Source: a virus
DNA: 38,947 nucleotides
Virus record (IMG/VR): IMGVR_UViG_3300034109_000201
Coordinates: 1-38,947 of that record
Strand: one strand, 5' to 3'
Part shown: positions 1 through 38,947 of the stretch, piece after piece
Layout: each line of letters starts with the position of its first letter
Position numbering within the stretch: the stretch's first letter is position 1
The notes under the pieces: generated by a model
Database searches by the model: none
Seen by the model: the letters and a program-made list of their open reading frames with translations, nothing else
Told to the model about the DNA's origin: nothing
Program-made: the position numbers and the translations under genes

Positions 1-127
1 TCAGTCCTCGTTCCTCGTAGACACTTCGCTGCTGCTGCTCGTCGTGGAGACTCGCCGCGATGGCGATGATCGAAGCCACCACGGGGTCGATTCGCTCCAC
101 GCTCCGCTTCTTGCTCGGCCTCGGGTT
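1..127. repeat. Terminal direct repeat, left copy
   Basis: These 127 bases are identical to the last 127 bases of the window. The terL reading frame runs through this copy and finds its stop codon only after the junction with the right end, so the molecule is circular or circularly permuted. A length of exactly 127 is typical of an assembler k-mer overlap rather than a physical phage terminus (inference). Confidence 0.95.
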
Positions 128-1648
128 GCCGTTGGCGTCCCGGTCCACGACGCAGTTTGACATCGCCCACGCCAGCACCGGGTTGCCGTCATGCGAGAGT
201 TTCCTGCCCAGCACGGCTCGCTCCCACATCTGCGTAGGCGTGGCGAGGTTGAGGAACGACTGCGGGACGCGGACCACGTTGAGGCCCTTGCTCTCCAAGT
301 CGTTGGCGAGGTTCTGCGCGTTGTACGGGTCATATGCGATGAGCCTGACACGGTTGTCCTTCGCCAGCGCTTCGATCTGCTTCTGAATGTAGGCGTAGTC
401 CGTTGTGTCGCCTGCCGTCAGCGTCATCCAGCCTCGCCTCGCCCACTCTACATACGGCACGCCATCTCGTCGCGTGCGGTTAGCAGCCCCGACCTCGGGT
501 GCGTAGTTCCAGTTCCGAACGATGATTCGCTCACCGTCCAACCACACGGCAGCGATGCTGGACAGGTCGGTGGTCTGCGCAAGGTCCACGCCGAGGTAGC
601 ACGGCAAGCCGCGCAGCCGCTCGGCGTCAATCTCCTCCCGGCACGCCTCCCAATCGCTCATGCGAATCCACCTGTCGGACGCGGTGATGTGCTGGCACAG
701 GTAGTACGTCCTGAACGGCGACTCGTACGAAGGCTGGTCGTGCGCTCGCTTCGCCTCCTCGCGATACCACGGCAGTCGCACGGTGTGGCCGAGCGAAGGA
801 TTGGCCTTCTTCCACGTCGCCTCGGCATCCCATGGGTCTTCGACCTCGGCGTAGTGGAGGCACGGCAGGAACGCCGGATTGTCTACCGTTCCCTCGCACA
901 CCCGGAGCGCGTACTGGAACAGGTCGTGCTCCAGCGACTCGCGCAGCACTCCTGCCGTCGTGATGCTGACCATGAGCGGCTGGCGGCGCGCGCCCATTGA
1001 GGTCATCACGGCTTCCCACAGGTCACGGCGGTTCTCCATCGCGTGAATCTCGTCCGCGATGCAGGCGCTCGTATTGAGTCCGTGCGCTGCCGGAGCATCG
1101 GCGGACAGGATGGCGTACGAGCCGTACGACTGCGGAGCGATCAGGCGGTGCTGGTATGACTCGGTGCGCTGGCGCAGCAGCGGCTCAGCCTCGGCCATCC
1201 GGCTTGCGCGGTTCAGGCAGAGTTTCGCCTGCTTGCGGTCGCGTGCGATGCCGTAGACATTCGGCGTCGGCTCATCGTCGGCGAGCAGGTGGTAGAGCGC
1301 GAGCGCCGCCGCCAACTCTGTCTTGCCTGCCTTGCGCGGGATCAGGATGTGCGCCTGCCTGTACCTGCGCGAGCCGTCCGGCCTCAACCAGCCGTAGAGG
1401 TTGCCGACGAGCGCGCGCTGCCACGGGAGCAGGACGAATGGCTGTCCGGCCCACTCTCCTTCCGTGTAGCGGCACATCCCTTCGATGAAGTTGATGGCGT
1501 GCTTCGCTGCCTCCGGCTCCCATACGGAGTTGCCCTTCGTGGCAATCGCGTCATACCGAGGCAGCGTGTTGAATGCCTCGGCTGACCACTTACTTGCGCG
1601 TGAGCGCGGCTTTGCGGCTGAAGATGGTTTCGACTTGCTTCGTGTCAT
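1..1648 (-). CDS. terL: Terminase large subunit (5' part; continues across the junction)
   Basis: This is the ATPase and nuclease motor that packages phage DNA into proheads through the portal. The frame opens at ATG 1648, the first start after an in-frame TGA, and has no stop before base 1. Across the circular junction it continues for I-W-L and stops at 38810-38812, giving 552 residues. A variant Walker A (PRKAGKT, residues 104-110) and a Walker B ending in DE (199-200) mark the ATPase. Asp355 in YLGVDLAQTTD marks the start of the RNase H-like nuclease. The family is the HK97-type large terminase. The start overlaps the end of the small subunit gene by 59 bases and the end overlaps the portal start by 10 bases, so both junctions look translationally coupled. 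No clear Shine-Dalgarno precedes ATG 1648. It is not a broken gene; the truncation comes from where the contig was opened. Confidence 0.95.
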   Translation of the reverse strand, partial: MTRSKSKPSSAAKPRSRASKWSAEAFNTLPRYDAIATKGNSVWEPEAAKHAINFIEGMCRYTEGEWAGQPFVLLPWQRALVGNLYGWLRPDGSRRYRQAHILIPRKAGKTELAAALALYHLLADDEPTPNVYGIARDRKQAKLCLNRASRMAEAEPLLRQRTESYQHRLIAPQSYGSYAILSADAPAAHGLNTSACIADEIHAMENRRDLWEAVMTSMGARRQPLMVSITTAGVLRESLEHDLFQYALRVCEGTVDNPAFLPCLHYAEVEDPWDAEATWKKANPSLGHTVRLPWYREEAKRAHDQPSYESPFRTYYLCQHITASDRWIRMSDWEACREEIDAERLRGLPCYLGVDLAQTTDLSSIAAVWLDGERIIVRNWNYAPEVGAANRTRRDGVPYVEWARRGWMTLTAGDTTDYAYIQKQIEALAKDNRVRLIAYDPYNAQNLANDLESKGLNVVRVPQSFLNLATPTQMWERAVLGRKLSHDGNPVLAWAMSNCVVDRDANGNPRPSKKRSVERIDPVVASIIAIAASLHDEQQQRSVYEERGL

Positions 1649-2072
1649 GTTCTTGGGTCAGGCGCGTCCGCGCGCTTGGCGTGAGTCCGAACTCCTGCAT
1701 CATCCTCCGCACCATGAGGCCGTACTCCAACTGCATCGCGACGTACGGCGACCGCTTGAAGCCGATGATGGCCCCGGAGTCATCCTTCACGGGCAGCACG
1801 TCGCCGTAGCGGGCGAGTTGCTTCGTCGCGTGCTTCCATCGCGACAGGTACTCCGCCAAGTGCCCGAGCCCGATGGCGTCGGCGTCGGTCAGGACGCGCA
1901 TCGGTCCAATCGCCCGCACCAACTCGTCCCACGCCTCCCTCGCTGGCGGCTCCAGCCACTCCGGTGGCTGCGGCACGATGATCGGCAGGACGGGCTCGCC
2001 CTTCCGGGTGGCGGCGCGCCACGACCCGGCAAGGCGCATCGCGGCGGTGGGCTTGGGAGGTGGTCCGGGCAT
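1590..2072 (-). CDS. terS: Terminase small subunit, P27 family
   Basis: This 160-residue protein should recognise the packaging site and load the large terminase onto phage DNA. It matches the P27-type small terminase pattern: a PGPPPKPT N-terminus, a P-x-W-L central motif followed by a helical segment (AREAWDELVRAIGPMRVLTDAD, read in two halves), then a YL/YG-containing helix pair. It is directly upstream of terL and overlaps it. It is preceded by a 175-base G-rich gap that is the natural place for a packaging (cos or pac) site and a late promoter. Confidence 0.9.
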   Translation of the reverse strand: MPGPPPKPTAAMRLAGSWRAATRKGEPVLPIIVPQPPEWLEPPAREAWDELVRAIGPMRVLTDADAIGLGHLAEYLSRWKHATKQLARYGDVLPVKDDSGAIIGFKRSPYVAMQLEYGLMVRRMMQEFGLTPSARTRLTQEHDTKQVETIFSRKAALTRK

Positions 2073-2220
2073 GGCGAGGAGGCGCTAGGAGGCGTTCGGG
2101 GCCGCGAGGAGGGTTCCGGGCCGCTCCGGGCCCTCGGACGGCTCTCCGAGGCGGCTAGGGGCGTTCCCGCTAACCCGGGAGCGTGCGCGCGCGAGGCAGG
2201 GGTGCGGTCTGGGATCAAAA
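2073..2220. other. G-rich intergenic stretch before terS, possible packaging site
   Basis: This is the gap between folE and terS. It contains clustered GAGG/AGGAGG words (2074-2110), the inverted pair CTCGGA/TCCGAG around 2135-2152 and GGGCC-rich arms around 2119-2132. No reading frame here looks coding. A cos or pac site commonly lies beside terS, so that is the inferred role, but no sequence signature proves it. Confidence 0.3.
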
Positions 2221-2237
2221 GTGCCAATCATTGGCAC
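2221..2237. promoter_or_regulatory. Palindromic site A, GCCAA-NNN-TTGGC
   Basis: GTGCCAATCATTGGCAC is a perfect palindrome with a 3-base centre. The core is shared with sites at 13291, 13315 and 27454. On the minus strand it follows folE and is trailed by TTTT, so it could instead act as a short intrinsic terminator. The shared core favours a protein operator upstream of the terminase genes (inference). Confidence 0.5.
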
Positions 2238-2247
2238 CCCATACCCC

Positions 2248-2862
2248 TCACGCCACGCCCGCGAGCGCCATGAACTCGGCACGTGCGTCTGCGTTGCGCA
2301 TCGCACCGAGGAGGCACGAGGTCACCATGTCGGCATCGGGCTGGCGGACGCCACGACAACCCATGCAGGCATGGCTGGCTCGGGCAACGACTGCCGTGCC
2401 TCGTGCCGCGAGCGCGGCGTGCAGAGTGTGGGCGACCTGCTGCGTCAGTCGCTCCTGCATCGAAGGTCTACGGGCCCACGCCTCCACCATGCGAGGAATC
2501 TTGGAGAGTCCGACCACGCGACCGCTCGGCACGTAGCCCACGCTCATCTCGCCTACGAACGGGAGGAGATGGTGCTCGCAGAGCGAGACGAAGCGGATGC
2601 CTCGCACGAGAACCATCTCGTCACACGCCTCGTCAAAGACGGTCCCGAGCGCCTTCGCAGGATCCATGTTGCGTCCGCTGGTCATCTCGTCCAGCGCCTT
2701 CACGACGCGCCTTGGCGTGTCTACGAGACCGGGCCGCGTCGGGTCTTCGCCGATGCAGCGCAACAGGTAGGCGACACAGGCTTCCTGCAGTACGGGGTTC
2801 GGAGCGAACGGTGCCGTCAGCGCACGTTCCAAGCCTTGTGCATTTGAATACTCAGTCGCCAT
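2248..2862 (-). CDS. folE: GTP cyclohydrolase I
   Basis: It converts GTP to 7,8-dihydroneopterin triphosphate, the first step toward 7-deazaguanines. The 204-residue protein carries the zinc and catalytic signatures of the family: SLCEHHLLPFVG in the middle and HACMGCRGVR near the C-terminus. It also has the DPTRPGLVDTPRRV and GLSKIPRMVE motifs. ATG 2862 is chosen because AAGGA lies 9 bases upstream; a longer in-frame start would extend further into queE. It overlaps the end of queE by 46 bases and is the last gene of the queC-queD-queE-folE run. A phage copy of folE would raise precursor supply for DNA modification; a role in folate synthesis is less likely given the neighbours. Confidence 0.95.
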   Translation of the reverse strand: MATEYSNAQGLERALTAPFAPNPVLQEACVAYLLRCIGEDPTRPGLVDTPRRVVKALDEMTSGRNMDPAKALGTVFDEACDEMVLVRGIRFVSLCEHHLLPFVGEMSVGYVPSGRVVGLSKIPRMVEAWARRPSMQERLTQQVAHTLHAALAARGTAVVARASHACMGCRGVRQPDADMVTSCLLGAMRNADARAEFMALAGVA

Positions 2863-3452
2863 GACGGGTCTTCCTTGATGAGAGAGAGGCACCACTCAAG
2901 TGCCTTGCGGTCCAGCGTGAGGCCGTTGAATGCCGGGCTCACGAGTTGGTACGTCGCCGTGCACGCGGGCTTCGGTAGCGCCTGTCCGTACCCTCGCACG
3001 TACTTGACTTCGGTAGCGGTGGTCTGGCGCACGGCGTGCTCTGCCACCTTCGGGCTCACCGTGATCCAATCTAGGCCGAGGCCATCGACGTTGACGCTGC
3101 CGTTCGTCTCCATCGCGCACCTGAATCCGGCTTCGTGGAAGGCATCGACCAGCGCGCGGTCCACCTGCAGCCCGGGCTCGCCGCCCGTGAAGACGGCCCA
3201 CGCGCCGTGGCTCCGTAGGTACTCGTCTCCGAGCCCGCACGCCTCGCGCGCCGCAGCGAGCACTTCGGGCGCGGTCATCTTGCGTCCCGACATGAATTCC
3301 GTGTCGCAGTCGAATCCGCCCGGGCTCCTCGGCCCCGGCTCCATCGTGCAGCGCAGGTTGCAGCCCGTGAAGCGCACGAAGACGGACATCTCGCCAGCGC
3401 GCATCCCTTCGCCCTGTGGCGACCAGAACACCTCATTCACCGTGTAAGTCAT
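2817..3452 (-). CDS. queE: 7-carboxy-7-deazaguanine synthase, radical SAM
   Basis: It contracts the 6-carboxytetrahydropterin ring to 7-carboxy-7-deazaguanine (CDG) using S-adenosylmethionine and a 4Fe-4S cluster. The 211-residue protein has the expected SPQGEG start, VFVRFTGCNLRC, CDTEF, FTGGEP and METNGS motifs. The cluster cysteines are C31, C35 and C49, spaced CX3CX13C instead of the usual CX3CX2C. About eleven extra residues (EPGPRSPGGFD and flanks) sit between the second and third cysteine. ATG 3452 overlaps the queD stop as ATGA and has GGAG 8 bases upstream; a GTG at 3461 is the alternative. Downstream it overlaps folE. Confidence 0.93.
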   Translation of the reverse strand: MTYTVNEVFWSPQGEGMRAGEMSVFVRFTGCNLRCTMEPGPRSPGGFDCDTEFMSGRKMTAPEVLAAAREACGLGDEYLRSHGAWAVFTGGEPGLQVDRALVDAFHEAGFRCAMETNGSVNVDGLGLDWITVSPKVAEHAVRQTTATEVKYVRGYGQALPKPACTATYQLVSPAFNGLTLDRKALEWCLSLIKEDPSWRLSIQMHKAWNVR

Positions 3453-3859
3453 CGCGGCCACTCCGAAAGGTCATCGACGGTCGCGACCACCGTGGCGCTG
3501 TCCGTCTCAGTCAAGGCGAGTGATTCGACGCACCCGGGCATCGCCTGCGTGCAGCGCCCGAGGAGCCACGCGGCTAGGTTCTCCGCGCTGCTCGCGAACG
3601 GGAGCCGCACAACGCTGTCGGCGAGCGCAGGGCAGAGCGGATCGTCAGCGGCGAGCAGAGTCCGATGGTCCAGCGAGTCGAAGATGGGCGCTAGCCGCGC
3701 GTCGATGTCGCAGAACAGCGTCGTGACGCCGTGGCGCGACGGAGGAAGGACGAGCGTGACCTCCACGCCGTAGCGGTGCCCGTGCAGGCGCGCGCACTTG
3801 TCCGCCAGCCCCGGGTTGCGATGCGCGGCGTAGAAGCGATATCGGCGACGGATCATCAT
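3449..3859 (-). CDS. queD: 6-carboxy-5,6,7,8-tetrahydropterin synthase
   Basis: It converts dihydroneopterin triphosphate to 6-carboxytetrahydropterin, the QueE substrate. It is a 136-residue PTPS-family protein. Zinc ligands H13, H26 and H28 (AAHR and LHGHRY) are visible, as is the likely catalytic Cys22 in LADKCARLHGH. The SLDH and SSAENLAAWL segments that complete the active site are also present. The ATG at 3859 overlaps the queC stop as ATGATG, with CGGAG 8 bases upstream. It lies between queC and queE in one operon. Confidence 0.93.
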   Translation of the reverse strand: MMIRRRYRFYAAHRNPGLADKCARLHGHRYGVEVTLVLPPSRHGVTTLFCDIDARLAPIFDSLDHRTLLAADDPLCPALADSVVRLPFASSAENLAAWLLGRCTQAMPGCVESLALTETDSATVVATVDDLSEWPR

Positions 3860-4518
3860 GGCTCGTACTCCGTTGGATCGACCACGCCAGCGAGCGAGAA
3901 CGCCTCGCGCCTCTCCACGCACGTGCCGCACTTGCCGCAGTGCTTCGACTTGCCTTCGTAGCACGAGTACGAGAGCGCCATCGGCGCGCCCTCGGCAACC
4001 CCAAGCGTCACGATGTCCGCTTTCGACGCGCCGACGAACGGCCTGTCAACGGTGAATCCTTCGGCATCCCAGTTTCCCTGCCTGACGGCGCGGACGAACG
4101 CCGTGAAGAACTCCTCGCGGCAGTCCGGGTACACGGCGTGGTCGCCAGCGTGCGCGGCAATCGCGACCGAGCGCGCGCCAATCGCGAGCGCGTGCCCCGC
4201 AGCCACGGCGAGCATCACCATGTTCCTGTTCGGCACGACAGTCGTTCGCATCGACTCCTCCTCGTAGTGCCCGTGCGGCACGGCCACGGTCACGTCCGTC
4301 TGCGAACTGTTCGGCAGCAACTCGCCGAAGTCGCGCAGGTCCACCTGCCGATGCCAGATACCGAGCGCTTCCGCCACTCGCTTCGCGGCAAGCAGTTCGA
4401 TGGCGTGGCGCTGACCGTAGTGGATCGTGAGCGCGTGAACCTCGTGCCGCTTGGCAAGCGCCGCCGCGAGCACCGTGGAGTCGAGCCCACCCGAGAGAAG
4501 TACGACCGTCCGAGTCAT
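3856..4518 (-). CDS. queC: 7-cyano-7-deazaguanine (preQ0) synthase
   Basis: It turns CDG into preQ0 with ammonia and ATP, passing through the amide ADG. The 220-residue protein has the PP-loop SGGLDST (residues 9-15). Its C-terminal zinc site is C186-x7-C194-x2-C197-x2-C200. The length is that of ordinary bacterial QueC, with no fused glutamine amidotransferase domain. The predicted end product of the operon is therefore preQ0, not the archaeosine-type base made by phages with Gat-QueC. It overlaps dpdA (ATGA at 4515-4518) and queD. Confidence 0.95.
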   Translation of the reverse strand: MTRTVVLLSGGLDSTVLAAALAKRHEVHALTIHYGQRHAIELLAAKRVAEALGIWHRQVDLRDFGELLPNSSQTDVTVAVPHGHYEEESMRTTVVPNRNMVMLAVAAGHALAIGARSVAIAAHAGDHAVYPDCREEFFTAFVRAVRQGNWDAEGFTVDRPFVGASKADIVTLGVAEGAPMALSYSCYEGKSKHCGKCGTCVERREAFSLAGVVDPTEYEP

Positions 4519-5309
4519 GCGTGCCTCCGCAAGTAGTCCTCAAAGTGCTGTCGGTCGCCGCTGCCTGAGAGCGCGTAGCGCAGACGGACGGTGCCGTATC
4601 CCTTCGCTGACAGCATCGAACCCCACTTTGCCTGAGCCTCGCTCTCCATGCGCCTGAAGTAGTCGATCTGCCCGCGTACGGCACTGTTGTACGCGCTGCG
4701 GTCTTTCGATGCACGCAGCCCGGAGTTGTTGAGCCCCTGCAGGTACTGGATGTTGCCGTACCGCGACAGCGCGAATATCCACGACGTGGCGTCCACGGAC
4801 GCCAGCGGGAGCCGAGACAGGAGCATCGCGTCACAGCAGCCGAAGCCGTGCGACCACACGGGCCACGCCCGGGCAAAGCACTCCTCAAGGAATGCCAGCC
4901 TGCGCTCCCGTGTCAACCGCACGCCGAAGCCGCCCTTTGCCCGGGCCACCATGCCTCCGAAGGCGCACTTGCCCGGCTTGGCCACGTCCTTCAGGTAGTG
5001 CCACGGCGATCCGTAGTGGAAGGTCGCGATGGCGTCGATGCCCTGCCGCCGCATCTCCTCCGTGTTTCGCGCGCTCGCTTCCGGGTCGCCGATGACATCC
5101 AGCGCGAAGATGCGCGAAGGAGGATGAGGACCGCGCAGCAAGGCGTGGCAGTCATCTATGTACTGCGCCAAGTCGATCCGCTTGCCGCTCGTGAGGGCGC
5201 TATACGCGCCGCTGTCCAGCACCCACTCGTCACAGACCGACAGTACGCCGGATCGCACCGCGCTCCGGACCGCCACGTAGGAGACGAGGAAGGACGGTCG
5301 CCACGTCAT
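4515..5309 (-). CDS. dpdA: DpdA-like DNA 7-deazaguanine transglycosylase
   Basis: This is a 264-residue member of the tRNA-guanine transglycosylase superfamily that in phages exchanges guanine in DNA for a 7-deazaguanine. Visible family features are VLDSGAYSAL (about 30-39), FALDVIGDPEAS, a histidine-containing HYGSPW loop, CAFGGMV, HGFGCCDA and SVDATSWIFALSRYG. The TGT-type aspartates lie in the first, second and last of these. It lacks the tRNA-binding additions of TGT, and its place directly upstream of queC-queD-queE-folE supports a DNA substrate. ATG 5309 overlaps the ParB-domain gene stop. Assignment to a particular phage DpdA subfamily is not possible by eye. Confidence 0.88.
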   Translation of the reverse strand: MTWRPSFLVSYVAVRSAVRSGVLSVCDEWVLDSGAYSALTSGKRIDLAQYIDDCHALLRGPHPPSRIFALDVIGDPEASARNTEEMRRQGIDAIATFHYGSPWHYLKDVAKPGKCAFGGMVARAKGGFGVRLTRERRLAFLEECFARAWPVWSHGFGCCDAMLLSRLPLASVDATSWIFALSRYGNIQYLQGLNNSGLRASKDRSAYNSAVRGQIDYFRRMESEAQAKWGSMLSAKGYGTVRLRYALSGSGDRQHFEDYLRRHA

Positions 5310-5917
5310 TGCGCGAGATAGGCGCGGCAGATGCCGACAAGCGCTTCTTCCTCGGACACCTCGGCCCCGTTGTCCTCTCGGTACATCGCCACGGCCTCGT
5401 CCAGCACCTCGCGCGCCGCCTCGGTCAGTGCGAGCGCCTTCGGCGAGGCGTCTTCGCGAGCGACCGAATCGCCTTGCGACTTCGGTGGCTGCCAGTCCAC
5501 GGCGAGCAGCGGGTCCATCACGTAGTCAGGCCACACCGTCTTCGCCAGTTCGTCGCCCTGCTTGGCAAGGTCGGCGAACAGTTCGGCAAGCCGCTCCGAG
5601 TCCTTGCCAGCCATCCCGGCGAGAGGGTCCATCGTCGCGAGCATCTGCTGCGCCTCGTGTTCCGTGAGGTCCACGATCAGCGTCGGCACGAGCGCGCCAG
5701 CCAGCGTCTCGCGGCGCAGGTGCCCGTCAATCAGTTGCAGCGAGCCGTCCTCGCAGCGGCGCGCCACGACAGCGCCAGCGATGCCGACCTGAGAGAGAAC
5801 GGCCTGCAGCGCGCTCGCTTGCTCCTTCGGATGCGTTCGCCAGTTCTGCGGATGCGGCTGCAGTTCGTCTGCCGGAACTCGCTTGAACTCCACGATGCGG
5901 TCTTGGAATCCAGTCAT
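5306..5917 (-). CDS. ParB/Srx-domain protein beside dpdA
   Basis: This 203-residue protein has an N-terminal ParB/sulfiredoxin-like domain: VPADELQPHPQNWRTHPKEQ, then LIDGHLRRETL with the DGHxR motif, then VDLTEHEAQQML. Such domains occur in chromosome segregation proteins and also in phage proteins beside DNA methylases, where some act as nucleases or ATP/CTP-dependent factors. The C-terminal third (about 120-203) is acidic and has no recognised domain. It overlaps dpdA (ATGA) and follows the HNH gene by 9 bases. The immediate coupling to dpdA suggests a role in DNA modification or in sparing modified DNA; this is inference. Confidence 0.8.
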   Translation of the reverse strand: MTGFQDRIVEFKRVPADELQPHPQNWRTHPKEQASALQAVLSQVGIAGAVVARRCEDGSLQLIDGHLRRETLAGALVPTLIVDLTEHEAQQMLATMDPLAGMAGKDSERLAELFADLAKQGDELAKTVWPDYVMDPLLAVDWQPPKSQGDSVAREDASPKALALTEAAREVLDEAVAMYREDNGAEVSEEEALVGICRAYLAQ

Positions 5918-5926
5918 GCCGCCATG

Positions 5927-6586
5927 CTAGCAAGCGCGCGGAGATTGCCGCCCGTGCACCTCGGGCATACGCGCCTCGCGCTCAAGACCGTAGCGCTCGT
6001 ACAGCCATGCCGCCTCCGAGCCCCGCTCGCCATTCGCTACGTTGTCTGCGAGCGGCTGCACCGCCGCGCCAGTACCGAGCATGACTGCGGCGGCTCGCGC
6101 CCACCTCGCATCGTCGGTCACGATGACCGCCGTCAGCCTCGGCAGGTCGCCTCGCATGGCGGCGGCGACGATGCCATCCATGGCGGCGAGCGAGAGAACG
6201 TGCGCCGACTGCCAGCCCATGCCAGCGGCGAAGACGCGCCGCAACTCCCGCTGGTCCACGACTCCCGAGCCCGCCATCGTCACGCCGAATGCCACCGCGA
6301 CGATGCGAAGCGCCACAGCGTCGGCGCGAGCGCGCGCGGCCACGTCGGATGGCGTCTTGACGGCGTCGTGACAGCGCTTGCAGAGCGGCTGCAGGTTCTC
6401 GGCAGCGTGCGTGCCTCCCTCGGCAAGCGGCTTGATGTGGTCCACGATGGTCGCGGGCACCGTCCTGCCTGCGGCCCTGCAAAGCCTGCAAAGCGGCTCG
6501 GCCTGCAGCGTCGCGTTCCGGATGCGCTGCCAGCGCGCGTCATACGGCGAGCGCTTGCCGCCAACGGCAGGAGGCTTCCACGGCAT
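5927..6586 (-). CDS. HNH endonuclease with extra C-terminal domain
   Basis: The first ~80 residues form an HNH nuclease: CRLC zinc knuckle, TIVDHIKPLAEGG, NLQPLCKRCHD. HNH proteins of this kind often assist terminase, but here the gene sits between rusA and parB, not next to terS. The remaining ~135 residues form an Ala/Val-rich, apparently globular domain (AVAFGVTMAGSG, AAMDGIVAAAMRGDLPRL, VIVTDDARWARAAAVML). I do not recognise it, and it makes the protein about twice the usual length for a small HNH protein. The start ATG overlaps the rusA stop as TGATG. Confidence 0.8.
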   Translation of the reverse strand: MPWKPPAVGGKRSPYDARWQRIRNATLQAEPLCRLCRAAGRTVPATIVDHIKPLAEGGTHAAENLQPLCKRCHDAVKTPSDVAARARADAVALRIVAVAFGVTMAGSGVVDQRELRRVFAAGMGWQSAHVLSLAAMDGIVAAAMRGDLPRLTAVIVTDDARWARAAAVMLGTGAAVQPLADNVANGERGSEAAWLYERYGLEREARMPEVHGRQSPRAC

Positions 6587-7029
6587 CAGGCGCCGTGGAG
6601 CCGTTCGTTCAGCCCGAACTGGAGCGGCGACAGGAAGATGCTCGTGGCGTCCGTCGTGTTCCAGACCTTGAGCGAATGCTTCTCAACGACCTGCGCGTCA
6701 TCGCCCCACACGCCAGCATCCGTCAGCGCGTCCATCACGGCCTTGTCCAAGTTGTCCAAGTCCGGCTTGCTGATCTTGAACTCCCTCGGCTTGTTGCCCT
6801 TGCGCTTGAAGGAGAACATGATGTCGATGCGGATAGGCCCTTCGATGAGAGGGATGTTCGCGTGCCGCGCGCCGTCCACGATCCGCAGTTTGTACTCGTG
6901 CACCGGGTGGTCGTGCGGCAGGTAGACGCGCGGATAGCCACCTTGACAGGCAACGCGATGACGCGGCTGCGCGATGGCCTTGCCGAGCACCACAAACTGG
7001 TACTTCACTTGATGTTGTGTCGCAGCCAT
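6586..7029 (-). CDS. rusA: RusA-like Holliday junction resolvase
   Basis: It resolves branched DNA before packaging. The 147-residue protein has the RusA signature KPDLDNLDKAVMDAL followed by TDAGVWGDDAQVVE, which supply the metal-binding aspartates. The N-terminal β-strand region (YQFVVLGKAIAQPRHR) fits as well. The start at 7029 overlaps the preceding small gene by 25 bases and has AAGAGG 5 bases upstream. It works naturally with the ERF and YqaJ recombination proteins encoded upstream in the genome. Confidence 0.9.
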   Translation of the reverse strand: MAATQHQVKYQFVVLGKAIAQPRHRVACQGGYPRVYLPHDHPVHEYKLRIVDGARHANIPLIEGPIRIDIMFSFKRKGNKPREFKISKPDLDNLDKAVMDALTDAGVWGDDAQVVEKHSLKVWNTTDATSIFLSPLQFGLNERLHGA

Positions 7030-7223
7030 AGCAGCCTCTTGCGTAGTTGTTCGACGTACTCGCGCCGCTCGCTGCGCGCGCGGTGGTAGTCAAGGTAACT
7101 GATGACGATGCCCAACTCGTCATCCACCCACATCAACGATTGAATCCAACGGGCAGCGCGCTCCTCGCAAGCGCGGCGCTTGTGAAAGCACTCCGAACAC
7201 GGGCTCTCCGGTTCCGGCTCCAC
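7005..7223 (-). CDS. Small CxxC-containing protein, unknown function
   Basis: A 72-residue frame with a GTG start at 7223, a CSEC zinc-knuckle-like pair near the N-terminus and a third cysteine (Cys19). The C-terminal half is charged and helical, rich in Arg and Glu. It lies between a strong terminator and rusA and would be the first gene of the modification operon. The start is uncertain because no good Shine-Dalgarno is visible; the only downstream alternative is an ATG inside WIQSLMWVDDE. Function unknown. Confidence 0.6.
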   Translation of the reverse strand: MEPEPESPCSECFHKRRACEERAARWIQSLMWVDDELGIVISYLDYHRARSERREYVEQLRKRLLWLRHNIK

Positions 7224-7248
7224 GCCGTGCAGCCTACGCGCGCCAAAG

Positions 7249-7284
7249 AAAAAAGGCGCGCGACAGCCGAAGCCATCGCGCGCC
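7249..7284 (-). terminator. Strong intrinsic terminator after the primase gene
   Basis: Read on the minus strand, GGCGCGCGA and TCGCGCGCC form a 9-bp stem around TGGCTTCGGCTG, followed directly by six T residues. The opposite strand also ends in TTT, so it may work both ways. It closes the replication operon (HTH to primase) and separates it from the rusA-dpdA-que operon. Confidence 0.9.
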
Positions 7285-7307
7285 TTTCATTGCATCCCGC
7301 CTGCAGC

Positions 7308-8147
7308 CTACCAGCCGCGCCGTGACTTGAGTCGCCAGCGAACGTCTGCCGCCGTGGCTCCTCGCCTCACCCAATCTCGCACGTCCTTCGCGGGCGGCGC
7401 CAGCACCGTCGCCGACTTGGCTTGATGGCATTCTGCCGCCAGCCTCGCCGCCCCTTCCCTGCCCGGCTCGTCATTGTCCGCCAGCACGATCAGGTGCTTG
7501 CCAGCGGTCAGTCGGGAGAGCAGCCCGGTGCAGGACGTGCACCCCGGACGCGCCACGGCGTTCAGCCGGAGCGCTCCCACGGCGGCGATCAAGTCGCTTT
7601 CGCCTTCCGTCACCCACACTTCAGGTGCCTCCGGGTCGAAGGCATACGGCATGATGAGGCCCAGCCTGCTGCCCTTCGCGCATATCTTCATCCCGTCGTG
7701 GGTCCGCACCTTCAGGCCAGTGACGGCTTCGCCGTCCGTCATCGGGAACACCCACGAGTCGCCCTCAATGCCGACCGGGACTTGTCGCACATAGGTCACG
7801 GGCAGCGACAGGCGCATCGCCAGCGCGTCGTGGTTGGACGGCGTGCACCGCTGCATCGCCTGCTGCCATCTGCCGCTGAAGTCCACGGGCGGTGCCGTCA
7901 GCCGCTTCGTAGGCACGACGATGTCCCCGAGCGATCCGCCGTCGATCCTGTGGAGCCAGCCAGCGTCTCCGCACTTGCGGGACGATGACACGCGCGGGCA
8001 GATGACGAGCCCGCGCGCCCGGTCGATCAGGCACCACGACGGGTTGCGGTGCAGGTGCTCGCAGATAGGGCACGGGAGCCCACGACGCGCCCGCTGGCCG
8101 TCGAACGTGACCTCCCCGGTGCGCTTGTCCATGAGGGTGAGGCTCAT
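7308..8147 (-). CDS. Toprim-domain primase-like protein
   Basis: This 279-residue protein probably primes phage DNA synthesis. It has an N-terminal zinc-binding region with cysteines at about 26, 29, 39 and 50 (CPIC, WC, ICPR) as in CHC2-type primases. A Toprim domain starts near residue 176, with VWVTEGESDL supplying the glutamate and VLADNDEPGREGA supplying the DxD. There is no fused helicase; a separate helicase is encoded upstream. ATG 8147 has AGGAGG 6 bases upstream and overlaps the previous stop (ATGA). A strong terminator follows immediately. Confidence 0.85.
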   Translation of the reverse strand: MSLTLMDKRTGEVTFDGQRARRGLPCPICEHLHRNPSWCLIDRARGLVICPRVSSSRKCGDAGWLHRIDGGSLGDIVVPTKRLTAPPVDFSGRWQQAMQRCTPSNHDALAMRLSLPVTYVRQVPVGIEGDSWVFPMTDGEAVTGLKVRTHDGMKICAKGSRLGLIMPYAFDPEAPEVWVTEGESDLIAAVGALRLNAVARPGCTSCTGLLSRLTAGKHLIVLADNDEPGREGAARLAAECHQAKSATVLAPPAKDVRDWVRRGATAADVRWRLKSRRGW

Positions 8148-8356
8148 GCCTTGCCTCCTCTCGCAACGGCTCGTGCCTCTGCCGCCGTGACTACCGCCTC
8201 GGGGAATACCCACACCACGCCTCCCGTCTCAAGGTCACGCCCGTCCTTGCCCACGGGCATCCCGCACCACTCGCCGAACTCATTGCGCGTCATCAGTCGC
8301 AAGCGCGCATACACGATGTCGTGCGTCTTCAGTCTCTCATTGCCTTCCTGCGTCAT
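8144..8356 (-). CDS. Small protein, unknown function
   Basis: A 70-residue protein with a good Shine-Dalgarno (AAGGAG, 8 bases from ATG 8356), coupled to the primase-like gene by ATGA and overlapping the preceding gene by 20 bases. The middle part RLMTRNEFGEWCGMPVGKDG looks like a short helix-turn region that could bind DNA or a partner, but no family is recognised. Confidence 0.7.
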   Translation of the reverse strand: MTQEGNERLKTHDIVYARLRLMTRNEFGEWCGMPVGKDGRDLETGGVVWVFPEAVVTAAEARAVARGGKA

Positions 8357-8615
8357 CTCTGCTGCTCCTTTCGATGTCGTTCTCTGCCTCCATGACTGCC
8401 AGTTGCAGCCACGGCAACGTCGCTTCGTCCGCCCTCCGGGTGTTCCATCCGTCTGCCGGGAGCGGCCACTCCACCTTCACGCGGCTGTCGCTCACGAGCA
8501 CGGATATGCCTCGGTCGCTGACCGCCGCCCATCCCGTCCTCGTGCCAGCCACGCTGAACCGCTTGACGCGCAGCCAGCGCTGCATCGCGTCCCACTGCCT
8601 TCGCACTCGCTTCAT
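8337..8615 (-). CDS. Small protein, unknown function
   Basis: A 92-residue protein with a basic N-terminus (MKRVRRQWDAMQRWLRVKR) and a β-rich centre (WAAVSDRGISVLVSDSRVKVEW), ending in a charged tail. It starts at ATG 8615, overlapping the helicase stop as ATGA, with AAAGGAA 6 bases upstream. Its place between helicase and primase suggests an accessory replication role; no family is recognised. Confidence 0.7.
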   Translation of the reverse strand: MKRVRRQWDAMQRWLRVKRFSVAGTRTGWAAVSDRGISVLVSDSRVKVEWPLPADGWNTRRADEATLPWLQLAVMEAENDIERSSRDDAGRQ

Positions 8616-10297
8616 CGGTTCTTCCTTTCTGCCATGATCGCGTCGATGACTCGCGACGCGCTCTTGCGGTCATAGTTCGACGGGTCGAAGCCCGCCCGGA
8701 TCAGCACCGCCTGCTGCTTCGGCGTCGGCGTTGCGATTGCCGCGTCGATCAATCGCCGCGCTTCGTTGCGCGTGAGCAGGTCCGGCACGGCCACGCGCAA
8801 CTTCCGGATCAGGGCCAACTGCGCTTCCGTCGCTGGCACTCCCTTCTCCCACGCCGACTTCCGATCCGGCGTCAGGTCGATGAGGCTGAACGGGTCGATG
8901 TCCTGAGTGACGAAGCCCGCCTTCACGACCAAGCCTCTGCGCTTCGCCTGCTCCGCCTCCTGCTTGGCGCGCATCTCCTCCTCGCTGAGCACGGCCATCA
9001 CGTCCACGTCGCCGTCCTCGGCCTCCTTGATGACGCGCCGCTCCGCGCGCTCGCGCACATCCACGTCCTTGCCAGCCAGCGCATCGACGCAGTGCACGAG
9101 TTTGTGCCGTCCGGCGTTGCCGCAGTAGTCCAGCACGGTCACGTGCGGCTTCGGGCTCCCGGCGATCCGGTCCCGGCGGCACTCCGCGTCCGGGCATTGC
9201 TCCACGGTCCCGGGCAGGGGCCGCGTGCCCCGGCCAACCATCTGGCAGTAGAGCGCGCGGCTCTTGGTCGGTCGCATCATCGCGATGACCTGCACGCCCT
9301 TGCCGTCCAGCGCCGCATCGTCCCATCCCTCCGTCGCCACTCCGACGTTCACGAGGAACTGGTAGCGGCCCTCGCTGAAGCCGGAGAACATCGCGCGGCG
9401 GTCTTCCCTCGGCGTGTTCGCATCGACCGCGACGGCGGAGCCAGCGCGGTGACGGTTCAGGATCTCCGCAATGCGGTGCGCGTGCGCAACGCTCGCCGCG
9501 AAGATCAGGCAGCGGCGGTCGCCGACAATCTCAATCGTCGGCGAAACCATCCCGTGCAGCGTCGCCTCGTACTCCAGCACCGCCGACAGGTCAGCGCCGT
9601 TCAGGTCGCCAGCCGTCGTGCGGCATCCGCTGAAGTCCAGCCCCTGCACGTGCACCACGCGCTGCTTCACCGGGACGAGCCATCCGCCGTCAATGCCCTC
9701 GCGTATGCCGTACTCAAACGCGACGGACGAGAAGACCTCGCCGAGCGCGGCCTCGTCCGTCCGATCCGGCGTAGCCGTCACGCCGAGCAACCGCACCGCC
9801 GGGTTGCTCATGTAGTGGTCGATGACCGTGCGGTACGACCCGGCGATGGCGTGGTGCGCCTCGTCCACGATGACGAGCCCGAACTCGGAAGGCTTGAAGC
9901 GGTGCATACGCTTCGTCTCTCCGCGTCCGGCCACCTGCGTCTGCACCGTCGATACCACGACCGGGGCGCGGCGAAGGAAGTCGTGCGACGCCCGCAAGTC
10001 GCCCATCTCAATATCGACGTGGCACCCGGCCACGCGTTCGATGGTCTTCGCCGCCTGAAACACCAACTCCTCGCGATGCGCCAGCACGAGCGTGCGCCAG
10101 CCGCGACCGCTCTGCTGCGCGCGCCGCACGATGTCGGCAAACACGACCGTCTTCCCGAGCCCCGTTGCCATCACGAGCAGCGTGCTGCGATGCTCCTTCA
10201 GTTGCGCGAAGACGCCCGCGATGGCGTCCCGCTGGTAGTCACGGATGGAAAGGGCGGCTCCCGAAGGAGCCGCCCGCGTTGCTGTCTCTGCGCTCAT
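8612..10297 (-). CDS. DEAH-type superfamily 2 helicase
   Basis: An ATP-dependent DNA or RNA translocase of 561 residues, probably a replicative or recombination helicase. Walker A is ATGLGKT (44-50) and DEAH is at 145-148. The LLGVTATP motif follows, and the second RecA lobe contains RPTKSRALYCQMVGRGTRPL (motif VI). This resembles the RecG/UvrB-like or ResIII-type phage helicases. A cluster of cysteines (CPDAECRRD) lies just after motif VI. The C-terminal ~100 residues resemble a repeated QAVLIRAGFDP-type helical tail. ATG 10297 follows AAAGG by 9 bases; the long upstream extension of the frame is not coding. Confidence 0.92.
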   Translation of the reverse strand: MSAETATRAAPSGAALSIRDYQRDAIAGVFAQLKEHRSTLLVMATGLGKTVVFADIVRRAQQSGRGWRTLVLAHREELVFQAAKTIERVAGCHVDIEMGDLRASHDFLRRAPVVVSTVQTQVAGRGETKRMHRFKPSEFGLVIVDEAHHAIAGSYRTVIDHYMSNPAVRLLGVTATPDRTDEAALGEVFSSVAFEYGIREGIDGGWLVPVKQRVVHVQGLDFSGCRTTAGDLNGADLSAVLEYEATLHGMVSPTIEIVGDRRCLIFAASVAHAHRIAEILNRHRAGSAVAVDANTPREDRRAMFSGFSEGRYQFLVNVGVATEGWDDAALDGKGVQVIAMMRPTKSRALYCQMVGRGTRPLPGTVEQCPDAECRRDRIAGSPKPHVTVLDYCGNAGRHKLVHCVDALAGKDVDVRERAERRVIKEAEDGDVDVMAVLSEEEMRAKQEAEQAKRRGLVVKAGFVTQDIDPFSLIDLTPDRKSAWEKGVPATEAQLALIRKLRVAVPDLLTRNEARRLIDAAIATPTPKQQAVLIRAGFDPSNYDRKSASRVIDAIMAERKNR

Positions 10298-10302
10298 GTC
10301 TC

Positions 10303-11130
10303 TCAGCCTTTCTGCGATGGGGGAATCAAGTCCCACTGCTGCTTCGTAACCCACCCGGTGTTCCGGCACGTCTCGCACCCGGCCCCGCCGCACAGCGGGC
10401 AGACCTCGTGCGGCAGCGACTGCCGCAGCGCGGTCTTGGCGTTCTTCAAGTCGGTCTTCACGCGCTGCTGCGATACGAACGCGGCGTGCTCCGTCTGCAG
10501 CAGCGCCTCCACGGACTGCAGCGCCTCGTCCACGGCATCCATCGTCGCCTTGATCGCGCTCTCAGCCGCGACCATCCGAGCGACCACCGGATCATCGTCC
10601 GACACCACGCCGTCTTCAACGGCCTCAGCCACGGCGTCCTCGGCCACGGCGTCCAGTTCGGCGACCGCCTCGGCCTGCAGCCTCCGCTGCCGGACCATCT
10701 CGGCGCTCACGGCGCAGTGCTTCCCGATTGACCTGTCGCTCTCGCCGGGTCGGCAGAGGAGCGCCATCATCACGGCTCGCACCTTGTCGCCGTTCGTCCT
10801 GCGAACGCCGTGCTTGAGGTTGGCCGCCGCCGCCATCCACATGGCGTACTCGCGGTCGCCTTCGATGACTTCGCACCGGATGTTCTTCCACTTCAGGCGC
10901 TGCGCTGCCGTCACGCGATGGAAGCCATCGCACAGCCAGTACGTCCGTCCGTCGTAGACCACCGTGCAGGGCGGCATCTCTCCGCCCTCGCTCATCACTT
11001 CCGCGTACTCCGACACCGCATCTCCGGTCAGGGCCGCTCGTGGCTGGAGCGCCTTGTCCATCGTGATCTGCGCCACCGGGACTTCCTTGATCGTCGGCGC
11101 TGCTTCCGTCTTTCCTGTCTTCCGTGCCAT
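10303..11130 (-). CDS. ParB-domain protein with C-terminal zinc ribbon
   Basis: A 275-residue protein with an N-terminal ParB domain (VPVAQITMDKALQPR, then LCDGFHRVTAAQRL carrying the DGFHR motif). A KorB/ParB-like HTH follows (SDRSIGKHCAVSAEMVRQRR). A long coiled-coil-prone acidic region (about 155-235) leads to a C-terminal zinc ribbon (CPLCGGAGCETC). Proteins of this plan bind DNA and may be regulators or partition-like factors. ATG 11130 is preferred because GGAG lies 5 bases upstream; an upstream ATG at 11145 has no spaced Shine-Dalgarno. It is the second ParB-domain protein in this genome. Confidence 0.82.
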   Translation of the reverse strand: MARKTGKTEAAPTIKEVPVAQITMDKALQPRAALTGDAVSEYAEVMSEGGEMPPCTVVYDGRTYWLCDGFHRVTAAQRLKWKNIRCEVIEGDREYAMWMAAAANLKHGVRRTNGDKVRAVMMALLCRPGESDRSIGKHCAVSAEMVRQRRLQAEAVAELDAVAEDAVAEAVEDGVVSDDDPVVARMVAAESAIKATMDAVDEALQSVEALLQTEHAAFVSQQRVKTDLKNAKTALRQSLPHEVCPLCGGAGCETCRNTGWVTKQQWDLIPPSQKG

Positions 11131-11196
11131 GCTGACTCCATTCATCCTGCTTCCGAGGGAGGGAGCGACCCCAGCGCGCAGGAACGCCGTGGCCGC

Positions 11197-11487
11197 TTAC
11201 GAGTTTGCTTCGTCAGTCGGTCGCCATGCGTCTCTCACCATTCCGCTGCAGGCAGGCAGCAACCACGGACGCATTCGAGTTCGCGCAAAGCGCGGGGTGC
11301 GGTAGGGGTCATATCCGTCACCTCTGATGCCATCGACCCACACGAAGCGCGGTCGGCACGCTGCCTGTCCTCCTGAGAGGAACGCGCCCAACAGGCTCGG
11401 GCGATTGGTTGGAAAGGCTACGCGGCAGTTTCCCGCCGCGCAGCCGTACTGCGCCTCCGTCGTGAGAGCGCGAGTGGATGGGCTCAA
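11197..11487 (-). CDS. Probable small protein, unknown function
   Basis: A 96-residue frame that begins at a TTG overlapping the ERF stop (TTGA), or further in. There is no ATG before Met66. The sequence reads as a protein rather than a shadow: YGCAAGNCRVAFPTNRPSLLGAFLSGG, read in two halves, then FVWVDGIRGDGYDPYRTPRF. It has four cysteines. Shine-Dalgarno GGAGG lies only one base before the TTG, so the start is doubtful. No family is recognised. Confidence 0.5.
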   Translation of the reverse strand: MSPSTRALTTEAQYGCAAGNCRVAFPTNRPSLLGAFLSGGQAACRPRFVWVDGIRGDGYDPYRTPRFARTRMRPWLLPACSGMVRDAWRPTDEANS

Positions 11488-12155
11488 TCCTCCGGCGTGG
11501 CTTCGCTGCAGCCGTCTGCCGCTGCCAGTTCCTTCCTGCGCTTCAGGATCCACGCGCTGATCCGGGGCTGCAGGTCGCGCGGCCACCGCGCCATGTCTTC
11601 TTCGACCTGAATGCCCTTCGACTGCATGACAGCCATCAGTTCGGACTGTTCGATGCCCGACTCCTTCAGCCGCTTCCGGAGCGCGACCGCCGCCGCGACA
11701 CCCATCGCGCCAGCCTCGTGCGCCGTGTCGTTGCGCTGGTCCACCTCCTCCTGTCCATCGACCTTCGGCACGAGCAGGAGGTCACGCAGGAAGTACGACA
11801 TGGCCGTGGTGAGCGCGCCCGCCATCGCCTTGTCGTACGGCCTGCCGTTCTGCTCAATGACGGGCCACGGCAAGCGCGCGAACGAAAGGCTTTGCCCGCT
11901 CTCGTGGACGAGCAGGTAGTCACACACGATGAGCGGCGGACGGTGCTCGGTCCCGTCCACCCACGCGAAGCCCGTACGGACCAGCGAGAGCCCCGCGCTG
12001 TGCAGGGCCGCGCGGCTCGCTGCAATCATCGCTTCGGCGCTCACGTAGTCATAGCCCTTGCCGTACTGCACCGTGGCGTCCTTCCCGACGCTCGGCAACT
12101 TCCGCTGCGCCGCGAGCAGCGCCTCGGCGACCTTCTGATGCGTCTCGCTGGTCAT
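11484..12155 (-). CDS. erf: ERF-family single-strand annealing protein
   Basis: This 223-residue protein anneals complementary single strands during phage recombination. It shows the ERF pattern: an N-terminal helix with KVAEALLAAQRKLPSVGKDA, the YVSAEAMIAASRAALHSAGL strand-helix unit, and AMAGALTTAMSYFLRDLLLVPK. The Lys/Glu-rich C-terminus is probably flexible. ATG 12155 overlaps the exonuclease stop as ATGA; the longer upstream frame is a shadow of the exonuclease gene. Exonuclease plus annealing protein is a standard phage recombination pair. Confidence 0.88.
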   Translation of the reverse strand: MTSETHQKVAEALLAAQRKLPSVGKDATVQYGKGYDYVSAEAMIAASRAALHSAGLSLVRTGFAWVDGTEHRPPLIVCDYLLVHESGQSLSFARLPWPVIEQNGRPYDKAMAGALTTAMSYFLRDLLLVPKVDGQEEVDQRNDTAHEAGAMGVAAAVALRKRLKESGIEQSELMAVMQSKGIQVEEDMARWPRDLQPRISAWILKRRKELAAADGCSEATPED

Positions 12156-13066
12156 TCGGTCACCTCCTTCGGGGCCGTGACCGTCGTGCGGGAATACGAA
12201 GACCTGATGCTCCATCGCTGTGCCTCCTCCGGATTCGACTCCGCGAATCCCTTTGCATCGAATCGTGCCTGCTCCACCTGCGAGATGCGGATGCGGTAGC
12301 CGCCGCCCTCGCCCACCGTCGCCGAGCCGAGCGCGGTGATCAGTTCGGCGCGCTTCTTCGCGGCGTACGTCTCCGCTGCCTTCAACTGCTTCTGCGCCGT
12401 CGCGTCCTCCACGAACAGCGAGCGGTCGATCTGCGCCGCTGGCTGGTCGGCGTTTCGCTTCACGCGCTTCAGCGTCTCCAGCGACGGCGCGCCCGCCGGA
12501 GGCGTCCGGCGTTCGACGTGGCGCGACCAGAAGTCGCGCACGCGCTCCACGATGTACCCGGCGTACTCCTCGCAGAACGGGACTCGGTACATCTTCAGCC
12601 GCAGTCCGAAGTCGCCCTGCAGACAGGCCACGTGGGCGATGTCGCTGCTCGCGCAGAGCATCTGAAACATCACCTGCGCCTTGACCGCCTCGGGAACTTC
12701 GTCCGTTCCCTCCGCGCCCCAGCCATCGGTACGCCCGGTGGTCTTCGCTTCCACGATGGGCGAGCCGCGCTTCGCCGTACCGATCATGCCGTCCACGTTG
12801 GCGCGCATGAACAACTCGCAGCCGACGAACGTGCTCGTGGGCTTCACGACCTTCTCGCCCAGCCGCTCGGATGCCAACTGGAGCACGCCCGCCTCCAGCA
12901 CCGTGCCGATCCGCATGGCTTCGTTCTCGTCCGGGCCGTCTGCCTGACCCGTCTTGACGAGCCATAGGTCATACGGCGACTGCCACGGGTTCAGCCCGAG
13001 CAGCGTAGGGACATCGGACGAGCCGATGCCCCGGGTGCGATCCATCTCCTGCCGTTCCGTAATCAT
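12152..13066 (-). CDS. YqaJ-type recombination exonuclease
   Basis: This 304-residue nuclease should resect double-stranded ends to make single strands for the ERF protein. YqaJ/lambda-exonuclease-fold features are RGIGSSDVPTLLGLNPWQSP (residues 12-31) and the catalytic D92 (NVDGM) with E106-x-K108 (IVEAKTT). The central helix with QVMFQMLCA follows. The Ala/Glu-rich C-terminal third fits the family. The start ATG overlaps the HTH gene stop as ATGA, with a GAAAGG-rich region upstream. Confidence 0.9.
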   Translation of the reverse strand: MITERQEMDRTRGIGSSDVPTLLGLNPWQSPYDLWLVKTGQADGPDENEAMRIGTVLEAGVLQLASERLGEKVVKPTSTFVGCELFMRANVDGMIGTAKRGSPIVEAKTTGRTDGWGAEGTDEVPEAVKAQVMFQMLCASSDIAHVACLQGDFGLRLKMYRVPFCEEYAGYIVERVRDFWSRHVERRTPPAGAPSLETLKRVKRNADQPAAQIDRSLFVEDATAQKQLKAAETYAAKKRAELITALGSATVGEGGGYRIRISQVEQARFDAKGFAESNPEEAQRWSIRSSYSRTTVTAPKEVTE

Positions 13067-13272
13067 CGCTTTCCTTTCTGGGCTGGTCTTCCAGCCTCTC
13101 TGCGCTCAAACTTCTTGACCGACTCCTTCGGCCACAACAGAACTCTGCCGACCTTGACCGACTGAATCCCTCGGTGCAACGCGATCTGCCGCACGCGGCA
13201 CTGCGTTACTCCAATGGCCTCCGCAATCTCCCGCGTCGTGACGTAGTTCATGCGGCGGAAACATATCGCCAT
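13063..13272 (-). CDS. MerR/excisionase-like HTH protein
   Basis: A 69-residue DNA-binding protein. The winged HTH pattern is clear: TTREIAEAIGVTQCRVRQIALHRGI, read in two halves, then VGRVLLWPKESVKKFERRE. Small proteins of this type act as transcription regulators or recombination directionality factors; no integrase is present, so regulation is more likely. ATG 13272 has GGAG 7 bases upstream. Two copies of the palindrome GCCAA-NNN-TTGGC lie 18 and 42 bases upstream, which suggests autoregulation (inference). It is the first gene of the recombination and replication operon. Confidence 0.8.
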   Translation of the reverse strand: MAICFRRMNYVTTREIAEAIGVTQCRVRQIALHRGIQSVKVGRVLLWPKESVKKFERREAGRPAQKGKR

Positions 13273-13290
13273 GGGAAGTCTCCTTCAAAC

Positions 13291-13303
13291 GCCAACGGTT
13301 GGC
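13291..13303. promoter_or_regulatory. Palindromic site B in the HTH gene leader
   Basis: GCCAACGGTTGGC is a perfect palindrome with a 3-base centre and the same core as sites A, C and D. It lies 18 bases upstream of the HTH start codon. Its centre is 24 bases from that of site C, a spacing of a little over two helical turns. Likely an operator (inference). Confidence 0.6.
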
Positions 13304-13314
13304 ATCCTCGCCTC

Positions 13315-13327
13315 GCCAACCGTTGGC
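13315..13327. promoter_or_regulatory. Palindromic site C in the HTH gene leader
   Basis: GCCAACCGTTGGC is the partner of site B, extended by one matching base on each side (C...G). It is upstream of the HTH-exonuclease-ERF operon and downstream of any minus-strand promoter in 13330-13380. A protein bound at B and C together would block that promoter or its transcript (inference). Confidence 0.6.
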
Positions 13328-13382
13328 GGCGCGGGATACCGAAAGATTGCTAGACTGCCTGCGCTGACTCCTTTCTGCGCTC

Positions 13383-13415
13383 GGCCCCGCACGGCTTCTC
13401 GCGCCGTGCGGGGCC
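13383..13415 (-). other. Long GC stem-loop after the DUF932 gene
   Basis: GGCCCCGCACGGC and its exact complement form a 13-bp stem with a 7-base loop. It sits 13 bases past the DUF932-like gene stop. It lacks a following T tract on the minus strand, so it may protect the 3' end of the transcript or act with a factor, rather than as a classic intrinsic terminator. Confidence 0.6.
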
Positions 13416-13428
13416 TTCGCGCTTCAGG

Positions 13429-14310
13429 TCAGACCTCCACCACGGCGTCGGCATCAACGACCTCGCGCCCGGTCACGACCGAATCCAAGATGCCGTTCAG
13501 CCGCGAGTGACGGCGAGCGAGGTTCAACAGGCCGGGGCGCTCCTTCTCCACCTCCGTCACCGCCTGCTGGAGCCGGAAGACCGTGGGCCGCTGCCACGCT
13601 TCCCCGGCGTGCGCGTGCCCGCCCGGGCCGTCAGCCCGGTCGAACTCGCGGACGATGTGCGGCAGCGCCGTCGCCGTGATCGCCCCGGTACGGAGGCAGC
13701 GCATCAGCGTGTCGTTCAGGATCGTGCCCCGCCGGACGTTCGCCCGCGCGTCCGCTTCGGAGAAGTCGAATGCCGCATACGCCTCCTCGCGCTGCGCCAC
13801 GCCGCGCATCGCCATCCGCAGGTCGCCTAGCCGCGTCGTGATGATCTGCGGCAGGTCGCGCAGAGCCCAGCGGGTGTGCTTCCGGGCGAACTTGAACACC
13901 GCCTCCCCGCTGTGTAGCGCGAGGTTGTCGCAGACGAACACCCGGGTGCCGAGCACGCCTCCCGCCACCACGCTCTTGTCGTGGCCGTTGCGGATGCCGA
14001 AGACGAACTGCCGCCCACCGCCGATCTCGGTGTCGCCGCCGATGTCGTGCCCGACCTTCTCGCGGAGCCCGAGCAGCCCGAAGTAGCGCAGCCCGTCGCC
14101 GTACAAGGCGTGCACCTCCTCGGTGATGGCGAAGCCCATCAAGTCCAGCCCCTCGCGCACCTGCTCCACGAGGAAGTCGTGCGGCACCGGGCAGTGCGAG
14201 GCGGTCGGGTCCGGCGTCTTCGCCGCGCGCACCTCGTTCCAGTCCACGCGGTTGGCACCGCAGTGCAGGACGAGGCGGCTGTCACCAACGGTCATCGTGT
14301 TCCAAGTCAT
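13429..14310 (-). CDS. DUF932 phage/plasmid-like protein
   Basis: A 293-residue member of the DUF932 family found on phages and plasmids, biochemical role not known. Recognisable features are VPHDFLVEQVREGLDLMGF, FGLLGLRE, RNGHDKSVVAGGVLGTRVFVCDNLAL (read in two halves) and FKFARKHTRWALRDLP. These are the conserved core of such proteins. The C-terminal part contains WQRPTVFRLQQAVTEV, also typical. ATG 14310 is chosen because GGAG lies 6 bases upstream, directly after the three-hairpin leader (14322-14400). The upstream extension of the frame is not coding. It may act in DNA replication or recombination, judging only from its neighbours. Confidence 0.85.
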   Translation of the reverse strand: MTWNTMTVGDSRLVLHCGANRVDWNEVRAAKTPDPTASHCPVPHDFLVEQVREGLDLMGFAITEEVHALYGDGLRYFGLLGLREKVGHDIGGDTEIGGGRQFVFGIRNGHDKSVVAGGVLGTRVFVCDNLALHSGEAVFKFARKHTRWALRDLPQIITTRLGDLRMAMRGVAQREEAYAAFDFSEADARANVRRGTILNDTLMRCLRTGAITATALPHIVREFDRADGPGGHAHAGEAWQRPTVFRLQQAVTEVEKERPGLLNLARRHSRLNGILDSVVTGREVVDADAVVEV

Positions 14311-14321
14311 GCTGTCTCCTT

Positions 14322-14400
14322 GCCGCTTCTCGCGGCGTCTTGCGTAACTGCCTGCGGCACGCGCCGTAGGCGAATCGACCGCGCGCCGTTTCCGGCGCGC
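14322..14400 (-). ncRNA. Three-hairpin leader, copy 4 (before DUF932 gene)
   Basis: On the minus strand: hairpin I GCGCGCCG-GAAA-CGGCGCGC (14381-14400); hairpin II CCTACGGC-GCGT-GCCGCAGG (14351-14370); hairpin III GCCGC-GAGAA-GCGGC (14322-14336), abutting the Shine-Dalgarno AAGGAG. The same order and loops occur before three other early genes. Hairpin II keeps its pairing although arm bases differ (A-T in copies 1 and 2, G-C here). It has one A/C mismatch. Confidence 0.7.
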
Positions 14401-14407
14401 GGTCGCG

Positions 14408-14746
14408 TCATCCCTCCTTGCACAGATTGCGGGCGGCGCTGATCGCCCACTCGTACCCAAGCGCCTTCCGATCCGACGCCACGCGCTCGGTGTTGCGGAG
14501 GCATCGGAACTCCGCAGCCATCCTCGGCGCGTCCTCGCGCCACTCCGCCTCCCACGCGGAGAGCACGAGAGTCGCAACCGCCGCCAGCACCTCGGGCTCG
14601 TCCTGCACGTCTCGCAGCACGCGTCCCTCGGTCGCCAGCACGGCGTTCAGGATCAGCCCCTTCGCCGCGCCGTCCGGCCAGATGAACGTCGCGAAGACCG
14701 TCACCTGCATGACCTCAGAGAGCAGTTCCATCTCGTCATCGGCCAT
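14408..14746 (-). CDS. Early protein, unknown function
   Basis: A 112-residue, mostly helical acidic protein with a hydrophobic stretch (VMQVTVFATFIWPDGAAKG) and the segment LAAVATLVLSAWEAEWRE. ATG 14746 overlaps the preceding gene by 11 bases. No family is recognised. It is the last gene of a three-gene unit that begins with leader copy 3. Confidence 0.7.
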   Translation of the reverse strand: MADDEMELLSEVMQVTVFATFIWPDGAAKGLILNAVLATEGRVLRDVQDEPEVLAAVATLVLSAWEAEWREDAPRMAAEFRCLRNTERVASDRKALGYEWAISAARNLCKEG

Positions 14747-15053
14747 CGCTCTCCCTCCCGTCTTCGCGCTCGCGTGGCGTGACGAGCGCCACGTGGCGCT
14801 CCGCCCACGCCCTGCGTTCCTCGGCAGACAGAACGCTCCAGTGCATTGGCATCGGCATCCCGAGCGCCTGCGCGAAGCGGATCGGGTCAACCTCCGCCAC
14901 GTCCAGCATGGCGATGACCTGCGTAGCCATCACCATCCGGCGATTGATCGACTCCCGCACCGCAGGACTCGGGTGCGATGGGTCGGCCTTGGTCGCCTTC
15001 CGGAGATGCGCCATCAGCGCGTTCTTGGCGTAGTCGATATGCGCCTTACTCAT
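14736..15053 (-). CDS. Early protein, unknown function
   Basis: A 105-residue helical protein with a basic N-terminal part (KAHIDYAKNALMAHLRKATK), a Met-rich centre (GMPMPMHW) and a charged C-terminus. ATG 15053 overlaps the previous stop (ATGA) and has GGAGG 7 bases upstream. No family is recognised. Confidence 0.75.
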   Translation of the reverse strand: MSKAHIDYAKNALMAHLRKATKADPSHPSPAVRESINRRMVMATQVIAMLDVAEVDPIRFAQALGMPMPMHWSVLSAEERRAWAERHVALVTPREREDGRESDGR

Positions 15054-15526
15054 CGCTCGTCCTCCTCTCCAAGCGGGGTGCCGACCAGCGCCCCCTCATC
15101 CCGGGCATCGCTGACTGCGTAGGCCACGCGCTCCGCCGCAAACCATGCGAGGCGCGTCACCTCATGCGCGTCCATGCCGCCAGCGTCCAGCACCATCATG
15201 CGGGCCCCGGCGAGTTCCTCCTCCTGCGTGATGTTGGCGCGCCGCGACTGCTGCACAAGGCGAGCCGCGACATCCAACAGCGGCTCGTCGATTCCATCGG
15301 CGTAGTCTCGGACGAGCAGTCGCGCCTTCTCCAGCACGCCGGGTCGGGCGAGGAAGGCACGGCAGTCTTCGTCGTACACGAAGCCAGCGAGCCCTCCGCT
15401 CATGCCGAACTGCTCCACGTGCCTCATCGTCTCCGCCATCTGATCGTGCCCGTGCTGGATCAGGTGCTCCATCAGGTCCGGCAGCAGCGGGTGGGTCTTC
15501 GCATACACCGGGTTCTTCGTATCCAT
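15050..15526 (-). CDS. Early protein, unknown function
   Basis: A 158-residue protein. The part FGMSGGLAGFVYDEDCRAFL followed by a long acidic helix is reminiscent of small phage proteins of unknown function (DUF7222-like; weak, by eye). The C-terminus is acidic (GEEDER). ATG 15526 follows AGGAG directly after hairpin III of leader copy 3; the 32 codons upstream in the frame belong to the leader. It heads a three-gene unit ending at 14408. Confidence 0.75.
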   Translation of the reverse strand: MDTKNPVYAKTHPLLPDLMEHLIQHGHDQMAETMRHVEQFGMSGGLAGFVYDEDCRAFLARPGVLEKARLLVRDYADGIDEPLLDVAARLVQQSRRANITQEEELAGARMMVLDAGGMDAHEVTRLAWFAAERVAYAVSDARDEGALVGTPLGEEDER

Positions 15527-15537
15527 GGCAATCTCCT

Positions 15538-15590
15538 GCCGCCTATGGCGGCGTTCAAGGAAAGCCCCGGGCAGCACGCGCCGCCCGGGG
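15538..15590 (-). ncRNA. Three-hairpin leader, copy 3 (hairpin I absent)
   Basis: On the minus strand: a long hairpin II with arms CCCCGGGC and GCCCGGGG around GGC-GCGT-GCT (15565-15590), spacer CTTTCCTTGAAC, then hairpin III GCCGCC-ATA-GGCGGC (15538-15552) and the Shine-Dalgarno AGGAG. The GCGT loop and the spacer match the other copies while the stem bases have changed and still pair. The first hairpin is missing here. Confidence 0.65.
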
Positions 15591-15618
15591 CCATGTGGTC
15601 TTCTCGCACTCCGATCCG

Positions 15619-16380
15619 TCACGACTTCAGCGTGTCGAACTGCTCGCCGTCCGGCCCCTCGCTGGCGGGCACAAAGGCGTCCGGCTTGGCCGCGCGACCG
15701 AGCATCCGATCCGCGATGGCCTTCGCAACGGCGTCCACGAACGACTCCTGCTGCACGAGCGCCGTCACGAGCGCGGCCATCGTGTCCGGGCAGCGGACGC
15801 AGGTAGCAGCGACCTCTCGCCCGACCGTAGCGACCTCCTCGGCATCCATCGACCTGCCGATGGCGCTCGCCACCTCGTCCATGTCGATGTTGTTCGCCAC
15901 GGCGGTCGCCACCTCGTCCATGTCCATCGCCTCGGCGACCTCGCGCGCCCCGATGTCGGATGCCACCCGCTCGGCGATGGCGTCCGTATCGACCGTACCG
16001 AGCGCGTCCATCACGTGCGAGGTCAGGTCATCCATGTCAAACTCGTTCGCGATGTCGGTGGCGCTGATCTCGCTGGCGAGCGATGACAGGTCGATCTCGT
16101 TCGCGATGTCGGTCACGCTGATCTCGTTCGCGACAGCCGACACGTCCACGTGCTCCGCGATGTCGGACGGCTCAAACTCGGACGCCAGCCGGGAGTAGTC
16201 AAGGCGTCCCGCGACCTCGCGCGACAGTACGTCGGTCGGCACGTTCGGCGCGTAGCCCTTCAGCGCTTCCTGCTGCGCGGCGTGGAACTGCTCCACGGTC
16301 TTCACGATCTGCGCGGCAGACTCCTTCAGGTTGTTCGCGGTGGCGGTCAGGTCGGCAACGATGGGGGCAAACTGGTTCAT
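15619..16380 (-). CDS. Acidic protein with tandem 9-residue repeats
   Basis: A 253-residue protein of unknown function. Residues 61-123 are seven consecutive 9-residue units, such as DYSRLASEF, DVSAVANEI, SVTDIANEI, DLSSLASEI, SATDIANEF and DMDDLTSHV; 52-60 may be an eighth. A later set recurs every 13 residues (DMDEVATAV, DMDEVASAI, DAEEVATVG; 153-187). The pattern is acidic/polar, then Ile/Val/Leu-Ala, then Glu, then a hydrophobic residue. The N-terminal 40 residues look like an amphipathic helix. A CVRC pair is at 194-197. ATG 16380 lies just after leader copy 2; the Shine-Dalgarno is weak (AGAGAGAGAC). Confidence 0.8.
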   Translation of the reverse strand: MNQFAPIVADLTATANNLKESAAQIVKTVEQFHAAQQEALKGYAPNVPTDVLSREVAGRLDYSRLASEFEPSDIAEHVDVSAVANEISVTDIANEIDLSSLASEISATDIANEFDMDDLTSHVMDALGTVDTDAIAERVASDIGAREVAEAMDMDEVATAVANNIDMDEVASAIGRSMDAEEVATVGREVAATCVRCPDTMAALVTALVQQESFVDAVAKAIADRMLGRAAKPDAFVPASEGPDGEQFDTLKS

Positions 16381-16396
16381 GTCTCTGTCTCTCTCT

Positions 16397-16476
16397 GCCG
16401 CTCTCGGCGGCGTTCGTGGTAACGCCCGCAGCACGCGCTGCAGGTGAAGTCCTCCCGTCGCCTTTCGGCGGCGAGA
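16397..16476 (-). ncRNA. Three-hairpin leader, copy 2
   Basis: On the minus strand: hairpin I with a GAAA loop (16452-16476); hairpin II CCTGCAGC-GCGT-GCTGCGGG (16425-16444), identical to copy 1; spacer CGTTACCACGAAC; hairpin III GCCGC-CGAGA-GCGGC (16397-16411). It fills the gap between the 123-residue gene and the repeat-protein gene. Hairpin I sits 8 bases after a stop codon and could also end the upstream transcript. Confidence 0.7.
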
Positions 16477-16484
16477 GGATGGGG

Positions 16485-16856
16485 TCAGGCGGTCTTCGCC
16501 TCTTGCGTCCGGCGCGCGCGCTCGGCAGCGTTGTGGTCGCGCTCCATGTTGTCCATGACGCGCTTCAGCCATTGCTTGCGCGTCTTGCTCGCGACGTTCG
16601 TTGACAGCCCGACGAACGGCAGCAGGTCTTCTTCGGTCCACGGCGTTCCGTCTCGGTCCTTCTCCAGCACCGCTCTGCCGTGCGCGATCAGGAAGTTCAT
16701 GCGCCACACGAACTCGTCCAGCCGCACCTTCGTGATCTCGCCCATGTCCACCGCCATCGTTGTCCAGATCAGCCCCTCGCACATGGGCGTCATCCGACCT
16801 TCCTTCGTCCAGCAGGCAGACTCGTCGCAACGCTTCACGTTCCAGTTCAGGCTCAT
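16485..16856 (-). CDS. Early protein, unknown function
   Basis: A 123-residue protein with an N-terminal cysteine pair (RCDESACW), an aromatic-rich centre (LDEFVWRMNFLIAHGRAVL), the segment WTEEDLLPFVGLSTN and a strongly basic/charged C-terminal helix. ATG 16856 follows AAGGAG by 7 bases, immediately after hairpin III of leader copy 1. It is the first gene after the long non-coding stretch. No family is recognised. Confidence 0.78.
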   Translation of the reverse strand: MSLNWNVKRCDESACWTKEGRMTPMCEGLIWTTMAVDMGEITKVRLDEFVWRMNFLIAHGRAVLEKDRDGTPWTEEDLLPFVGLSTNVASKTRKQWLKRVMDNMERDHNAAERARRTQEAKTA

Positions 16857-16868
16857 CGCAATCTCCTT

Positions 16869-16946
16869 GCCGCACTCGGCGGCGTCTTGGTAAAGCCCGC
16901 AGCACGCGCTGCAGGCGAATGCCGCTCCGCCGTCTTTCGACGGCGG
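16869..16946 (-). ncRNA. Three-hairpin leader, copy 1
   Basis: On the minus strand: hairpin I CCGCCGTC-GAAA-GACGGCGG (16927-16946); hairpin II CCTGCAGC-GCGT-GCTGCGGG (16896-16915); spacer CTTTACCAAGAC; hairpin III GCCGC-CGAGT-GCGGC (16869-16883), ending one base before AAGGAG. This is the cleanest copy of the element and the reference for the other three. Confidence 0.7.
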
Positions 16947-17518
16947 GCGGCTGGTAGGTATCGGTAGGTCTTCAACTCCCGCGCCCCGGTGCGCGGTCCT
17001 CGTATGTTCGTCGCTGGCTGATCCCTGCGTGACTTCGTGGCGCGCGGCGGTGCTTGTAGGGCTCTCCGCTTACAGAGGGTCACATCCTCTCGCGCTGACT
17101 CGTCACGCGGTCTTCACCGCGCTGCTTGTTCGTCGGGCTCGCGCACCCTTCGGGTGGTGCGCTTCGGCTCTGCTGCTGACCGTATGTGTTCTACCGTTCG
17201 TGCGCCGTCTTGTAGGCCGTCGCGCTGTGCGTGCGAGGGTCGCATCCTCGCGCGTCATTCGCTCTGCTGAAGGTCGCCGTATCCGGTCCCGTTCGGTCCT
17301 CGGTCGCGGTGCAGGTCTTAGAGGATGCCTCTCGCTGCTTGCCGCGATCCGGTGGTGCGCTCGTCGCGCCGCCACTTCTGTCGCGCGCATCGCGGTGGTC
17401 CCGCGTGCGCTTGCTTCTTCGCCGTGCCCGACTTGTCAAAGACTCCAACCCGACAACATAACTATACCCCACGCGATAGGGTAATCCACCCCTGTTTCCT
17501 AAGCGCGGCGCGTGCGTT
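16947..17518. other. Gene-free stretch with small repeated hairpins
   Basis: Frames here are Arg/Ser-rich shadows on both strands with no credible start. Two stem-loops share the sequence GAGGGTC[G/A]CATCCTC (17233-17251 and 17074-17090) and a third is AGAGG-ATG-CCTCT (17320-17332). A further GCGCAC...GTGCGC stem lies near 17140-17161. The part 17433-17500 is clearly A+T-richer than the rest. The region separates the end of the tail operon from the first early gene, so it should hold a terminator, an early promoter and possibly an RNA gene or origin; none is proven. Confidence 0.5.
17455..17500 (-). promoter_or_regulatory. Candidate early promoter region
   Basis: On the minus strand the A+T-rich island contains TATAGT (17466-17461), a good -10 hexamer, and TACCC...GGGTA arms just upstream. 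The -35 position (about TGGATT) is poor, so this is a weak prediction based mainly on composition and on its position upstream of the leader-1 gene. Confidence 0.3.
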
Positions 17519-17875
17519 CTACGGCGTCGGCGACCACTTGCCCTTCGGGCAGGTCGCGGCGGGCATCCGGCCCTTGACCGTGAGTTCGGCGCGCGGGTGC
17601 TTCGCGCATCCGCACGCCTTGCAGAATCCGATCTGCGGATCAGGAGCGGCGTCAAGGTGTTCGCACTGGCGGCAGACCGCCACGCGCGCTTCGTAGTCGG
17701 CGTCAGCCAGCGGGCCGCGCGTCAGCAGACTTGCTTCGGCAGTCAGCCAGCCAGCGGCCTTGCGGTACAGCGAGCCACCGGGCCGCTCGGTGAACGACAC
17801 GACCGTAGCCGTGTGCGCCTGTTCGTCCAAGTCCAGCACCCAATCGCCAGCCGCCGTAGTGACCGAGACTCTCAT
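17519..17875 (-). CDS. Zinc-ribbon protein at the end of the tail operon
   Basis: A 118-residue protein. The N-terminal half is β-rich (VSVTTAAGDWVLDLDEQAHTATVV read in halves). The C-terminal half is a cysteine-rich ribbon: CRQC, about 14 residues, CKACGC, then CPKGKW. This CxxC...CxxCGC...CPxxKW pattern is common in phage proteins of unknown role encoded near tail genes. ATG 17875 overlaps the previous gene stop as ATGA. The upstream extension of the frame is not coding. Confidence 0.78.
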   Translation of the reverse strand: MRVSVTTAAGDWVLDLDEQAHTATVVSFTERPGGSLYRKAAGWLTAEASLLTRGPLADADYEARVAVCRQCEHLDAAPDPQIGFCKACGCAKHPRAELTVKGRMPAATCPKGKWSPTP

Positions 17876-19419
17876 GCGATCCGCTCTACCTTCCGGTGTT
17901 CGTAGATGCGCGAGCGGTTGGTACGCCGCAGTGCGTATGACCAGCATTCGTATCCGTACTCGGTACAGCAGTCGCTGAAGTTCGCGCCGTAGTCCCCGAG
18001 CGTGATCGTGTTGTCGTTCGCCGTGCAGTCCAGCGGCACCGACTCCGACAACGGCCCGACGCGGAACGTCAAGCCGGAAGACAACAAGACCGGAGAGCAC
18101 GATGACGATGAACAATCGCCGTCTGGCACCTGTGTCGGCGTCCATACGCGGTCGCAGCAAAAGCCCGTGTAGGTCCAATCGGGAGAGTTCCATGGCAACC
18201 AGCCGACGCTGTTCCCATACCCGCCGCAGGGCGGCGGAGGCGATATCGCCAACTGAGTCTGGCACGGCACCGACGAAGGGCTGTAGTAGTTGGCTTCGCC
18301 CGCGAAGCCCACGCCTTGACACATCTCCTCGTAGAGCGCACGCGAACAGGCCCCGCGTCCGTACGCGAACTCTTGATTGATGTCCGACCATAGCACTGCG
18401 CCGCCGCAGTACGTGTTCCAGCCGATGCGATTGAAGGCGGTGCTGCATTCCCCGGCTTGCGGGTCAGGCAAGTCCACTTGGCTCGTCAAGTGAAACAGTC
18501 TGATGTTGGCCGGGGTGCCCGTCGATGGCGGAATGAGTCCGCTCGTGAGCGGGTCGGGCGATTGGTCGGCGAAGTACGTCTCGGCACTCAGCCCACGCGA
18601 GAACACATTGGGCGTCGCGGTCGTGTTCCATGTCATCGTCACGGGCCCGGCTGTCTGCGCGTTTGCTGCCGTGAGCACCTCCTCCAGCGTCTTGCCGACA
18701 AGGCTGTACGACCACAGCACGGAGCCTCCGAAAGCCTTGATGCGGAACGTGCGCGCCACTACGTCCCACGAGCGCGCCGGACTGCTGCCTACGCGCCGAA
18801 TCCGAAACACCTCCGGCCCATTCGTGTAGAAGGGCCAATTAGTCCAGCGCGCGCTGAACAGGTATCGGCACAGCGGGTCTGACTGTTCCGGGAAGGTGAC
18901 CGTGTAGCAGCACGTACCTTCTGCTGGCACTCCTCCGTAGCACGGACGTGAGTTCGTGATCTCCGGCATGGACAGCGAGGCTTCGTACACGTCCGTCCTG
19001 TCGCCTCCGGGCGCGCTGAAGTCCGTCAGTCTGCCGTCAGGCGTGTACCACCGCAGCGACCTGAAGAACAGGGTGCTGACCGTGAACGGCAACTCCAGCA
19101 CCAGCGGCGCTGCCATGTCCCATGCCCACGATTGGTCATATACGACATCCGTGTATCCGCACGCTGGTCCGGCTGGCGTGAACTCGTACGACAACTCGCA
19201 ACTGCCGAACTGCGGGACAGTGTCGCCGAGCGTTGGCGGGTCAATCGGCCCCGGCGTGCAGCCCGATGCCGTCACGCACTCGCCGCCGTGCACGACCTTC
19301 CCGACAAAGCGCTCGGCCTGTCGATACCAATATGTCAGCCGTACTGAACTGCCGCCCTTCGGGCGCGGGCACGTCTTCCCGGTGTCGCTGCAGCAGCACT
19401 CAGCGCGCGTCAGGTTCAT
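17872..19419 (-). CDS. Cysteine-rich structural protein, possible tail tip
   Basis: A 515-residue protein of unknown family with about 26 cysteines, several as adjacent pairs or triplets (ECCCSD, GTCCYT, FCCDR, SDCCTE). It is rich in Trp, Tyr, Pro and Ser. No signal peptide is evident. Its position at the end of the tail module suggests a tail-tip or receptor-binding protein. Such a cysteine load is unusual for a protein folded in the reducing cytoplasm and may point to metal binding. ATG 19419 has GGAG 8 bases upstream and overlaps the lipoprotein gene by 20 bases; an earlier start at 19485 would overlap more. Confidence 0.7.
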   Translation of the reverse strand: MNLTRAECCCSDTGKTCPRPKGGSSVRLTYWYRQAERFVGKVVHGGECVTASGCTPGPIDPPTLGDTVPQFGSCELSYEFTPAGPACGYTDVVYDQSWAWDMAAPLVLELPFTVSTLFFRSLRWYTPDGRLTDFSAPGGDRTDVYEASLSMPEITNSRPCYGGVPAEGTCCYTVTFPEQSDPLCRYLFSARWTNWPFYTNGPEVFRIRRVGSSPARSWDVVARTFRIKAFGGSVLWSYSLVGKTLEEVLTAANAQTAGPVTMTWNTTATPNVFSRGLSAETYFADQSPDPLTSGLIPPSTGTPANIRLFHLTSQVDLPDPQAGECSTAFNRIGWNTYCGGAVLWSDINQEFAYGRGACSRALYEEMCQGVGFAGEANYYSPSSVPCQTQLAISPPPPCGGYGNSVGWLPWNSPDWTYTGFCCDRVWTPTQVPDGDCSSSSCSPVLLSSGLTFRVGPLSESVPLDCTANDNTITLGDYGANFSDCCTEYGYECWSYALRRTNRSRIYEHRKVERIA

Positions 19420-19729
19420 GCGCCTGCTCCACGAATGACGGAGGAACGCAGTACCAACCCTCCGGCACTTGTACGCAGTTGTCACTCAACTCCCAGCCCT
19501 CAGCCGTGCGGTGGTACACGCGGCCCTTGATGTTCGGCCCCGTGCGGATCGGACTTCCCTCGCTCACCAGCACCGTGCGTGCGCAGCCACTCGCGAACGC
19601 GAGCGCCAGCACGGTGCAAAGCGCCGCGATCCACCACAGCGTCGCGCGCCGAGTGAGGACGTTCGACAAGCGATTGGACCCACCGCAGCAACGACTCCAG
19701 CACCGCAGCGAGAAAGCCTGACACGGCAT
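19400..19729 (-). CDS. Small lipoprotein, possible outer spanin
   Basis: A 109-residue protein with one hydrophobic segment (LWWIAALCTVLALAFASGC) ending in a lipobox-like ASGC, then a short exported part with VLVSEGSPIRTG and VQVPEGWYCVPPSF. Small phage lipoproteins with a VPDGxPxR-like start and a PEGWY motif are common near lysis and tail genes. It could be the outer-membrane part of a spanin pair with one of the next two membrane proteins (inference). ATG 19729 is preferred over the overlapping GTG 19732 because AAGG lies 7 bases upstream. Confidence 0.65.
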   Translation of the reverse strand: MPCQAFSLRCWSRCCGGSNRLSNVLTRRATLWWIAALCTVLALAFASGCARTVLVSEGSPIRTGPNIKGRVYHRTAEGWELSDNCVQVPEGWYCVPPSFVEQAHEPDAR

Positions 19730-19923
19730 CACTCCGCCTTCTTGCTGCTGTCCTTCGCGAAGATGAGGCCGATGCCCGCGATGAGCGCCGCGATCAGAGC
19801 GGGCCAGTCGGGATGCGTGTCCGGGCTGGAGTCAGTCAGGGCCGTCAGCGCCGCTCCACCAGCCACGAGGATTGCGGCAACGCCCGCTCCGGTCGTACGC
19901 CAAGACTTGTGCTGCAGGTTCAT
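19729..19923 (-). CDS. Small membrane protein, holin candidate
   Basis: A 64-residue protein with two hydrophobic segments (GAGVAAILVAGGAALTAL and ALIAALIAGIGLIFA) joined by a polar loop and ending in a charged DSSKKAE tail. Size and topology fit a class II holin, which would open the inner membrane at lysis. It is coupled to its neighbours by ATGA and GTGA overlaps. No endolysin is recognisable nearby, so the role is inferred. Confidence 0.65.
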   Translation of the reverse strand: MNLQHKSWRTTGAGVAAILVAGGAALTALTDSSPDTHPDWPALIAALIAGIGLIFAKDSSKKAE

Positions 19924-20123
19924 CGGGAGTTCCTTTCAAGGCGTGCTTCGATCTTGTCCAGCCGCGCGTTCGCGGCACCTTGCTGCGTCACGATCTGCAC
20001 GAGCATCCGGTCATGGTGCAGCCATGCCGTCATCACTGACCCAAGGATGCCTGCGGCCAGCGCGCCGATGGCAACCCAATCACGGATCGACAACTTGACT
20101 GTCATGTCCTTCTCAAGCGTCAT
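19920..20123 (-). CDS. Small membrane protein, inner spanin or holin candidate
   Basis: A 67-residue protein with one N-terminal membrane segment (WVAIGALAAGILGSVMTAWL) and a C-terminal coiled-coil-like helix (QIVTQQGAANARLDKIEARL). The layout resembles an inner-membrane spanin or a one-segment holin. ATG 20123 is chosen because AGGA lies 8 bases upstream; longer starts have no Shine-Dalgarno. Confidence 0.6.
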   Translation of the reverse strand: MTLEKDMTVKLSIRDWVAIGALAAGILGSVMTAWLHHDRMLVQIVTQQGAANARLDKIEARLERNSR

Positions 20124-20158
20124 GGTTTGCATCCTACGGCTTGGGACGCGATTGTCCA

Positions 20159-20659
20159 TCATGGTTCGCAAGCACCATCGACCGGGTTCGCGGCACTGAA
20201 CTCGGCGCGCAGCGCGCCATCGGTGGCACGCAGCAGCATCATGTGGACGATGGTTCCCGTGGGCACGGGCTTGACCTCAAAGCCGGGGTGGGCCGTCACG
20301 CTGACCCCGTCCGCCGAGTCCACGGCAATGCCGTAGGCAGCGGTCGCGGTATTCGCCAGTTCCAGCACGTTCCACCCGTCTCCTTGTGCGGTGCTCGTCA
20401 GGCCGTTCGTGACGGTGGTGACAGTGACTGCCGTGGTCGTGGTCTGCACGCGTACCTGCTCCCACGTGTACCGCCACACGGCGATGCCGGACAGCCGCGT
20501 GGCCCCGGTGATGCGCGCTTGGAAGTTCCTGCGGTCGCTGCCCGCGCTCCCGGCTGGCCCCGTGGACGAGTCCAATCCGCTGGCAGTCACCACTTCATAA
20601 ATCTCCGCCCACGTGGCCGGAGTCAAAGCGCCAAAGCCTCGCGTGATCCGTGGCTTCAT
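20159..20659 (-). CDS. Tail-region structural protein
   Basis: A 166-residue β-rich, Thr/Val-rich protein (QVRVQTTTTAVTVTTVTNGL) with no recognised family. ATG 20659 overlaps the previous stop (ATGA). It lies two genes after the tape measure, the usual place for distal tail or tail-tip proteins, so a virion role is inferred. The frame upstream of ATG 20659 is a shadow. Confidence 0.65.
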   Translation of the reverse strand: MKPRITRGFGALTPATWAEIYEVVTASGLDSSTGPAGSAGSDRRNFQARITGATRLSGIAVWRYTWEQVRVQTTTTAVTVTTVTNGLTSTAQGDGWNVLELANTATAAYGIAVDSADGVSVTAHPGFEVKPVPTGTIVHMMLLRATDGALRAEFSAANPVDGACEP

Positions 20660-21432
20660 GTCATGCACGACCCAAGCGTGCTGAAGGACGCCGTGTTCGG
20701 GAACGGCTGTCGCGCCATCACGTGCCGCGCCGTTGCGTTGCCGTTGGCGTCGGGTGCATTCAGCAGCGGCTGGCCGTCCACGTCGCGGGCACAAATCTGC
20801 CGCAGGTGCGAGGCGCCGTCATAGATGAACCGATACCGCACTTCGTACTTCCCGCTGTCCAACTGCGACGAAGACGCGCCGATGAACAGCACCGTGCCAG
20901 CCGCAAAGCCCTTGAACGTCCCGCTGTTGCGCCTGCCGAGCACGTTCATCACCGACGCCACGCTATCCGTGTCGCGCACGGCCCGCACGACAATCTCCGT
21001 TTGGAAGACCGTCGTGCTCACGGGCTCACCGCACGCGTCCACGGGAGTGCCGCCGATGTCGCCATTGCCGGGGCTGCTCACACTCGTTGGCCACGCTGCG
21101 CCGACGCGGAACACGTCTACGAATGAAACGCTGGTGCTCATCTCTGTCGTGCAGGCTGTTGCTGAATCGGCAACCGGGTCATACCGATAGGTCACTGATC
21201 CAGTCCACACCTTGCCAATCGAATCGGCCACGGACTTCACGTCACGTCCCACGCAAGTCGTTTCTGTTCCGTCCACCGTGAGTTTGGTTCCAAGGGCAGG
21301 CAGCGCAGCGATGGCGTCCCCCGCCGAGATGGTCGCGGCTGCATCGTCACGGATCAAATAGTCCACTGTCGCGCTACGGGCTTCCTCTGACCGCGAATGC
21401 GACATAGACACGATCTCTGCGATGATTGCCAT
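20656..21432 (-). CDS. Tail-region structural protein
   Basis: A 258-residue protein directly after the tape measure gene, where siphophages usually encode the distal tail protein. It is Ser/Thr/Val-rich and probably β-sheet (LGTKLTVDGTETTCVGRDV, VWTGSVTYRYDPV, SGKYEVRYRFIYDG). I do not recognise the family. Start ATG 21432 shares its bases with the tape measure stop. Confidence 0.68.
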   Translation of the reverse strand: MAIIAEIVSMSHSRSEEARSATVDYLIRDDAAATISAGDAIAALPALGTKLTVDGTETTCVGRDVKSVADSIGKVWTGSVTYRYDPVADSATACTTEMSTSVSFVDVFRVGAAWPTSVSSPGNGDIGGTPVDACGEPVSTTVFQTEIVVRAVRDTDSVASVMNVLGRRNSGTFKGFAAGTVLFIGASSSQLDSGKYEVRYRFIYDGASHLRQICARDVDGQPLLNAPDANGNATARHVMARQPFPNTASFSTLGSCMT

Positions 21433-24400
21433 TAGGTCAGCGCTCCCGACAGGCCAGCCGTGTTCGATGCGATCTCGGCGAGGTAGTCATTGTTGATCTT
21501 CAGCAGCGCCGCCATGTCCGCTTCGTACGTCGCCATGCCGGACGGCTGCTGCATACGAAGGCTGCTGCCTTGTTCGTCCGCCATCAGCACGCCGCTTCCC
21601 GCCGACCGATCCGAGCCGACCATGGCGGTCATGCTTGTCGCGATGCTGCTCAGCAGCCCGGTCTGCTCCTCCGCTTCGGTCAGTAGGCCGCGCTGCATCT
21701 GCTCGCCAGCCGAAACGACTCCCGCCAACTTCAGCCCGCCAATGGCCGTGTCCAGCGTGTCCGTCACCGCCTGTGCGTCCTCTGTCGCGCTCGTCTTTGC
21801 CTTGTCGGCGTTCTCTAGCGCGCTGATCTCTGACTGCATCGCGAGCGCTTCCGCGATCTGCTGCGACGTGGCTCCCTGCTCCTTCAACTTCTTCTCAAGG
21901 TAGCCCGCCTCGCCCAACTTCAACTTGTCCAACTGGTCGGCGAGGCCCGACAGCGTGCTTGCCACTTCTTCTTGATTCGCCTTGAGGCGCTCGGCCTCGG
22001 TGATCTGCGCTTCGATATCCAGCGTGCGCTGCAGGGCGTCCTCCAGCGCCTTGCCAGTGAGGCCCATGCCCTCCAACTGTCGCCGCATCAGTTCTTCGTG
22101 CGCGCCCTGCGCCTCAAGCAGCCGCGTCTCCAACGCGTCAAAGTGTCCCTTGACAGCCTCATCGACCTTCGCGGCATCAAGGATCGACTGCAACTGCATC
22201 GCCTGTTGAATCTGCGCATCGGTCGCTCCCTGCTGCAGCAACTTCGTTCGCAGGATCTCCGCCTCGGTCATGCCGAGTTGATCGACCTTTGCCTGCAGGT
22301 CTGAGATGGTTGCCGCGATCTCCTCCCGGGCTCGCTTCTGCTGCTCTAGCACTTCCAGTTCTTCCTGCAGCGCGCGCACCCGGGCGGCGTCGGCGACGGC
22401 CAAGCCCTGCTTCGTGACGGCTTCGTACTCGGCCCATTCCGCCGCCGACATCGTTGCCTTTGCGATCTGATCGTTCAGGTCGGCAATGACTTCGTGGACC
22501 TTCTGCTCGCGCTCCAGCAATGCGATTCGCTCCTGCAGCCCGCGCGCCTCGTTGATCTGCGCGTCTGTTGCGCCGCCTTGCCGCATCTTGGCAATGGTTG
22601 CTTCGGCGTCTCCCATCTCCAGCGACTGCAACTTGTCGCGCAGGTTCTCCAGTTCCGACTCCACCTTGCGCATCGACGCCTTGTCCGCCACGACGGGCAG
22701 CGCCGCAGGACTGCCCTCCATCTGGCTCGTCTGCCGCTCCCACGACTTCGCAATGCCTTCCATAACGGCCATCGTCGCGTCCGGCTTGATCGCGTCCACG
22801 GCGCGCTGCAGCGCCTCGGCAGAATCCTCTCCCGCCGCTACTGCCGCTTCCTTGGCGGCTCCGAATGCCGTCGCCGCCGCTCCGCCAATCGACTCGCTGA
22901 TGTCGTGCCCGGCGTTGGTCAGGTATTCGACCGCGTACACGATCCATTCCACGACCTTCAGCACGGCACCTAGTGCCCCCATGATCGCAGTCACGATGAC
23001 CCCGCCGATGGCCTGCAGCAGATTCCAAACGACGGAGAAGGCGTTGACGATCAGGGCAACCACGTCGTACACGACGGCCAGCGTGAGTGCGATGCTCTGC
23101 AGTCCGCCGAGCAGCGCACCAGTGTCCGCCGTCATCATCTCCGTGATCGACTCCGCCAAGTCGCGAAGCACCGGAGCCATGGCGCTGGCAAACATCGTCT
23201 TCATGTTCTCAAGCGACTTGCTCGCGGCTTCCACCTTGTCGTTCGTCGCGGCCAACTGCTCCACCATCTGCGCAGGGATCGTCAACTTGCGCGCGTTCTC
23301 CTGCGCCTCGCGCAGCGACTCGGCGGTGGCGTTCACGGCAGGAGCGAGTCCCATGCCGGACTTGCCGAACAGGTCGCGCAGCATCGCGATTCTCTGCTGC
23401 GACGAGCCAAGTTCGCGGATGCGACCGATGACGGACTCCAGCGCCTGATCCGGCGTGCTCTGCGCCAGCGCGTTGAAGTCCAGCCCAAGCCGCTTGAAGG
23501 ATTCCTGTGCGCCTTCAGTGCCGTCTACGGCATCCTGCAACTTCACTGACAGGCGCGCGGCTGCCGTCTCTACGGTTCCAGCGGACACGCCTACCTCGTG
23601 ATAGGCATAGTTCAGCCGCTGGAACTCCTCTACGCCCATCCCGGCCATGAGCGCCTGATCGGCAAGCGCATCCATCGCCTTTGCCTGCGACCGCGTCAAC
23701 GCCAGTGCGCCAACGGTTGCCGCCGCAAACGCCGCCGCGACGAGCCCCACGGGGCCGAGCGCCTTGCCTACGGACAAGCCAAAGACCTTGAAGCCCGACG
23801 CCGACGCGGCGACCTCTTGCCCCAACTTCTGCGCCGCCTCCGCTGCTGCCTTGGCCTTCTCCTGAAAGCCAGCGAGCGACGGAAGACGCAGCGCCGACTG
23901 CCCGCGCGTGAGGTCGATGCCCATGCCGCGCAACTTGCCGCGCATCGCCTCCTTGCGCTGGTTCGATGCAATGGTGCGACCGAGCGCCGCCTGTGCTTGC
24001 GTCGCCGCGTTCGTGGCAGCGGTGACGCGCTCCTGCGCCTTCGCGACATCTGCGGTCGCCCGCTCCAGCAGTTTCGCCTTGTCTGCAGCGGCAAGGAACT
24101 GACCCGTGAACGGGTCGCGGCCCTTCGCCGCCTTTGCGCGGAACGCCTCGGCACCAGCCAGTTTCTCCACGGCCAGCCGCTGCGCGTTGATCGCATCGGT
24201 GACCTTCTTGCGCGCGCCGGACGTGTCTTCGATGGTAAGTGCAGCAGCAGCGCGGTTTGGGTTGATGCCCTCCTGCGCAAGCATCGCACGAGCCATGCCG
24301 ATGTTCTTGCGCGTGCCCTTCGCACTCGCGAGCGCCTGCTGCGCTGCCTTGCTTTGCTTTAGCGCCTCCGTCAGCCGCGCCTGCTGCTCTGCCGCAGCCT

Positions 24401-24635
24401 TGACGCCTCCGTTGAAGCCGTCCCACATGGTGCGCATCCCGCCCACCAACTCCTTCAGCGAAGACGCGCGCGCGTAGATGGCGTCCACGCCCGGGATGTT
24501 TGACGCGACCGCGCCAGCAGCCTTGCTCGTGCTGTCGGTGAACTTCTTGACCTGCTCCTGCCCGCGCTTGAGGCCCTGCTCCAAGCCGCGCGTAGACGCG
24601 CCGACATTGACGAACAGGTTGCCTACCGTTGCCAT
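21432..24635 (-). CDS. Tail tape measure protein
   Basis: This 1067-residue protein sets tail length and helps DNA entry. At about 1.5 angstrom per residue it predicts a tail near 160 nm. It has long Ala/Gln/Glu-rich helical segments, a hydrophobic stretch near residues 290-310 and a larger hydrophobic block near 510-570 (for example YDVVALIVNAFSVVWNLLQA). At about 665-945 a motif recurs four times in varying form: a short LxxGxxE lead, a Lys/Met-rich helix, then QGATxxQI or similar. N-terminal FVNVGASTRGLEQGLKRGQ is typical of tape measures. AAAGG lies 6 bases before ATG 24635. Confidence 0.93.
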   Translation of the reverse strand: MATVGNLFVNVGASTRGLEQGLKRGQEQVKKFTDSTSKAAGAVASNIPGVDAIYARASSLKELVGGMRTMWDGFNGGVKAAAEQQARLTEALKQSKAAQQALASAKGTRKNIGMARAMLAQEGINPNRAAAALTIEDTSGARKKVTDAINAQRLAVEKLAGAEAFRAKAAKGRDPFTGQFLAAADKAKLLERATADVAKAQERVTAATNAATQAQAALGRTIASNQRKEAMRGKLRGMGIDLTRGQSALRLPSLAGFQEKAKAAAEAAQKLGQEVAASASGFKVFGLSVGKALGPVGLVAAAFAAATVGALALTRSQAKAMDALADQALMAGMGVEEFQRLNYAYHEVGVSAGTVETAAARLSVKLQDAVDGTEGAQESFKRLGLDFNALAQSTPDQALESVIGRIRELGSSQQRIAMLRDLFGKSGMGLAPAVNATAESLREAQENARKLTIPAQMVEQLAATNDKVEAASKSLENMKTMFASAMAPVLRDLAESITEMMTADTGALLGGLQSIALTLAVVYDVVALIVNAFSVVWNLLQAIGGVIVTAIMGALGAVLKVVEWIVYAVEYLTNAGHDISESIGGAAATAFGAAKEAAVAAGEDSAEALQRAVDAIKPDATMAVMEGIAKSWERQTSQMEGSPAALPVVADKASMRKVESELENLRDKLQSLEMGDAEATIAKMRQGGATDAQINEARGLQERIALLEREQKVHEVIADLNDQIAKATMSAAEWAEYEAVTKQGLAVADAARVRALQEELEVLEQQKRAREEIAATISDLQAKVDQLGMTEAEILRTKLLQQGATDAQIQQAMQLQSILDAAKVDEAVKGHFDALETRLLEAQGAHEELMRRQLEGMGLTGKALEDALQRTLDIEAQITEAERLKANQEEVASTLSGLADQLDKLKLGEAGYLEKKLKEQGATSQQIAEALAMQSEISALENADKAKTSATEDAQAVTDTLDTAIGGLKLAGVVSAGEQMQRGLLTEAEEQTGLLSSIATSMTAMVGSDRSAGSGVLMADEQGSSLRMQQPSGMATYEADMAALLKINNDYLAEIASNTAGLSGALT

Positions 24636-24637
24636 CG

Positions 24638-24982
24638 TCAGCCTTTCGTGGCGTTCGCCTCACGCGCTGCTGACTGCGCCGCCAGCATCTGGAACATGGC
24701 AAGCGCCTTCGCCTCGCCACCCGGGTCATTGTCGGGCAGGAACGGCATGAAGTCCACCGTCTTGAACGGCTTGGAGCCCTTCTTCCTGTTGGCGTTCGCG
24801 AACAGCGCCGACAGCATGGCGAAGTTGTAGTCCGTGCGCCACGCTCCGATTGGCTCAACGCGGTCGAACGCCAGCCACTCTGTGAGTTCCGCCGACGAGA
24901 CGCGCTCCAGCAGTTCTTCGACTGTGCAGTGCAGGGCGAGTGCGAGACGGAAGTAGAACCGTCGCGACCCGCCCCGCGTCAG
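24638..24982 (-). CDS. Tail assembly chaperone, T-like part without ordinary start
   Basis: This frame encodes RFYFRLALALHCTVEELLER, SAELTEWLAFDRVEP and a helical tail to the stop at 24638. That is the DUF4035/minor-tail-T-like module that follows lambda G as the GT extension. The frame is in -1 phase to the preceding chaperone gene and is open from 24997, but has no ATG, GTG or TTG before the conserved part. A CTG at 24982 overlaps the upstream stop (CTGA), one base after AGGAGG. It is therefore made either by frameshifting near 24982-24997 or from a non-standard start. No classic slippery heptamer is visible. Confidence 0.72.
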   Translation of the reverse strand: MTRGGSRRFYFRLALALHCTVEELLERVSSAELTEWLAFDRVEPIGAWRTDYNFAMLSALFANANRKKGSKPFKTVDFMPFLPDNDPGGEAKALAMFQMLAAQSAAREANATKG

Positions 24983-25338
24983 TCCTCCTGCAATTCCTCA
25001 ATGTCTCCGCTGCCGAGCCCGGACAGGCGCTGCGCGACGGTGAACAGCGCGTCCAGCACCTGCGCTGGCAGCGCGCCAAGTTCTGCTTCCTCGGCGTCGG
25101 TGAACAGGCGCGCGCCCTTGTCATCGCAGATGGATCGCACGAGCAACTTCGCGCGGATGTTCTCGGTGGAAAGGACGCGCTGCTTGCCGCGCTGGACGAA
25201 GCACGCGTTCTCAAACGAATCCCGCTCCTTCCCGGTGAGCCCGCGCACGTAGATGGGATTGTCGAGCCCATCCACGCGCACTTGCTCTACGGCCAGCCGC
25301 GACTTCAGGGACAGCAGTGTGGCTTTGTCTGTGTGCAT
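24979..25338 (-). CDS. Tail assembly chaperone, G-like part
   Basis: A 119-residue cytoplasmic chaperone that keeps the tape measure soluble during tail assembly. The pattern is VEQVRVDGLDNPIYVRGLTG, a helical KERDSFENACF unit, then acidic AEEAELGALPAQVLDALFTV and a charged end (DIEELQED). It lies between the tail tube genes and the tape measure, the position of lambda G. The T-like frame follows in -1 phase. Confidence 0.85.
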   Translation of the reverse strand: MHTDKATLLSLKSRLAVEQVRVDGLDNPIYVRGLTGKERDSFENACFVQRGKQRVLSTENIRAKLLVRSICDDKGARLFTDAEEAELGALPAQVLDALFTVAQRLSGLGSGDIEELQED

Positions 25339-25369
25339 GACCGCACTGTATCCGCTGCCTGCCGTCTGC

Positions 25370-25813
25370 TCAAGTCCGGTTCAAGAAGGCCACCGTCACG
25401 GGGCCGGAGATGCGGATGGTGTAGGTGACGCCAACCGCGCCATCTACCGCCGCCTCCATTGCCGTGTTCTGCACGTACCCGGCAAAGGCAAGCGTCACGC
25501 CGTCTTTGCCGTTGTCGGCGTTCCCGAAGATGACCTTCATGTCGGTTGGCGTAGAAGCGCCGCTCGTCGGCAAGGTCGGCTGGAGCCCAGCCCCGCTCGT
25601 CATGAACGCCGTCACCTCAACGGTGCCTCCGTCCGTCGTGCCGAGCACGTACGCCTTCGCCGTGTCTGTGAGGTTGGTGACATCAATCTCCGCAGCGCTA
25701 ACGCCGCTGAAGGAGATGGATTGAATCTCTCCCTTGACGGGCTGCGTCGAAGGAGTGAGTTCCGCGTTCGTGGTCGGGTTGATGAACCGTGAGTTGTATG
25801 CGCTAACTGCCAT
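25370..25813 (-). CDS. Tail tube protein, copy 1
   Basis: A 147-residue major tail protein-like sequence that should form the hexameric rings of the tail tube. It shares with the neighbouring 25832 gene product the segments VTNLxxTAKxYVLGT, GGTVEVTAFMTS and GYVQNTAMEAAVDGAV. It has an extra N-terminal insertion (residues 9-27) and a slightly longer centre. ATG 25813 has GGAGG 7 bases upstream. Confidence 0.8.
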   Translation of the reverse strand: MAVSAYNSRFINPTTNAELTPSTQPVKGEIQSISFSGVSAAEIDVTNLTDTAKAYVLGTTDGGTVEVTAFMTSGAGLQPTLPTSGASTPTDMKVIFGNADNGKDGVTLAFAGYVQNTAMEAAVDGAVGVTYTIRISGPVTVAFLNRT

Positions 25814-25831
25814 GACGCGTCCTCCGTTGGA

Positions 25832-26218
25832 TCAGGTGCCAGCAGCGATGGTCACGGTGCCCGTGAGACGGATCGTGTAGGTGGTCGAAACAGCGCCGTC
25901 CACTGCCGCCTCAAAGGACGTGTTCTGCACGTAGCCCGTGAAGGACACGACTGGACCCGTAGCGCCGAAGCGCAGTCCGTACGAAGTCGGCGAGCCGTCG
26001 CCGCTCGTCGGCAGCGTCGGGGCAGTGGCAGTCATAAAGCAACTGATCTCCACCGTGCCGCCGTCCATCGTGCCGAGCACGTAGGACTTGGCTGTGCTGG
26101 CGAGGTTGGTCACGTCGATCTCAGCCGCGCTGATGCCGCTGAAGGAGATGCTGGTGACCTCGCCGACAATGTCTCCGGCTCCGGTCGTGAACTGGGTGTT
26201 GAATGCACTGATTGCCAT
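25832..26218 (-). CDS. Tail tube protein, copy 2
   Basis: A 128-residue paralogue of the adjacent 147-residue protein. Shared blocks include ISFSGISAAEIDVTNLASTA, SYVLGTMDGGTVEISCFMT, FTGYVQNTSFEAAVDGAVST and TYTIRLTGTVTIA. Two adjacent tail tube genes imply a recent duplication; one may build the tube and the other a cap or an initiating ring (inference). AGGA lies 6 bases before ATG 26218. Confidence 0.8.
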   Translation of the reverse strand: MAISAFNTQFTTGAGDIVGEVTSISFSGISAAEIDVTNLASTAKSYVLGTMDGGTVEISCFMTATAPTLPTSGDGSPTSYGLRFGATGPVVSFTGYVQNTSFEAAVDGAVSTTYTIRLTGTVTIAAGT

Positions 26219-26226
26219 TGGTGGTC

Positions 26227-26646
26227 CTATGCGGGCTTGGGTTCGTACATGACGCTGAACACGGTCGTGTGCAGGTACACGCCGCTTGCTTCGCCAGCCT
26301 GCGGAGCCATGTACGCCGTCACCGACCGCGAGTGTAAGGAGTGCAAGACCCGGGTGCTAGCGTCCTCACCACTGTACGCATCCAGCGCCTTGACTACCTG
26401 CAAGGCGACTTGCTGCGCGGTGGCTGCCGTGGCCGCGACAGCGACCACTTCAAGGTCGGCTTTCCATGCCTTCGCGCCCTTCATCGTCTTGAGGGCTTCT
26501 TCGTTGTTGATGCCGAAGACCACGGCAGGCAGCGGTGAGTCCTGCGCCCGAGACTCTGGGAATATCCGGGCAGCAGAGCCTCCGATGAGGCTGGTCAGCC
26601 CCGTCTGTGACGCCATCCGGGTTCGGATGATTGCCTGCACGTTCAT
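26227..26646 (-). CDS. DUF3168-like tail terminator/completion protein
   Basis: A 139-residue protein with the pattern of small tail completion proteins: IIRTRMASQTGLTSLIGG, RIFPESRAQDSPLPAVVFGI, a central LEVVAVAATAATAQQVALQV helix and VYLHTTVFSVMYE at the end. Such proteins cap the tail at the head-proximal end. Start and previous stop overlap as TGATG. Confidence 0.78.
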   Translation of the reverse strand: MNVQAIIRTRMASQTGLTSLIGGSAARIFPESRAQDSPLPAVVFGINNEEALKTMKGAKAWKADLEVVAVAATAATAQQVALQVVKALDAYSGEDASTRVLHSLHSRSVTAYMAPQAGEASGVYLHTTVFSVMYEPKPA

Positions 26647-27185
26647 CAGGGCTTCCTGCCAATCTCCTGTCGCAGCACGGCAAGGAAACGACGTTCCGCC
26701 GCTGCTCGGTTCGCCTCAAACGCTGGACGCATGAATGGCCGTTCGGCAATGCGGCGCGTCCGAATCTTGCGCCCAAAGAAGTGCGTGAGCCGGAAGCCGT
26801 ACTCAATCAGGTGCGCCAGCGATGCGCGAACCCAAAGAGGCTGCTGCTTCCCGGGCTCCTGCTTCGGAGCCGTGCCGCGCGGCCTGCCGTAGAACACCGC
26901 CAGCCGCCCTCGGCTGAAGTACCTGCTGCCCCGTGCGCGCTGCAACTTGATGCTGGTACGGCTCGCGATTGCCTCGCGCGTGCGCGTGGTGCCGCCAGTC
27001 TTGCTGGGCACTCCGAGCACGTTCTGCTTCGCGGCCTTCTGAATGATCTCCAGCGACGGCTTGACGGCGCGCACGAACATCGCCTCCTGAACTCGCTTGG
27101 CGACTCCAGCCATCTCCTGCTGAACGCGCTCTGTCCCCGTGACCTTGACGCTGATCTCCGCCGTCCCCATGCGGCGCTTGCTCAC
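26646..27185 (-). CDS. HK97 gp10-like head-tail joining protein
   Basis: A 179-residue basic protein of the HK97 gp10 type, which completes the head-tail joint. Features are AEISVKVTGTERVQQEMAGV, a helix, the long basic middle and LIEYGFRL, RPFMRPAFEANR. The GTG at 27185 is chosen as start: it overlaps the upstream stop (GTGA) and has GGAGG 7 bases before it, while the internal ATG 27170 has none. It overlaps the following gene by one base. Confidence 0.78.
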   Translation of the reverse strand: MSKRRMGTAEISVKVTGTERVQQEMAGVAKRVQEAMFVRAVKPSLEIIQKAAKQNVLGVPSKTGGTTRTREAIASRTSIKLQRARGSRYFSRGRLAVFYGRPRGTAPKQEPGKQQPLWVRASLAHLIEYGFRLTHFFGRKIRTRRIAERPFMRPAFEANRAAAERRFLAVLRQEIGRKP

Positions 27186-27508
27186 AGCATCACCTCCGCG
27201 ATGATCTCCATGAAGCGGCGCTTGACATCGACCGCGCGCACGGCCTTCGCGTTGAAGTCGATGCCGCGCCACCGCAGACGCATCCTCTCGCCGTACGGCC
27301 TGCACTCGGAGGCACGTACGGTCACGACGATTCGCCGCTTTGCCTCCGTCCCGTCATAGGCGTCCTGTTCGCCAGCGCCTTCCTCCACGACCGCCGCCCA
27401 TACGTCCCGTGGCTGACCCCACGTTTCCGTCTGCTGGCCCATGGCGTCGGTGCCAATGGTTGGCACCGTGACCCGGACGCGCTCCCGCATCTTGCCAATC
27501 GCGGTCAC
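27182..27508 (-). CDS. Head-tail adaptor (Phage_H_T_join type)
   Basis: A 108-residue protein that forms part of the connector ring between portal and tail. The family pattern is MRERVRVTVPTIGTDAMGQQ, WGQPRDVWAAV, EAKRRIVVTVRASECRPYGERMRLRWRGIDFN (read in halves) and EIIAEVML. Palindromic site D lies inside its N-terminal coding part. The start overlaps the gp6-like gene stop (ATGA). Confidence 0.85.
   Translation of the reverse strand: MTAIGKMRERVRVTVPTIGTDAMGQQTETWGQPRDVWAAVVEEGAGEQDAYDGTEAKRRIVVTVRASECRPYGERMRLRWRGIDFNAKAVRAVDVKRRFMEIIAEVML
27450..27466. promoter_or_regulatory. Palindromic site D inside the adaptor gene
   Basis: GTGCCAATGGTTGGCAC has the core GCCAA-NNN-TTGGC found at 2221, 13291 and 13315. 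It lies in coding sequence (TVPTIGT), so it may be a chance match, but its outer bases are the same as those of site A (GTG...CAC). A regulator could use it as an auxiliary or looping site (inference). Confidence 0.35.
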
Positions 27509-28119
27509 AGCAGCATCTCCCGCTGCTTCATCGTCCCGAGCAGCGCCTCCACGGTGAACTTGACATCGGTGCTGATCGTGCCGTTGACCACGGCTTCGCG
27601 GTTCTCGTACCAGTGCCCGACCATGAGCCGGATCGCGTGCTTCGCCATCTCCGGCACTTCCGCTGCGCTGGCGTAGCCAGCCACGACGGTGATCTGCACG
27701 GCGTCAGTCGCCACCTCGGTGCGCGGCCACTCGGTCTTGAGGACAGGCAGTCGAATCCGCAGTGGCGTCAGGTTGGATGACGCCCGGTAGTCAGTGTTCA
27801 CCGTTCCGACTTGCACGGTGTCCCCTCCGACCGGACGCCACCCAACCTGCGTCACGGCGGTCACCGGGCCGATGGGCAGCACGATGTCGTTGCGCTCGCT
27901 CGGGAACCCGTCCGCCTCCAAGTAGAACGAACGCGAACAGAGGATGACGCTCGTGTGCCGCTCAACGTAATCCCGGGCCGCTTCTCCGAGCGAAGCGATG
28001 AGCGCATCCTCGTCGCTGTTGTCAACGCGCAGATGCGTCTTGAGTTCGGCGACCGTGAGCGGCGCGAATGTCGCCGCGCCTACTGCGCCCCACCTGAATC
28101 GCGGTCTGACTTCGGCCAC
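27505..28119 (-). CDS. Gp6-like head-tail connector
   Basis: A 204-residue connector protein. It has the head-tail connector pattern TVAELKTHLRVDNSDEDALI, AARDYVERHTSVIL, VLPIGPVTAVTQV, MAKHAIRLMVGHWYENREAV and ALLGTMKQREML. GTG 28119 is taken as start because AAAGG lies 7 bases upstream; this overlaps the previous small gene by 40 bases. The frame beyond it is a shadow of that gene. It sits on the portal ring in assembled virions. Confidence 0.85.
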   Translation of the reverse strand: MAEVRPRFRWGAVGAATFAPLTVAELKTHLRVDNSDEDALIASLGEAARDYVERHTSVILCSRSFYLEADGFPSERNDIVLPIGPVTAVTQVGWRPVGGDTVQVGTVNTDYRASSNLTPLRIRLPVLKTEWPRTEVATDAVQITVVAGYASAAEVPEMAKHAIRLMVGHWYENREAVVNGTISTDVKFTVEALLGTMKQREMLL

Positions 28120-28292
28120 TTGGTCGCCTTTCTTGCCGCTGGTCGCGCCACGGCTACGCGGTCTTGCGGCGGCTCGCTTGCCCATCCGCTCGCCAAGAGG
28201 TCTGCAGCCATCTCGTCCGGCAGGTCCACGTCCTGCCCTGCGGCGTATGCGGCGTGTTCCGTCACGATTGGGATGGTGATGATGACTCGCAT
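28080..28292 (-). CDS. Small head-module protein
   Basis: A 70-residue protein resembling the small phage head/tail-junction proteins that read (V/I)xxxPIxxxxxAAxGxxVDLxDExAxxLLAxGWAxx. Here this is visible in IPIVTEHAAYAAGQDVDLPD and MAADLLASGWASEP. The basic C-terminus overlaps the next gene. ATG 28292 follows the end of a GC stem-loop directly and has no Shine-Dalgarno, so translation may depend on read-through from the capsid gene. Confidence 0.65.
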   Translation of the reverse strand: MRVIITIPIVTEHAAYAAGQDVDLPDEMAADLLASGWASEPPQDRVAVARPAARKATKWPKSDRDSGGAQ

Positions 28293-28299
28293 AAGCAAA

Positions 28300-28336
28300 G
28301 CGGGTGGCGGCGGCGTTGGAGCCAGCCGCCACCCGC
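28300..28336 (-). terminator. Stem-loop after the major capsid gene
   Basis: On the minus strand, GCGGGTGGCGGC and GCCGCCACCCGC form a 12-bp stem with a 13-base loop, followed by TTTGCTT and then the ATG of the next gene. It sits 18 bases after the capsid stop. It is likely a partial terminator or a 3'-end stabiliser that makes capsid mRNA more abundant than downstream messages (inference). Confidence 0.7.
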
Positions 28337-28354
28337 CATCCGGGGGAGATTGCC

Positions 28355-29632
28355 TTACGCCTTGACCTTCAGGAAGCGGAACGCGTCCATCAGGCTGGCT
28401 TTGGCGTCCACGCGGGCGAACGCAAAGTAGCCCGTCTGATTGTTCGCCAAGAACTGCTCGCGCGCCACCTTGATGTTGACCGACTCACGGTCGCCCACGT
28501 GGTAGTACGAGAAGTCACCGAACACCGCGACGTTGCGCGCGGTGCCCGTCGCCGGGTACGCGGGGCCCTTCGCCACGCACACGACCGGGTAGCCGAGCAG
28601 CCGATCCGGCTCACCGTCCTGCAGGCGACCGTCGCCCACGCTCCACGCGAACGGCGCGTAGCCAGACGCGCTGCCCTGCTGCAGAATGGCGCGGATCTTG
28701 GCAAACGTCGAATCAGTCATCACCCACTTCGCGTTTGCGCGGTACTGACGCGGCAGCGTGTAGGTCATGTTGATGAGGTCGGCCAGCGCGATGGCGTTGG
28801 ACGCCGCCGTCGTGTACTCGCTGATGGTCGTGCCCGCGCCCGTGGTGTAAGAGAAGATGCCCTTGGGCTTGCCGCTGCCGTCGCCCTCCACGAACGCTTC
28901 CTCCTCCTTCTCGCCCATGACCTTGCCGATCTGATCGGCGAGGATGGATTCGATGGAGAAGCCCGGGCCGCGCGACGGAGCGTCGGCCAGCAGTTCGTTG
29001 CTGAACTTCGTGAAGTACCGCATGGTGTACGGCGAGAGCACCATGTTGGTGAAGGTCGGGCTGGACTCCGACACAGCCACCGCTTCGGCAACCCACGCGG
29101 CAGTGCCGTAGCCGCTCTCAATCACGATGTCGGTCTTGAACGTCCCGAGCGGCATCACGTTGGCGACCGAACGCATGGCGTTGGTCTGCCAGCGCTTCTT
29201 GATGAGTTGGTTGTAGAACTCCGTGGACGGCAGGTAGCCGCCGTCCGCGTCGCTGCCCTCGGACATGGCGCGGGCCTCATCGACGTTCAGGCCACCGACG
29301 CCCCGCGTCAGGTACGACACGAAGGCGCTGCGGTACTCCTCGCTGGCGGTGAACTTCTCCAGACGGCGCTCCTGCACGGGCGACAGGTTGCGCTGCTCGG
29401 CGATGGCGCTGATGGCGGCGGCGCGCGTGCTCGTCGCCTTGGTCTGCGCGTCAAGCAGCGCGTAGTGCTGGTCGCGCATCTTGATGAGGTCGGTGAGCCG
29501 CGCGTTGTTCTTCTCGTACTCGGCCTCGGCTTCGCCGCTCATGGGCGAGGCATTGGCCTGCGCGCCTTCAACGGCCTTCTTCATGCGCTCGTAGAGCGAG
29601 CCAATCTCGTCGGTGATCTCACGGATAGTCAT
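28355..29632 (-). CDS. Major capsid protein, HK97 fold, with delta domain
   Basis: This 425-residue shell protein carries an N-terminal ~95-residue helical delta domain (EITDEIGSLYERMKKAVEG, EYEKNNARLTDLIKMRDQ), the internal scaffold removed by the protease. The HK97 core follows, with the junction near ISAIAEQRNLSPVQERR. Conserved parts are DADGGYLPSTEFYNQLI, FTNMVLSPYTMRYFTKFSNE, LLADAPSRGPGFSIESIL, FVEGDGSGKPKGIF and VFGDFSYYHVGDRES. It is the better candidate for the main shell component because it has the scaffold domain and is followed by a stabilising stem-loop. A second HK97-fold protein is encoded 14 bases upstream. Confidence 0.92.
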   Translation of the reverse strand: MTIREITDEIGSLYERMKKAVEGAQANASPMSGEAEAEYEKNNARLTDLIKMRDQHYALLDAQTKATSTRAAAISAIAEQRNLSPVQERRLEKFTASEEYRSAFVSYLTRGVGGLNVDEARAMSEGSDADGGYLPSTEFYNQLIKKRWQTNAMRSVANVMPLGTFKTDIVIESGYGTAAWVAEAVAVSESSPTFTNMVLSPYTMRYFTKFSNELLADAPSRGPGFSIESILADQIGKVMGEKEEEAFVEGDGSGKPKGIFSYTTGAGTTISEYTTAASNAIALADLINMTYTLPRQYRANAKWVMTDSTFAKIRAILQQGSASGYAPFAWSVGDGRLQDGEPDRLLGYPVVCVAKGPAYPATGTARNVAVFGDFSYYHVGDRESVNIKVAREQFLANNQTGYFAFARVDAKASLMDAFRFLKVKA

Positions 29633-29646
29633 GGTGGTGCCTTGGG

Positions 29647-30546
29647 TCAGACGGGTTTGGCTGTCAGGTACAGCCCGAAAGCGGCGCGGGGATTCATCAA
29701 CGCGCCTGCCGCTCGGTAGGTCGCGTGGATGACTGTTTGATTGAAGCCCATGCGAGACTCGGTGTCAAGCGACACCACCAGTCCCTTCTCTGCAAGGACA
29801 ACTTGAGACGGATCAAAGGCCAACACGTGCGGCTGTGCGCCCGCATTGCCTGCCAAGGGCATGGCCTCGTCGGTGTACCACGGCACGCCAAACACAGGAG
29901 CAGGCACGCGGTCCGCCGTCATCAACTGGTGGGCGGCAAAGTTTGCCACTCCGGTCGCAGCACTGATGACCTGCGCGTAGTAGCGCTCTTGCGTCCCCGG
30001 GTGCGACGCCATCACCAGCCGCTTGCGCTCTGCGCAGTTCCAGAACGCCTTGTCCGCCAAGCCCGTAATCCCTGCTCCGCCAGTGCCACTCAGCATCTGT
30101 CGAATATCTGCGGCAGTCGGCGTGCCATTCGCGTTGACGGCCTCCACTGCTCGGAAGCCGGCCACCGCGCCCGCACCAATGCGAGTGAGCAGATACCCCT
30201 GCGCGGCTTCAGCGATTGCCTCGGCCATGTTTACGGCGAGCAAGGCGAGCACGTCGCTGTCCGCCAGCAGTTCGTTGCTGACGGTCTGCTGCGACCGGAA
30301 CGTCACAAAGGACGCTTCCGTCAGCCCGACCTTGTACGGGTCTTCGGTCGCGGCTGCTCCTTCGCCCGTCTGCTCAACCACATCCGCGTTGCCGACTGGC
30401 AAGAACGGCTGGCGTAACTTGAGCGTGGTCGCCGTCAGGAGCCTCACGGCGGTATCCGCGTTGAGGCGCTTGCACGCCCCGAGCAGCCACGTGTCGTAAA
30501 GGCGCGCGGACGTTTGCAGCGTCAGGTCTTCAAGCGTGTTAGCCAT
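29647..30546 (-). CDS. Second HK97-fold capsid-like protein, no delta domain
   Basis: A 299-residue protein with HK97-type features: DPYKVGLTEASFVTFRSQQT, VSNELLADSDVLALLAVNMAE (read in halves), AAQGYLLTRIG, IRQMLSGTGGAGI, ERKRLVMASHPGTQERYYAQ (read in parts), GVPWYTDEAMP and an acidic/aromatic C-terminus. It lacks the long helical N-terminal domain of its neighbour and begins MANTLEDLTLQTSAR. The block SNELLAD is shared by both. It overlaps the protease stop by 8 bases. It may be a minor shell subunit, a vertex protein or a relic of duplication; which is not decidable here. Confidence 0.8.
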   Translation of the reverse strand: MANTLEDLTLQTSARLYDTWLLGACKRLNADTAVRLLTATTLKLRQPFLPVGNADVVEQTGEGAAATEDPYKVGLTEASFVTFRSQQTVSNELLADSDVLALLAVNMAEAIAEAAQGYLLTRIGAGAVAGFRAVEAVNANGTPTAADIRQMLSGTGGAGITGLADKAFWNCAERKRLVMASHPGTQERYYAQVISAATGVANFAAHQLMTADRVPAPVFGVPWYTDEAMPLAGNAGAQPHVLAFDPSQVVLAEKGLVVSLDTESRMGFNQTVIHATYRAAGALMNPRAAFGLYLTAKPV

Positions 30547-31150
30547 GTCGGCCCCTATAGAGCGGTGACGGAGGGAGGAAGGGCAAGCGCCGCTCGGTCT
30601 TGGCGGCGAGGTCACGAGCGCGCTGCGAGAGCCGAGCGCTCGGATTGGCAGGGAACGCGACGAGCGACACCTCAAACAGATCCACGTCGGTGATGACGCG
30701 ATGGATAGCGCCGTCGCGCCGATCAAACGTCTGATCCCTGACCCTGAAGCCAAACGACATCGCGTCGATGGTGTTGCTCGCCACGAGCGCGAAGGCGTCT
30801 CGGCTTTCCTGCGTATCGACGGGGCTGATCTCGGCGCGCAAGCCGCGCGCGTCGGTCGTGAGGCGCAGCGTGCCGTTCTTCGTACGGGCAATCACGCGCC
30901 CCTGATCGTGACCCATGAGCGCAAACACGTCCGGGGACTCGCGCAGCGTCCGGTCGAACGCCGACCGATGAATCGTCTCCATGACGGATTCAACCGGGTA
31001 CGGCTCGCCAAAGGTCGATGCGTAGCCGACGAGCACTGGCGCGGATGATTCCCGCGTCTCCAGTACCACGGCGGTCGTGCGCAGTTCCATGTCTGCTTGC
31101 ATCGTGGCACTGTAGAGCGCCAAGGCAGTCTTGTCTATTCCGCCTCCCAT
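30539..31150 (-). CDS. Prohead protease, HK97 type
   Basis: A 203-residue serine protease that removes capsid delta domains during head maturation. Visible features are VLVGYASTFGEPY, HRSAFDRTLRESPDVFALMG, His81 in GHDQGRVIART, and Ser132 in AMSFGFRV. The closing DLFEVSLVAFPANPSAR is also present. These are the catalytic and core motifs of the U35 family. The start is uncertain: ATG 31150 lies 4 bases after the previous stop, and ATG 31102 (MQADMELRTT) is an alternative; neither has a clear Shine-Dalgarno. Confidence 0.9.
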   Translation of the reverse strand: MGGGIDKTALALYSATMQADMELRTTAVVLETRESSAPVLVGYASTFGEPYPVESVMETIHRSAFDRTLRESPDVFALMGHDQGRVIARTKNGTLRLTTDARGLRAEISPVDTQESRDAFALVASNTIDAMSFGFRVRDQTFDRRDGAIHRVITDVDLFEVSLVAFPANPSARLSQRARDLAAKTERRLPFLPPSPLYRGRHG

Positions 31151-31154
31151 GCCG

Positions 31155-31334
31155 TCAAGGCTTGAAGCGCGGCTGCATTCCCGGCTCGTACCGCCAGTCC
31201 ATCTCGCACGCCTCGCCGGAGTTCAGCAGGACGGGGAAGCAGTCATCGTCGCAATGCCACGCCTGATCCGGCGCGACCGCAACGATGGTCCGGACGATGT
31301 TGTCTGCCTCTTGGACGAGTGCGTAGAGTTCCAT
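31155..31334 (-). CDS. Small fibre-associated protein
   Basis: A 59-residue protein with the pattern of short proteins encoded after phage tail fibre genes: N-terminal MELYALVQEADNIVRTIVAV, a cysteine-containing middle, and an aromatic GxxY-like end (WRYEPGMQPRFKP). ATG 31334 is chosen because GGGAG lies 7 bases upstream. It is coupled to the glycine-rich gene, one base after its stop. Confidence 0.65.
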   Translation of the reverse strand: MELYALVQEADNIVRTIVAVAPDQAWHCDDDCFPVLLNSGEACEMDWRYEPGMQPRFKP

Positions 31335-31335
31335 G

Positions 31336-32373
31336 TCAGGGCTCCCAAAGGAGAAGGCAGTATCCCGCGCCACCCGCGCCGCCTGCGCCTGACGAATAGG
31401 TGCCCGGGCTTGCGCTCATGATGATCCCGCCGCCGCCACCCCCGCCGCCACCACGGATGCCTGCGCCTCCGTTGTAGGCGTTGATTGCCTGAGCCACGGT
31501 CGCTGAGTAGCCACCGTTGCCGCCGACTCCCGCGAACACGATGTCAGCCAGCGTGGCGTTTGCGCCTGCGCCCGTGCCGCCGTCCGTGCCTCGGTAATCC
31601 TCGTAGTAGAAGAACCCGGTTCCGCCTGCACCGCCTGCTGCTTGTGAAGTGCCGTCCGTGTTCACCACTCCGCCCGATGCGCCACCTCCACAAGTGTACG
31701 GGTGCAGCGGAATGTTGGTTGGATTGGTCGTGCTGAACTGCACGGGGAATCGCGCACCTCCCGCTGCCCATCCTGCCGTGATGCCTCCATCCTGACCGCG
31801 AAGATAGAAAAAACTTCCGGAGCCGTTGTACGCCGTCATCCCCATGTTCATCCCGGCCCCGCCCGTGCCGTTGCGCTGCCCCGGCGACCCGGATGCGCCT
31901 CTTCCATTCTGTGCCCGCGCAAGGCGCATGACAACAACATCTGCGCCCGTTGTCAGCGAGACAGTCGTACTTCCACCATCGCTTCCGCCATTGCCATCTC
32001 CCGTCGTGTTTCTGCCTGCGCCTCCTGCGGCACCCGCGCCGACCACCACTTCCACTGTGAAGGCACGGACAGTCAGCGCAGGAGGGAACGCACGCAGGTC
32101 GTACCGCACAAGCGCGGTTCCGCCACCGCCACCGCCACCGCCCCCACTCGCCACCGTCCCGGCCAAGCGTGCGCCCCCTCCCTGACCGCCGCCACCGCCG
32201 CCATAGGCAAGGATGGTCAGAAAGTTCGCGCCGCACGGAGGACTAATGCGCCTGTAGGTTCCTGCGGTGTCGTATTCATCGACCCGTACCGCATTGCTCG
32301 TGTTGAGCATCCAACACCCGATGGCCGGGCTGACCACATCGCGTCCGGGAAATCCGTAGATGCCCTGATTCAC
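31336..32373 (-). CDS. Glycine-rich fibre or adhesin
   Basis: A 345-residue protein very rich in Gly, Ala, Ser and Thr. Several runs of G (GGGGGGQGGG, GGGGGGGGG, GGGGGGGGG) are spread over β-like segments, as in phage adhesins that expose glycine-rich loops. It begins VNQGIYGFPGRDVVSPAIG, with the GTG at 32373 overlapping the previous stop (GTGA) and GGAG 8 bases upstream. The end ISMSASPGTYSSGAGG-like segment and the last LLLWEP are hydrophobic. Probably a receptor-binding fibre or head/tail adhesin. Confidence 0.75.
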   Translation of the reverse strand: MNQGIYGFPGRDVVSPAIGCWMLNTSNAVRVDEYDTAGTYRRISPPCGANFLTILAYGGGGGGQGGGARLAGTVASGGGGGGGGGTALVRYDLRAFPPALTVRAFTVEVVVGAGAAGGAGRNTTGDGNGGSDGGSTTVSLTTGADVVVMRLARAQNGRGASGSPGQRNGTGGAGMNMGMTAYNGSGSFFYLRGQDGGITAGWAAGGARFPVQFSTTNPTNIPLHPYTCGGGASGGVVNTDGTSQAAGGAGGTGFFYYEDYRGTDGGTGAGANATLADIVFAGVGGNGGYSATVAQAINAYNGGAGIRGGGGGGGGGIIMSASPGTYSSGAGGAGGAGYCLLLWEP

Positions 32374-32783
32374 AGCAGCGCCGACTCCACGACAACATTC
32401 CATGTTTCGGTGTCGGATACGGTTGCATACAACTTGTTCGCCGTACCACCCGGAAGCATCATTCCGGCCAACTCGGGGACTTCGATTCGGGCCGCTGCCG
32501 TGCTGCTGCTCACCGTGATGTTCGGCTTTGACTTCTCCACCATGAGCCGTTTGGTCGTGCCGCTGTCAAGGGACAGAAAGAACCGCAGCGTGCCGTTCAC
32601 GGTGTTGCCCGTGGCGTGGCAGACAACTCGCGTGATCCGCTTTCCGACTCCTGCACCCGCAGACACATTCGGCCCCGCCGTGATCTCAACAGCATTGGTC
32701 GGGGCGGTACGCGACGCTTCACCCGTAGTGAGTTGCGCGTATTCAAGGATCGGCTGTGCCGTGTATTGGGCTGATGTCGCCAT
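32370..32783 (-). CDS. Fibre-block protein, unknown function
   Basis: A 137-residue β-rich protein with ILEYAQLTTGEASRTAPTNA, RVVCHATGNTVNGTLRFFLS, TTKRLMVEKSKPNITVSSST and a closing KLYATVSDTETWNVVVES. It may be a small decoration or fibre-linker protein. TAGGA lies 7 bases before ATG 32783. No family is recognised. Confidence 0.65.
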   Translation of the reverse strand: MATSAQYTAQPILEYAQLTTGEASRTAPTNAVEITAGPNVSAGAGVGKRITRVVCHATGNTVNGTLRFFLSLDSGTTKRLMVEKSKPNITVSSSTAAARIEVPELAGMMLPGGTANKLYATVSDTETWNVVVESALL

Positions 32784-32792
32784 GTCTGAATC

Positions 32793-33503
32793 CTAGATGA
32801 TGCCTGCGTTGAACAGCAGGAAATCGGGAACGGATGCCCCGCCTCCGCCACCACCGCCGCTTGGAGTAGTCCACGATGTCGTGCCTGTCCCGTCCGTGGT
32901 AAGGACTTGGCCGTTGCTGCCTGCCGTGGACGGGAGCGTCAGCGTGTAGTTGCTTGCCACCGTGGCTGCTGCCCTCACCATGATGATGTTGGAAGCATCC
33001 GCGTCTTGGAGGCTGAGTTGCGGCGTATATACCGCGCTCGTCACCACGGCATCTCCGGAGATTGTGACGATGCTGTTTTCGTCGTTGAGCGTGATCTTGG
33101 TGCTGTTGCCGTCCCCGAAGTAATCGCCAATGATGATCTCGCCGCCGCCCGACACATTGTTGTGCGTCAGCACCATCGGCTTGCCCGGGTTGGCGTTATT
33201 GGTGACAACACCCTCCGTAGACGTGGACTGCACCAACACCGTGTTGACTGTCAGCGTGTTGTTCGTGCTGTCAAACTGCAGTCCTGCGCCGTCTGTCAAT
33301 GCGCCAGTGCTTGATGCCAACTGAACGCGACCGATGCTGCTGCTAGCGGCTTGCCGCGTGACCTCTTTTACGCTGCCTGCTTCGTTCTTCGTGTACACGC
33401 GCGCGTCGGCGGTATTGACAGCCAACTCGCCCGTGACGAGGCTCCCGGCTGACGGAGACGCTCCCGGCGTACTGCTCCTCTTGTGCCGGATTGTGTTCGC
33501 CAT
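32793..33503 (-). CDS. Fibre-like protein, MANTIR type
   Basis: A 236-residue protein that starts MANTIRHKRSSTPGASPSAG like its neighbour at 35040 and many phage fibre proteins. Features are LVTGELAVNTADARVYTKNE, β-repeat-like central part (STNNTLTVNTVLV, GEIIIGDYFGDGNSTKITLN) and a Gly-rich C-terminal part (PSGGGGGGGASVPDFL). It is part of the eight-gene fibre block. Confidence 0.75.
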   Translation of the reverse strand: MANTIRHKRSSTPGASPSAGSLVTGELAVNTADARVYTKNEAGSVKEVTRQAASSSIGRVQLASSTGALTDGAGLQFDSTNNTLTVNTVLVQSTSTEGVVTNNANPGKPMVLTHNNVSGGGEIIIGDYFGDGNSTKITLNDENSIVTISGDAVVTSAVYTPQLSLQDADASNIIMVRAAATVASNYTLTLPSTAGSNGQVLTTDGTGTTSWTTPSGGGGGGGASVPDFLLFNAGII

Positions 33504-33513
33504 GTCGCTCCGA

Positions 33514-35040
33514 TCAGAAGGTGCCGCCGTCCAGCGTGATGTTGTCGATGCTGCCGCCCGTGATGTTCACGCTGCTGGCGGTCTGCGTCGCCATCGTGCC
33601 GAGTTCCAGCGTGGTACGGGCAGCGCTGGCGTTGGCGTCATCAATGAGCGACCGACCGAAGGTCGTGAGCGTGGCCGCGCTAGCCGTGCTTGCGCCCGTC
33701 CAGTACGCAATCGTGTCTGCAGCCGCAGTCACGCCCGCCACGGCGGCAAGGTTTGCCGACAGGGCCACGGTCGGATTGCCGGAGACGCCATCGCCGTTGG
33801 ACACGGACACGCCGCTTCCCGATGCCGCCACGGATCGACCAGTCACGGTGCCTGACCCGGTACGCACGATCATGCCGCTCGTGGCAAGATTGTGGACCGC
33901 AAGCGCCTGTCCAGTCAAAGCAACACCGGATGCAGACACGGCAATGCCCGTATGCGCCGTGACCGACAGAGTGTTGCCCGCCTTCGCGATGCCGTCGCCA
34001 GCAATCACCGAGCCTGCGCCGCTGAACTGCGTGAAGCCAATGTTGGTGGTGCCGAGTGTGCCGCCCGGGTCCGCCGTGCATACCCATCCCGTGTCAGCCT
34101 GCGTCGTGCCGCTCTCAACGAAAGTGAATGCGCCCACGTGTTCGTTCCACGTATCGCATTCCTTGATTCTGGTCCACGCGCCAGCCGTACTGATCTGATA
34201 GATGCCGTTCTGCGATGCCGTGTTCTGATTCTTGACGAGGATCGTGTCGCCGTCTGCCAGCGTCACTCCGTCAATGGTGCCCGGCGCTCCGGTCAGCGAG
34301 AGGCTTGCCGTCGATGCCGCGCGCACGCTGGGCTTGACGTCAAGCCCTTGGGCAACGCTGTCCACGTACGCGCGCGTGGCTGCATCCTGCGCGCTAACCG
34401 GATCTGCGAGGTTCGTGATGCGAACGCTGTTGAAGGCCACGTTTGCGGTCGGCGCAGCCATCTGATCCAGCCGCGACGTACGCACCTGCGTATCAAAGTT
34501 GGTGATGTACGAAGCCGTCAGCGTCTGCGGGATGTCTGCAGCCACCAGCGCGCGGAACGCCGGCGAGCCTGCCGATCCGTTCGGAGCGATGAATACGTGG
34601 TTGGCCGCCTGTGACGCCAACGATGCAGTCAGCGTTCCCGAGCCCGTGACAGGCGACCCGGTCACAGTGAAGATGCTGGGCAGCGACAGGGCTACGCTCG
34701 TGACCGATCCGGTTCCGTAGTTCAGCGACTTGACGAACGCCGTCGTGGCGATCTTCGTCGTGTTGTCGCCAGTGGCCTGTGTGACGGCGGTAGCCGTGCC
34801 CGTGAAGTCCACGGTGCCTGCCAGCGTCTTCGTTCCGGAGAAGGTCGAAGTGCCGGACAGCGTGACAAATGCCCCGGGTCCGCCAATCGGAATGATGCTC
34901 GTGGCGTTGCCGCTGTTGTTGCCCTTGCCGTAATACAGCGTGTCGTTGACTTCGTTGAACGCCAGTTCGGCGTTGACGAGCGATGACGGAGCGTCAGCCT
35001 GTCCGGATGCGCGTCGCTTGATTCGCAGGGTGTTTGCCAT
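33514..35040 (-). CDS. Long fibre protein, MANTLR type
   Basis: A 508-residue fibre. The N-terminus MANTLRIKRRASGQADAPSS, with LVNAELAFNEVNDTLYYGKG, is the phage-fibre head seen also in the 33503 protein. The middle is β-repeat-like (SGTSTFSGTKTLAGTVDFTG) with TTKIATTAFVKSL and RITNLADPVSAQDAATRAYVDS, a typical phage tail fibre repeat. The C-terminus is Ala/Thr/Ser-rich and ends TASSVNITGGSIDNITLDGG. AAAGGA lies 7 bases before ATG 35040. Confidence 0.82.
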   Translation of the reverse strand: MANTLRIKRRASGQADAPSSLVNAELAFNEVNDTLYYGKGNNSGNATSIIPIGGPGAFVTLSGTSTFSGTKTLAGTVDFTGTATAVTQATGDNTTKIATTAFVKSLNYGTGSVTSVALSLPSIFTVTGSPVTGSGTLTASLASQAANHVFIAPNGSAGSPAFRALVAADIPQTLTASYITNFDTQVRTSRLDQMAAPTANVAFNSVRITNLADPVSAQDAATRAYVDSVAQGLDVKPSVRAASTASLSLTGAPGTIDGVTLADGDTILVKNQNTASQNGIYQISTAGAWTRIKECDTWNEHVGAFTFVESGTTQADTGWVCTADPGGTLGTTNIGFTQFSGAGSVIAGDGIAKAGNTLSVTAHTGIAVSASGVALTGQALAVHNLATSGMIVRTGSGTVTGRSVAASGSGVSVSNGDGVSGNPTVALSANLAAVAGVTAAADTIAYWTGASTASAATLTTFGRSLIDDANASAARTTLELGTMATQTASSVNITGGSIDNITLDGGTF

Positions 35041-35069
35041 GTCGTGTTCCTTTGGTTGCAGTCAGGCTA

Positions 35070-35438
35070 TCAGAAGTTTCCGCCGTCCAAATCAAGGACA
35101 TCATCCCGTGAGTCATTCTCAAACTTTGCTGACGCCTGCTTGAACACCAGCAGGTCGCCTTCGGCTGGCGCAGTCACCTCAATCGGGAGGTCGGTCCCGG
35201 GCTTGAATGCGCTCCACGTCGCGAGGTCGTTGGCAAGCGCGTACCACTCGCCCACGGACGAGACGTAGACAATCATGCCCGCCTGCCTGCGCTCGGACGT
35301 GATTGCGTCTCGCTGCGCGACCGTCTGCACGGTGCGAAGTCCGCCGAGCCCGTACTGCGGGTCCGTGACCGGGTAGGCGTCCGTCGCGCTGGACGGCGCA
35401 ATCGGTCCTGAGAGCGGCACTGTTCCGGGGATTGGCAT
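35070..35438 (-). CDS. Fibre-block protein, unknown function
   Basis: A 122-residue protein with GLGGLRTVQTVAQRDAITSE, RRQAGMIVYVSSVGEWYALA and LATWSAFKP, a pattern seen as a repeat in phage fibre or tail-attachment proteins. It ends with LDLDGGNF, similar to the LDGGTF end of the 33514 gene product. Probably a virion protein. Confidence 0.7.
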   Translation of the reverse strand: MPIPGTVPLSGPIAPSSATDAYPVTDPQYGLGGLRTVQTVAQRDAITSERRQAGMIVYVSSVGEWYALANDLATWSAFKPGTDLPIEVTAPAEGDLLVFKQASAKFENDSRDDVLDLDGGNF

Positions 35439-35440
35439 GG

Positions 35441-36826
35441 TCAGGAAGTCGGGTTCACGACGATGGACAGAAGGTCGCCGAGCGAGAAGGTGGACTTGTA
35501 GCGCTTGTACGTCGCCGTCACGCCATACGCGTTCGTGACGGTCACCGTGACGATCTGATCCGTGGCAAGCGCGTTGCCGCCGTACTTGAGCCCGTAGAAC
35601 GGCGGGTCAGCGTTCAACGTGTAGCCGTCATGGATGAACAGGTAGAAGAACCCCGACCCGGCTGGCACGCTGATCGTCTGATTCGTCGGGCCTTGCGCGC
35701 TTGTGGTCTGCAGTAGGTTGCCGCTGTTGGTGCCCGCGATGTCGAACGAAGGCGTCAGCAGGTTGCTGTTGGTGGACTTGCCGAAGTACCAGCGAGAGAA
35801 CCACTGGCGCGTGATGTCCGCCGGAGCCACCGAGCCCTGCGCCTGAGAGCCCGACAGCCGGAGGCGGATGCTGTTGGCCGAACGCGGGTTGGTCGGCGCG
35901 GTGATCGCCGGGACCGAGAGCGAACGCGTGAGTGCAGTTGGCGAGAAGCCGCTGTCAATCGTGCTCTCTGATCCGTTCGGCTGCAGGAACGCGATGGCTC
36001 CGCTGGCGGCTGTCCAGTTCGCCGATGGCCCGGAGACGGACCACGAGGCGGTCCCGCTCGTGATGAACGGCTGGCCGATCTCGTACACCGACGCGACGCC
36101 GCTCACGGAGAAGCCGCTGAACGCCACGGACTGATACGGATACAGAATCCGCTGCAGGATCGACACGGCAGTCTCGCCAGCCGGGATGACCGTGCCCTGC
36201 GGGATGCCTGCGAGGTTTGCCGCCAGCGTCGGCGTCGTGTCGGTCCACGGCGCGATGCGTGCATCGTCGGCTCGCACCGCCTTCGTCGCCGACGAGACGC
36301 CCGAGGCAGCGAAATCCACCGCCACCTGCGGGCTCTCCTTGACTGCACCTCCTCCAGATAGTCCGGTGCCAGCGACCACCTGTGCCGTCACGGGCACGAT
36401 GTAGTCCGGGTCCACGAGGAGCGTGTCGCCGGACAACTTCATGCCGTCGCCGAGGGCGATCTCGTTTGCGTTGCCTGCGCCTCCGAGGCCACCGCTCCGG
36501 CCAATGAGTTTGTTGGCAGAGACGTTCTTGAGGTCCGTCACGCCGAGCGTGACGGCGCCCGTCCGCGTGTTGACAGACGTGACGCCCGCCATCGGCGGCT
36601 CCGCCCATTCGGTGTCGTAGGCCGCGCCGGACTTCTTGACGAGTATCTGCCCTGTCGCGCCGCCACCGGGCAGACCGATGCCGGGCTGGCCGCTCGCCAT
36701 CGTGAGCGTGACGGCCACCTGCGACAACTGCACGGACGTGCCCGTCTGCTCCGATTCGACCGTCACCGTGGCCGATTCGGTGACCTGCACCTCTGCGCCT
36801 GTGACGATCTCAACGCTTGCCGTCAT
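35441..36826 (-). CDS. Fibre-like structural protein with ATGQILVKKSG repeat unit
   Basis: A 461-residue protein. The N-terminal third has GGGATGQILVKKSGAAYDTE and VTSVNTRTGAVTLGVTDLKN, motifs common in phage fibre proteins. The middle contains LSVPAITAPTNPRSANSIRL and the C-terminal β-domain YKSTFSLGDLLSIVVN. It starts at ATG 36826 overlapping the previous stop (ATGA). It probably forms a trimeric fibre or spike. Confidence 0.78.
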   Translation of the reverse strand: MTASVEIVTGAEVQVTESATVTVESEQTGTSVQLSQVAVTLTMASGQPGIGLPGGGATGQILVKKSGAAYDTEWAEPPMAGVTSVNTRTGAVTLGVTDLKNVSANKLIGRSGGLGGAGNANEIALGDGMKLSGDTLLVDPDYIVPVTAQVVAGTGLSGGGAVKESPQVAVDFAASGVSSATKAVRADDARIAPWTDTTPTLAANLAGIPQGTVIPAGETAVSILQRILYPYQSVAFSGFSVSGVASVYEIGQPFITSGTASWSVSGPSANWTAASGAIAFLQPNGSESTIDSGFSPTALTRSLSVPAITAPTNPRSANSIRLRLSGSQAQGSVAPADITRQWFSRWYFGKSTNSNLLTPSFDIAGTNSGNLLQTTSAQGPTNQTISVPAGSGFFYLFIHDGYTLNADPPFYGLKYGGNALATDQIVTVTVTNAYGVTATYKRYKSTFSLGDLLSIVVNPTS

Positions 36827-37167
36827 GCGCCCGCCTTCTGAACTACCTCAACGCTTCCTCGCGAGATGTACCGACGCACCACGCCGTTCGTCCAAAGCAC
36901 CTCAAGGTCGTAGTAGCCAGACTGCACGACCATCGCGGAGGTCGTGGTGGCTGGCACCGTCATCCGCATTGACTTGCCGTCCGTGTTCGGCACGAGCACG
37001 AGCATTGGCGATGCTCCGACGCTGCTTGCGGTCAGAATCACGTTCTGCCGCTCATCGACGCAGCGCACGCGCCACTCCGTCGCGTTGGCGATGTCCGCCA
37101 CGCCGTCAATCGTGATCGTGGCCTCGTACGTCGCGCCCTTCAGGAAGTAGATGACCCATCCGCACAT
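36823..37167 (-). CDS. Fibre-block protein, unknown function
   Basis: A 114-residue protein, β-rich, with an N-terminal MCGWVIYFLKGATYEATITI stretch, then TEWRVRCVDERQNVILTAS, a Met/Ser/Ala part and a YYDLEVLWTNGVVRRYISRG close. It lies two bases after the portal gene and is coupled to the next gene. It resembles small β-sandwich decoration or fibre-base proteins; function not known. Confidence 0.65.
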   Translation of the reverse strand: MCGWVIYFLKGATYEATITIDGVADIANATEWRVRCVDERQNVILTASSVGASPMLVLVPNTDGKSMRMTVPATTTSAMVVQSGYYDLEVLWTNGVVRRYISRGSVEVVQKAGA

Positions 37168-37169
37168 GG

Positions 37170-38819
37170 CTACGCCTTCCTCGCTGCATCAATCTGCTTT
37201 GCCCGCGCCTCGGCCCAAGTCTTGCCGCTGTCGCCACCCCACAGCAGCCACGAGATGTACGAGTTGCTTGGCGGGTCGGTCGTGTGGTCCTTCTTGTACG
37301 CAGCGTGGCGCGCGAAGAAAGACACCATCCGCTTCACCGTGTCCGGCGACAGGTTGGTACGGCTCGCGATGTCGCGCGCCCGGGCGATGCCGACTGCCGT
37401 GCCTCCTCGCTTGTGCTTCCGACGCAGGTCAAGCCCGCGCTGCGCGTTCGACGCCATCGCCTCGGTCGGCTTGAGGTCGATGTCTGCCAGCGTCTTCGCG
37501 CGCTCCTCGGGGAACTCGTCCGATGCTGCTGGCGCTCCGTCATCGTCCGGCTCATCCGGCATTGCGTCAGGCTCGGTCACGTCGCTGAAGTTGTCGCCTC
37601 CGTACGGCGTGGCGGCAGGCACCATGTTCGCTGGCTGCAGGTACACGTCGCCATCGTCCCCGATGCCGTTGCGCCCGATCTCGGCCCTGATCTCATTGAC
37701 GGACATGAATCCGAACTGCCGAGCGATGCTGAAGGCTCGGTATCGCGTGATGAGGTCGGCGCGCAGCATCGCGTCGAAACTGATCTCCGTGTCTAGTTGC
37801 TCGTCAGCGCGGAACAACTTGCGGCGCGCCTCTGCCTCCAGCCGAGCCGCCCACGATGACAGGCAGTTGGTCACCCACTCGCGGTTCGCCTGCTCCGCGC
37901 TGGCATAGGACTGCTTGTCGCTGGACAGACCGATGACGCTCGGAGGCACGCGGAACATCGCGCAAATCTCCTCGCGCTGGAAGGCGCGGCCCTCCAGCCA
38001 TTGCGAGTCCTGCGGCGACAGGCTGATCTGCTGGTACTTCAGACCGCCCTCCAGCACCGCGATGGCTCCGGCGCTCTGTACGCCGCGCATACGCGCTTCC
38101 CACGACTCGCGCATACGCATCACGGCTTCCGGCGTGAGTTCCTTATCCGTGGACAGGACGCCGCTCGGCCTGCTCGCGTTGCGCCAGTACGAAGCGCCGA
38201 ACGCCTCGGCAGCGATGGAAAGGCCAATCGCCTGCCTCGCGAGCGACAGCGGCGAGTAGCCGAGCAGACCATCCGGAGACATCCACATGAGGTGAAACAC
38301 CTCGCTGCTGCTGAAGACCGTCCGTCCTTGCTCGTCGCGCCCGCCGCCGTAGATGTAGGCCACCTCGCCCGTGCTGACGCGCTGCACGTCCATCAGGTCC
38401 GGGCGCAGGAAGTGAAGCGCGCTCGGCCTACCGTCCGGCGTGCGCTCAATCAGGCTGTAGGCGTTTCCGGTGAGGCACGCGCTCGTGAGCATCAACTCGC
38501 GCCACGAGAGCGCGGTCATGTCGGGATTGGGAGAGACGTTCAGGAGCCGATGGACCGGGTGCTCGGTTCGGACCCGCCGCATAGAGTCCGCCCGGCTCAT
38601 CACGCTCCACGGCAGTTTCGCAAGTTCAGTCGCGATGGCTTGCACGCACGCGTTGACCGTCACGCACGACAGGGCCACGGTCGGCGTAATCGCCTGTCCG
38701 GTGTCGGCGACCATCCCGGTGTAGACCTGCAGACCTCCGGTGGTCGGCTGGCCGACAGGTACGGTCGAAGTAAAGCGCCGGAACTCCAGCGAGCCAAGGA
38801 ACGGGATTCTCAGAGCCAT
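37170..38819 (-). CDS. Portal protein with extra C-terminal domain
   Basis: The 549-residue dodecameric portal through which DNA enters the head. HK97-type portal features are ALSCVTVNACVQAIATELAK, HPVHRLLNVSPNPDMTALSW, LTGNAYSLIERTPDGRPSAL, VFHLMWMSPDGLLGYSPLSL and QREEICAMFRVPPSVIGLSS. After an acidic linker (DAMPDEPDDDGAPAASDEFP), residues ~440-549 form a basic C-terminal extension: GGTAVGIARARDIASRTNLS, then DTVKRMVSFFARHAAYKKD and ISWLLWGGDSGKTWAEARAK. That block is known from other phage head proteins but is unusual on the end of a portal. The start at 38819 overlaps the end of terL by 10 bases. Confidence 0.93.
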   Translation of the reverse strand: MALRIPFLGSLEFRRFTSTVPVGQPTTGGLQVYTGMVADTGQAITPTVALSCVTVNACVQAIATELAKLPWSVMSRADSMRRVRTEHPVHRLLNVSPNPDMTALSWRELMLTSACLTGNAYSLIERTPDGRPSALHFLRPDLMDVQRVSTGEVAYIYGGGRDEQGRTVFSSSEVFHLMWMSPDGLLGYSPLSLARQAIGLSIAAEAFGASYWRNASRPSGVLSTDKELTPEAVMRMRESWEARMRGVQSAGAIAVLEGGLKYQQISLSPQDSQWLEGRAFQREEICAMFRVPPSVIGLSSDKQSYASAEQANREWVTNCLSSWAARLEAEARRKLFRADEQLDTEISFDAMLRADLITRYRAFSIARQFGFMSVNEIRAEIGRNGIGDDGDVYLQPANMVPAATPYGGDNFSDVTEPDAMPDEPDDDGAPAASDEFPEERAKTLADIDLKPTEAMASNAQRGLDLRRKHKRGGTAVGIARARDIASRTNLSPDTVKRMVSFFARHAAYKKDHTTDPPSNSYISWLLWGGDSGKTWAEARAKQIDAARKA

Positions 38820-38947
38820 ATCAGTCCTCGTTCCTCGTAGACACTTCGCTGCTGCTGCTCGTCGTGGAGACTCGCCGCGATGGCGATGATCGAAGCCACC
38901 ACGGGGTCGATTCGCTCCACGCTCCGCTTCTTGCTCGGCCTCGGGTT
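38810..38947 (-). CDS. terL: Terminase large subunit, 3' end
   Basis: This segment repeats bases 1-127 and continues the same reading frame past them. It encodes the terminal residues of terL (ending EEQ-type helix then GLIWL) and stops at 38810-38812, inside the portal start. Together with 1-1648 it gives the full gene; it is not a second copy. Confidence 0.92.
   Translation of the reverse strand, partial: NPRPSKKRSVERIDPVVASIIAIAASLHDEQQQRSVYEERGLIWL
38821..38947. repeat. Terminal direct repeat, right copy
   Basis: Identical to 1-127 over its whole length. Removing one copy leaves a circular map of 38,820 bp. Confidence 0.95.

Follow-up and report, generated by a model that had tools for sequence, protein, structure and literature searches.

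A repeated three-hairpin RNA leader precedes early genes of a phage and is retained in distant lineages

Four early genes of an uncultured phage, in an IMG/VR virus record of 38,947 bases taken whole (the window), are each preceded by a copy of the same structured RNA leader, an ordered set of hairpins that abuts the Shine-Dalgarno sequence. The stems covary, and leaders of the same architecture recur in distant phage lineages. We put the chances at about even that the leader serves as intercistronic punctuation, insulating and perhaps cutting a single early transcript and so giving every gene a 5' leader of its own.

Results

Leader copies in the window

An earlier note on this DNA had described an ordered set of hairpins upstream of the genes starting at 16856, 16380, 15526 and 14310. 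The set is present before all four, on the minus strand:

16854..16953, minus strand: leader copy A (hairpin I 16921-16951; hairpin II 16895-16916; spacer 16884-16894; hairpin III 16869-16883; Shine-Dalgarno and ATG 16854-16868)
16378..16481, minus strand: leader copy B (hairpin I 16450-16479; hairpin II 16425-16444; hairpin III 16397-16411; AGAGAG Shine-Dalgarno and ATG 16378-16396)
15524..15611, minus strand: leader copy C (hairpin I absent; hairpin II 15564-15592; hairpin III 15538-15552; Shine-Dalgarno and ATG 15524-15537)
14308..14407, minus strand: leader copy D (hairpin I 14376-14405; hairpin II 14350-14371; hairpin III 14322-14336; Shine-Dalgarno and ATG 14308-14321)

Hairpin I has a GAAA loop in copies A, B and D and is absent before 15526, as had been claimed. 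(The orthologue of copy C in the relative G007, unlike copy C itself, does have hairpin I.) The GCGT loop of hairpin II was found in all four copies, and hairpin III consists in each of GCCGC, five nucleotides and GCGGC, ending 0–1 nt before the Shine-Dalgarno sequence. Compared to dinucleotide shuffles, the leaders gave folding z-scores of −3.9 (A), −2.9 (B), −2.5 (C) and −3.9 (D). In the predicted minimum-energy fold of copy B, an alternative hairpin is favored over hairpin III, and the Shine-Dalgarno sequence of copy C is mostly paired in its predicted fold. Predicted Shine-Dalgarno accessibility was 0.49 for the leader genes versus 0.39 for other genes, a difference that was not significant (p = 0.17).

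Covariation

The covariance-model search that had been suggested was carried out with a model, R1, of 103 positions, built from 18 copies, which match it by construction; its E-values are rough. At E ≤ 0.1, R1 finds exactly the four copies in the record and no others; beyond these there are only weak shadows on the reverse strand. The copies in relatives all lie in the early block: four in G001 (near-identical), five in G007, four in G004, and three plus one cut in G003.

When compensatory changes were counted, nine of the 12 pairs in hairpin I and 10 of the 11 in hairpin II covaried (19 pairs). Across 19 distinct rows, 95.6% of the cells pair (93–97% for hairpins I and II), compared to 32–50% when the partners were shifted by 1–3 columns, and 69 cells changed on both sides, compared to 19 in shuffles. 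The alignment was fitted to the structure, so that these counts lean towards it; the controls are nonetheless far off. The claim that structure rather than sequence is kept holds for hairpins I and II, but not for hairpin III, which is invariant in sequence within group 1 (5 of 5 pairs never vary). (Groups, here and below, are labels based on gene A identity and leader type, not phylogeny, and the contigs are partly fragments.) Compensation in hairpin III appears only once other lineages are added to the comparison, with GCCGC/GCGGC, GCGGC/GCCGC and GCCCC/GGGGC as variants.

On the gene strand, G-U pairs outnumber A-C pairs (25 versus 14, most of the A-C cells coming from a single position, where other copies have U-G), which favors an RNA read in the direction of the genes. 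Relatives that kept the genes and lost the pairing would have counted against an RNA element; in the relatives, the pairing is retained. An RNA element of the early genes is thus well supported by covariation, by the excess of G-U over A-C, by fixed orientation beside the Shine-Dalgarno sequence and by retention in distant lineages.

Genes and modular use in the early block

The leader genes and their neighbors are arranged as follows:

16485..16856, minus strand: gene A, 123 aa (MSLNWN...), family F1, behind leader A
15619..16380, minus strand: gene B, 253 aa, family F2, behind leader B
15050..15526, minus strand: gene C, 158 aa, family F6, behind leader C; matches DUF7222 weakly, below cut-off
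14736-15053 and 14408-14746: two overlapping genes after gene C, without leaders
13429..14310, minus strand: gene D, 293 aa, family F4, behind leader D

Protein matches were to phages of many hosts, all of them distant. Early-block genes with a leader are separated from the preceding gene by 92–120 nt, and the whole gap is taken up by the leader. Most early genes without a leader overlap the preceding gene by 4–11 nt; one sits 31 nt away, and one gap in G007 was not settled by the simple gene caller. The stop codon of the upstream gene is followed within a few nucleotides by hairpin I, after 5 nt in copy B and after 2 nt in copy D. Since it fills the gap and is found before at least seven unrelated gene families, whose order varies among relatives, the leader behaves as a module.

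The varying gene order, and the finding that two leader copies within one genome are 94% alike, could also point to an element acting at the level of DNA, either as protein-binding palindromes or as linkers promoting recombination and gene-cassette shuffling, with RNA pairing being secondary. However, the leader always has a single orientation, flush with the Shine-Dalgarno sequence; G-U pairs are tolerated and exceed A-C; and the hairpin sequences differ widely among copies. We regard this as the least probable of the readings considered.

Leaders in other phage lineages

Gene A homologues turned up at 50 viral loci. In group 2 (L291, L292, L293, L298 and L299), gene A identity is 35–38% and there are 5–6 leaders in each, with the hairpins in the same order as in group 1 but with different sequences. 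L321 (group 3) has at least three leaders. R1, the group-1 model, which was built without these lineages, gave 14 matches in 392 kb, of which 13 end exactly at the start codons of leader genes. (A match in L287 was judged to be due to chance.) With a pattern that combined hairpin I with the opening bases of hairpin II, 15 further sites were read out. Most of their contigs were new to the analysis, but L337 and L347 are part of the L321 contig. A script found hairpin III, a Shine-Dalgarno sequence and ATG downstream of 12 of the 15; the other three have the same downstream order by inspection, two with GCCGG/CCGGC and one with a GTG start.

The loops behave differently among the groups. In group 1 they are nearly fixed (GAAA or GACA in hairpin I; GCGU in hairpin II of all intact copies but one) while the stems vary, as would be expected if a phage or host RNA-binding protein recognized the leader, mainly through its GCGU and GAAA loops, and switched the early genes jointly. 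A single leader per cistron would also suit such a translational regulon, and a protein-bound operator is the main rival to the punctuation reading. In groups 2 and 3, however, the stems of hairpin I are more stable and its loops are hypervariable (20 distinct among 25), the loops of hairpin II vary as well, and the early genes yielded no candidate for such a protein. On balance, we find joint switching by such a protein unlikely. Hypervariable loops on a stable hairpin I stem in group 2 would fit recognition of double strand rather than loop, in favor of the punctuation reading. When partners for the loops were sought by eye, no conserved partner was found, either for kissing between GCGU loops or for pairing between leader loops and those of the upstream RNA described below.

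In L313–L315, gene A has its own sigma-70-type promoter (TTGACA-17-TACAAT), directly followed by a hairpin-III-like stem (GCCCC-ACA-GGGGC) and then the Shine-Dalgarno sequence, with hairpins I and II missing. Their absence where a promoter supplies the 5' end fits a role for these hairpins in making or marking ends inside a long transcript.

Hairpin III plus Shine-Dalgarno on its own was seen in many unrelated phage contigs, some of which match Pseudomonas phages, so this portion may be a leader motif of more general use.

Hammerhead ribozymes in group 5

The records of group 5 (L294, L303, L306, L307, L309, L311 and L312) contain 19 matches to the Rfam Hammerhead_II family, with 2–4 per record in most records. 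Eight score above the curated threshold, and the matches lie on the strand that codes for the early genes. No match to Hammerhead_II (RF02276) was found in the records of groups 1, 2 and 3. All 19 have TAG or TAA within a few nucleotides of the 5' end and a Shine-Dalgarno sequence within a few nucleotides of the 3' end, with a start codon ≈8–20 nt downstream (the reading frames having been judged only by eye); in L306, such a match lies directly before the homologue of gene A. The layout of stop, hairpin, cleavage site, hairpin and Shine-Dalgarno sequence resembles that of the three-hairpin leader.

It was proposed by Perreault et al. (2011; PMC3088659) that long transcripts are divided into gene-length mRNAs by the tandem hammerheads of phages and prophages. 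These, too, are repeated RNA elements between phage genes, and those of group 5 occupy slots equivalent to the leader's. The three-hairpin leader, in contrast, lacks a hammerhead core and matches nothing in Rfam, and its cleavage is putative. That related phages have self-cleaving hammerheads in equivalent slots lends indirect support to the leader as a processing element. It might also suggest that the three hairpins form a new class of catalytic RNA cutting each junction, as might the fixed unpaired stretches in group 1. However, groups 1 and 2 share no unpaired core, and no Rfam ribozyme family is matched, making a new self-cleaving class very improbable.

The RNA upstream of the early genes

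The gap before leader A, ≈560–660 nt long, holds a conserved structured RNA and promoter- and boxA-like sequences:

16963..17449, minus strand: structured untranslated RNA, ≈480 nt, at the start of the early block; conserved, with a long-range closing helix
17434..17442, minus strand: boxA-like TCTTTGACA, position conserved in groups 1, 2, 3 and 5
17457..17467, minus strand: promoter-like −10 region GTATAGTTATG; no good −35 in the record, and no call here in the consensus scan

In four phages, 38 of 125 pairs of the upstream RNA were changed on both sides, compared to 2–6 when slid, and 95.5% of cells pair, the structure having been derived from the same four sequences that were used for these counts. 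At the corresponding place, group-2 phages carry an RNA of ≈400 nt that differs in sequence and has GUUCGAUC/GAUCGAAC as its closing helix. No match to the upstream RNAs was found in Rfam at thresholds. (L282, found with the upstream-RNA pattern, seems to be a chance match in a coding region.) The upstream RNAs of groups 1 and 2 begin just past a promoter-like sequence, accompanied by TCTTTGACA, the boxA core, and the one in the window would head the early transcript. The case for a boxA-like element rests on conservation, because the window sequence has two mismatches to the 11-mer GYTCTTTRANA, a match that is not above chance in the window alone; the same core stands close to where the early block begins in groups 1, 2, 3 and 5, and the exact GYTCTTTGACA occurs in groups 3 and 5. 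A boxA-like sequence after a promoter, followed by a long structured RNA with a long-range helix, resembles boxA antitermination and the leader-trailer helices of rRNA (PMC5725501, PMC10250234), with the difference that the phage RNA is not rRNA and that a boxA function is suggested here by sequence and position only.

The proximity of the boxA-like motif to the start of the early block, the strong G+C hairpins and the short U-rich stretch after hairpin II could be taken to mean that RNA polymerase is the target of the leaders, which would then be attenuators, pause sites or put- or nut-like antiterminators. However, no leader was called as an intrinsic terminator (three were called elsewhere, versus 2.4 expected), and antitermination needs no copy per gene flush with the Shine-Dalgarno sequence and leaves hairpin III unexplained. 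HK022 put, an antiterminator RNA of two hairpins, acts in cis close to early promoters to suppress termination; the per-gene position of the leader differs from that of put as generally known. We consider an action on RNA polymerase quite unlikely.

Comparison with databases and known elements

In keeping with the earlier note, which knew of no family of this form, a search of the whole window against Rfam 15 at curated thresholds gave no match. A permissive Rfam search of 14200-17600 gave two sub-threshold matches, both on the opposite strand. GenBank phages gave no match to the region by DNA similarity, and single leaders gave chance-level pieces. The hairpin II–III pattern had at least 118 matches in bacterial genomes; among the matches listed, a structural filter left one doubtful site, apparently inside coding sequence. 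A promoter reading was also considered, and no sigma-70-type promoter was called in 12800-18000.

SAS is a fixed 13-bp sequence, and ESAS contains SigA-like promoters (PMC3203893; PMC11373665). The elements resemble the leader as repeats before a subset of non-structural phage genes that adjoin the Shine-Dalgarno sequence and have inverted repeats upstream. They differ in that the leader has neither the 13-bp SAS nor a SigA-like promoter, and no covariation is described for SAS/ESAS in the passages considered here. The SAS 13-mer GGGATAGGAGCCC, sought beside start codons, had one two-mismatch match in the window, which lay elsewhere and was at chance level. RiboJ-type insulators (PMC6206723) are engineered and self-cleaving, whereas the phage leader is natural and would be cleaved only putatively.

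Discussion

The leader would work like phage elements that divide polycistronic mRNAs, and no catalogued RNA family matched it. The RNase III sites of phage T7 are hairpins between early cistrons that divide one polycistronic transcript. They share with the leader their location between early cistrons, but are single hairpins with internal loops rather than a three-hairpin module flush with the Shine-Dalgarno sequence, and a role of RNase III is putative here.

We propose that transcription begins upstream of the ≈480-nt untranslated RNA and continues through the early genes, perhaps aided by antitermination at the boxA-like signal. At non-overlapping junctions, hairpin I would cap the 3' end of the upstream cistron a few nucleotides past its stop codon, possibly stabilizing it, and hairpin II, the spacer and hairpin III would make up a fixed 5' leader of the next cistron. 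Lying flush with the Shine-Dalgarno sequence, hairpin III would keep upstream RNA from disturbing ribosome loading. The junction would probably also be cut, the likeliest place being near the linker that joins hairpins I and II. As the earlier note suggested, the leader would in this way coordinate translation or transcript processing.

This punctuation model is favored by the gap-filling leader, compared to the overlap of most other early genes, by the hairpin covariation and modular use, and by the same architecture in groups 2 and 3 and the hammerheads in equivalent slots of group 5. Several points count against it. Predicted Shine-Dalgarno accessibility was not significantly raised; copy C, where it is low, also has no hairpin I; RNase III would be expected to need longer hairpins; and the fixed group-1 loops suggest recognition rather than passive structure.

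More tentatively, the early operon may be laid out like an rRNA operon, with a promoter, a boxA, a large helix-closed RNA, and cistrons parted by new RNA processing leaders that hammerheads replace in a sister lineage; we think this possible, but probably not the case.

The leaders would constitute a new, repeatedly used family of structured phage RNA leaders with strong covariation. The slot before the homologues of one gene is occupied, depending on lineage, by three hairpins, by a self-cleaving ribozyme, or by a promoter and one hairpin, and this natural comparison set makes the question of why phages punctuate their early operons with RNA structures directly testable. The leaders would also offer natural counterparts of engineered ribosome-binding-site insulators.

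Variants of the leader and neighboring features

In four group-2 contigs (L291, L292, L298 and L299; groups reflect gene A identity and leader type), nearly all copies of hairpin I within one genome have distinct loops on a largely constant stem, the opposite of group 1, which includes the window. L016, L022 and L027, phages from one metagenome, are matched weakly by R1, the covariance model of the group-1 leader; in them, a hairpin with a GCGT loop comes directly after promoter-like sequences and is followed in turn by hairpin III and the Shine-Dalgarno.

The product of gene B is internally repetitive, with tandem repeats of about 39–54 nt. The gap preceding the small HTH-like gene, next after the leader-bearing genes, lacks the three-hairpin leader; it contains another two strong hairpins. 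Of these, CGCCAACGGTTGGC with GCCAACCGTTGGCG lies immediately 5' of the Shine-Dalgarno.

Window 15619-16380 (-), gene B
Window 13273-13428 (-), gap

A hairpin flush with the Shine-Dalgarno, GCCGCCNAGNGCGGCAAGGA, recurs in many unrelated phage contigs (L046-L121, e.g., L108, L117 and L059), frequently as CACCTTCTGCCGCCCAGCGCGGCAAGGACACC ahead of ATG. The GenBank matches are Pseudomonas phages.

Leaders of group 5

In group-5 phages, junctions of early genes hold 19 matches to the Hammerhead_II ribozyme, each flanked 5' by the upstream stop codon and 3' by a Shine-Dalgarno. A second repeated leader (14 copies, some of them listed here) runs from CAGAC through a covarying hairpin and conserved GCGAGGATG to the Shine-Dalgarno.

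Hammerhead_II:
L303 5374-7060
L307 2862-5062
L306 4926-6161
L311 1239-2844
L294, L309, L312

Second leader:
L294 1914, 2191, 3220
L303 4436, 4941, 5970
L311 445, 789, 2544

A large RNA upstream of the early genes

The early block of groups 1 and 2 is headed by a large, structured untranslated RNA:

Window 16963-17449 (-)
L011 about 4150-4640
L026 about 2760-3230
L034 about 1280-1800 (-)
L299 about 4105-4500

It had no match in Rfam, and covariation was strong in group 1. This RNA may be a bigger novelty than the three-hairpin leader.
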